Source: an uncultured Bacteroidia bacterium
GTDB lineage: Bacteria; Bacteroidota; Bacteroidia; Bacteroidales; Prolixibacteraceae
Assembly: GCA_903897145.1 (NCBI GenBank)
Contig: CAIUAN010000068.1
Location: 1-38,280 of the forward strand
Direction: 5' to 3'
Length of the DNA: 38,280 nucleotides
In this document: positions 1 through 38,280 of the stretch, one piece after another
Layout of the letters: each line of letters begins with the position of its first letter
Position numbering within the stretch: position 1 is the first letter of the stretch
The notes under the pieces: model-generated
Seen by the model: only the letters and a program-made list of their open reading frames with translations
What the model was told of the DNA's origin: nothing
Databases searched by the model: none
Made by a program: the position numbers and the translations under genes

Positions 1-95
<95 letters not shown>

Positions 96-104
96 ACCTA
101 TACT

Positions 105-139
105 AACCCCGGATTCATAACTTGAGTCCGGGGTTTTTT
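105..139 (+). terminator. Rho-independent terminator of the rRNA operon
   Basis: AACCCCGGA (105-113) pairs perfectly with TCCGGGGTT (127-135), followed by a T run to 139. It sits directly behind the 5S gene. A near-identical hairpin recurs at 302-337. Confidence 0.9.
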
Positions 140-152
140 ATGCGATATACCC

Positions 153-201
153 AAGTCCGAGCCCGACTAGTTCATGTCCTGAACAAGTCGGACCCGGACT
201 T
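153..201 (+). other. Long imperfect hairpin between two 5S-like units
   Basis: Positions 153-168 pair with 186-201 with two mismatches (AAGTCCG against CGGACTT at the base). A nested GTTCA/TGAAC pair lies in the loop and four T's end the stem (199-203 region). Nothing in the intact 5S copy corresponds to it. It could be a terminator, an RNA-processing structure or the 5' domain of a small RNA. The structure is seen in the sequence; the role is unknown. Confidence 0.5.
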
Positions 202-204
202 TTG

Positions 205-300
205 CTGTTCTTGGTTGATCAGAGAATTTAAGCCCGATCCGTCAGCTGACGGACCGATGGTGTTTATCGTAAAGTGGAGAGTCCGTCCCCTGACGGATAC
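205..300 (+). pseudogene. Degenerate 5S rRNA-like unit, possibly a structured RNA
   Basis: This stretch follows the 5S gene in parallel: CAGAGAAtTTAAGCCCGA, CCGATGGT, CGTAAAGTGG, AGAGT and ATACTAACCCCGGATTC all recur in the right order. The intervening helices are replaced. TCCGTCAGCTGACGGA (238-253) is a perfect 16-bp palindrome and TCCGTC/GACGGA (282-287/292-297) forms a second hairpin, so the canonical 5S fold is lost. It is most simply a decayed tandem duplicate of the 5S-terminator unit. The new inverted repeats make a maintained small RNA possible. Confidence 0.6.
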
Positions 301-301
301 T

Positions 302-337
302 AACCCCGGATTCATAACTGAGTTCGGGGTTTTTTTA
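302..337 (+). terminator. Second copy of the rRNA terminator
   Basis: AACCCCGGA (302-310) pairs with TTCGGGGTT (323-331) with one G-T pair, followed by a run of T's. The loop and the trailing TATGCGAT match the terminator at 105-146, so the two are homologous copies. It closes the degenerate 5S-like unit and faces the converging PorP gene. Confidence 0.8.
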
Positions 338-377
338 TGCGATGATTATGTTTTGAAGTGTGGACTCAGGCTAGAGG

Positions 378-1328
378 CTAGAAATAGCGTGGAGTAAAAC
401 GGCAGTAGCGTCTTCTTGACATCTGGAAATCATAGCTTAACATAAACTCATGAGTTCCGGCATTAACTTGCGTGGGGCGAAATGTGGTTAGATCATAGGC
501 GTAACCAATCTTAATTTCTGGAGATAGAAATACTTGAAAGAGTAACCCATACGAGTTATTAATTCGATAGCTTGCCCCAACCCAGATCCGATCATAGAAT
601 AATAAATTAGCCGTTAGATCGATTATTTGTGGTGTTAATTCACTCCTTCGATAAAGAAATGTAGGCTTAAGTTTTACATTGTCTGCAAGTGGCAAAACAA
701 TTCCTCCCATCGCGTAATAATTAACCTCTTCGTGGTAAACCGATGCCCCACTTGCGGAATTTAATCCATTTTTAAAAAATTTTGGAGCGGAGAATCCTAA
801 AAAGAATTTATCACTATGCCACATAAATCCAGCGCCAAAATTGGGAAGAAACTTTTTATTAATATCATACAAGGAAACAGGATCGTTCGGATCATGAGTG
901 GTTAATTGACTCAATAAAGCTTCATAGATATTAAATCCACCCTTAATACCAAAAGAGATATACTGATCATTATTTAAAAGTATCCGGTAGGCATAATCAA
1001 AATAGGCCCCATTTTGCCTTACTGGGCCAAATTTATCATTGATGATTGACAACCCTAAGCCAACATTGTACCTTTGCAAAGGTCCTTGGATGGTTAACGT
1101 GTTTGTCGTAGGAGCACCATCGAATCCTAGCCACTGTATACGTGACAAGGCCGTTACATTAACATAACCTGTTAGACCAGCATAGGCCGGCTGAATAGTA
1201 AGTAGGTTATTCATGTACTGATTAAAAACGGGATCCTGCTGACATACCGCGCGTTTAGGCATGAATAGCATGAGAGCTAAGAATATTCCGAGCATCAGTT
1301 TCTGATAGTATGTCGAGCAATTTTTCAA
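378..1328 (-). CDS. PorP/SprF family type IX secretion outer-membrane protein
   Basis: This 316-residue protein has an N-terminal hydrophobic segment followed by QQDPVFNQYMNNLLTIQPAYAG, the hallmark start of the PorP/SprF family (beta-barrel T9SS partners related to gliding protein SprF). Aromatic alternating strands such as AYRILLNNDQYISFGIKGG and a C-terminal barrel strand fit an outer-membrane protein. The first codon used here is TTG at 1328; the next in-frame ATG is at 1295 and would give a shorter signal peptide, so the start is open. It begins 32 nt behind the giant repeat protein, the usual pairing in which the PorP-like protein helps export or anchor a type B T9SS cargo. Translation is probably coupled to that gene. 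Family certain, substrate inferred from neighbourhood. Confidence 0.9.
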   Translation of the reverse strand: MKNCSTYYQKLMLGIFLALMLFMPKRAVCQQDPVFNQYMNNLLTIQPAYAGLTGYVNVTALSRIQWLGFDGAPTTNTLTIQGPLQRYNVGLGLSIINDKFGPVRQNGAYFDYAYRILLNNDQYISFGIKGGFNIYEALLSQLTTHDPNDPVSLYDINKKFLPNFGAGFMWHSDKFFLGFSAPKFFKNGLNSASGASVYHEEVNYYAMGGIVLPLADNVKLKPTFLYRRSELTPQIIDLTANLLFYDRIWVGASYRINNSYGLLFQVFLSPEIKIGYAYDLTTFRPTQVNAGTHEFMLSYDFQMSRRRYCRFTPRYF

Positions 1329-1360
1329 ACTATTCGAATTGTTTCATTTTAAAAATCGTA

Positions 1361-4300
1361 CTAATAATTGATATATACAAAACCTTGTATCTTCTTTATA
1401 GAATCACCAAGGTTTAGAATATAGTAATAAACACCCGGTGCGACGATCTGCTTTTTCGACCATCCTGAAGTTGTAAACCTTCCATCCCAATCATTCTGAT
1501 AGTCCTCGCTAGAGTAAACCAATTGACCAGATCGTGTGTAGACATATAATTGAGATTTTTGAAACTGTTCAATACCTGTAATCTCAAATTTATCGTTTAC
1601 GCCATCCCCATTAGGCGAGAATAATTGAGGCGCTTCGGGTAACGCCCTCAGGGTCACCTTTTGGGTGCAGGTATCCGTCAGTCCGCTGAAATCAGTGACT
1701 GTCCAAATTACCTCCGTAATACCAATCTTAAATTTAGCTGGTGCATCATTGATAACCGACCGAATGCCGCAATTATCCCAAACAATCGGCTGGCCAAGAT
1801 CAACAAGAATCGAATTATCACCACTTAAAAATGGTTTGTTACCCGAGGTAAGTGTAATAATTTGGTTGATATCCGTTGGGCATTTTATCGTTGGTGGCGT
1901 TGTATCAGTTACTGAAATTAGTACACTGTCTTTAAGTTCGCACCCTTTAGCACTGGTCATCGTAACCGTGTAATAGCCGGAGGCTAATTTTACCGCCTCA
2001 CGCGTTGTTTGAACTGGCGTTGTATTCCATTTATAGGTATACAGATTTACATCCGATGGTTTGCGATTTAGACTATCAACTCGATCTACTCTCGCACTTC
2101 CATTGAAGTCGTTAAGGCATTCAATATTTTTGTGCGCAAAAATAATCTTAACAGTTTGCGGATCTTTTAAAGTATCAGTTACAATTGTTGAGCATCCAGA
2201 CGCATCTGTTATAGTGACACTATACACTCCAGCAACTAGCTTGGTCGCTGTTGCACTATTCTGAACCGGAGTACTATCCCATTGGTAATTATATGGTGCC
2301 TTACCTTTCGTGATTATTGCAGTCATTGTTCCTGTGGCAGATCCAGGACAAGTTGGTGCGACCATCGTCAATCTTCCCATCAAGTTGTTCGAAGGTGCGA
2401 CGAAAACGGGCGTAATTGCTGAGCATGTGCCGCTTGTTAGAGACCCTTTAATAAAATAGGTCCCAGCCACAACAGATTGCGGATTCGTTAGCGGAATAGT
2501 AGCGGCGGCATCTTTCCAATAAGTATATAGCAACCCAGGTGTGGACCCAGCCGTTACTGAAGGGGCCGTAAGGTCGATCGTGCTAGTGCAATTAGGCAAT
2601 GCTTGCCCCACTGTTTTTACAACCGCAGTCGTAACTACTAAAACGGTAATTTGAGCAACTATGCAGCCTCCTGGAGCTACATAGGAGATTTGGAACGTTC
2701 CCGCTCCTGCCATTAAAGGATTGAACTTGTTCCCTGTAACACCTGATCCGACAAATGTTCCTCCGGCAGGATAAGCAGATAAGGTCACTGGCAAATCGCT
2801 TATGCAATAGGTTCCATAAATACCATTGAATCCAGAAGCCTCAACTGCGCTTACTGTTAGATTGTAGGTACTGCTATTTGAACAGCCATTTTTATCAACA
2901 ATCGTTAAGGTATATAAACCAGCAGAATTCCTGGAAACCGCAGCTATTTGTGGATTAAAAACCGCAGATGTAAATCCATTAGGCCCAGTCCATGAGTAAG
3001 AGGCCATTCCTATTGGTCCTTTAAGCGTTAAGGGGTATCTCTCACAGACAGGATTTGGCGTATCGGCAGTAATAGAGACTAAAGGAGTAGGCTGAACTGC
3101 AAGAACGATAGATTTGGGTATTGAATTGACACATCCATTTGCCAAAGAGGTTGGAGTAATAAGATATTCTACTGTTCCCGCAGTCGTATTACTTGGGTTA
3201 ATTAATGTTTGAGTTATTGCTGATCCTGCTCCTAATTTTGGTCCAGTTATCGCTCCAGTAATCGTGCCAATGGTCCAGGTGAAAGAACTAGGCATGCTCG
3301 ATGTAAGGGGTATGTTTGATTCCACGCCGTTGCAGACTGATATTGTTGCAAGATTTGTTACCAAAGGTGCTGGGTTTACGGTAACTGTAATTATGAATGG
3401 TATTCCCGTACACCCTCCATTGTTTGCTATTGGGGTAATGATGTAATCGACCGTTCCCGCGATTGCGTTACTTGGATTCGTTAAAATCTGATTAATTGTA
3501 TTTCCTGATCCTGCACTAGCACCTGTTATTCCCCCTGTTGTCATTCCAATAGTCCATGTAAATGAACTTGGTACAGAAGCTGTGAGCGAAATATTTGGAC
3601 CTGATCCAGTGCAAGTTGATGCTGTCGCTACATTGGTAACAATCGGTTTTGGATTCACAGTTACCACGATGGTGTATGGTGTTCCGGCACATGTTCCAGT
3701 TGTTGCGATCGGTGTTACAATATATGCAACAGTCCCTGCAGTTGTAGCACTTGGATTTGTTAATATCTGATTTAGAATTGGACCAGCTCCATTGCTTGCT
3801 CCAGTTATGTTTCCAGTAATTGTTCCAACAGCCCAGGTGAATGAGCTTGGGGTACTTGCGGTAAGTGTTAGATTCGGACTTGACCCACTGCAAGTGCTTA
3901 TGTTGGGAGCATTGGTGACCGTTGTTGCAGGGTTTACTGTAACGGTAATTGTATAAGGAGAACCAGAACATGATCCAGCTATTGAGGTTGGGGTGACAAT
4001 ATATTCTACTGTACCTGCTCTTGTATTACTTGGATTAGTGAGGACTTGACCAATGGTTGAGCCCGATCCTATCGTCGCACCAGTTATTCCTCCCGTAATC
4101 GCGCCAACGGACCAAGTGAATGTGCTAGGAATACTTGCGGTCAGTAAAATATTGGTGCTCGTTCCACTGCATACCGCTGCTGTGCTTGCGGTTGTCACCG
4201 TTTGAGCTGGCCTAACAGAAATGGTGATTGTAAATGGAGTTCCGCTGCATGATCCTGCTGTTGACGTTGGAGTCACGATATAATCTACCGATCCTATAGC

Positions 4301-7300
4301 CGTATTGCTTGGGTTTATCAGTATCTGATTTAGTATTGGTCCCGACCCTGCACTCGCGCCAGATATTGCCCCCGTAATAGTTCCAATAGTCCAGGAGAAA
4401 CTGCTTGACTCTGATGCCGCTAAGGTAATATTAGGAGCTGATCCACTACAAATTAGTGCAGTATTGGAATTCGTTACTATGGGCGCTGGATTAACGGTAA
4501 CTACAATCTTAAAGGGGGTTCCAGTACAGGATCCAGTCAATGCGGTTGGTGTTACTATATATTCGACTGTTCCATAAACAGTAATGCTAGGATTTGTAAG
4601 CACTTGGTTGATCATTGCCCCAGAGCCATTGCTTGCACCCGTTATTCCTCCAGAAATTGCGCCAATCGTCCATGTAAAGCTGCTAGGTACAGTTGCTGAA
4701 AGTGGTAAATTAAATCCACTACCACTGCAGGCAATTGCAGCAGCAGAGTTTGTAACTAATGGTTTTGGATTAACCGTAACGACTATTGAGTATGGCAGAC
4801 CAGCACATCCATTTGCTGTTGATTTTGGTGTAACAACATACTCAACTGTTCCAGAGACTGCATTGCTCGGATTAATTAAGTTTTGATTAATAAGAGATCC
4901 TGATCCTCCTGCTGCTCCAGTTATGCCTCCAGTTATGGTGCCAACTGACCATGTAAAATTACTTGGCAAACTAGAGGTTAGGTTTATATTCGGACTGTCC
5001 CCACTACAAATAGTCGTTGATGGTGCATTTGTAACAACAATGGCCGGATTTACATTGATCGTTATGGAGTATGGAGCTCCTGCGCAGGTGCCATATATAG
5101 AAACTGGTGTGACTAAGTATTCTACTAACCCCGAAAGGGTCGAACTTGGATTTGTTAGTACTTGATTTAAGGTAGAACCTGACCCTAAGCTTGAACCACT
5201 TATTGCTCCCGTATTTGTATTTACAGTCCATGAATAGTTGCTTGGGATCAATGATGTCAGGGCTAAATTTGGTCCTGATCCACTGCATATTGTAGCAGTA
5301 TTAACTGTTGTGACTTCAGGAGTTGGATTTACTGTAACGGTAATGGTGTAGGGCGTTCCCCCACATGATCCCGTAGCAGAGGTTGGTGTGATGATATATT
5401 GTACGGTGCCAGTTGTTCTGCTATTGGGACTTGTCAAGACCTGATCGATTGAGGAGCCATTGCCACTGGTTGCTCCAGTTATTCCGCCTGTAATAGCCCC
5501 AATAGTCCAGGTAAAAGTACTCGGAATATTTGATGTTAAGGTAATATTGGGACTAGTTCCACTGCATGTTGATGCCGTAGAAACGTTCGTGACGATTGGT
5601 CTTGGGTTGACCGTTACTGTTATGGTATATGGCGCACCAATGCAGCCAGTGGCAATAGCCTTAGGCGTTACAATGTAGTTTACGGTCCCCGATAAAAGAC
5701 TGCTTGGATTTGTTAGTATTTGGTTAATGCTAGATCCAGACCCTCCAACAGCTCCAGCTATCCCTTGAGTGATTGCACCAACAGTCCAGGTAAAAGTGCT
5801 AGGAATGGATGAAGTTAATGAGATATTCGGACTTAAGCCAGTGCAAATGGCAAATTGGTTAGATGTTAATACTTTAGGTGCTGCCTCAACAGTTACTACG
5901 ATTGAATAAGGTGTTCCGGAGCAAGATCCATTTAAAGAAGTTGGAGTTACAAGATATTCTACTGAGCCTGCAGTCGTATTGCTTGGATTAGTTAAAATTT
6001 GATTAATAGTAGATCCACTTCCTGAGCTTGACCCCATTATACCTCCTACAATGGAATTAATTGTCCATGCGAAGCTGCTAGGAGCGGTAGCCAGTAAACT
6101 AATATTTGGGGCTGATCCGCTGCAAATATCAGCACTGTTTGAAGTGGTTACTGCAGGTTTTGGATTTACGGTTACCCTTATCGTAAATGGTAAGCCGACG
6201 CATGATCCTGTTACTGACCAAGGGGTTACAATGTAATCAACATAACCTGAAGATATATTGCTTGGATTCGTTAATATATCGGAAATGGTAGGACCAGATC
6301 CGGTATTAGCTCCCGTAATACCTCCTGATATGGCCCCTATCGTCCATGAAAAATCACTTGATGTCGATGCGTTTAAGAAAATATCTGCACTAGTTCCGCT
6401 GCATATCGTTGTGGTACTAGGGTTTAATACAATTGGTAAAGGTTCAACAATTATGGTAACTAGAAATGAAGCACAAGATAAATTGGGTGAAGTTGAAGTC
6501 GGAGTTACAACATAGGTAACAGTTCCTGCAGAAGAATGACTTGTATTGGTAAGTGTTTGATTGATTGTAGGACCCGATCCATCACTCGCTCCAGCTATTC
6601 CTCCTGTAGTTGACCCAACCGTCCAGGTGAATGTACTCGGAACTGATGCGGTAAGTGCAAGATCTGGCCCAGTACCACTGCATATCTCAACAATGTTAGC
6701 GGAGGTTAAAACTGGTCCTGGATTTACAAATACAGTAATTGTAAAAGGGGTTCCGGAGCATGATCCTTCAATAGATTGTGGGGTGACAATATAGGCAACC
6801 GAGCCAGATGAAAAAATATCTGGATTATAGAGCATCTGATTGATTAATCCTCCGGATCCTGCTCTAGCCCCTGTAATTCCTCCTGTTATTGTGCCAATGG
6901 TCCAACTGAAAGTACTAGGCACTGAAGCAGCTAGGTTGATATTTGGCCCAGTTCCATTACAGATTGTTGCAGCATTGCTTGTTGTTATTATGGGGGTTGG
7001 ATTTACATTAACTGTAATTGCAAATGGGTTTCCAGTGCATGATCCGTCAATAGCTGTCGGAGTTACAACATAAGTAACCGTGCCAACCGACCCTTTACTC
7101 GGATTGGTAAGTATTTGATTGATGATAGATCCAGATCCATTACTGGCGCCTGTGATTCCGCCTGTTGTGCTTGACACGATCCAGGTATAGTTGCTTGGAG
7201 CAGTAGCCGATAAGATGATATACGGACTTGATCCACTGCAAGCACTCACTGTTGGCGAATTTGTAATCGTGGGCGTAGGATTAACCGTTACTGTAATTGG

Positions 7301-8536
7301 ATAACTTGCCCCGACGCATGATCCTGCAGTTGATGTTGGTGCTACAAGGTATTCGATCGTTCCCCCAACTGGACTATTCGGATTTGTGAGCAATTGATCA
7401 ATTGTAGTGCCAGAACCAGAACTTCCGCCAGTTATTCCTCCCACTATCGTTCCTATAGACCAAATAAAGCTGCTTGAGATTGAAGCTGTCAGATTAATAG
7501 ATGGAGTATTGCCACTGCATATAGTAGCGATGTTATGCGTTGTAACAGCGGGAGTTGGAAGTACAGTAACTAAAATGTTAAAGGGTGCGCCAATGCAACT
7601 CCCTAATGTTGACGTGGGCGTAACAACATAGGTCACTGAACCAGAGGAGAGATTGCTCGGATTGGTAAGTATTTGAGCGATGGTTGCTCCAGAACCACTA
7701 CTCGCCCCTGTTATTCCGCCGGTTATGGCTCCTACTGTCCAGCTGAAATTACTGGTAACCGACGCTATAAGTTCCAGGCTGGTTGCCGACCCGCTGCAAA
7801 TAGTTGACGTGTTCGAAACTGTTACAACTGGAATTGGATCGACCGATACGGTAATTGTAAACGTTGATCCAGCGCAGAGTCCTGTGGTGGATGTTGGAGT
7901 CACCAAATAGGCAACAGTGCCAACGGACGTGTTGCTTGAATTTGTAAGGATGTCATTAATGACAGATCCGGAACCCGCATTTGCCCCCGAGATGTTGCCT
8001 GTTGTTGCTCCAACAATCCAAGAGAAAGTGCTCGCAGTAGAGGAGGTAAGACTAATGCCTGGGGAACTTCCACTGCATATCTCTGCCGTTGATGAATTAG
8101 TAACTGCTGGTTTTGGATTTACAGTTAGAGTTGCAGCCCCGCTCGGTGTTGAATTTTCTAAACAACGATATTGATAGCCATTTGATGATAATGGGACCAA
8201 GCTGATTGTTAATGTTGAAGAGATTGCTCCATTTAATGAAACCCAGCCCGATCCATTGTTCTGCTGCCATTGATAATTGGTAAATCCTGAAACGGAAAAT
8301 GTTGCAGTGCCACCTTCGCAAGTTATCACATTACTAGGGTCTGCAGGGGGAGGTGATAAAGGTGCGGTTGCCTCTAACACTAAAATCTCATGAGATGTTG
8401 CTAAGGCGTTACCTAAGCTAGCATCAGATGTGCTTGCTTTCAAGGAAAAGCTAACCACAAAAACGGCCATTGCTGCAATTAATTTGCAATAAAACAGATT
8501 TTTATGATATATTTTGTTGCCTTTCATATTCACCAT
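1361..8536 (-). CDS. Giant T9SS-secreted repeat protein with gliding-motility C-terminal sorting domain
   Basis: This surface or secreted protein has about 2390 residues. Counting from 8554, the order is: signal peptide at about 11-40, an Ig-like segment (~70-147), 18 tandem PKD-like repeats of ~93 residues (~149-1820), further Ig-like segments, two SprB-type repeats (~2057-2215, with GTMTAIITKGKAPYNYQW and GVYSVTITDASGC), a HYR-like domain starting TPPTIKCPTDI, and a CHU_C-type sorting domain beginning SPNGDGVNDKFEI and ending KIQGFVYINY. That C-terminus marks export by the type IX system (type B sorting). The codon at 8554 is TTG; ATG at 8536 or 8527 is more likely. The downstream neighbour is a PorP/SprF gene. 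An adhesin or gliding-track role is inferred; no catalytic domain is seen. Confidence 0.92.
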   Translation of the reverse strand: MVNMKGNKIYHKNLFYCKLIAAMAVFVVSFSLKASTSDASLGNALATSHEILVLEATAPLSPPPADPSNVITCEGGTATFSVSGFTNYQWQQNNGSGWVSLNGAISSTLTISLVPLSSNGYQYRCLENSTPSGAATLTVNPKPAVTNSSTAEICSGSSPGISLTSSTASTFSWIVGATTGNISGANAGSGSVINDILTNSSNTSVGTVAYLVTPTSTTGLCAGSTFTITVSVDPIPVVTVSNTSTICSGSATSLELIASVTSNFSWTVGAITGGITGASSGSGATIAQILTNPSNLSSGSVTYVVTPTSTLGSCIGAPFNILVTVLPTPAVTTHNIATICSGNTPSINLTASISSSFIWSIGTIVGGITGGSSGSGTTIDQLLTNPNSPVGGTIEYLVAPTSTAGSCVGASYPITVTVNPTPTITNSPTVSACSGSSPYIILSATAPSNYTWIVSSTTGGITGASNGSGSIINQILTNPSKGSVGTVTYVVTPTAIDGSCTGNPFAITVNVNPTPIITTSNAATICNGTGPNINLAASVPSTFSWTIGTITGGITGARAGSGGLINQMLYNPDIFSSGSVAYIVTPQSIEGSCSGTPFTITVFVNPGPVLTSANIVEICSGTGPDLALTASVPSTFTWTVGSTTGGIAGASDGSGPTINQTLTNTSHSSAGTVTYVVTPTSTSPNLSCASFLVTIIVEPLPIVLNPSTTTICSGTSADIFLNASTSSDFSWTIGAISGGITGANTGSGPTISDILTNPSNISSGYVDYIVTPWSVTGSCVGLPFTIRVTVNPKPAVTTSNSADICSGSAPNISLLATAPSSFAWTINSIVGGIMGSSSGSGSTINQILTNPSNTTAGSVEYLVTPTSLNGSCSGTPYSIVVTVEAAPKVLTSNQFAICTGLSPNISLTSSIPSTFTWTVGAITQGIAGAVGGSGSSINQILTNPSSLLSGTVNYIVTPKAIATGCIGAPYTITVTVNPRPIVTNVSTASTCSGTSPNITLTSNIPSTFTWTIGAITGGITGATSGNGSSIDQVLTSPNSRTTGTVQYIITPTSATGSCGGTPYTITVTVNPTPEVTTVNTATICSGSGPNLALTSLIPSNYSWTVNTNTGAISGSSLGSGSTLNQVLTNPSSTLSGLVEYLVTPVSIYGTCAGAPYSITINVNPAIVVTNAPSTTICSGDSPNINLTSSLPSNFTWSVGTITGGITGAAGGSGSLINQNLINPSNAVSGTVEYVVTPKSTANGCAGLPYSIVVTVNPKPLVTNSAAAIACSGSGFNLPLSATVPSSFTWTIGAISGGITGASNGSGAMINQVLTNPSITVYGTVEYIVTPTALTGSCTGTPFKIVVTVNPAPIVTNSNTALICSGSAPNITLAASESSSFSWTIGTITGAISGASAGSGPILNQILINPSNTAIGSVDYIVTPTSTAGSCSGTPFTITISVRPAQTVTTASTAAVCSGTSTNILLTASIPSTFTWSVGAITGGITGATIGSGSTIGQVLTNPSNTRAGTVEYIVTPTSIAGSCSGSPYTITVTVNPATTVTNAPNISTCSGSSPNLTLTASTPSSFTWAVGTITGNITGASNGAGPILNQILTNPSATTAGTVAYIVTPIATTGTCAGTPYTIVVTVNPKPIVTNVATASTCTGSGPNISLTASVPSSFTWTIGMTTGGITGASAGSGNTINQILTNPSNAIAGTVDYIITPIANNGGCTGIPFIITVTVNPAPLVTNLATISVCNGVESNIPLTSSMPSSFTWTIGTITGAITGPKLGAGSAITQTLINPSNTTAGTVEYLITPTSLANGCVNSIPKSIVLAVQPTPLVSITADTPNPVCERYPLTLKGPIGMASYSWTGPNGFTSAVFNPQIAAVSRNSAGLYTLTIVDKNGCSNSSTYNLTVSAVEASGFNGIYGTYCISDLPVTLSAYPAGGTFVGSGVTGNKFNPLMAGAGTFQISYVAPGGCIVAQITVLVVTTAVVKTVGQALPNCTSTIDLTAPSVTAGSTPGLLYTYWKDAAATIPLTNPQSVVAGTYFIKGSLTSGTCSAITPVFVAPSNNLMGRLTMVAPTCPGSATGTMTAIITKGKAPYNYQWDSTPVQNSATATKLVAGVYSVTITDASGCSTIVTDTLKDPQTVKIIFAHKNIECLNDFNGSARVDRVDSLNRKPSDVNLYTYKWNTTPVQTTREAVKLASGYYTVTMTSAKGCELKDSVLISVTDTTPPTIKCPTDINQIITLTSGNKPFLSGDNSILVDLGQPIVWDNCGIRSVINDAPAKFKIGITEVIWTVTDFSGLTDTCTQKVTLRALPEAPQLFSPNGDGVNDKFEITGIEQFQKSQLYVYTRSGQLVYSSEDYQNDWDGRFTTSGWSKKQIVAPGVYYYILNLGDSIKKIQGFVYINY
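3093..8110 (-). repeat. 18 tandem ~280-bp coding repeats
   Basis: Eighteen copies of a ~93-residue unit are recognisable by TxxTICSG..PNI.LT, then F.W.VG.ITGGITG...GSG..INQ.LTNPS, then GTV.Y.VTPTS..GSC.G.PFTITV.VNP. The copies vary at the DNA level, so they are old or diversifying rather than freshly amplified. Long open frames on the plus strand across this stretch repeat with the same period and are antisense shadows. Confidence 0.9.
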
Positions 8537-8721
8537 GTTCTGCTTTAATTGCAAGTTTACATTGTTTCAAATCTTAGAAAAACGCTAAGATTTTATTCAT
8601 TGCTTAGATGGAGCAATACAAATTAAAACTGCTTTTCTTGATCTAAGATTAACCTCAATTATTTCTTTCTCAAATACCCCTAAAGGCCTTGAAACATTTG
8701 AATAAACTACCTCAAGCAATA

Positions 8722-8751
8722 CAAAGGTAGGAAAGAAATTCTCATTTCCAA
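8722..8751 (-). promoter_or_regulatory. Bacteroidota-type promoter for the giant repeat protein
   Basis: On the minus strand TTG (8751-8749) is followed 19 nt later by TACCTTTG (8729-8722), matching the -33 TTG / -7 TAnnTTTG pattern of the Bacteroidota primary sigma factor. The transcript would start near 8715, giving a ~180-nt leader before the ATG codons at 8536/8527. Confidence 0.55.
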
Positions 8752-9055
8752 GGTTTCAACTTTTCCATTGATTCTGATCTAGTAAATATTAATTTAGAAT
8801 TAATAAATTATGGAATTAAAATAAACCATGGCAAATCGAAATTTAGGATGTCTAATATCGAAATTCCGTTGTCGATTCCTGACTCTAAATCAGGTGCAAA
8901 TTACACACTCAATTTTGCTGAAATTGGAGGAGCCATTTGAAGGCAAAGATAGATGATCCGCTATTGAAATTTATTGACTTTTAACGTGTTTTTATTATTT
9001 CTTATCGCAGGGTTTTTACCACTCTGATCTTAAGATTATGGAAAAAACAACCGCC
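8752..9055. other. AT-rich divergent intergenic region, no gene seen
   Basis: This stretch lies between the divergent giant-protein gene and ileS. I see no convincing reading frame, tRNA or terminator. It contains a small 5-bp stem with a 7-nt loop (8878-8894) and, on the minus strand, an isolated TATCTTTG box (8951-8944) with no clear -33 partner. Both are weak. Confidence 0.4.
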
Positions 9056-9074
9056 TTTCGATTGAAAAATTTCC

Positions 9075-9082
9075 TATATTTG
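9075..9082 (+). promoter_or_regulatory. -7 promoter box for ileS
   Basis: TATATTTG matches TAnnTTTG. No good -33 element is seen at the expected distance. The predicted transcript start near 9088 leaves only ~8 nt before the ATG at 9096 but ~25 nt before the ATG at 9114, supporting the latter as the start. Confidence 0.5.
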
Positions 9083-9113
9083 TGCACTTCAAAAAATGAA
9101 GATTATCAAGACT

Positions 9114-12100
9114 ATGAGTAACAAATTCAAGGAGTATAAAGCGTTCGATCTATCGAAAATTAATCAGGAAATTCTCGAATATTGGGAGAAAAATAATACA
9201 TTCCAACAATCGATAGAAACCCGCTCTAACGGACCATCATTTGTATTTTATGAAGGACCACCTTCGGCAAATGGAATGCCCGGTATTCACCATGTTGTTT
9301 CCAGAGCTATTAAAGATATTTTCTGTCGTTATAAAACGCAACAGGGATTTTTGGTTAAACGCAAAGCTGGCTGGGATACTCATGGTCTACCCGTAGAACT
9401 TGCTGTGGAGAAATTATTGGGAATCACCAAGGAAAGTATCGGCAAAACAATTACGGTAGCCGACTACAATGCCGCTTGTCGCAAAGAGGTGATGAAATAT
9501 ACCGATAAATGGGAAGATCTTACCAAACAGATGGGGTACTGGGTTAACATGGACGATCCATATATTACCTATGATAGTCGGTATATCGAGTCATTGTGGT
9601 GGTTGCTAAAAGATTTATATAAGAAAAACTTACTCTATAAGGGTTACAGCATTCAGCCTTATTCGCCAGCTGCTGGTACCGGTTTAAGTTCACATGAGCT
9701 AAATCAGCCTGGCTGCTACCGCGATGTGAAAGATACAACCTGTATCGCACAGTTTAAGGTTGTTGAGAATGAAAAATCAAAGACACTTTTTGATGGAGTC
9801 GATGGAGAATTGTTTATCCTCGCTTGGACAACAACACCTTGGACTTTACCTTCAAATACCGCACTTGCTGTAGGTAACAATATCACCTACGTTAAAGTAA
9901 AAACGTTTAATCCGTATACTTCTCAGCCTGTAACCGTGGTTCTTGCAAAGGAACTATTTCGGAGTTATTTCCCAGAGAAAAACGAGGAGCTCTCATTTGA
10001 ATCGTATCAAGGTGATGGGAAAAATATACCCTATACAGTTTTAGCTGAATTAAAGGGGAAACAATTAGTTGGCATAGAGTACGAGCAACTTATCCCTTGG
10101 GTTAAAACAGCTGGTAATGCATTCTCCGTTATTTCAGGTGATTTTGTAACCACCGAAGATGGAACTGGCATCGTTCATATTGCGCCAACCTTTGGTGCCG
10201 ATGACGATCGGGTAGCAAAACAAAATGGAATTGCACCACTATTGCTTATCGACAAAGAGGGAAAACAACATCCGATGGTCGATCGCCAAGGTCGGTTCTT
10301 TCGCCTTGAAGACCTATCTGCGGAATTTGTGTCATCTAATATTGATGTAGCACTTTACGCTGAATATGCCGGACGGTATGTTAAAAATGATTACGATGAA
10401 ACGCTAACAGAAAAAGACGCAACCCTCGATGTGGATCTTTCTGTAATGCTTAAACAAGCAAATCGCGCGTTTAAAGTTGAGAAACACCAACATAGCTATC
10501 CTCATTGCTGGAGAACTGATAAGCCGGTACTCTATTATCCACTCGATTCGTGGTTTATTCGCACCACGGCGGTACGCGATCAGCTGATCGGATTAAATAA
10601 ATCGATCAACTGGAAACCTCAATCAACAGGAACGGGTCGTTTTGGGAATTGGCTTGAGAACCTAGTCGACTGGAATCTCTCTCGATCACGCTATTGGGGT
10701 ACCCCTCTGCCAATCTGGAGAACTGAAGATGGAACTGAAGAGTTATGCATTGGTTCAGCTGAAGAACTAATATCAGAGATCAACAAATCTGTTGATGCTG
10801 GTTTTATGGCGGCTAATCCATTTAAAGAGTTTAAAGTAGGCGACTATTCTAAACTAAATTATGAGAAGATCGATTTCCATCGTCCTTATGTCGATGAGAT
10901 CTATCTGGTTTCGCCAAAAGGGGCTAAGATGCTCCGCGAGACTGACCTTATTGATGTTTGGTTTGACTCCGGCGCTATGCCATATGCCCAAGCTCATTAT
11001 CCATTTGAAAATAAGGATACGTTTGATCAGAATTTCCCTGCCGATTTTATTGCTGAAGGAGTAGATCAAACACGTGGATGGTTCTTTACCCTTCATGCCA
11101 TTTCTACGATGGTGAAGGGAACCTCTGCATTTAAAAATATTATCTCAAATGGACTCGTCCTGGACGCTCATGGCAACAAGATGTCGAAGCGTTTGGGTAA
11201 TGGAATAGACCCATTTGAGACGATCGCTACGTATGGATCCGATCCACTAAGGTGGTATATGATCACTAATTCTCAGCCTTGGGATAACCTTAAATTTGAT
11301 TTAGCTGGCGTAGAAGAGGTGCGTCGTAAATTCTTCGGGACACTTTATAATACCTATAACTTCTTTGCGTTATATGCTAATGTGGATGGCTTTACCTATA
11401 AGGAGGCTCCAATTGCAGATCAAGAACGACCTGAATTAGATCGTTGGATCTTATCTTTACTGAATACCTTAATCGAAGAGGTTACGGCGGATTACGAAAA
11501 TTATGAGCCCACACGTGCTGGACGAGCAATTTCGGAATTTGTTACTGAGAACCTTTCGAATTGGTTTGTTCGGCTAAGTCGGAAACGTTTCTGGGGTGGA
11601 GATTACGACACCGATAAAATCTCGGCGTATCAAACACTCTACACTTGTTTGATCACTGTTGCTAAGTTGGCTGCTCCTATCGCGCCATTCTATACCGATC
11701 AACTTTATGGCGACCTGAATCGTATCAGTGGTCATGAGCCAGATAATTCGATTCACTTGACGATTTTCCCAACTTGCAATAAAGCCCTTATCAATAAAGA
11801 GCTTGAAGAGCAGATGGATATTGCTCAGAAAGTCTCTTCTATGATTTTAGGACTGCGTCGAAAAGAAAAATTGAAAGTTCGCCAACCTTTGGCTAAGATT
11901 ATTGTCCCGGTTCTGAATGATAAATTCCGCCGTCAGTTTGAAGCCGTTGAAAGCATCATCTTAACGGAAGTTAATGTCAAAGAGGTGCAGTATCTGGTCG
12001 ATTCGGAAGGGGTAATTAAGAAGAAGATTAAGGCGAACTTTAAAGCTCTTGGGCCTAAATATGGGAAGCTGATGAAAGCGATTTCTGTGGTCGTTGGCGA

Positions 12101-12551
12101 GATGAGCCAATCGCAGATTTCTTCTTTTGAGCAGACCGGGGCATTTGATACCCTGATTGAAGGGGAACCAGTTACCTTGGCATTGGAAGATGTCGAAATC
12201 CAGTCGGAAGATATTCCAGGTCTTCAAGTTGCTAGCGAAGGGGCTATCACAGTAGCGCTTGACATCAATGTCACCCCGGAATTGCGTCTTGAAGGAATTG
12301 CTCGTGAATTTATAAACCGCATTCAGAATCTTAGAAAAGATAGTGGCTTCGAGGTTACGGATAAAATCACCTTGCACATCTTGCGTCATCCTGAACTAAG
12401 CGAGGCTTTAGATAAATTTGGATCCTATATCGGAAGTCAAACCCTTGCCTTGAAAGTCGAATTAGTTGATTCCTTACCTGAAGGAGTTGGCAAGGAAGTA
12501 GAGATCGAGAAAGGGATTGAAACATTCATACAAATTGAGAAAGAGAATTAA
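9114..12551 (+). CDS. ileS: Isoleucyl-tRNA synthetase
   Basis: This class I aminoacyl-tRNA synthetase charges tRNA-Ile in the cytosol. The ATP-binding HIGH-type motif reads GMPGIHH (~residues 53-59) and the KMSKS-type loop reads NKMSKRLGN (~690). Between them lies a large CP1 editing insertion, including the segment WTTTPWTLPSNTALAV. The length (~1145 residues) and motifs such as GWDTHGLPVE resemble the eukaryote-like (type 2) IleRS common in Bacteroidota, a clade often insensitive to mupirocin; that property is inferred, not visible. An upstream ATG at 9096 would add six residues, but MSNKFKEYK at 9114 matches the family start better and suits the promoter position. It is followed by a TraR/DksA-like gene and lspA, the common Bacteroidota order. 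Confidence 0.97.
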   Translation: MSNKFKEYKAFDLSKINQEILEYWEKNNTFQQSIETRSNGPSFVFYEGPPSANGMPGIHHVVSRAIKDIFCRYKTQQGFLVKRKAGWDTHGLPVELAVEKLLGITKESIGKTITVADYNAACRKEVMKYTDKWEDLTKQMGYWVNMDDPYITYDSRYIESLWWLLKDLYKKNLLYKGYSIQPYSPAAGTGLSSHELNQPGCYRDVKDTTCIAQFKVVENEKSKTLFDGVDGELFILAWTTTPWTLPSNTALAVGNNITYVKVKTFNPYTSQPVTVVLAKELFRSYFPEKNEELSFESYQGDGKNIPYTVLAELKGKQLVGIEYEQLIPWVKTAGNAFSVISGDFVTTEDGTGIVHIAPTFGADDDRVAKQNGIAPLLLIDKEGKQHPMVDRQGRFFRLEDLSAEFVSSNIDVALYAEYAGRYVKNDYDETLTEKDATLDVDLSVMLKQANRAFKVEKHQHSYPHCWRTDKPVLYYPLDSWFIRTTAVRDQLIGLNKSINWKPQSTGTGRFGNWLENLVDWNLSRSRYWGTPLPIWRTEDGTEELCIGSAEELISEINKSVDAGFMAANPFKEFKVGDYSKLNYEKIDFHRPYVDEIYLVSPKGAKMLRETDLIDVWFDSGAMPYAQAHYPFENKDTFDQNFPADFIAEGVDQTRGWFFTLHAISTMVKGTSAFKNIISNGLVLDAHGNKMSKRLGNGIDPFETIATYGSDPLRWYMITNSQPWDNLKFDLAGVEEVRRKFFGTLYNTYNFFALYANVDGFTYKEAPIADQERPELDRWILSLLNTLIEEVTADYENYEPTRAGRAISEFVTENLSNWFVRLSRKRFWGGDYDTDKISAYQTLYTCLITVAKLAAPIAPFYTDQLYGDLNRISGHEPDNSIHLTIFPTCNKALINKELEEQMDIAQKVSSMILGLRRKEKLKVRQPLAKIIVPVLNDKFRRQFEAVESIILTEVNVKEVQYLVDSEGVIKKKIKANFKALGPKYGKLMKAISVVVGEMSQSQISSFEQTGAFDTLIEGEPVTLALEDVEIQSEDIPGLQVASEGAITVALDINVTPELRLEGIAREFINRIQNLRKDSGFEVTDKITLHILRHPELSEALDKFGSYIGSQTLALKVELVDSLPEGVGKEVEIEKGIETFIQIEKEN

Positions 12552-12645
12552 TAGCAAGAGAAATGCTTTAGACTTAAAGATTTTAGCTATTAGGTCTATT
12601 TTAGGAGATTAAATATATTATTTTTACATACAAATAGTATTTCCA

Positions 12646-13023
12646 ATGAGCGAGAAAACAAGATATTCCGATGATGAACTCCAGGAGTTCAAAGTATTAA
12701 TACAGGATAAGCTTACCACTGCGCGTGAAGATTATCACCTGTATAAAAATGCGATCACCCATGGTGATGGTAATGATACGGAGGATACCTCTCCAACCTT
12801 TAAAGTTTTGGAGGAAGGTGCTGCTACGTTATCAAAAGAAGAGGCTGGGAAGTTGGCTCAACGACAACTTAAATTCATCCAATATCTTGAAGCTGCTCTG
12901 GTTCGTATCGAGAACAAGACTTATGGTATTTGCCGCGAGACAGGTGTTCTAATCTCTAAAGAACGTCTTCGTGCAGTTCCTCATGCGACTCTTTCAATCG
13001 ACGCAAAGAATAACCAGCGTTAG
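12646..13023 (+). CDS. TraR/DksA-family protein with degenerate zinc finger
   Basis: This 125-residue protein has a long helical coiled-coil half and a C-terminal segment TYGICRETGVLISKERLRAVPHA that aligns with the DksA/TraR zinc finger. Only one cysteine remains of the usual four, so zinc binding as in E. coli DksA is unlikely. The family binds the RNA polymerase secondary channel and tunes transcription, often with ppGpp; which promoters this one affects cannot be told. It lies between ileS and lspA, 94 nt behind ileS, with a terminator behind it, so it may be its own unit. Cysteine loss appears usual for Bacteroidota members, so this is probably a functional variant rather than decay. Confidence 0.88.
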   Translation: MSEKTRYSDDELQEFKVLIQDKLTTAREDYHLYKNAITHGDGNDTEDTSPTFKVLEEGAATLSKEEAGKLAQRQLKFIQYLEAALVRIENKTYGICRETGVLISKERLRAVPHATLSIDAKNNQR

Positions 13024-13057
13024 ATTTTTGAGCTTATTTTTGAAACATAATATTTAA

Positions 13058-13089
13058 CGGGGTGATCATTCTTGCCCCGATTTTTTTTG
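13058..13089 (+). terminator. Rho-independent terminator behind the TraR/DksA-like gene
   Basis: CGGGG (13058-13062) pairs with CCCCG (13075-13079), with two inner G-T pairs, followed by a run of nine T's. It separates the TraR/DksA-like gene from lspA, or attenuates read-through into it. Confidence 0.75.
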
Positions 13090-13105
13090 ATCCGATCGAT
13101 TTTTT

Positions 13106-13783
13106 ATGAGTACAAAAGTTAAGTCAATTCTAATTATCCTGGTTGTTTTATTTTTAGATCAGGCACTTAAAATCTGGGTCAAGACTACAATGATGCTCGG
13201 TGATGAACATCATATTATTAAAGATTCTTTTATCATCCATTTTATTGAAAACAATGGAATGGCTTATGGCATTGAATTTGGAAATAATATTGGGAAGTAT
13301 TTCTTGAGTATTTTCCGGATCATCGCTATTTCAGCAATTGGATGGTATATCGTTAAGCTTTGGAAAAGGGATGTTTCATTTGGATTAGTTGCCTGTTTCT
13401 CCTTAATTATGGCAGGTGCCATTGGGAATATCGTTGATAGTGCCTTCTATGGCATCATTTTTAACGATAGCTATCGTCATGTTGCTACTTGGTTTCCTGC
13501 AGGTGGTGGATACTCCTCTTTTCTGCAGGGCCGCGTGGTCGACATGCTGTATTTCCCTCTTCTAGCAGGGCATTATCCTAGCTGGATTCCCTATGTTGGC
13601 GGGGATGATTTTATCTTTTTCAGACCTGTGTTTAACCTTGCCGACTCCTCTATTACAGTGGGCATCGTCGCTATTCTAATCTTCTACAGAGGCTTTTTTG
13701 AAGATAAGGAGGAATCATTAGACGTTGATTCAGGAGAATCTGCAAAGCCAACTGTGAAAACTGATGGAGCTTCAGAAAATTAA
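13106..13783 (+). CDS. lspA: Lipoprotein signal peptidase (signal peptidase II)
   Basis: LspA is an inner-membrane aspartyl protease that cuts signal peptides from prolipoproteins after lipid attachment. The two catalytic aspartates are visible in GNIVDS (D111) and FNLADSS (D181), and LDQALK (D18) is the conserved N-terminal motif. Four hydrophobic segments fit the fold. At 225 residues it is longer than the ~165 of E. coli LspA, because of an insertion between the catalytic motifs (~120-170) and a charged C-terminal tail. Several putative lipoproteins in this window (13878, 19049, 23450) would be substrates. It lies 17 nt behind a terminator, so it may have a promoter within that short gap or depend on read-through from the gene before it. 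Confidence 0.95.
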   Translation: MSTKVKSILIILVVLFLDQALKIWVKTTMMLGDEHHIIKDSFIIHFIENNGMAYGIEFGNNIGKYFLSIFRIIAISAIGWYIVKLWKRDVSFGLVACFSLIMAGAIGNIVDSAFYGIIFNDSYRHVATWFPAGGGYSSFLQGRVVDMLYFPLLAGHYPSWIPYVGGDDFIFFRPVFNLADSSITVGIVAILIFYRGFFEDKEESLDVDSGESAKPTVKTDGASEN

Positions 13784-13877
13784 TAGTCAAAAGAGATAGG
13801 CATAGTTTTTGATACACAAAGATTTTTATTCCTATCATCTTTATCGCGTATTATTCAGTCACTTAATTTTTTGGACT

Positions 13878-15368
13878 ATGCAGATTAAACGAAGTATCCT
13901 AGTTATAGTTGGTTGCCTAGCTCTAGTGAGTAGTATATTCCTGGGATGTAAAAAGGATACTACGGCAGCAGCACCAAAGCCAATAATTCCTGTCGTTATA
14001 AAAGATACATCTATCGTTAATCGATTTATCTATACCTCGCTGCGAGATTACTACCTCTGGAATGCCCAAGTTCCTAGTCTGAATAATACAAAATATAACA
14101 ACAAAGATTCTCTAAACGCTTATCTTAATAGTTATGCTGATCCACAGAAATTCTTTGCAAGTTTACTTTATCAGCAAAATACGGTCGACAAATGGTCCTT
14201 TTTAGTGAATGATCCTAATACTATCTCAAATTGGATTCAGGGGATCTCGGAAACTATGGGATACGATTTTATGCTCTCGTATATTGGCACATCAACAAAT
14301 GTATTTGGTTTTGTGAGGTATGTCTTTAAAGGATCTCCAGCAGAAAAAGCGGGAATTAAACGAGGCGATCTATTTATGAAGGTTAACGACACTCAGTTAA
14401 CGGCCACTAATTATCAGTCTTTGTTATTTAATAATATTACCTACAAATTATCGTTTGCCTCTTTAGCCAACAATGTTATTTCATTGAATGGCAAGTCAGT
14501 GACCATGACAGCTGTAACCATGCAAGAGAATCCAATTTTAGTCGATACCGTGTTGAATGTTGGAAATCTAAAAGTTGGCTATTTGATGTACAATGCTTTT
14601 AATGCGGGATTTGATATTCAATTAAATAATGTCTTTAAAAAGTTTAAAGATGCTCCAATAAACAAGTTAGTCCTTGATTTGCGTTACAACGGAGGTGGTT
14701 CGGTCCAGTCTGCAAAATATTTGGCTAGTATGATTTATGGGACCAAGACGACAAGCCCATTTTTGAAAAGTCAATATAATTCTGGATTGCAAGCTTATCT
14801 CACAAGTGTGAATGGTGCTGCATCCTTAATAGAGAATTTTATTGCGAATATCGACTCAACTACTACCACTCCTGTTGCGGCTATTAATGCACTGAATCTT
14901 ACCGATGTTTATTTTATTACTTCGGACAATACAGCTTCTGCAAGCGAACTACTTATCAATGGCCTTAAGCCATATATGACCGTTTTTTCCGTTGGGTCTA
15001 ATACCGCAGGTAAATATGTTGCCTCTTGGACCTTGCAAGACTGGGATGCCAATGGGAATGTCAATCCAAAGGATAAGTATGCCATGCAGCCTATTGTGGT
15101 GAAGATCGCGAATGCAAATGGCATTTCTGATTTTATTAACGGACTATCTCCCGACTATGCAGCAACGGAAGACATCGCCAATCTGCTCCCTTTGGGTGAC
15201 AGAAATGAAACGTTGCTTAAGCCAATACTGAATAAGATTCAAGGATTTCCGCTTGCTGCGATCAGCACAAAAGCTGCCGCAATGGGACTTAAGAAATTAA
15301 CCGATTCACAAGCGCAGAAGGTTTTCTCCCAACAGATGTATATGGCTCGACCAAACTTAAAAAAGTAA
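13878..15368 (+). CDS. S41 family (C-terminal processing) protease lipoprotein with PDZ domain
   Basis: This is a likely periplasmic or outer-membrane-anchored serine protease of the CtpA/Tsp family. Starting at ATG 13878, a lipoprotein signal ends in IFLGC (C24). A PDZ segment with GSPAEKAGIKRGDLFMKVN follows, then the S41 core: LVLDLRYNGGGSV, the serine region SDNTASASELL (Ser near 355) and the candidate catalytic Lys in SNTAGKY (near 379). An in-frame extension back to 13809 begins with TTG and would put ~23 unrelated residues before the signal, so I reject it. It lies ~95 nt behind lspA on the same strand and converges on the CPBP gene. The substrate is unknown. Confidence 0.9.
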   Translation: MQIKRSILVIVGCLALVSSIFLGCKKDTTAAAPKPIIPVVIKDTSIVNRFIYTSLRDYYLWNAQVPSLNNTKYNNKDSLNAYLNSYADPQKFFASLLYQQNTVDKWSFLVNDPNTISNWIQGISETMGYDFMLSYIGTSTNVFGFVRYVFKGSPAEKAGIKRGDLFMKVNDTQLTATNYQSLLFNNITYKLSFASLANNVISLNGKSVTMTAVTMQENPILVDTVLNVGNLKVGYLMYNAFNAGFDIQLNNVFKKFKDAPINKLVLDLRYNGGGSVQSAKYLASMIYGTKTTSPFLKSQYNSGLQAYLTSVNGAASLIENFIANIDSTTTTPVAAINALNLTDVYFITSDNTASASELLINGLKPYMTVFSVGSNTAGKYVASWTLQDWDANGNVNPKDKYAMQPIVVKIANANGISDFINGLSPDYAATEDIANLLPLGDRNETLLKPILNKIQGFPLAAISTKAAAMGLKKLTDSQAQKVFSQQMYMARPNLKK

Positions 15369-15403
15369 GCTTCGTAGCTAGGAAGTTTGAGCCTGCGAAG
15401 CTT
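15357..15403 (-). terminator. Hairpin between convergent genes, terminator on the minus strand
   Basis: AAGCTTCG (15367-15374) and CGAAGCTT (15396-15403) are perfect inverted repeats spanning the two converging stop codons. On the minus strand the hairpin is followed by a T-rich tract (15364-15359), so it suits the CPBP gene. On the plus strand there is no T run. Confidence 0.6.
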
Positions 15404-16316
15404 CTCGATTCTGGTACAAGAATCTAAATAATAGGGTAAGCATGACGGCACTCAGAATCACAAGCGAGGAGCTATTGTCGGCCATCGTCCCTGTCTTGTC
15501 TAAGTTTGCCGTTATGGTGCCATCTTTCACCAATCCAAAGGCAATTACCGCCGTTGCATTGTTTACAAAATGTGCGATCATCGGAAGCCATAAGGTGCCA
15601 CTCCACTCAAGCATATAACCAAGCATCGCACCTAAGATTAAGCGAGGAAGAAACCCGAAAAATTGAAGGTGCAAGGCACTAAATAGCGCTGCCGAAATCC
15701 AAATGGCGGCATGACTGTTTTTATAGATTCGTTTTAAGAGTTGTTGCACGACACCCCTGAACATCAGCTCCTCGCCAATTGCAGGAAGTACCCCAATCAT
15801 TAAAACATTTGTAAAAACTCCAGAGAGATTAGTTGAGGCTAGGAAAGCCTCTGTAATTTTTGTCGCTTGATCTTCCGAATTACGCATCCATTGCTGAACC
15901 GAGCTTAGCCATTCGGGAAGACTTAATTGAGCATTTAGTTCATTCAGAAAATTAATCAAGGGATTCGAACAAAACACAATGGCCACAGCTACAAGTGCCA
16001 TTTTTAGCCCAGGCCTCTTATTGTATTTTAGGTAAACCGATGGCTCTCCGTGAATCATCCAGGCGATGATAAATGGAGGGATGATAAAGACACCTATTGC
16101 TTGCGTTGTTTGAATAAATTTCAGGGCGGCAATATGCTCTGGATCCGAAAGATCTTGCATAATATGTTCTAATTCAGATAGGTTAAAACCATAGATAGCC
16201 CAGCTTAGTGCCATCCCAATCGAAGAGATCACCAACCCGCAAGTTATAAGCACAAGTGCGGCAAAGAGCAGTTGCGCCGAAGGTTTCATTTCACGAATAG
16301 ACAATTGAAACATCAT
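15378..16316 (-). CDS. CPBP family intramembrane metalloprotease (CAAX/Abi type)
   Basis: This multi-pass membrane protein of ~312 residues has the three signature motifs of the CPBP (Rce1-like) family: EELMFRG (EExxxR), the histidine in FSALHLQFFG, and the late HFVNN. About eight hydrophobic segments are seen. Relatives include the prenyl-protein protease Rce1 and bacterial proteins linked to bacteriocin self-immunity; the substrate here is unknown. An extension to 16331 uses TTG; adjacent ATG codons at 16316 and 16313 follow an A-rich stretch and are better starts. A promoter with -7 box at 16336-16329 gives a very short leader. It is divergent from dusB. Confidence 0.9.
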   Translation of the reverse strand: MMFQLSIREMKPSAQLLFAALVLITCGLVISSIGMALSWAIYGFNLSELEHIMQDLSDPEHIAALKFIQTTQAIGVFIIPPFIIAWMIHGEPSVYLKYNKRPGLKMALVAVAIVFCSNPLINFLNELNAQLSLPEWLSSVQQWMRNSEDQATKITEAFLASTNLSGVFTNVLMIGVLPAIGEELMFRGVVQQLLKRIYKNSHAAIWISAALFSALHLQFFGFLPRLILGAMLGYMLEWSGTLWLPMIAHFVNNATAVIAFGLVKDGTITANLDKTGTMADNSSSLVILSAVMLTLLFRFLYQNREASQAQTS

Positions 16317-16328
16317 AAGTTCTTTTTG

Positions 16329-16357
16329 CAAAGATAATAATCCTTGTTACTTGTCAA
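16329..16357 (-). promoter_or_regulatory. Promoter of the CPBP gene
   Basis: On the minus strand, TTG (16357-16355), 18 nt, then TATCTTTG (16336-16329). This is a good match to the Bacteroidota -33/-7 pattern and is divergent from the dusB promoter. Confidence 0.65.
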
Positions 16358-16371
16358 TTTTACATCACCTC

Positions 16372-16400
16372 TTTGAAATTGGTCGGTTTACTTATCTTTG
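16372..16400 (+). promoter_or_regulatory. Promoter of dusB
   Basis: TTTG (16372-16375), 17 nt, then TATCTTTG (16393-16400), matching the Bacteroidota consensus. The start codon at 16425 follows with a leader of ~18 nt. Confidence 0.7.
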
Positions 16401-16424
16401 CAATTCGTTTTTAAACTATAACTC

Positions 16425-17438
16425 GTGAAAATCGGCAACCTTGATTTGGGTCACCTCCCACTTTTTCTCGCTCCCATGGAGGACGTCACCTATAAGTCGT
16501 TTCGTTACCTGTGTAAGAAATTTGGTGCCGATGTGATGTCGACAGAATTTGTCTCAGCCGATGCGATCGGAAAGGAGATGGATGCTGCCAAACGTAAGAT
16601 GACCATCTTCGACTTTGATCGACCAATTGCAATTCAGATCTATGGCTCCAACATTGAAGCGATGGTCTGGGCGGCTAAAGTGGCTCAGGAGGCGAATCCA
16701 AATTACATCGATATTAACTTTGGATGTCCGATGAAGAAGATCGCCGGCAAAGGTTGCGGTGCCGGATTGTTAAAAGATCTTCCTAAATTGGTTAAGATGG
16801 CTGGCGAGATTGTTAAAGCTGTCGACCTTCCGGTGACGGCCAAAACACGACTAGGCTGGGATTTTACTGATATGCCAATTGTCGATCTTGCTGAACGACT
16901 TCAAGATGTAGGGATCCAATCGCTAACGGTTCACGGTCGAACACGAAGTCAGCTTTTTACCGGAGAGGCCGACTGGGCTATGATCGCAAAGGTGAAAGCA
17001 AATCCGCGAATGAAAATACCTATCGTTGGGAATGGCGATATCAGCAGTCCTGAGAAAGCAAAAGCCTTCGCTGACCAGTCGGGTGTCGATGGGTTGATGA
17101 TTGGAAGAGGTGCAATTGGCAGACCATGGATTTTTCGCGATATCCGTCACTATTTCAATACTGGGGAGCTCCTGCTTCCACCATTGGTACCAGAGGTAGT
17201 CGAGAGCGTTAAAGAGCAGTTGATCCAATCAATATCGTGGAAACCTGAGCCGCGAGGTGCGATATTGGAGATGCGTCGTCATTTTGCACGCTACTTTCCA
17301 GGCTTAGAAGATTTCAGAGAGTATCGGATTCAATTGCTGCAAGCTACAGAACTGGAGCAGGTCCTCGCTATCCTAGATGCCATTGCAGTATCATACGCCT
17401 CCGTAAGGGTGGACTACACAAATATCTCTTTAAAATAG
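16425..17438 (+). CDS. dusB: tRNA-dihydrouridine synthase, DusB type
   Basis: This FMN enzyme reduces uridine in the tRNA D-loop to dihydrouridine. The N-terminal APMEDVTYKSFR, the catalytic cysteine region GCPMKKIAGKGCGAGLLKD (Cys near 111), VTAKTRLGW and the phosphate-binding GLMIGRGAIGRPW are all present in family order. At 337 residues the length is normal. The start is GTG at 16425, just behind a well-formed promoter; no in-frame ATG lies nearby before conserved sequence begins. It is divergent from the CPBP gene and convergent with the metal ABC operon, so it is probably monocistronic. Confidence 0.95.
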   Translation: MKIGNLDLGHLPLFLAPMEDVTYKSFRYLCKKFGADVMSTEFVSADAIGKEMDAAKRKMTIFDFDRPIAIQIYGSNIEAMVWAAKVAQEANPNYIDINFGCPMKKIAGKGCGAGLLKDLPKLVKMAGEIVKAVDLPVTAKTRLGWDFTDMPIVDLAERLQDVGIQSLTVHGRTRSQLFTGEADWAMIAKVKANPRMKIPIVGNGDISSPEKAKAFADQSGVDGLMIGRGAIGRPWIFRDIRHYFNTGELLLPPLVPEVVESVKEQLIQSISWKPEPRGAILEMRRHFARYFPGLEDFREYRIQLLQATELEQVLAILDAIAVSYASVRVDYTNISLK

Positions 17439-17459
17439 CAGGTATTATAAGCCTTGGTT

Positions 17460-18284
17460 TTACTGCCTGGACTTCTCAATTACTAATCCACTAATCTTAA
17501 TCACTCCATATAGAATTACCAAGGTGAAGATGATGGCAGCTCCCGAGGGGATATCGTAAATATACGATAAAGCTAACCCAAGGATCGATCCAAGGAATCC
17601 AAAAACAATTGATAAAATCATCATCCAATCAAATCGCTTGGTAAATAGGTTCGCGATCGCTTGAGGGATGGTCAGTAGCGACATCACTAGAATGATTCCT
17701 ACCACCCTAATATTTAAGACTATTGTTAAGGCCACAAGACTAATTAAGAGGGCATTAAATAATTTTACGGGAGCGTTATTTGTCATTGCAAACTCCTCAT
17801 CGAACGATACAAAGATGATCATGCGGTAAAAAGCCACAAAGAAAACGATGATAAATAGCGACAAAAACAGGAGATAGAGAAGATCTTCTTTTGAAACGGT
17901 TAGGATATTTCCAAATAAGTAGCTCATAAGATTGGGCGCATATCCAGGTGTTAAGAAGATAAAAATTACCCCAACAGCCATCCCTAATGACCAGAGCATC
18001 GCAATGGCAGAATCTTCGCGTAAGTCGGCTTTTTTGGTGAATAGTTCGATACCAAGTGCGGAGAATATTCCAAAGATTACGGCCCCAAGAATGGGATTAA
18101 ATCCAAAGTAATAGCCCATTCCGATCCCACCAAAAGAGGCGTGCGTAATTCCCCCGCTGATAAATACGATTCGGCGAGACACAATATAGGTCCCTATAAT
18201 ACCACAAGTTATGCTTGCCATAAACGCGGCAAGGATGGCATTCCGAAAGAATTCAAATTCAAAAAGTGCGATCAGGCTTTGCAT
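17460..18284 (-). CDS. Metal (zinc/manganese-type) ABC transporter permease
   Basis: This inner-membrane permease of the ZnuB/MntB/TroC family has 274 residues and about eight hydrophobic segments. Typical sequence includes SRRIVFISGGITHASFGG near the N-terminus and RVVGIILVMSLLTIPQA in the centre. A longer frame to 18350 exists but would overlap the ATPase gene by 67 nt. The ATG at 18284 shares one base with the ATPase stop codon (TAATG), a classic coupled start. It is the last gene of the HlyD-yidD-binding protein-ATPase-permease operon. Zinc is the likely substrate; manganese or iron cannot be excluded. Confidence 0.92.
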   Translation of the reverse strand: MQSLIALFEFEFFRNAILAAFMASITCGIIGTYIVSRRIVFISGGITHASFGGIGMGYYFGFNPILGAVIFGIFSALGIELFTKKADLREDSAIAMLWSLGMAVGVIFIFLTPGYAPNLMSYLFGNILTVSKEDLLYLLFLSLFIIVFFVAFYRMIIFVSFDEEFAMTNNAPVKLFNALLISLVALTIVLNIRVVGIILVMSLLTIPQAIANLFTKRFDWMMILSIVFGFLGSILGLALSYIYDIPSGAAIIFTLVILYGVIKISGLVIEKSRQ

Positions 18285-19039
18285 TAGTGTGTATGTTGAT
18301 GTAAGACAGTATGTGGAATATCGCCATGTGAGATAATCTGTATCGGGCATTCGTACGATTTAAGTAGCTCAGGCGTTACCGTATTCCTTTCATGAAAATG
18401 GAGCGAATTGTTAACGCAAGCATACGACTTCACATAGGTCGATATGGTGCCAAGGTCATGCGAAACTAGTAAAATAGCCAACTTTTCATTCAGCACTTTT
18501 AACTTCTCATAGAGCTCACGTTCAAATCGATTATCGACATACGTATTTGGTTCGTCGAGAATTAAAAGTGCGGGTTTGTTGACTAAGGCTCTGCATAGAA
18601 GTGCGCGCTGAACCTGACCGCCAGATAGTTCTCCAATTGGCTTCGCCCGAATGTCTGAGATCCCCATCTCTTCGATTAATTGGAGAGCCGATTCATTCTC
18701 TTCTGCACTATAACGTCCCATTAGCCGTTTGCGCGACATCAATCCAGAACGTACAACATCGAAAACAGTGATCGGAAATTGACGATCGATGTTATTTATT
18801 TGAGGCAAATAGCCAATGCGATGCACTCCTCCGCTGGTCATCGATTCGCTAAATTGAATCGTTCCAGATATTGGGTTTATTAACCCAAGAATGGCTTTTA
18901 GCAACGTGGTTTTTCCACCTCCATTCGGTCCAATGACCCCAATAAAATCTGAAGGTTTAATTTTGAGATTCACCCCCTGTAAGACAATATTCTGTCCGTA
19001 ACCGGCTGATAAATTCTGAATTTCTAAAAGTGACTCCAT
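18284..19039 (-). CDS. Metal ABC transporter ATP-binding protein
   Basis: This 251-residue ATPase energises the importer. Walker A GPNGGGKTT (37-45), signature LSGGQVQRALLCRAL (~138), Walker B LLILDEP (~158) and the H-loop LVSHDLGT are intact. The C-terminus carries scattered histidines (LHFHERN, ISHGDIPHTVLHQHTH), which may bind metal. Its start follows the binding-protein stop by 9 nt and its stop overlaps the permease start, so the three are made together. Confidence 0.94.
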   Translation of the reverse strand: MESLLEIQNLSAGYGQNIVLQGVNLKIKPSDFIGVIGPNGGGKTTLLKAILGLINPISGTIQFSESMTSGGVHRIGYLPQINNIDRQFPITVFDVVRSGLMSRKRLMGRYSAEENESALQLIEEMGISDIRAKPIGELSGGQVQRALLCRALVNKPALLILDEPNTYVDNRFERELYEKLKVLNEKLAILLVSHDLGTISTYVKSYACVNNSLHFHERNTVTPELLKSYECPIQIISHGDIPHTVLHQHTH

Positions 19040-19048
19040 CCTACATTC

Positions 19049-19906
19049 TTATTTTCTTGAAATTTTTTGAGCAATATCTATGACCTGATCAGACCAAAAA
19101 TAGTCTAAAGGGTCGATCTGCAAAATCGAACTTCCCGTTTCATTTGCAATCACCACCGCATTTTCTGCATCGAACTCTTTCTGAATCAATATAAACTTGA
19201 CATTCGCCTTTCTGGCCGCCTCGATCACCTGCTTTAAATGCTTCGGCGAAGGTATTTTCCCTTCAAATTCAATAGCTAGCTGCTCAAGACCATAGTCGCG
19301 TGCAAGATAGCCCAAGGCTGGATGAAAAACAACAAACCTCTTCTCCGATGATTCTTTGAAAATTCTTGTGATTGCGGAATCTACGCTACTGATCTTCAGC
19401 TTAAGTTTTTTAAGATTCGCATCATAGGCTGCGGTATTCGCTGGATCGATTTTTTTTAATCCATTGCACATATTTTCAGCCATGATCTGGGCCGTTTTTG
19501 GTGATGACCAAATATGCGGATCTACCCCTGATGGGTGCTCTTGGTCTTTATGCTCTTGAACTTCTTTAATTAATTCAATCCCGGTTGAGGTCTGATAGAT
19601 AGAAAGATTTACATTCGTGGACTTAAAATTTGTAAGCCACACCTGTTCAAATCCGAGATATCCAATTGAAAAATAGGCTTTTGCTTCACTTAAGCGGATC
19701 ATCTGTTTGGGAGTTGGAGCATAGGTCTCTGGACTAGCTCCAGGGGGCACCATCACCTCAACTTCAAACCTCCCTTGCGTCAGCTGATCCGCAAAATATT
19801 TCATCGGTAAAATACTTACAACGAGCACTTTTTTCTTGGAGTTAGGGACGTGCGACTGACATCCAACAACCAAAAATAAGAGTATTGCTATTAAATATCT
19901 GCTCAT
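19049..19906 (-). CDS. Metal ABC transporter substrate-binding lipoprotein (ZnuA-like)
   Basis: This 285-residue cluster A-I metal-binding protein is tethered by lipid at Cys16 (FLVVGC). Visible family motifs are GASPETYAPTPKQM, GVDPHIWSSP and FHPALGYLARDYG. The last two supply metal-binding histidines; a late Asp in DPLDYF probably completes the site. In the first motif the usual His is replaced by Glu or Thr (SPET), and the His-rich loop is reduced to EHKDQEHPSG. Zinc is likely but the altered site leaves specificity open. The start overlaps the yidD stop by 4 nt, so it is coupled to yidD. Confidence 0.92.
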   Translation of the reverse strand: MSRYLIAILLFLVVGCQSHVPNSKKKVLVVSILPMKYFADQLTQGRFEVEVMVPPGASPETYAPTPKQMIRLSEAKAYFSIGYLGFEQVWLTNFKSTNVNLSIYQTSTGIELIKEVQEHKDQEHPSGVDPHIWSSPKTAQIMAENMCNGLKKIDPANTAAYDANLKKLKLKISSVDSAITRIFKESSEKRFVVFHPALGYLARDYGLEQLAIEFEGKIPSPKHLKQVIEAARKANVKFILIQKEFDAENAVVIANETGSSILQIDPLDYFWSDQVIDIAQKISRK

Positions 19907-20172
19907 ACCTTCGTTTGTAGTTTTTTAGGAGGAACCGGATCATCGCCATGGGTACCCCAAGGATGACAATGTGAAATGCGTTTGGCTGTCAAAATCAACC
20001 CTTTTATAGGACCATGCACTTCTAGCGCTTCCAAGGCATAAACCGAACAAGTTGGATTATGACGACAAGCCTTCGGGATGATTGGCGAGATGGAGTATTT
20101 GTAAAAGTAAATAGGCACCTTCAAAATTTTCACAAGCACCCATCTGATCCGAGATATAATTTTAGCGATCAT
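19903..20172 (-). CDS. yidD: Membrane protein insertion efficiency factor YidD
   Basis: This 89-residue protein carries the YidD signature: YKYSISPIIPKACRHNPTCSVYALEAL, including CRHNPTCS, then HCHPWGTHGDDPVP. It is membrane-associated by an amphipathic N-terminus and helps YidC-dependent insertion. It is usually found by rpmH-rnpA-yidC, so its place between an adaptor gene and a metal importer is notable, although Bacteroidota often keep yidD elsewhere. Its ATG directly abuts the adaptor stop codon, and its stop overlaps the next start (ATGA). Confidence 0.93.
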   Translation of the reverse strand: MIAKIISRIRWVLVKILKVPIYFYKYSISPIIPKACRHNPTCSVYALEALEVHGPIKGLILTAKRISHCHPWGTHGDDPVPPKKLQTKV

Positions 20173-21501
20173 CTACTTCTTCGATTTGTATAAATCATCT
20201 AACTTAACAACTTCAATAGCCGTTGAGTCTTTAAGCAACTTAGTGATTAATCCGTAAGGAGCTGTAATAATTTCATCTTGTAGTGTCAGCCCTTCAATAA
20301 CTTCAATGGCCGTGTTATCCTGAATGCCTGTCTTTACTTTTACTTGTCGAGCTAAATCTTTTCGTTTCACAAAAACCACCTCGAACTGCTCTGGCTCCTT
20401 AAGTGCTACCTTTGTCGATGTAGCATCTGCTTCGGTTTGCGCATTTGCATTCCTTAACCCGCCGTTATTTGCTCGCGTTGTAACAGATTGGATTGGTATA
20501 GCAAGAACCCCGCGTTTGGTCTTTGTTTGAATCTCTACTGTTGCCGACATTCCAGGCAGAAAAGGGTTTTTTGTCGGGTTATTGACCAACAAATCTTGAT
20601 ACGACTCCTGCAAAAGAAGAATCTTTACATTGAAATTCGTTACCTGATCCGTTGTTGTGCCTAGCACATTAGCCGAACTTGCAATCTCTGTTACCACCCC
20701 TTTGAACTTCCGTTTTAAATAAGCATCGATCTGGATAGTTGCTGTATCTAGCTTTTCAACATTCACAATGTCATTTTCATTTACTTCAACCTTTACCTCC
20801 ATTTTTGTTAAATCGGCAATGGTCATAAGCTCAGTTCCTGCAAATTGATTAGTCCCAACAACTTTCTCCCCTTTTTCAACATTTAATTTTGATACGGTAC
20901 CTGAGATTGGAGAATATATCTTGGTCTTCGTAAGATTTTCTTGTGCCTCATTTAAACTTGATTCCGCACTCTTGATCGAAAAACGAGCTGCTTGAACCTC
21001 GGCTTGAGCAACTTTATAACTTGCTTCAATGGTTTCAAAATCCGATTTGGCAATCGTGCTCTTTTCGTATAACTGTTTCGATCGCTTATAGGTTAGCTCT
21101 TTCTCAACTAACTGGGCTTCTGCTTGAGCCATGCGTGCTTTCTGACTGTTTAAGGCCGCCTCATTACGGTTCCGATTTGAGATATAAATATCGGGACGTA
21201 CCACGACTAATAGATCTCCTTGTGAGACCTTGTCTCCCTCTTTAACTGGAAGTTCAATGAGCTCTCCTGGCACTTCTGGACTGATTTTAACAACGAGCTG
21301 CGGCTCTATCTTTCCGTTGGCCGTAATAATTTCGGTAATATTTTTCATTTGAACCTTCTCAGTGGCCACCTTCAGGGCCATCTCTTTGCCAAACCATCCT
21401 GCTTTCTTTCCAACTAAAAGGAGTGCGATAATTATAACGCTCAGAACGAGAAGGTATGCAAATGTATTTTTATTTCTATTTGCCGACATAACAATAGTCA
21501 T
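20173..21501 (-). CDS. HlyD/MacA-like efflux periplasmic adaptor
   Basis: This 442-residue membrane fusion protein has one N-terminal transmembrane segment (~15-30), a barrel-sandwich half TANGKIEPQLVVKISPEVPGE, a helical hairpin rich in Ala, Gln and Glu (~95-190), the second lipoyl half IYSPISGTVSKLNVEKGEKV, then beta-barrel and membrane-proximal domains. Such adaptors bridge an inner-membrane ABC or RND pump and an outer-membrane channel. No pump gene is adjacent: the next four genes are yidD and a metal importer. Its partner must lie elsewhere, or it has another role. The ATG at 21501 is used; ATG 21489 is also possible. Confidence 0.9.
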   Translation of the reverse strand: MTIVMSANRNKNTFAYLLVLSVIIIALLLVGKKAGWFGKEMALKVATEKVQMKNITEIITANGKIEPQLVVKISPEVPGELIELPVKEGDKVSQGDLLVVVRPDIYISNRNRNEAALNSQKARMAQAEAQLVEKELTYKRSKQLYEKSTIAKSDFETIEASYKVAQAEVQAARFSIKSAESSLNEAQENLTKTKIYSPISGTVSKLNVEKGEKVVGTNQFAGTELMTIADLTKMEVKVEVNENDIVNVEKLDTATIQIDAYLKRKFKGVVTEIASSANVLGTTTDQVTNFNVKILLLQESYQDLLVNNPTKNPFLPGMSATVEIQTKTKRGVLAIPIQSVTTRANNGGLRNANAQTEADATSTKVALKEPEQFEVVFVKRKDLARQVKVKTGIQDNTAIEVIEGLTLQDEIITAPYGLITKLLKDSTAIEVVKLDDLYKSKK

Positions 21502-21673
21502 TAAGGTAATTTAAAGTCGTTGCTGACGTTTCTAAATACTCCACTTATCGGTTTTGTAATATTAAAAAAGTCAACATTGTAGAGCCATCTATAACGAGTT
21601 ATCTTGGAATTCTAAAATTACGAATAATTATTGAGTGCAGTAAGATGGTCGTAAAATTAATACTCTTATCGGA
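21502..21673. other. Divergent intergenic region, no gene seen
   Basis: This AT-rich stretch lies between the adaptor operon and the cytochrome region. I find no clear TAnnTTTG box on the minus strand for the adaptor operon and no recognisable metal-regulator site. Confidence 0.3.
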
Positions 21674-21832
21674 ATGGACGAACCGCTAAAATTAAATTTA
21701 AATTGGCGAGCTATTTTAGCTTCTTTCGCTCCCTATTTGCTGCTCACATGGTGTTTGTGGATCTATTTTCAAGTAAGCGATATCCGGTGCTCATGGCCAA
21801 CAATAATTGAATACTTTTTTCATTATATTTGA
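21674..21832 (+). CDS. Possible 52-residue hydrophobic small protein
   Basis: An ATG frame of 52 codons encodes MDEPLKLNLNWRAILASF followed by a hydrophobic, aromatic stretch (APYLLLTWCLWIYFQV) that could cross the membrane once, then a short tail ending EYFFHYI. It lies just upstream of and in line with the tetraheme gene, and its end overlaps the likely -7 box of that gene. I recognise no family. It could be a small membrane partner of the cytochrome or a chance frame. Confidence 0.25.
   Translation: MDEPLKLNLNWRAILASFAPYLLLTWCLWIYFQVSDIRCSWPTIIEYFFHYI
21824..21831 (+). promoter_or_regulatory. -7 box upstream of the tetraheme gene
   Basis: TATATTTG matches TAnnTTTG, with a TTG at 21807-21809 that is closer than usual (14 nt). 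The predicted leader to ATG 21875 is ~37 nt. Confidence 0.45.
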
Positions 21833-21874
21833 CGTTCTATACGAATATATTATTGGTCAAAAGTTTTCTTTTTT

Positions 21875-23413
21875 ATGGATCGTAAGTTTAATTTACCTAA
21901 GTGGTCTTGGCTCATCTTTTTTTCTGGATTATTGGCCTTCGCTATCTTATTGATAATTACAAATAAAGCTGTCACCCTGACTTCGTCAGACAACTATTGT
22001 CAGTCATGTCATATTCATCCCGATGCGGATGCCTCCTGGAAAAAGTCAACTCATTTTTATAATCCTAGTGGCGTAGTGGTCCATTGCGTCGACTGTCACT
22101 TACCGCCTAAGGAAGACAATCGATACCTTTTTGCTAAAGCTAAAGCCGGAATAAATGATATTTATGCATTCTATTTTAAAGATAAGAAATCGTTTGATTG
22201 GGAGTCTAAAAGGCTTTTAGAACATGCGGTGAAAATTGTTTACAATGAGTCGTGTGTGAAATGTCACCAGAATCTATTTACCAAAGGGTTGTCTACGGAA
22301 GGTGGTACCGCTCATTTGTATTATGAGAAAAATGCAGCTAAGCTAGATCTTCAATGTATCAACTGTCACTTAGATGTTGGTCATTATAATCCGAACTATA
22401 GACATGCAAAGATGACTGGGATGCCAACGCCGGCCGGCGGCTCTCAGAATCTATATCCTGCAGCGGCGAAGGTGACTAAATTTGAAAATTTCAAAGAGAT
22501 GATCCCCAATAGCCCTGTCTCTTTTAATATGGTTGCGGTGAAAGGTGGATCATTTAAGATGGGGAGTCCAGATAGTGAACCATTTCATAACTCGAACGAA
22601 AGTCCGGTGAGAACGGTTACGCTAGCTCCATTTTTTATGGGCGAGGTTGAAGTGACCTGGGATGAGTTTTGGACATTCTTTGGCTCTACGATGTCTGAAG
22701 GACGCGTGGATCCAAATCTTGTGATGGCCCGTAATGCGGGTTCTCCGGACGCGGTAACAGGTCCAACACCACCTTTTGGAATTCCTGATCAAGGTTGGGG
22801 AGGTGGCAAAAGACCTGCAATCACAATGACCCATTATTCTGCAACAATCTACTGTATGTGGCTCTCTAAAGTTACGGGTAAACACTATCGTCTGCCTACG
22901 GAAGCGGAGTGGGAATATGCTTGCCGCGCGGGTAGCGAAACACCTTATTTCTTTCAAGCCGATCCGAAAAGAGCCTCCTCAGAAGGTCTTCGCAGCAAGA
23001 TCTTTGGTGCCGACACCACAAATATTAATCGATATGTAGCTTATGCCCTTAATTCAATGGGGAAAACGCAAGAACCTACCTTTGTGAAACCAAATCCATT
23101 TGGATTGAAAAATATGATGGGTAATGTTTTGGAATATTGTTCCGACTTCTATGCCGCCGATGCTTATTCAAAAACTGGGACTACAGTTTCAAATCCTAAA
23201 GGACCTGAGTCAGGTGAGGAGCATGTGATAAGAGGAGGAAACTACACCTTCGATGCGAAGGATTTGCGCTCGGCTGCTCGAGGAACAACAAAAACCGTCG
23301 ATTGGCTTAAGACCGATCCACAACAGCCTAAAAGTATCTGGTGGTATTCGGATATTAAAGGTGTTGGCTTTCGGGTGGTCTGCGATCCTGATCAAAGTGT
23401 GATTGCGAAGTAA
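21875..23413 (+). CDS. Tetraheme NapC/NirT-like cytochrome c fused to a SUMF1/FGE-like domain
   Basis: The protein has 512 residues. A transmembrane anchor (~11-30) is followed by four c-type heme sites: CQSCH (42-46), CVDCH (71-75), CVKCH (127-131) and CINCH (161-165). Spacing and extra histidines resemble NapC/NirT/NrfH quinol-oxidising cytochromes. From ~212 a formylglycine-generating-enzyme fold begins (MVAVKGGSFKMGSPDSEP) with TGKHYRLPTEAEWEYACRAG, NMMGNVLEYCSDFY and a final GVGFRVVCD. The cysteine pair that gives true FGE its activity is absent (RGGNYTFDAKDLRSAARG), so sulfatase activation is unlikely and the domain may bind a partner or ligand. It lies 36 nt before the Tat-exported Gfo/Idh/MocA lipoprotein gene, probably in one operon. 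A role in passing electrons between menaquinone and that enzyme is my inference. Confidence 0.88.
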   Translation: MDRKFNLPKWSWLIFFSGLLAFAILLIITNKAVTLTSSDNYCQSCHIHPDADASWKKSTHFYNPSGVVVHCVDCHLPPKEDNRYLFAKAKAGINDIYAFYFKDKKSFDWESKRLLEHAVKIVYNESCVKCHQNLFTKGLSTEGGTAHLYYEKNAAKLDLQCINCHLDVGHYNPNYRHAKMTGMPTPAGGSQNLYPAAAKVTKFENFKEMIPNSPVSFNMVAVKGGSFKMGSPDSEPFHNSNESPVRTVTLAPFFMGEVEVTWDEFWTFFGSTMSEGRVDPNLVMARNAGSPDAVTGPTPPFGIPDQGWGGGKRPAITMTHYSATIYCMWLSKVTGKHYRLPTEAEWEYACRAGSETPYFFQADPKRASSEGLRSKIFGADTTNINRYVAYALNSMGKTQEPTFVKPNPFGLKNMMGNVLEYCSDFYAADAYSKTGTTVSNPKGPESGEEHVIRGGNYTFDAKDLRSAARGTTKTVDWLKTDPQQPKSIWWYSDIKGVGFRVVCDPDQSVIAK

Positions 23414-23449
23414 ACTAACGATAATATAATTCATTTAAACTAAAAGATC

Positions 23450-24826
23450 ATGACTAAAAAGAATTCATTGAACAGGAGAGCCTTCTTTACGACCTCTGCT
23501 GTTGTTGGCGCTGTTGGAGCCATTGGAGTTGGAGCGATTGTAGCTTCTTGTGGCCCTGGCAAAGAATCATTAGTCCCTGTTAAATCATTAGCGGGAGCTT
23601 ATATTCCTAATCTCGTTGATGTGGCTGCTGATGGTCGCCTACTAAAAGCGGGCGTTATTGGTTGCGGTGGTCGTGGATCAGGTGCCGTACAAAATTTCTT
23701 AGATGCAGTACCTACCAACGTTCAGATTGTTTGTCTTGGTGATTTATTTCAAGATCGGATCGATGATTGTCGCAATGGCCTTAAAAATAAATATAAAGTT
23801 GAGGTTCCTGATAATATGTGTTTTACAGGATTCGATAACTATAAAAAAGTATTAGCTTCTGGTGTTGATCTAGTGATTATTGCGACTCCTCCAGCTTTCC
23901 GTCCAATCCATTTTGAAGCAGCCGTAGAAGCTGGCAAGCACGTATTTATGGAAAAACCGCTATGTGTGGATCCTGCAGGTGCTCGCTCGATCTTTGCATC
24001 AGCTAAAAAAGCAGAGTCGCAAGGTTTATGCGTGGTAACTGGAACACAGCGTCGTCATCAACGTAGCTATGTTGAAAGTTTTAAACAGATTCAAAGTGGC
24101 CTTATCGGCGAGATCGTATCTGGAAACGTATACTGGAATCAATCGATGTTATGGTACCGCGAGCGTAAAAAAGAGTGGACCGACATGGAATTTATGGTTC
24201 GCGACTGGGTGAACTGGAAATGGCTTTCTGGCGATCATATCGTTGAGCAACATGTCCATAACTTAGATGTTTTCAACTGGTTTGTTGGTAAAAAACCAAT
24301 AAAAGCTGTTGGTTTTGGAGCAAAACAACGTAGACTCTCTGGTGATCAGTACGATATGTTTGACGTTGACTTCGAATATGAAGGTGGCGTGCATCTACAT
24401 AGTATGTGTCGTCAGATTGATGGTTGTGCTAACAATGTTTCAGAGCGTATCGTGGGGACCAAAGGAGTATGGGATAGCAATAAGATGGAGATCAAAGATC
24501 ACCAAGGTAACCTGCTTTGGAAATTTGATGCAGAAAAAGAAAAAGCAGATTTCAAACAGACCAATCCATACGTGTTAGAGCATGTTGATTTCGTAAATCA
24601 TATCCGTTCAAACACCCCAATTAATCAAGCTGAAGATACTGCAGTATCATGTCTTACAGCTATTATGGGTCGTGAATCAGCTTACAGCGGCGCCGTTGTT
24701 ACCTGGGATGAGATAACCAATTCAAGCTTATCAACATTGCCATCTACTTTAGAGATAGGTCCTGTGGATATGTCTAAAATGGTATTGCCAATTCCTGGAA
24801 AAGGTAAAGAACCGAAAAAAGCATAA
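23450..24826 (+). CDS. Tat-exported Gfo/Idh/MocA family oxidoreductase, putative lipoprotein
   Basis: This 458-residue enzyme begins with a twin-arginine signal (NRRAFF at 8-13) leading to a lipobox-like IVASC (C34). The folded, cofactor-loaded protein is therefore probably exported and lipid-anchored. The Rossmann motif is AGVIGCGGRGSGA; EKPLCVDP and HIVEQHVHNLDVFNW follow, as in family dehydrogenases and GH109 glycosidases, which use tightly bound NAD(P). The substrate is probably a sugar or glycoside. The gene sits 36 nt behind the tetraheme fusion and is followed by a strong terminator, defining a two-gene unit. A cofactor trapped outside the cytosol needs re-oxidation, which fits an electron-transfer partner next door. 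Confidence 0.92.
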   Translation: MTKKNSLNRRAFFTTSAVVGAVGAIGVGAIVASCGPGKESLVPVKSLAGAYIPNLVDVAADGRLLKAGVIGCGGRGSGAVQNFLDAVPTNVQIVCLGDLFQDRIDDCRNGLKNKYKVEVPDNMCFTGFDNYKKVLASGVDLVIIATPPAFRPIHFEAAVEAGKHVFMEKPLCVDPAGARSIFASAKKAESQGLCVVTGTQRRHQRSYVESFKQIQSGLIGEIVSGNVYWNQSMLWYRERKKEWTDMEFMVRDWVNWKWLSGDHIVEQHVHNLDVFNWFVGKKPIKAVGFGAKQRRLSGDQYDMFDVDFEYEGGVHLHSMCRQIDGCANNVSERIVGTKGVWDSNKMEIKDHQGNLLWKFDAEKEKADFKQTNPYVLEHVDFVNHIRSNTPINQAEDTAVSCLTAIMGRESAYSGAVVTWDEITNSSLSTLPSTLEIGPVDMSKMVLPIPGKGKEPKKA

Positions 24827-24854
24827 GGATTAATTTCGAATCCAATTGGAACTG

Positions 24855-24890
24855 AAAACCCCGTTATTTAGGTAACGGGGTTTTTATTTT
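24855..24890. terminator. Terminator between convergent genes
   Basis: AAAACCCCGTTA (24855-24866) and TAACGGGGTTTT (24873-24884) form a perfect 12-bp stem with a 6-nt loop, followed by a T-rich tract on the plus strand. On the minus strand a short T run also follows, so it may serve both converging units. Confidence 0.9.
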
Positions 24891-24909
24891 TTAGGATAAA
24901 TAGAGCATA

Positions 24910-25413
24910 TCAATTGACCTCAAAATGGACTGGATCATGGTAGTTCTTATAGGTTCCACCCCACAATAGTCCGTATCGCTTAGAGATCTCTGGAACACCT
25001 GATTCAATCCAAGCCGACTTTGAGCTAAACTTGCGCAACTCAATAAGGTTAAAGCCTACTCTTTTGTAAAGAAAGATATCTATTGCGCGACCAAGCACAT
25101 GGCGACTCTTATTCACTGCCGCATTCTTGGGATTGTCTCTTTTTAATTGGATCTGTGCCTCTTTGCTCCGGCGCCCACTAACAATCTCAACTTTCCAATC
25201 TGTCTCTCGCTCCACATCAGCAATGAAATTGCTTAAGGTCTGTCCGACTTGCTCGTTGGCTTCGGCAATATTGCTTAATTCAAAATGATTGATAATCCGG
25301 ACCCTAAGATCGTAAACAATGGTAAAACAGACATAGCCGACAGCTATTGCCATGACAAATAATAGTATTCTCATTCCATTATTAGGCTTCGTTTTTACAC
25401 TGCTTCTGCTCAT
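24910..25413 (-). CDS. M15-type (D-Ala-D-Ala carboxypeptidase fold) membrane-anchored peptidase
   Basis: The protein has ~167 residues with one N-terminal hydrophobic anchor (RILLFVMAIAVGYVCFTIVY) and a C-terminal domain containing VSGRRSKEAQ, SRHVLGRAIDIF (His and Asp zinc ligands) and DPVHFEV (third ligand). This is the zinc-site layout of M15 peptidases and VanY-like or endolysin-like peptidoglycan hydrolases. It probably trims cell-wall peptides in the periplasm. A longer frame to 25437 starts with TTG; ATG 25413 is preferred, and ATG 25374 would start right at the anchor. It stands alone on the minus strand between two plus-strand sugar-redox units. Confidence 0.8.
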   Translation of the reverse strand: MSRSSVKTKPNNGMRILLFVMAIAVGYVCFTIVYDLRVRIINHFELSNIAEANEQVGQTLSNFIADVERETDWKVEIVSGRRSKEAQIQLKRDNPKNAAVNKSRHVLGRAIDIFLYKRVGFNLIELRKFSSKSAWIESGVPEISKRYGLLWGGTYKNYHDPVHFEVN

Positions 25414-25591
25414 CCGAACTTCATTTTCGCTTGACAACCTTCTTATTTTTGTCGAGAATGGAGATTTTAAATCTCTCCTTTCAGACCATCAATGTGCGAA
25501 AATAATATCTTTCCCTAAACTTCTAATGTCGTCGAACTTAAAAATCATTTTTTAATTGAATTTTAACCCCATTTCGAGTCTTAATTGAAAT

Positions 25592-25599
25592 TAAGTTTG
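25592..25599 (+). promoter_or_regulatory. -7-like box upstream of the Gfo/Idh-isomerase pair
   Basis: TAAGTTTG fits TAnnTTTG. No convincing -33 TTG is placed correctly. The implied leader to ATG 25649 is ~43 nt. Confidence 0.4.
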
Positions 25600-25648
25600 T
25601 AGATTTATTGCCTATTTATTAATCTTTAACCAACCAAAATAAAATAGC

Positions 25649-26809
25649 ATGAATAGAAAATTACGAATGGGAATGGTAGGCGGAGGAAATGATGCCTTTA
25701 TTGGTGCCATTCATCGACTTGCAGCTTTTATGGACAACCAGATCGAACTAGTCTGTGGTTGCTTCAGTGTCAATCCTGAGGTGTCGAAAGCCTCTGGAAA
25801 ATCCTATTACCTTCCAGATAATCGTGTTTATAGCTCTTACAAAGAGATGTTTGAGAATGAGGTGAAGCTGCCTCTAGGTGAGCGGATGGATTTCGTGACT
25901 ATTGTAACCCCTAACTTCGCCCATTTTGAGCCAGCTATGATGGCGATTGCGCATGGTTTTAATGTGGTAATCGACAAGCCAATCACCTTGACACTTGATG
26001 AAGCATTGCAGTTAAAAGCTGCTCTTGAGAAGACTGATTTGACTCTTGCTTTAACACATACCTACTCCGCATATCCTGCAGTAAAAGAGGCACGCGAACG
26101 AATTCGTCGGAATGATTTTGGAAAAATCCGTAAGGTTTATGTGGAGTATCCACAAGGATGGCTCTCTACAAAACTGGAAGATTCTGGCAACCCACAAGCT
26201 TCTTGGCGTACCGATCCAAAACGCTCTGGTAAAGCCGGTTGCATGGGCGATATTGGTACGCATGCGCATCATTTGGCAGAATATGTTACCGGACTAAAAA
26301 CGGTGGAGATTTGTGCGGAACTTAACATTTTTGTTCCTGGACGTTTACTCGATGATGATGGTGCTGCCTTGTTGCGTTTCGACAATGGTGCGAAGGGTGT
26401 TCTAACCGCTACACAGATTGCAGCAGGTGAAGAAAATACGATCAAATTACGAATCTATGGCGATAAAGGCGGATTAGAATGGAACCAGCATGAACCGAAT
26501 ACCCTTTTGGTTAAATGGAGCGATCGGCCTGCAGAGGTTGTGCGCGTGGGATCTGGCTATATGAGCGACATTGCGAAGAGTAATACCCGCACACCAGGAG
26601 GCCATCCTGAAGGTTACCTCGAAGCTTTTGCGAATATCTACCGTAATTTCTCGTTCACCGTAAGAGCGAAGATGAATGGCGAGCAACCAAAAGCTGAATG
26701 GCTTGACTTCCCAGGTGTGGAAGATGGTATCCGTGGAATGCAATTTATCGATACTATTGTGGAAGCTGGATACAACGACCAACAGAAATGGGTCAAATTT
26801 GCCGAGTAA
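25649..26809 (+). CDS. Cytosolic Gfo/Idh/MocA family oxidoreductase
   Basis: This 386-residue NAD(P)-dependent dehydrogenase has no export signal. The nucleotide-binding motif [15 protein letters not shown] opens the Rossmann domain; [12 protein letters not shown] (a variant of EKP) and [14 protein letters not shown] carry the candidate catalytic Lys and His residues. The family oxidises sugar or cyclitol hydroxyls. The next gene, 18 nt away, encodes a xylose-isomerase-like TIM barrel, a pairing seen in inositol and 3-keto-glycoside pathways. The two likely act in sequence on one substrate, which I cannot name. Confidence 0.92.
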
Positions 26810-26827
26810 CCTTAACTTAAATAAACC

Positions 26828-27823
26828 ATGAAAAGAGCAGTTACACTTTTTACCGGACAATGGGCCGACTTAACCCTTGAGAGCGTTGCACAAAAAGCAA
26901 AATCTTTTGGATACGACGGACTCGAGCTTGCTTGCTGGGGCGATCATATCGAAGTTGATAAGGCCGATCAAGCCTATTGCGATGCTAAATTAGCCTTGCT
27001 TAAGAAATACGATTTAAAATTATTCTCTATCTCAACCCATCTTGTTGGACAAGCGGTTTGTGATAATATTGATGCTCGTCATCAAAGTATCCTTCCACCT
27101 GAAATCTTTGGCGATGGAGAGCCAGAGGGTGTTCGTCAGCGTGCTGCTGCTAGTGTTATTGAGACAGGCAGAGTAGCGAAACGATTAGGTCTTAAGGTGG
27201 TAAATGGATTTACTGGAAGTCCGATCTGGCAATATCTCTATTCGTTTCCACCTGTTTCGCAAGAGACGTTGGATGCTGGGTATGCTGATTTTGCGAAGCG
27301 TTGGATTCCAATCTTAGATGCTTATCAGGAGATGGGTATTAAGTTTGCCTTAGAGGTTCATCCAACGGAGATCGCTTTCGATATTGAGACAGCTAAGAGA
27401 GCCCTTAAAGCGGTAAACAATCATCCTGCCTTTGGATTTAACTTCGACCCGAGTCATTTTGGCTATCAGGGGGTCGACTATGTGCAGTTTATCTATGAGT
27501 TTAGCGATCGTATTTTCCATGTTCACATGAAAGATGCCACGTGGAATGAGCATCCTGGATCAGTCGGTGTTTTTGGTGGTCATGTGGAGTTTGGCGACAA
27601 CCGTCGATTCTGGAATTTCCGCAGTGTTGGTCGTGGAAGGATCAATTTCGAACGGATCATCCGAGCTTTAAATGATATTTCATACACCGGACCATTATCA
27701 GTTGAATGGGAAGATAGTGGCATGGATCGTGAGATGGGAGCTGCCGAGTCATGTGCTTTTGTGAAGAAGGTGGATATTTCTCCGAGCTCGCTCGCTTTTG
27801 ATGCGGCATTTAGCAAGGAATAA
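26828..27823 (+). CDS. Sugar phosphate isomerase/epimerase family TIM-barrel protein
   Basis: This 331-residue protein belongs to the AP-endonuclease-2/xylose-isomerase-like family. Candidate metal ligands are Glu in FALEVHP, Asp/His in [10 protein letters not shown], His in FHVHMKDA and Glu in LSVEWEDSG, in the order expected for the divalent-metal site. Family members isomerise, epimerise, dehydrate or cleave sugars, including some recently described lyases acting on 3-keto-glycosides. It is co-transcribed with the preceding dehydrogenase. The exact reaction cannot be told from sequence. Confidence 0.9.
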
Positions 27824-27946
27824 CGAAATCTCTTTGGAGAAGATTCTCTAAATTATTGAGCTTTTCGTTTTATTTGCCATTAAATAGTTGCACAATACGT
27901 GCTAATTGACTAAAATTGCACACCGAAATTCAAACGCGAATTTTGA

Positions 27947-28020
27947 GGGCCTATAGCTCAGTTGGTTAGAGCATCTGACTCATAATCAGGGGGTCCCAGG
28001 ATCATGCCCTGGTGGGCCCA
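27947..28020 (+). tRNA. tRNA with CAT anticodon (elongator Met or Ile2)
   Basis: This is a full cloverleaf: acceptor GGGCCTA/TGGGCCC, D arm GCTC...GAGC, anticodon arm TCTGA-CTCATAA-TCAGG with anticodon CAT at 27981-27983, 5-nt variable loop, and T stem CCAGG/CCTGG. The discriminator is A28020 and CCA is not encoded. The T-loop reads ATCATGC instead of TTCRANN: 54 and 58 appear swapped from T-A to A-T. Whether it is tRNA-Met or lysidine-modified tRNA-Ile cannot be settled by eye. Confidence 0.9.
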
Positions 28021-28031
28021 CCCTAAAAATC

Positions 28032-28069
28032 AAGGGTTTAAGAAGACAAAACTTCTTAAACCCTTTTTT
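28032..28069 (+). terminator. Strong terminator behind the tRNA
   Basis: AAGGGTTTAAGAAG (28032-28045) and CTTCTTAAACCCTT (28052-28065) form a perfect 14-bp stem with a 6-nt loop, followed by a T run. Confidence 0.92.
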
Positions 28070-28071
28070 CT

Positions 28072-28090
28072 TGCAAAAAATTTGCAAAAA
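28072..28090 (+). repeat. Left copy of a 19-bp direct repeat (possible attachment site)
   Basis: TGCAAAAAATTTGCAAAAA is found again, without change, at 36269-36287. The left copy starts 52 nt behind the tRNA. It contains GCAAA/TTTGC as a small inverted repeat. It may mark the edge of an ~8.2-kb inserted segment. Confidence 0.55.
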
Positions 28091-28168
28091 CTAGAAGGCA
28101 CTTATTGCGATAAATTGTTCATTCTATGGGAACAAGTATATTCAACATTTTTATTGAAAAGATAAGTC

Positions 28169-28558
28169 ATGAATATTGTACTATTTGATGGGATATGTAA
28201 TTTGTGTAACAAAGCAGTCCTGTTTTTAATCAAACATGATAAAAATGATAATTTGCATTTTGTGGCGCAACAAACAGCTGCAGGAGAAAGAATAATGAAC
28301 CAATACTTTGTGAACCAAGATTTTCGTTCAGTGATTTTAATTAAAGATGAAATGGCTTATTATAAATCAGATGCAATTATTGCAATTGCTAAACTGTTAT
28401 CCGGCTGGCCAAAACTTCTTCTAATAGGATTAATTTTACCACCTTTCCTTAGAAATGGAATCTACGATTTAATTGCCAATAACCGATATAAACTTTTTGG
28501 TAAGCAATCAATTTGTTCGATACCATCGAAATCAAATGAACACAAATTTATCACCTAA
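28169..28558 (+). CDS. DCC family thiol-disulfide oxidoreductase-like protein (DUF393)
   Basis: This 129-residue protein opens with the family signature VLFDGICNLCNKAV, a CxxC pair (C10, C13) in a thioredoxin-like fold. The centre contains AGERIMNQYF and the family's typical LLLIGLILPPFLRNGIYD region. The biochemical role of the family is poorly known; a thiol-redox function is inferred. It converges on the photolyase-like pair with only 4 nt between stop codons and has no visible terminator of its own. DCC genes often accompany photolyase-family genes. Confidence 0.88.
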   Translation: MNIVLFDGICNLCNKAVLFLIKHDKNDNLHFVAQQTAAGERIMNQYFVNQDFRSVILIKDEMAYYKSDAIIAIAKLLSGWPKLLLIGLILPPFLRNGIYDLIANNRYKLFGKQSICSIPSKSNEHKFIT

Positions 28559-28562
28559 GTTC

Positions 28563-29687
28563 TTATTGCATTGATTTCATGCATTTTTTCCAATAATTAA
28601 AAAAGGAAGGGTAATAGCCTTCGACGGATGGGAACATCCAATCGCGCTGGTCTTTAATACCCGGATAGTAGGCAAATGCTGGATGTTCTTTAGAAATGAT
28701 TCCCTCATTTATCAAAATCTCGTTTTCGTTATAAAGGGTCAAGATCTCTGATATTTCTCCTGCAAAAACTTGGATGCCTGGGATATTTTTCGAAAGCTCA
28801 AGCACAAATTGCACCACCTTTTCACTTACAGGATTTGCAGTAAAATGAGATGGCTCTAATAGTAATACCCGGTTGACATTTTCATGTGCACGCCAGGCTG
28901 GATCAAGATTGTATGAGTTGTATAAGAGTGTAGGTTTAGATAAATCTAGGGAAGGAATTTTCGTATCTGGCAAATTAGATTGTAATTTTAGCGAAGTCTT
29001 AACTGCTAAAATATCAGGTACTTGCATGGCCGCTACTTGTTCATAAGAGTGATCTAGAAAAGTATCTGTTTGATGTGTATTCGTGTATTTATTGATATTT
29101 TCTTGATTGCAATAATATTTTTTTGAGGAAAATGACCCAGCAACCCATTGCCAACTGCAATTATTACTTGCGATGTCTCCATCTAATAAATTATAATAAA
29201 GCCATTTAGCAGGTATTTTCCAGTGTGCTTTCCCGATATTACAAGCAATTGAGGCTAAATACATTCTAATGTGGTTGTGCAGATATCCTGATTCATATAG
29301 TTGATTTATTTGTTCATCAATTACATGGATCCCAGTTTTACAATGGAGCAGACAATCCAACATTTTATGATGCTCAACATCTGGTTGGACTTGCTTTAAA
29401 TCATCCCAAATATGGTCATTTTGAACTTGCCAAATGCGTTGATAATATTCACGCCAAGCAAGTTCTTGTATTAGTTTCTCACTTTGGAATAAACTAAATC
29501 CGTTCTTCAAAACCATCTCCACTATCTGCTTTGTCGATATTACACCTCTTGAGATATAAGGCGATAAATAGGTAATATCACCATTTAAGAAATTTCTTGT
29601 TTTTGAATATTTCTCAGGATGAATTGCAATTATTTTAGCAATAATTGAGTCGTAATCGGTCGGAAACAAATGGTTATGCTTTTGCAT
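28563..29687 (-). CDS. Photolyase-like protein with apparent domain permutation
   Basis: In this 374-residue protein the FAD-binding photolyase domain comes first (~1-205): YLSPYISRGVIS, LAWREYYQRIW, YLHNHIRMYLASI and LDGDIASNNCSWQW. No N-terminal antenna domain precedes it. Instead, from ~247 to the end an alpha/beta segment appears with VNRVLLLEPSHFTANPVSEK and IPGIQVFAGEI, which resembles the first domain of photolyases (compare VYLLEEWHFFNQYPFHKEK in the neighbouring gene). It could repair UV lesions or act as a light sensor. The start overlaps the end of the upstream photolyase-family gene by 14 nt, so the two are co-translated. Confidence 0.82.
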   Translation of the reverse strand: MQKHNHLFPTDYDSIIAKIIAIHPEKYSKTRNFLNGDITYLSPYISRGVISTKQIVEMVLKNGFSLFQSEKLIQELAWREYYQRIWQVQNDHIWDDLKQVQPDVEHHKMLDCLLHCKTGIHVIDEQINQLYESGYLHNHIRMYLASIACNIGKAHWKIPAKWLYYNLLDGDIASNNCSWQWVAGSFSSKKYYCNQENINKYTNTHQTDTFLDHSYEQVAAMQVPDILAVKTSLKLQSNLPDTKIPSLDLSKPTLLYNSYNLDPAWRAHENVNRVLLLEPSHFTANPVSEKVVQFVLELSKNIPGIQVFAGEISEILTLYNENEILINEGIISKEHPAFAYYPGIKDQRDWMFPSVEGYYPSFFNYWKKCMKSMQ

Positions 29688-31164
29688 CTAATTCATTTAA
29701 AAATTTACTTGCATTGTATAAATGAGATTCCTGTTTGTCCGGATTCATTTTATCAAAAATGTGCACTAGCATCCCAATTCTTGGATTCCCCAAGAAAAAA
29801 GTTCTATGTTCATGCATGAAGCGCCAAAATAAACCATCCCAAATTTGCTGCCATTCCCCTTTTTCATAATCACTCATCTTCATTAAATAATTGCTGCCAC
29901 TTATGTAAGGTTTGGTTGTCATTAATCCGCCATCTGCAAACAGAATCATTCCATAAACGTTTGGTACCATCACCCAGTCGTAAGCATCTATAAACATTTC
30001 CATGAACCACTTGTAGACCTCATCGGGATCAAACTCGCATAAAAGCATAAAATTCCCCAACACCATCAGCCTTTCAATATGATGACAATATCCTGTGGCT
30101 AAAACCTTTTTTATGGTAAGATCAATAGGTGCAATACCGGTATTGCCTTTCCAAAAGCTTACAGGGATTTTTCTTGTAAACTTCCAGTAATTAGTAGTCC
30201 TTTGTTTAGAACCTTCTCGGTCATATACAATTCGAATAAATTCTCGCCATCCCATTATTTGTCTAATAAAGCCTTCTAAAGAATTTAATGGGATATTGTT
30301 TTTATTTGAAAAGTCTATTGCTCGTTCTATAATTTGTTTCGGAGTAATTAAACCGATATTAAGCATGGGAGAGAGAAGAGAATGATGCAAAACAGATTCA
30401 TTCGCAGCAATCGCATCTTCATATATCCCGAATTTTTCAAACCGGTATTTCAGAAATTCTTCAAGCCAGGTTTCAGTATCAACAAAATTAATGGCAAATA
30501 AATGATCCTTATTTATGGATCCATAATTATTCGGATAAGTATTCTGAACATAAATTTCAGCTTCACTTATATAGCTGTTTAATGGGGCTGATGGAGCCTT
30601 GGGCACAACTTCATTTTTAGGAAATTTAGATCTGTTATCTGCATCAAAAGTCCACTTTTCACCCAATGGCTTCCCCTCTTTTTCAAGTAAGATATTTCTT
30701 GATTTTCTTTGCCAGATGTAAAAATCCGTTTGGAAATAAGTTTTCTTTTTTGAAAAAAAAGGATCTACCTCATTTAAGTTATTTAAAAAATTAGGACTAT
30801 CATAAATGATTAATTCAATGCCAAATAGAGTACAGCTGGTTTTTATTTTCCGCAGCAACCAGTTATCAACTGGGTCTGCAATATGTATAACATGTACATG
30901 ATTAGCATGCAGTTTTTCGATAAGTAACTCGCCGCGGTTTTGAAACTCCATTGATTCAATATAATGAACCATAACCCCCTGATCTTTTAAAAACTGTTCA
31001 TAAAATTTCATGCTCGCCCTGTGCAAGACAAGTTTCTCTTTATGAAATGGGTATTGATTAAAAAAATGCCATTCTTCCAGCAAGTAGACAGGTCTATTCG
31101 TATTAATAGCAGGATGCTCCTTGAATAGCTGATTGGGGAATATTATCGAAACTTGAGTTGACAT
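29674..31164 (-). CDS. Prokaryotic 6-4 photolyase/cryptochrome-type (DPRP, FeS-BCP family) protein
   Basis: With ATG 31164 the protein has ~496 residues; ATG 31173 is a close alternative. A frame back to 31278 adds an unrelated leader and is rejected. The N-terminal domain (VSIIFPNQLF, VYLLEEWHFF) and the C-terminal FAD part (GYCHHIERLMVLGNFMLL, VPNVYGMILFADGGLMTTKPYISGSNYL) match the PhrB/CryB family. In PhrB-type enzymes cysteines around the following SDY region bind a [4Fe-4S] cluster; here that part reads MSDYEKGEWQQIWDGLFW with no cysteine, so the cluster is probably absent. It is the first gene of the photolyase pair. A DNA-repair or light-sensing role is inferred. Confidence 0.87.
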   Translation of the reverse strand: MSTQVSIIFPNQLFKEHPAINTNRPVYLLEEWHFFNQYPFHKEKLVLHRASMKFYEQFLKDQGVMVHYIESMEFQNRGELLIEKLHANHVHVIHIADPVDNWLLRKIKTSCTLFGIELIIYDSPNFLNNLNEVDPFFSKKKTYFQTDFYIWQRKSRNILLEKEGKPLGEKWTFDADNRSKFPKNEVVPKAPSAPLNSYISEAEIYVQNTYPNNYGSINKDHLFAINFVDTETWLEEFLKYRFEKFGIYEDAIAANESVLHHSLLSPMLNIGLITPKQIIERAIDFSNKNNIPLNSLEGFIRQIMGWREFIRIVYDREGSKQRTTNYWKFTRKIPVSFWKGNTGIAPIDLTIKKVLATGYCHHIERLMVLGNFMLLCEFDPDEVYKWFMEMFIDAYDWVMVPNVYGMILFADGGLMTTKPYISGSNYLMKMSDYEKGEWQQIWDGLFWRFMHEHRTFFLGNPRIGMLVHIFDKMNPDKQESHLYNASKFLNELDAKA

Positions 31165-31173
31165 GATGAGCAT

Positions 31174-31428
31174 TTTTGTCTTACTACCTAACAACTTCAG
31201 CTTTATAATGTTCTGAATAAAATAGTTTGACCCCAGCCTAGTTCTTACGAATAACGGGTTAGCAGAGTTAAATTCCAAGAGCTATTTATCTATTTTAAGA
31301 GGTCTATTTAATTGATTCCTTATGCAATACAACGAATAAAAAGCCATTAGAAATCCATATCTTCAGAGGGGCTTCCAACAACGCTCGAAGGCCTCGCCTT
31401 AGAGAATCATATGAAAAGATATAATTTC
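31174..31428. other. Divergent intergenic region, no gene seen
   Basis: This stretch lies between the photolyase pair and the XRE-cupin regulator. I find no clear -7 box for the minus-strand genes and no convincing reading frame. Confidence 0.35.
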
Positions 31429-31464
31429 ATTAAGCAGAACTTAATTAATTAAATTATATCTTTG
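31429..31464 (+). promoter_or_regulatory. Putative operator and promoter of the XRE-cupin gene
   Basis: ATTAAG (31429-31434), 5 nt, CTTAAT (31440-31445) is a perfect dyad. TATCTTTG (31457-31464) is a good -7 box, so the dyad covers the -33 region. A near-copy lies before the next gene at 32050. Autoregulation by the XRE-cupin protein is inferred. Confidence 0.5.
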
Positions 31465-31485
31465 TTACTATTACTTTGGTATTTT

Positions 31486-32037
31486 ATGAATAGAATAGGA
31501 GAAAGAATAAAGAAAAAAAGGGAACAGTTCAATTTGCAGCTAAACGAGTTAGCTCAAAAAATTGGAATTAGTCCAAGTGCCTTATCGCAAATTGAAAAGG
31601 CGAAATCATTCCCTTCTATTGTAACCTTGAAAACGATTGCCGATAAATTGCACACCACGGTTGGTGAACTTATTGGAGAGAATGATTCTCTGGCAAATAA
31701 TCCGGTAGTATTTAAATCAGACATTAAGTTTATCGACCAAAGTAAGTCTGGAACCATGTTCTACCTCCTATCACAACACGATGTCAACAAACACATGGAT
31801 ACTTACCTGGTAAGGTTTTCCAAAGCTTCGGCTATCGATGGCTTTTTTACAAATGCCTTTGGCCAAATATTCTCGTATGTCCTCTCGGGCGAGGTTCGGT
31901 TTGATTTGGACGGGAAAAGTTTTGTCCTTAAAACAGGTGATAATATCTACTTTAATGCTAAATCCCAGTTCAATGCCATCAATTACTTCGATGGTGTAAG
32001 TGAACTTATTTGGGTGCAGTCTCCTCCTTCATATTAA
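31486..32037 (+). CDS. XRE-family transcription regulator with C-terminal cupin domain
   Basis: From ATG 31486 the protein has 183 residues. The helix-turn-helix (~5-60) contains RIKKKREQFNLQLNELAQKI and SPSALSQIEKAKSFPSIVTL, typical of XRE repressors. A short linker leads to a cupin barrel (~110-180) with GQIFSYVLSGEVRFDLDGK and LKTGDNIYFNA. Such regulators usually bind a small ligand in the cupin. An earlier in-frame ATG/TTG at 31462 lies inside the -7 box and is rejected. The gene is divergent from the photolyase pair and in line with the HAD-PurE-Sua5-carbonic anhydrase genes, which are plausible targets. Confidence 0.9.
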   Translation: MNRIGERIKKKREQFNLQLNELAQKIGISPSALSQIEKAKSFPSIVTLKTIADKLHTTVGELIGENDSLANNPVVFKSDIKFIDQSKSGTMFYLLSQHDVNKHMDTYLVRFSKASAIDGFFTNAFGQIFSYVLSGEVRFDLDGKSFVLKTGDNIYFNAKSQFNAINYFDGVSELIWVQSPPSY

Positions 32038-32049
32038 TTAGAAAATAAA

Positions 32050-32092
32050 ATTAAGCAGCACTTCATTTATTAAGTAATAAGTGTTATCTTTG
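32050..32092 (+). promoter_or_regulatory. Second putative XRE-cupin operator and promoter
   Basis: ATTAAG-N5-CTTCAT (32050-32066) repeats the dyad of 31429-31445 with one arm mismatch, and the 14-nt core ATTAAGCAG(A/C)ACTT differs at one base. Another ATTAAG half-site lies at 32069-32074. TATCTTTG (32085-32092) is the -7 box for the HAD gene. Confidence 0.5.
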
Positions 32093-32112
32093 CGCATGCA
32101 ATAATCTAAGCA

Positions 32113-32658
32113 ATGGCAAAGCATCCTGCAATTTTTTTAGACAGAGACGGAACATTGATTGATGATGTAGGTTACATCAAGCAATCATCTGAAGTAAGCT
32201 TTTACCCTTTTACTTTCGAGGCATTATCACGACTAAAGGAGCATTTTCTGTTCTTCATTATCACAAACCAATCAGGTATAGGAAAAGGCGTTACAACTGA
32301 AAAAGAGGTTTCAGAGGTAAACGAATTCATCTTAAAAATATTAGAACAACAAGAAATAGTTATAGCTGATATTTTTTGTTGTCCGCATATAACCGAGGAC
32401 AATTGTGATTGCAAGAAACCAAAAACATATTTTATTGAGAAGGCTGTTCAAATGTATAATATCGATTTGAGTCGCTCTTTTATTATAGGCGACCATCCTT
32501 CAGATGTTCAGTGTGGGTTGAATGCCGGAATTACACCAATCTACGTATTGACTGGTCATGGTCAAATGCATCGAGATGAATTAAGTGACGGAGTTGTTGT
32601 TTGTTCAAATCTGCTGGAGGCTTCAAAGCATATAATACAAGAAATTAATCAGGCATGA
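32113..32658 (+). CDS. HAD-superfamily phosphatase, GmhB/histidinol-phosphatase type
   Basis: This 181-residue enzyme has the nucleophile motif FLDRDGTLIDD (D10, D12), FIITNQSGIG (motif II), KPKTYFIEKA and IIGDHPSDVQCG (motif IV). A zinc-binding loop C90-P-H92 ... C98-D-C100 is intact, as in heptose-bisphosphate and histidinol phosphatases. The substrate is a small phosphorylated metabolite, not identifiable here. It follows a good promoter with the putative XRE-cupin operator and precedes the PurE-like gene by 131 nt. Confidence 0.88.
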   Translation: MAKHPAIFLDRDGTLIDDVGYIKQSSEVSFYPFTFEALSRLKEHFLFFIITNQSGIGKGVTTEKEVSEVNEFILKILEQQEIVIADIFCCPHITEDNCDCKKPKTYFIEKAVQMYNIDLSRSFIIGDHPSDVQCGLNAGITPIYVLTGHGQMHRDELSDGVVVCSNLLEASKHIIQEINQA

Positions 32659-32789
32659 GCAAGTTAATGGTTAGTTTTTAAAGGGGCAATAGTCATATCT
32701 CAACAGATAATATTAAGAAGTTTGCGATTTAATTAAGGAGTGCAATGAAATGAAAACAAGAGGAATATTAACTTATTAAAATAAATATC

Positions 32790-33266
32790 ATGAGCAAAGT
32801 GGTTATTATAATGGGTTCTAAAGCAGACCTAGAGTGGGCTAAGCAAATAAGTAGCGTATTAAAAAGTTTTGAAATAGAGACAATATCTCGAATAGCTTCG
32901 GCTCATAAGGTTCCATTAAAATGTTACAACCTGATAAAGGAGTATGAAAAAGAAAACGTTATTTTTATCACCATTGCTGGCATGAGTAATGCGTTGAGTG
33001 GTTTTACCGATGCTCAGACATACTGTCCGGTCATTGCTTGCCCCCCTTACAGTGATAAATTTGGCGGTGGCGATTTATTTTCGAGTATTCGTATGCCATC
33101 AGGAGTGGCTCCATTAACCGTTTTAAGTCCAGAAAATGCGGCCTTGGCTGCCGCTAAAATACTTGGGCTGTCGAATCCGAATATTCAAAAGCGCATTGTC
33201 GACTATCAGGACAAAAAGAGAAACGAGATAGAAGAGGCTGATAATAATCTTGTCAATGAACAATAA
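32790..33266 (+). CDS. PurE-like enzyme resembling class II AIR carboxylase
   Basis: This 158-residue protein has the PurE fold: VVIIMGSKADLEWAKQI at the N-terminus, SRIASAHKVPLKCYNLIKEY with the active-site His (H39), and ACPPYSDKFGGGD, SSIRMPSGVAP and TVLSPENAALAAAKILG. The CPP, SS.R.PSG and VLSPE motifs match the animal-type (class II) enzyme, which carboxylates AIR with CO2, better than the usual bacterial class I mutase. In the phosphate-binding loop the usual GSxSD reads GSKAD, replacing a Ser. It may be an accessory purine enzyme or a relative with another substrate. Its 3' end overlaps the Sua5-type gene by 11 nt. Confidence 0.85.
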   Translation: MSKVVIIMGSKADLEWAKQISSVLKSFEIETISRIASAHKVPLKCYNLIKEYEKENVIFITIAGMSNALSGFTDAQTYCPVIACPPYSDKFGGGDLFSSIRMPSGVAPLTVLSPENAALAAAKILGLSNPNIQKRIVDYQDKKRNEIEEADNNLVNEQ

Positions 33267-34218
33267 AAATATTCGCGAAGCTGCTCAGATTATTAAAAAT
33301 GGGGGACTAGTGGCTTTCCCAACTGAAACAGTCTATGGGCTAGGTGCAAACGCACTTAACCCGTTTGCTGTTGCAAAAATATTTGAATTAAAAGAGCGAC
33401 CTTCTTTCGATCCATTGATTGTGCATATCGCTTCGTTCGATGATCTTAAGATTTTATCAACCGGTGTAACTGACAATGTAATGCGCTTAGCCAAGTATTT
33501 TTGGCCGGGACCGTTAACTATTGTGCTGCCGAAGAGTCAACTGGTGCCTGACATTGTTACTTCTGGCCTCAACACGGTGGGCATTCGAATGCCTAATAAT
33601 GCGATTGCACTTGAGTTAATAAAAGAATCGAAATGTCCCATCGCAGCGCCAAGTGCAAATAAGTTCGGACAACTAAGTCCGGTAAACGCACAACACGTAA
33701 AAAAGCAATTACCGAATGTTGATTATGTTTTAGATGGAGGTCATACAACGGTTGGCATAGAATCTACAATTGTCTCTATAGAAGGTGATATTTGTCAGTT
33801 ATTACGACCAGGATTTATCACTTTGGAGGACATTGAAGAAGCACTTCCAAACACATTTGTCTTCAATCACACAAAACCCGAGAAATTAGTTTCTCCTGGA
33901 TTACTGAAGAGTCATTATTCACCTCAAAAGCCACTCTATATTTTAAAGGATCCCTTCGGAAATATCCCGGAAACTTCTGGACTGATTTTGCACCGTAACG
34001 ATCATTCCATTTACAGTGTTTCGAAAGTTATTTATACCTCTCAAAATTGCAATAAAATTGAAATTTCCTCCAACTTATTTGCTGCTCTTCATGCCATGGA
34101 AGAAGATAAAAATGTGAAGAGTATTTACATTGAAGCTGTTGAGGAGGTCGGATTAGGCATTGCTATAATGGATCGGGTAAATAAAGCGGCATATCAATAT
34201 ATTAAGCCTACGAACTAA
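33256..34218 (+). CDS. Sua5/YciO/YrdC-family L-threonylcarbamoyladenylate synthase
   Basis: This 320-residue protein consists of a YrdC domain (GGLVAFPTETVYGLGANA, KERPSFDPLIVH, APSANKFGQLSP) plus the Sua5 C-terminal domain after the linker SPGLLKSHYSP. The family makes threonylcarbamoyl-AMP from threonine, bicarbonate and ATP for the t6A37 modification of ANN-decoding tRNAs. The start at ATG 33256 lies within the end of the PurE-like gene; a TTG at 33250 is less likely. Whether this is the genome's only Sua5 or a second copy cannot be seen here. It is followed by carbonic anhydrase after 6 nt. Confidence 0.92.
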   Translation: MNNKNIREAAQIIKNGGLVAFPTETVYGLGANALNPFAVAKIFELKERPSFDPLIVHIASFDDLKILSTGVTDNVMRLAKYFWPGPLTIVLPKSQLVPDIVTSGLNTVGIRMPNNAIALELIKESKCPIAAPSANKFGQLSPVNAQHVKKQLPNVDYVLDGGHTTVGIESTIVSIEGDICQLLRPGFITLEDIEEALPNTFVFNHTKPEKLVSPGLLKSHYSPQKPLYILKDPFGNIPETSGLILHRNDHSIYSVSKVIYTSQNCNKIEISSNLFAALHAMEEDKNVKSIYIEAVEEVGLGIAIMDRVNKAAYQYIKPTN

Positions 34219-34224
34219 AAACTT

Positions 34225-34851
34225 ATGTGGACACATACCAAAGAATCGCAAGACAAAATAACGCCGCAACAAGCGTTAGAGTTTTTAAAAGAAGGGAATC
34301 TGCGTTTTAACAACAACCTTAAAACCGATAGAAATCTTCTCCGGCAAGTCAATCAAACTTCCGAAGGTCAATTTCCATTTGCCACAATTCTTAGTTGTAT
34401 TGATTCCAGAACCTCGGCTGAATTAATTTTCGATCAAGGGTTAGGAGATATTTTTAGCATTCGGATTGCAGGCAATGTTTTGAATGAAGATATTTTAGGA
34501 AGTATGGAATTTGCCTGTGATATAGCTAAATCAAAGATTATTGTTGTTCTTGGGCATACAAAATGTGGTGCGATTATAAGTAGCTGTAATAATGTGGAGG
34601 TTGGTCATTTAACCAATTTGCTGAGAAAAATAAAACCTGCTATCGAAAGTGAAGTAACCATTTTGCAAGAACGCAATGGCTCGAATGTCAACTTTGTAAA
34701 TAATGTCTGCATGAATCATGTCAATCTATCGATTAAACAGATTCGGGAGCAGAGTGCGATTTTAAGAAATCTAGAGAAAAATGGTGAGATTATAATAATA
34801 GGCGGATTGTATCGAGTTGAGACTGGCGTGGTTCAATTTTTTGAGGAGTAA
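34225..34851 (+). CDS. Beta-class carbonic anhydrase
   Basis: This 208-residue enzyme interconverts CO2 and bicarbonate. Zinc ligands and the Asp-Arg dyad are in place: CIDSR (C58, D60, R62), LGHTKCGA (H111, C114). GDIFSIRIAGN is the usual linking strand. No signal peptide, so it is cytosolic. It is tightly packed behind the Sua5-type gene, whose enzyme consumes bicarbonate, and the PurE-like gene, whose family uses CO2 or N5-CAIR, suggesting local carbon supply as a shared theme. Confidence 0.95.
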   Translation: MWTHTKESQDKITPQQALEFLKEGNLRFNNNLKTDRNLLRQVNQTSEGQFPFATILSCIDSRTSAELIFDQGLGDIFSIRIAGNVLNEDILGSMEFACDIAKSKIIVVLGHTKCGAIISSCNNVEVGHLTNLLRKIKPAIESEVTILQERNGSNVNFVNNVCMNHVNLSIKQIREQSAILRNLEKNGEIIIIGGLYRVETGVVQFFEE

Positions 34852-34871
34852 TATTGATTGTTCGTCAAATA

Positions 34872-34911
34872 TATGCTTCACTAGCATAAATATTGGCATG
34901 CCCAACATGCC
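34872..34911 (+). other. Two tandem hairpins behind the carbonic anhydrase gene
   Basis: TATGCT/AGCATA (34872-34877/34883-34888) and GGCATG/CATGCC (34895-34900/34906-34911) are consecutive 6-bp stems with 5-nt loops. No T run follows, so they may be a 3'-end structure or a weak terminator. The rest of the gap to 35130 shows no gene. Confidence 0.4.
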
Positions 34912-35130
34912 ATCATAAACCAAAAGTCATTCCAACAAAAGCAAAGTACACTATTTTTTATTTAGGGGTATTTAAATAAACTTTTATTTTTAAAGATGTA
35001 AGATTTATATCTTAACTTTCTGTGCTAATTTTAGGGAGTATCATAGACTTCAATAGATCTACTAACAAGTAGCGCAATTGTATAGGAAGGGCCACTTTTC
35101 ATAAACGACCTCATATTGTGTATATAAGTA

Positions 35131-35170
35131 TTTGTTTTCTATACAAAGCAAACTATCTTTGTATAGAAAA
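35131..35170 (+). promoter_or_regulatory. fic promoter embedded in a perfect inverted repeat
   Basis: TTTG (35131-35134), 19 nt, TATCTTTG (35154-35161) is an ideal Bacteroidota promoter. TTTTCTATACAAAG (35135-35148) and CTTTGTATAGAAAA (35157-35170) are perfect 14-bp inverted repeats with an 8-nt spacer covering the spacer and -7 box. A bound dimer would block transcription. The Fic protein's C-terminal winged-helix-like segment is a candidate repressor. Confidence 0.75.
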
Positions 35171-35188
35171 TCTAAAAATCTTTACATA

Positions 35189-36259
35189 ATGAAAAATTGG
35201 GAAATATCCGAACTCCCGTTGAATATTGACTTTGAGACAAAAAAAGTTTTAAAGAGTCTACCCTCGGCACATTTTGCATTGGCTGAGCTAAAAGGGATTG
35301 CTTCGACTATTCCAAATCAAAGTATCTTAATCAATACGCTTGGTCTGCAAGAAGCAAAAGATAGCTCGGCTATTGAGAACATTATCACGACTCATGATGA
35401 TTTATATAAATCAGAATTATACTTTGATGCCTTTAAATCGCTTAATGCAAAAGAGGTTCAAAATTATATTTTAGCCTTAAAAAAGGGATTTGAGTTAACC
35501 TCAAAAAGTGGATTGCTAACAACCAAAACAATTCTGAAAATCCAAGAAGTACTTGAAGATAATAACGCTGGTTTTAGAAAATTACCCGGCACGACCTTGA
35601 AAAATACTACAACCGGAGAAACTATTTATACTCCACCTCAAGATTATAATGAGATCATACGTTTAATGACGAATCTTGAGAAATACATCAATGATTCAGA
35701 GATTAGCAATATTGATCCATTAATAAAAATGGCAATCATACATTTTCAGTTTGAGAGTATTCATCCTTTTTACGATGGAAATGGAAGAACTGGAAGAATC
35801 ATTAACATACTCTACTTGATAAATGAAAAATTACAGAGTCTTCCAATTTTATATTTAAGTAGTTATATCATAAAGCATAAAGCCGACTATTACAATTATC
35901 TACAAAAAGTAAGAGATGAAGAGTTATGGGAAGATTGGATTCTTTTTATGATTAAAGGCATTGAAGAAACAGCTAAAGAGACAATTGAATTAATCTCAAA
36001 AATCAAAGACCTGATGTTTGAATATAAGCATCAACTAAGGGATAATTACAAGTTTTATAGTCAAGATTTACTAAATAACTTATTTAAACATCCATACACT
36101 AAAATTGAGTTTATAGTCAATGATTTGGGTGTCTCAAGACTTACTGCAGCCAATTATTTAAATAAACTTGCAGAAGATAAAATCTTAAAAAAAGAAAAGT
36201 TAGGAACTGGGAACTATTACGTAAATGAAAGATTAGTCGAATTACTGATCAAACGATAA
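35189..36259 (+). CDS. Fic family AMPylase with N-terminal inhibitory motif and C-terminal winged helix
   Basis: From ATG 35189 the protein has 357 residues. The inhibitory helix motif [ST]xxxE[GN] is S59-xxx-E63-N64 (DSSAIENI), so it is a class II Fic with intramolecular inhibition. The active-site loop HPFYDGNGRTGR (from ~192) is complete, so AMP or another NMP can be transferred to protein hydroxyls. The C-terminal ~70 residues (KHPYTKIEFIVNDLGVSR, LTAANYLNKLAEDKILKKEK) look like a winged helix-turn-helix, suggesting DNA binding. A TTG start at 35132 would lie inside the promoter and is rejected. It stands alone next to the right copy of the 19-bp repeat. The targets are unknown. Confidence 0.93.
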   Translation: MKNWEISELPLNIDFETKKVLKSLPSAHFALAELKGIASTIPNQSILINTLGLQEAKDSSAIENIITTHDDLYKSELYFDAFKSLNAKEVQNYILALKKGFELTSKSGLLTTKTILKIQEVLEDNNAGFRKLPGTTLKNTTTGETIYTPPQDYNEIIRLMTNLEKYINDSEISNIDPLIKMAIIHFQFESIHPFYDGNGRTGRIINILYLINEKLQSLPILYLSSYIIKHKADYYNYLQKVRDEELWEDWILFMIKGIEETAKETIELISKIKDLMFEYKHQLRDNYKFYSQDLLNNLFKHPYTKIEFIVNDLGVSRLTAANYLNKLAEDKILKKEKLGTGNYYVNERLVELLIKR

Positions 36260-36268
36260 AAATGCACC

Positions 36269-36287
36269 TGCAAAAAATTTGCAAAAA
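36269..36287 (+). repeat. Right copy of the 19-bp direct repeat
   Basis: Identical to 28072-28090, in the same orientation, 10 nt behind the fic stop codon. The flanks of the two copies differ. The base composition to the right is visibly more GC-rich. Confidence 0.55.
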
Positions 36288-36373
36288 TTAATTGACACCA
36301 TATGAAAGCCTAACAAGTGAATTGGACCAATCTGTGGCATTTTTCACGAAATATCGTTGCAGCGGTTCTGCCA

Positions 36374-38280
36374 TTACCTGCTATTTGACTTTCTGTATCG
36401 GTCGCGGTACAATCCAATTTCCTTAAATGGGATAGGTTTGAAACCGGTAGCCCAGGCGGGGGAATCAGAGGGGATCAAAAACCCAGTTTCAGGAGTGCCA
36501 ATTTTGGATATGTCATTGTTAACATAATTGTTTCTGATGTCAAAGATCTTCTCATCCGCATACTCGGTAATCTCTTTCCACGGGCCGAAACACACATTGT
36601 TGGCAATGACATTCCCTTCTGGAGGAACACCCCTGAAATCTTTCCCTTTAATAGGTTCTTCTCCCGGCTTACCATAATACTTGTCGAGGGTCTTAATGGC
36701 TGGGTAGCGCTCACGGTATAAGTCGGCAGGAACCTCCTGCAGACTTGCCCGCATCAGGTTGTTCACCAAATTTTGCCACATGGGTTTTGGATCAACTCCA
36801 CGCCCGTCTGCACGCACTCCTAAATGACAATCAACAAAAAGGTTATTCTCAACCTTGTGATCACGTCCACCACCGATGAACATTCCCCAATGAACTTTGT
36901 AAAAAATATTTCCAAATACTTCGGAGCCACTTGTACAATCATCCATGTAAATCCCCTTTGAACCCCTTACTCCGCCAGTTTCATGAATATAGTTGTACCT
37001 GATGCTGTTGCCGCGATAGGTGTAATTACGTCCTGTATAAATAGCGCCAACATCACCGGTTTCTAGGGCAGTATGGTGAATATCGTTATACTCAATCTTT
37101 ATTTCATTTCCGATGTAAACAATAGCAGCATGCGGATGATCGTGAATAAGACAGTGAGATACCCGCATTCCGACGCCGGTCATGGATACAGCAGGAACAT
37201 AACATTTTGTCCAACGTCCCTGGCGCTGAAAATGACAATTCTCAACAAAATGGTTGCACGCCGTCAGGGTTTGGCGGTCTCCACCGGTCAGGTCAACGCC
37301 ACAATCGCCACAGTCAGAAATATCACAACTAACGATTCCATGGTTTGTACCTCCATTGACAACGATGGCATTGTTGCCAATATTACGCAGAATACAACCG
37401 GCAATGCGGTTTCCATCTCCACCCTCTAGTTGGATGGCGTTTCCGCGTGATGCCTCAAATTCAATTTCTGAGAAAAAAACGTGGCTTGCCCCTTTAAACT
37501 GCAAGAAAGGTTTCTCTAATTCGGAGAAAATTGCTTCCCCAGATTTTATTGCCGAAGGTGGCCAGAAATAGAGCAAATCGGTTTCTTTGTCAAGAAACCA
37601 CTCCCCAGGCTGGTCCAGTTCCTCCAGAATATTAAAGAAACAAAATCGTTGATTCTTAATAAATCCGTAATTGCCGTATGGTTCAGCAGTCTTTAAAAAA
37701 TGTCGTTTGGGATTTAACTCAGTAACCCGTTCGTAACTGTTTGCCCAATCGTAAGCCCAGTAGCCGTAGACCCAGATATTCCCTGTATTCTTCCATTTTG
37801 CTGGCCGGTCGCTGTTGTAAAAGAACCCGTTGGACAGTGCCCCCATTTTTACGCCTAATCCATCCGCTTTTATACTATCGCGGGGAAAGTCTTTAATCCG
37901 CTCCCATTCCCCAGTATTGGGCCAGCGTGCCACTGTCATCGGGCGATTATTATAGATCAGCTCTCCATGCGCCGGAATGGTTGGTCTGCCAAATCCGCGC
38001 GAACTAAATTTCCCAAAATCACGAATTCCCTGAGACCTTAAATTGGTCACCAGTACATTTTTTTTGGCCTGTGCGACAAGCCTGTTTAGTATTGTTTCTT
38101 CAGTTACAGATTTGAATCCCGAGATTACATGTCCTCCAAGGAGTCTTACCCTCTCACCCCGGTAAGCGGTCCAAACAATGGGAAATTTAGATTCCCCTGA
38201 GTCTTCAGCGTTAAGTTCTAGCGTAGTTGAACGAACATAGTCTCCTTTTCTAAAATAGACCTTTACAGTATCTTCCAGAG
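36374..38280 (-). CDS. Right-handed parallel beta-helix protein, probable polysaccharide-active enzyme (5' end outside window)
   Basis: The frame is open from the stop at 36374 to the right edge, so at least ~635 residues are present and the N-terminus is missing. A GTG at 38050 is inside the gene: upstream codons continue with VWTAYRGERVRLLGGHVISGF, typical of the N-terminal part of this family. The middle shows repeated rungs such as FFSEIEFEASRGNAIQLEGGDGNRIAGC and NALVVDG-like turns, plus GELIYNNRPMTVARWPN before the helix. Related proteins include GH141-like and other beta-helix glycosidases or lyases of Bacteroidota; the exact class is uncertain. Codon use looks more GC-rich than the preceding 8 kb. 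Confidence 0.85.
   Translation of the reverse strand, partial: LEDTVKVYFRKGDYVRSTTLELNAEDSGESKFPIVWTAYRGERVRLLGGHVISGFKSVTEETILNRLVAQAKKNVLVTNLRSQGIRDFGKFSSRGFGRPTIPAHGELIYNNRPMTVARWPNTGEWERIKDFPRDSIKADGLGVKMGALSNGFFYNSDRPAKWKNTGNIWVYGYWAYDWANSYERVTELNPKRHFLKTAEPYGNYGFIKNQRFCFFNILEELDQPGEWFLDKETDLLYFWPPSAIKSGEAIFSELEKPFLQFKGASHVFFSEIEFEASRGNAIQLEGGDGNRIAGCILRNIGNNAIVVNGGTNHGIVSCDISDCGDCGVDLTGGDRQTLTACNHFVENCHFQRQGRWTKCYVPAVSMTGVGMRVSHCLIHDHPHAAIVYIGNEIKIEYNDIHHTALETGDVGAIYTGRNYTYRGNSIRYNYIHETGGVRGSKGIYMDDCTSGSEVFGNIFYKVHWGMFIGGGRDHKVENNLFVDCHLGVRADGRGVDPKPMWQNLVNNLMRASLQEVPADLYRERYPAIKTLDKYYGKPGEEPIKGKDFRGVPPEGNVIANNVCFGPWKEITEYADEKIFDIRNNYVNNDISKIGTPETGFLIPSDSPAWATGFKPIPFKEIGLYRDRYRKSNSR

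Follow-up and report, generated by a model that had tools for sequence, protein, structure and literature searches.

The window, the whole stretch of 38,280 nucleotides that we analysed, encodes a protein in which a membrane anchor and a tetrahaem cytochrome are joined to a domain with the fold of formylglycine-generating enzymes (FGEs; SUMF1-like). Directly after it comes the gene for an exported dehydrogenase, here called GFO1. These features and the related ones downstream are as follows (+, forward strand).

21875..23413 (+): fusion protein of 512 amino acids, consisting of anchor, NrfH-type tetrahaem cytochrome and FGE/SUMF1-like domain; single frame, ATG to TAA
21905..21982 (+): N-terminal membrane helix, residues 11-36 (helix in the predicted model; hydrophobic sequence)
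21998..22018 (+): haem 1 site CQSCH plus His48 (CxxCHxH), with His in place of the Met of the NrfH motif CxxCHxM
22085..22099 (+): haem 2 site CVDCH
22136..22159 (+): Lys88...Asp95, with the same 7-residue spacing as in FKAIAGARD of the solved NrfH 2j7a
22253..22267 (+): haem 3 site CVKCH
22313..22315 (+): His147, conserved in all the fusions and a weak candidate as an additional haem ligand
22355..22369 (+): haem 4 site CINCH
22526..23296 (+): FGE/SUMF1-like domain, residues 218-474, lacking the active cysteine pair (PF03781)
23303..23344 (+): clade signature W477...DPQxPxSxWW, residues 477-490 (alignment of 120 relatives)
23450..24826 (+): GFO1, exported Gfo/Idh/MocA dehydrogenase of 458 amino acids, in the same frame as the fusion and 36 nt past it (PF01408/PF22725/PF02894)
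23474..23551 (+): twin-arginine motif RRAFF and lipobox VASC of GFO1 (motif scan)
25649..26809 (+): GFO2, another Gfo/Idh/MocA protein, without a visible signal peptide and a candidate for a 3-keto-sugar reductase of the cytoplasm (PDB relatives 3v5n and 3dty)
26828..27823 (+): TIM-barrel relative of 2-hydroxy-3-keto-glucal hydratase, 331 amino acids (8ro4, E 4e-46, residues 8-326)

On the opposite strand lie a small M15-type peptidase gene, between GFO1 and the GFO2-hydratase pair (24910-25437), two genes of the photolyase family side by side, of which one is of DPRP type (28563-31278), and a gene for a protein of 2397 amino acids that combines 18 PKD-like stretches with HYR and a type IX secretion signal of CHU_C type (1361-8554).

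Pfam assigned residues 13-174 of the fusion to NapC/NirT (PF03264; E 6.8e-27, 94.7 bits against a cut-off of 24.1) and residues 218-474 to FGE-sulfatase (PF03781; E 8.2e-40, 137.5 bits, above the curated cut-off). The CxxCH sites start at residues 42, 71, 127 and 161, and together with the N-terminal anchor they place the protein in the NapC/NirT family. A preliminary description of this DNA had proposed exactly such a joining of four CxxCH sites and a NapC/NirT/NrfH-type anchor to an FGE fold; the Pfam domains, the motif positions and the helix in the predicted model confirm it. Chance or misassembly is excluded as the source of the fusion, as the architecture was found in 23 open reading frames (ORFs), two of them from the window's own genome, and no two of the proteins are identical.

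How widespread is the fusion? Searching genome contigs, we found it in 13 of the best 80 among at least 585 relatives, and a sample of the order yielded it in 8 of 59 other genomes. Of 296 genomes sampled from the phylum, including the window's own, 223 matched somewhere, many weakly and through the FGE-like part, and among the matches listed, best first, the only full-length ones were the window's own. The hosts are all Bacteroidota by title or kinship, except for one metagenome-assembled genome labelled KSB1, and in the tree the NapC fusions form one clade (support 100/99). The window's own genome carries a second copy, a 54% identical paralogue with its own GFO1 (contig C55, L116:1-4031), and this pair is followed by a third, Tat-type Gfo/Idh gene. 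The flanks of that locus, with a DNA polymerase I-like ORF upstream, are unlike those of the window, so the module is kept in different surroundings. No publication on the pairing with GFO1 or on the tetrahaem fusion was found in the open-licence PMC literature.

The cytochrome part could be placed more narrowly than the NapC/NirT/NrfH type given in the preliminary description: it is closest to NrfH, though altered. Its free-standing relatives in the phylum are NrfH proteins, and all 29 that were fetched adjoin a CxxCH-rich ORF of NrfA type. A joint profile of the fusions and these NrfH proteins had NrfH of D. vulgaris (2j7a) as its best solved match (E 4.3e-25); a single-sequence search of the PDB with the haem part of the window's protein alone matched no chain at E 0.001. 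All four haem sites are invariant in the 23 fusions. At haem 1, however, CxxCHxH is found in 23/23 fusions and CxxCHxM in 29/29 NrfH proteins, and the fusion scores 83.1 bits with the NCBIfam NrfH model TIGR03153, below the cut-off of 134.2. Lys88 is present in 22 and Asp95 in all 23 of the fusions, and the 29 Bacteroidota NrfH proteins all have His at the place of Asp95. In a review (PMC8840924), NrfH proteins are described as quinol dehydrogenases in which the quinol-side haem has the Met of CXXCHXM as ligand and an Asp on the distal side, and in which the NrfA-facing haem takes a Lys ligand donated by NrfA. The fusion keeps the Lys88/Asp95 spacing; quinol oxidation is a putative activity. 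His147, present in 23/23 fusions and in the same column of 2/29 NrfH proteins, could supply the haem ligand that NrfA gives in NrfHA, a weak proposal because 28/29 NrfH proteins have some His in that stretch.

An NrfA partner is missing from the locus, where GFO1 takes its place, and NrfA (PF02335) had no match in the window's own genome, which is 97% complete. Nitrite reduction is therefore disfavoured. A pre-fusion state, with a separate NrfH-like gene beside the FGE-like gene, was not among the 29 free NrfH-like genes fetched. The genome also encodes, on contig C36 (L169:559-2055, reverse strand), a 498-amino-acid multihaem protein that matches part of the NapC domain (E 1.7e-11) and whose gene adjoins a small ORF with one CxxCH.

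Does the FGE-like domain retain an active site? In profile searches its best solved relative was PvdO (5hha, E 1.9e-38), with FGEs at about 1e-33; PorK/GldK and Treponema variable protein 1 were also among the relatives of the fold. Family models nevertheless scored below their cut-offs, with 93.3 bits against 500 for PvdO (NF051459) and 85.5 bits against 350 for GldK. Phe459 aligns with a Cys of a solved FGE, and this column holds Asp in 70 and Ser in 23 of 120 relatives, the rest having nine other residues. None of the 120 has Cys there, and only two have two Cys anywhere in residues 455-470, which confirms the absence of the FGE cysteine pair noted in the preliminary description. Across the domain, no His or Cys is invariant in the alignment of the 120, and an FGE- or EgtB-like metal site was rejected on this ground. 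What is kept instead is a Trp-rich motif, W...DPQxPxSxWW, in which Asp481, Pro482, Pro485 and Ser487 are present in 118/120 relatives. SUMF below denotes the FGE/SUMF1-like domain or protein of the clade with this signature. Because catalysis appears lost while the motif is strictly conserved, the alignment suggests a binding role, and the SUMF protein of the pair is probably non-catalytic. Among the relatives of the fold, PorK/GldK and Treponema variable protein 1 have structural or binding roles.

In the fetched loci, which come from Bacteroidota, Planctomycetota and Verrucomicrobiota, SUMF is mostly unfused, exported and beside GFO1; most free-standing members start with an apparent signal peptide, as judged by eye. 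We quantified this pairing within 1.5 kb of 139 ORFs with the domain, 115 with and 24 without the signature pattern. GFO1 was downstream of 90 of the 115 and upstream of three (two on the other strand); four had no room for it and 18 had none. Of these 18, four had flanks of about 1.4 kb, and in at least two (L045 and L053) a GFO1 ORF overlaps the SUMF ORF through over-long calls. Among the 24 ORFs without the signature (one of them listed twice) GFO1 was near none. The sets had been selected for their similarity to the window, so the contrast is one of clade membership. By type, downstream GFO1 accompanies 22/23 NapC fusions, on the same strand in every case, 3/12 ORFs with other CxxCH arrangements and 65/80 haem-free ORFs; the remaining fusion (L018) ends with its contig, 378 nt further on. 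Loci L084 and L104 in the set are identical. The protein distances of SUMF and GFO1 go together, with r 0.70 across 83 loci and 0.48 within classes, as shared ancestry alone would also bring about.

We hold with high confidence that SUMF and GFO1 are functionally paired, a solid result, and consider it likely that they share a complex. The fusion thus recurs with a dehydrogenase gene, not with unrelated neighbours, and the link to dehydrogenases that the preliminary description had presumed for the homologues is borne out. Since 65 of the 80 haem-free signature ORFs already have GFO1 downstream, the cytochrome was apparently added to a SUMF-GFO1 pair already in existence, and the pairing with the dehydrogenase seems to predate the tetrahaem fusion and to be more widespread. 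The earlier idea of the fold as a docking or substrate-binding module on an electron-transfer protein is partly supported: docking fits the findings, and the fusion is probably not what gave rise to it. The FGE-like protein and the exported Gfo/Idh dehydrogenase make up a widespread pair, of which the tetrahaem fusion is the version with haems and a membrane anchor.

Individual loci vary around this pattern. A signature-bearing member in Akkermansia muciniphila (L033:9761-10963) has no GFO1 in the 1375 nt downstream. In a Limisphaerales protein of 723 amino acids (L031:4684-6855) a part with a weak FG-GAP match takes the place of the cytochrome, and GFO1 is still downstream. In Niabella hibiscisoli (L080:10991-12246) GFO1 appears to be split over two adjacent ORFs.

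GFO1 itself has the Rossmann and C-terminal domains of the Gfo/Idh/MocA family together with its GxGGRG and EKP motifs. Across 90 partners, an RR-type twin-arginine motif was found in 88, EKP (or QKP) in 89 and a GxGGRG-type motif in 80, and in the 83 long sequences Glu168, Lys169, Pro170, His270 and Asp273 are invariant. By script, 21/22 partners of NapC fusions have a lipobox (by eye, the one at L017 as well) versus 2/68 of the others, and both of the latter are spurious, one being a Rossmann-motif Cys (L059) and the other lying in a fragment without its N-terminus (L080). Where its partner is membrane-anchored, GFO1 thus appears to be so too, judging by the lipobox. This match counts as one evolutionary event and not as independent evidence, because each of the two proteins forms a single clade.

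Cytochromes of another kind occur in the same SUMF clade. Twelve members from PVC-type bacteria (Verrucomicrobiota and Planctomycetota) have CxxCH in their N-terminal part; Pfam found PSCyt1 in 5/5 of those tested, doubled in four. GFO1 is downstream in three of the twelve and upstream in one. In the tree these PSCyt members fall outside the NapC-fusion clade and need at least three changes. They support a link of SUMF with cytochromes, short of proof because PSCyt1 joins many proteins in Verrucomicrobiota and Planctomycetota and because GFO1 is near in only 4/12. Outside the PSCyt members, 80 of 103 signature ORFs have no haem motif. Their 80 neighbourhoods (819 ORFs) contained seven other ORFs with at least two CxxCH, in six loci, within 7 kb. 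The cytochrome is therefore not essential to the pair, and a shared cytochrome gene for the haem-free pairs was rejected. Near five haem-free SUMF loci, however, large PSCyt-like proteins of a single cluster recur (L026:3935-6835, L052:6221-8488, L065:9398-11719, L079:15540-17852 and L040:5902-7860); they have one CxxCH or two (two in 4/5) and could be a carrier.

Because the fusion and GFO1 share a frame, we modelled them as one chain by reading the intervening stop as Gly. The window pair gave a pTM of 0.59, with pLDDT >90 over the greater part of the FGE-like and Gfo domains and poor modelling of the haem domain; a free-standing Pedobacter pair (L060) gave 0.78 over 777 residues. By a rough estimate, free placement of the domains would give a pTM of about 0.6 for L060 and about 0.5 for the window, all comparisons being of matched pairs. 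On this calculation the L060 model would point to a preferred arrangement and the window model is ambiguous, so that the co-fold, which the preliminary description had proposed as a check, is no more than suggestive of docking.

Downstream of GFO1, the 26828 protein is a full-length homologue of the 2-hydroxy-3-keto-glucal hydratase 8ro4, which we take to be the hydratase of Agrobacterium oxidative glycoside cleavage; its best PDB match is 2zds (E 1.2e-118), named a putative DNA-binding protein. Hydratase relatives lie directly upstream of SUMF-GFO1 in nine loci, which belong to a single Rhodothermales-type lineage and include two identical ones, and GFO2 relatives also lie upstream in Rhodothermales-type loci. 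At least one of six sugar-pathway neighbours is in the flanks of 36/80 loci; these are raw counts, uncorrected for background (3-keto-disaccharide hydrolase 8, ThuA 5, Tat TIM barrel 18, hydratase 4, GFO2 6, other Gfo 10). The usual flavin C3 dehydrogenase, like GlycDH of Agrobacterium, belongs to the GMC family. Because the 97% complete genome of the window has no match to a GMC flavoprotein, GFO1 could fill the place of this apparently missing enzyme. Oxidation of glycosides at C3 is plausible, in our estimate a little short of an even chance, and is no more than a proposal, because GFO1 lies far below the family model of the glycoside 3-dehydrogenase BT_2158 (NF058561; 31.5 bits against a cut-off of 750).

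The reading that we favour, with confidence and doubt about equally weighted, is a membrane-held, respiration-linked periplasmic sugar dehydrogenase in which the FGE fold docks GFO1 to the haems. Proteins exported by Tat cross the membrane already folded, and GFO1 would leave by this route with its NAD in place and be kept at the membrane as a lipoprotein. There it would oxidise a sugar, with C3 of a glycoside as the most likely position, and its NAD, unable to leave, would have to be re-oxidised on the spot. The FGE-like domain would hold GFO1 against the tetrahaem domain, and this would pass electrons either to the menaquinone pool, in the reverse of the NrfH direction, or to a cytochrome in the periplasm. 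Enzymes such as the 26828 hydratase relative and the 25649 Gfo/Idh protein would then handle the 3-keto product. The window's own genome has one match each to TatC and cytochrome c assembly and four to COX1 (one partial). That electrons travel from the sugar via the haems to the quinone pool or to a cytochrome of the periplasm is plausible, and we would put the chances near the midpoint. This account lacks its central chemical step, from hydride to haem, because we found neither a flavin nor anything else that could convert a two-electron into a one-electron transfer.

A different division of labour, unlikely in our view and the first to be weighed against this, would have GFO1 work redox-neutrally on a fixed NAD, with the FGE-like domain as a scaffold or sugar-binding part and the cytochrome mainly as an anchor or in the service of another partner. 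Foldseek matches of the predicted model include glucose-fructose and aldose-aldose oxidoreductases. Those of Zymomonas and Caulobacter, respectively, are exported and recycle NAD(P) with a second sugar, and related exported Gfo/Idh enzymes run without an outside acceptor. The 65 haem-free ORFs with GFO1 downstream and the structural or binding roles of the fold relatives PorK/GldK and Treponema variable protein 1 fit this picture as well. However, four haem sites kept in all 23 fusions go beyond the needs of an anchor, and cytochrome domains were added in the PVC lineages too.

Electrons could also flow the opposite way, from menaquinol through the NrfH-like and FGE-like domains to GFO1, which would then reduce a periplasmic keto-sugar. 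The kinship with quinol dehydrogenases and the Lys88/Asp95 spacing shared with the solved NrfH speak for this direction, but menaquinol is a poor donor for NAD by redox potential, the COX1 matches provide an oxidising sink, and the presence of a hydratase-type gene close by suggests consumption of keto-sugars. We judge this reversal to be quite improbable. We give still less credence to a PvdO-like SUMF domain that is itself the redox enzyme, oxidising the product or substrate of GFO1 and delivering electrons to the haems. PvdO is indeed the best PDB profile match, and NCBIfam names its family dihydropyoverdine dehydrogenase, yet the shortfall against the PvdO model, the 11 different residues in the FGE-cysteine column and the lack of an invariant His or Cys make such chemistry very unlikely. 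Least probable of all is maturation of GFO1 by SUMF (installing or checking its cofactor, or modifying a residue) in a step powered or sensed by the haem domain: FGEs are maturation enzymes and the pairing is close, but the FGE target motif CxPxR occurs in 1/83 GFO1 partners, the cysteine pair is gone, and Tat substrates leave the cytoplasm already folded.

If the respiratory reading is extended to the whole clade, the retired FGE fold would serve as an adaptor that passes electrons between a dehydrogenase whose NAD is trapped and haems of the c type. At least two lineages would have joined different cytochromes to this adaptor, and the haem-free pairs would use loose carriers. We regard this generalisation as doubtful. 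Were it true, it would be a new extracytoplasmic link between respiration and a Gfo/Idh/MocA enzyme of NAD type. To our knowledge, how periplasmic Gfo/Idh/MocA enzymes with fixed NAD are recycled is mostly unknown, and a dedicated partner in several phyla, with different cytochromes in different lineages, makes the question testable. An answer would reveal what the many proteins whose scores mark them as formylglycine-generating enzymes really do, and would tie oxidative sugar cleavage to respiration. Taken together, these data suggest that sugars are oxidised outside the inner membrane, with the electrons reaching respiration by an undescribed route.

The locus can be set beside several known systems. 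With NrfH, the tetrahaem quinol dehydrogenase of the NrfHA nitrite reductase (2j7a), the fusion has in common the anchor, four CxxCH sites and the Lys...Asp spacing; it differs in the His that replaces the haem-1 Met, in the attached FGE-like domain and in a genome without an NrfA match. PvdO (5hha) and FGEs share the FGE fold, but the domain described here lacks the active cysteine pair, carries W...DPQxPxSxWW and is tied to a Gfo/Idh gene. GldK/PorK of the type IX secretion system are likewise FGE folds in Bacteroidota, from which SUMF is set apart by a score below the GldK cut-off and by a dehydrogenase as its recurring neighbour. The GlycDH-OGE-hydratase-Gfo operon of Agrobacterium and the BT_2158 family have in common with the window a hydratase relative and a second Gfo/Idh gene, and some relatives' loci also have 3-keto-disaccharide hydrolase and TIM-barrel neighbours. 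In Agrobacterium, according to PMC10628242, a flavoenzyme oxidises C3, the hydratase takes 2-hydroxy-3-keto-glucal and a Gfo protein reduces 3-keto-glucose; the first step there thus belongs to a flavoenzyme, whereas the window's genome is without a GMC match. Finally, GFO1 has the Gfo/Idh/MocA fold of the exported Zymomonas glucose-fructose and Caulobacter aldose-aldose oxidoreductases and, like an exported protein, a Tat-type RR motif; those two recycle their NAD(P) with a second sugar, whereas GFO1 is encoded at a locus that provides a cytochrome partner.
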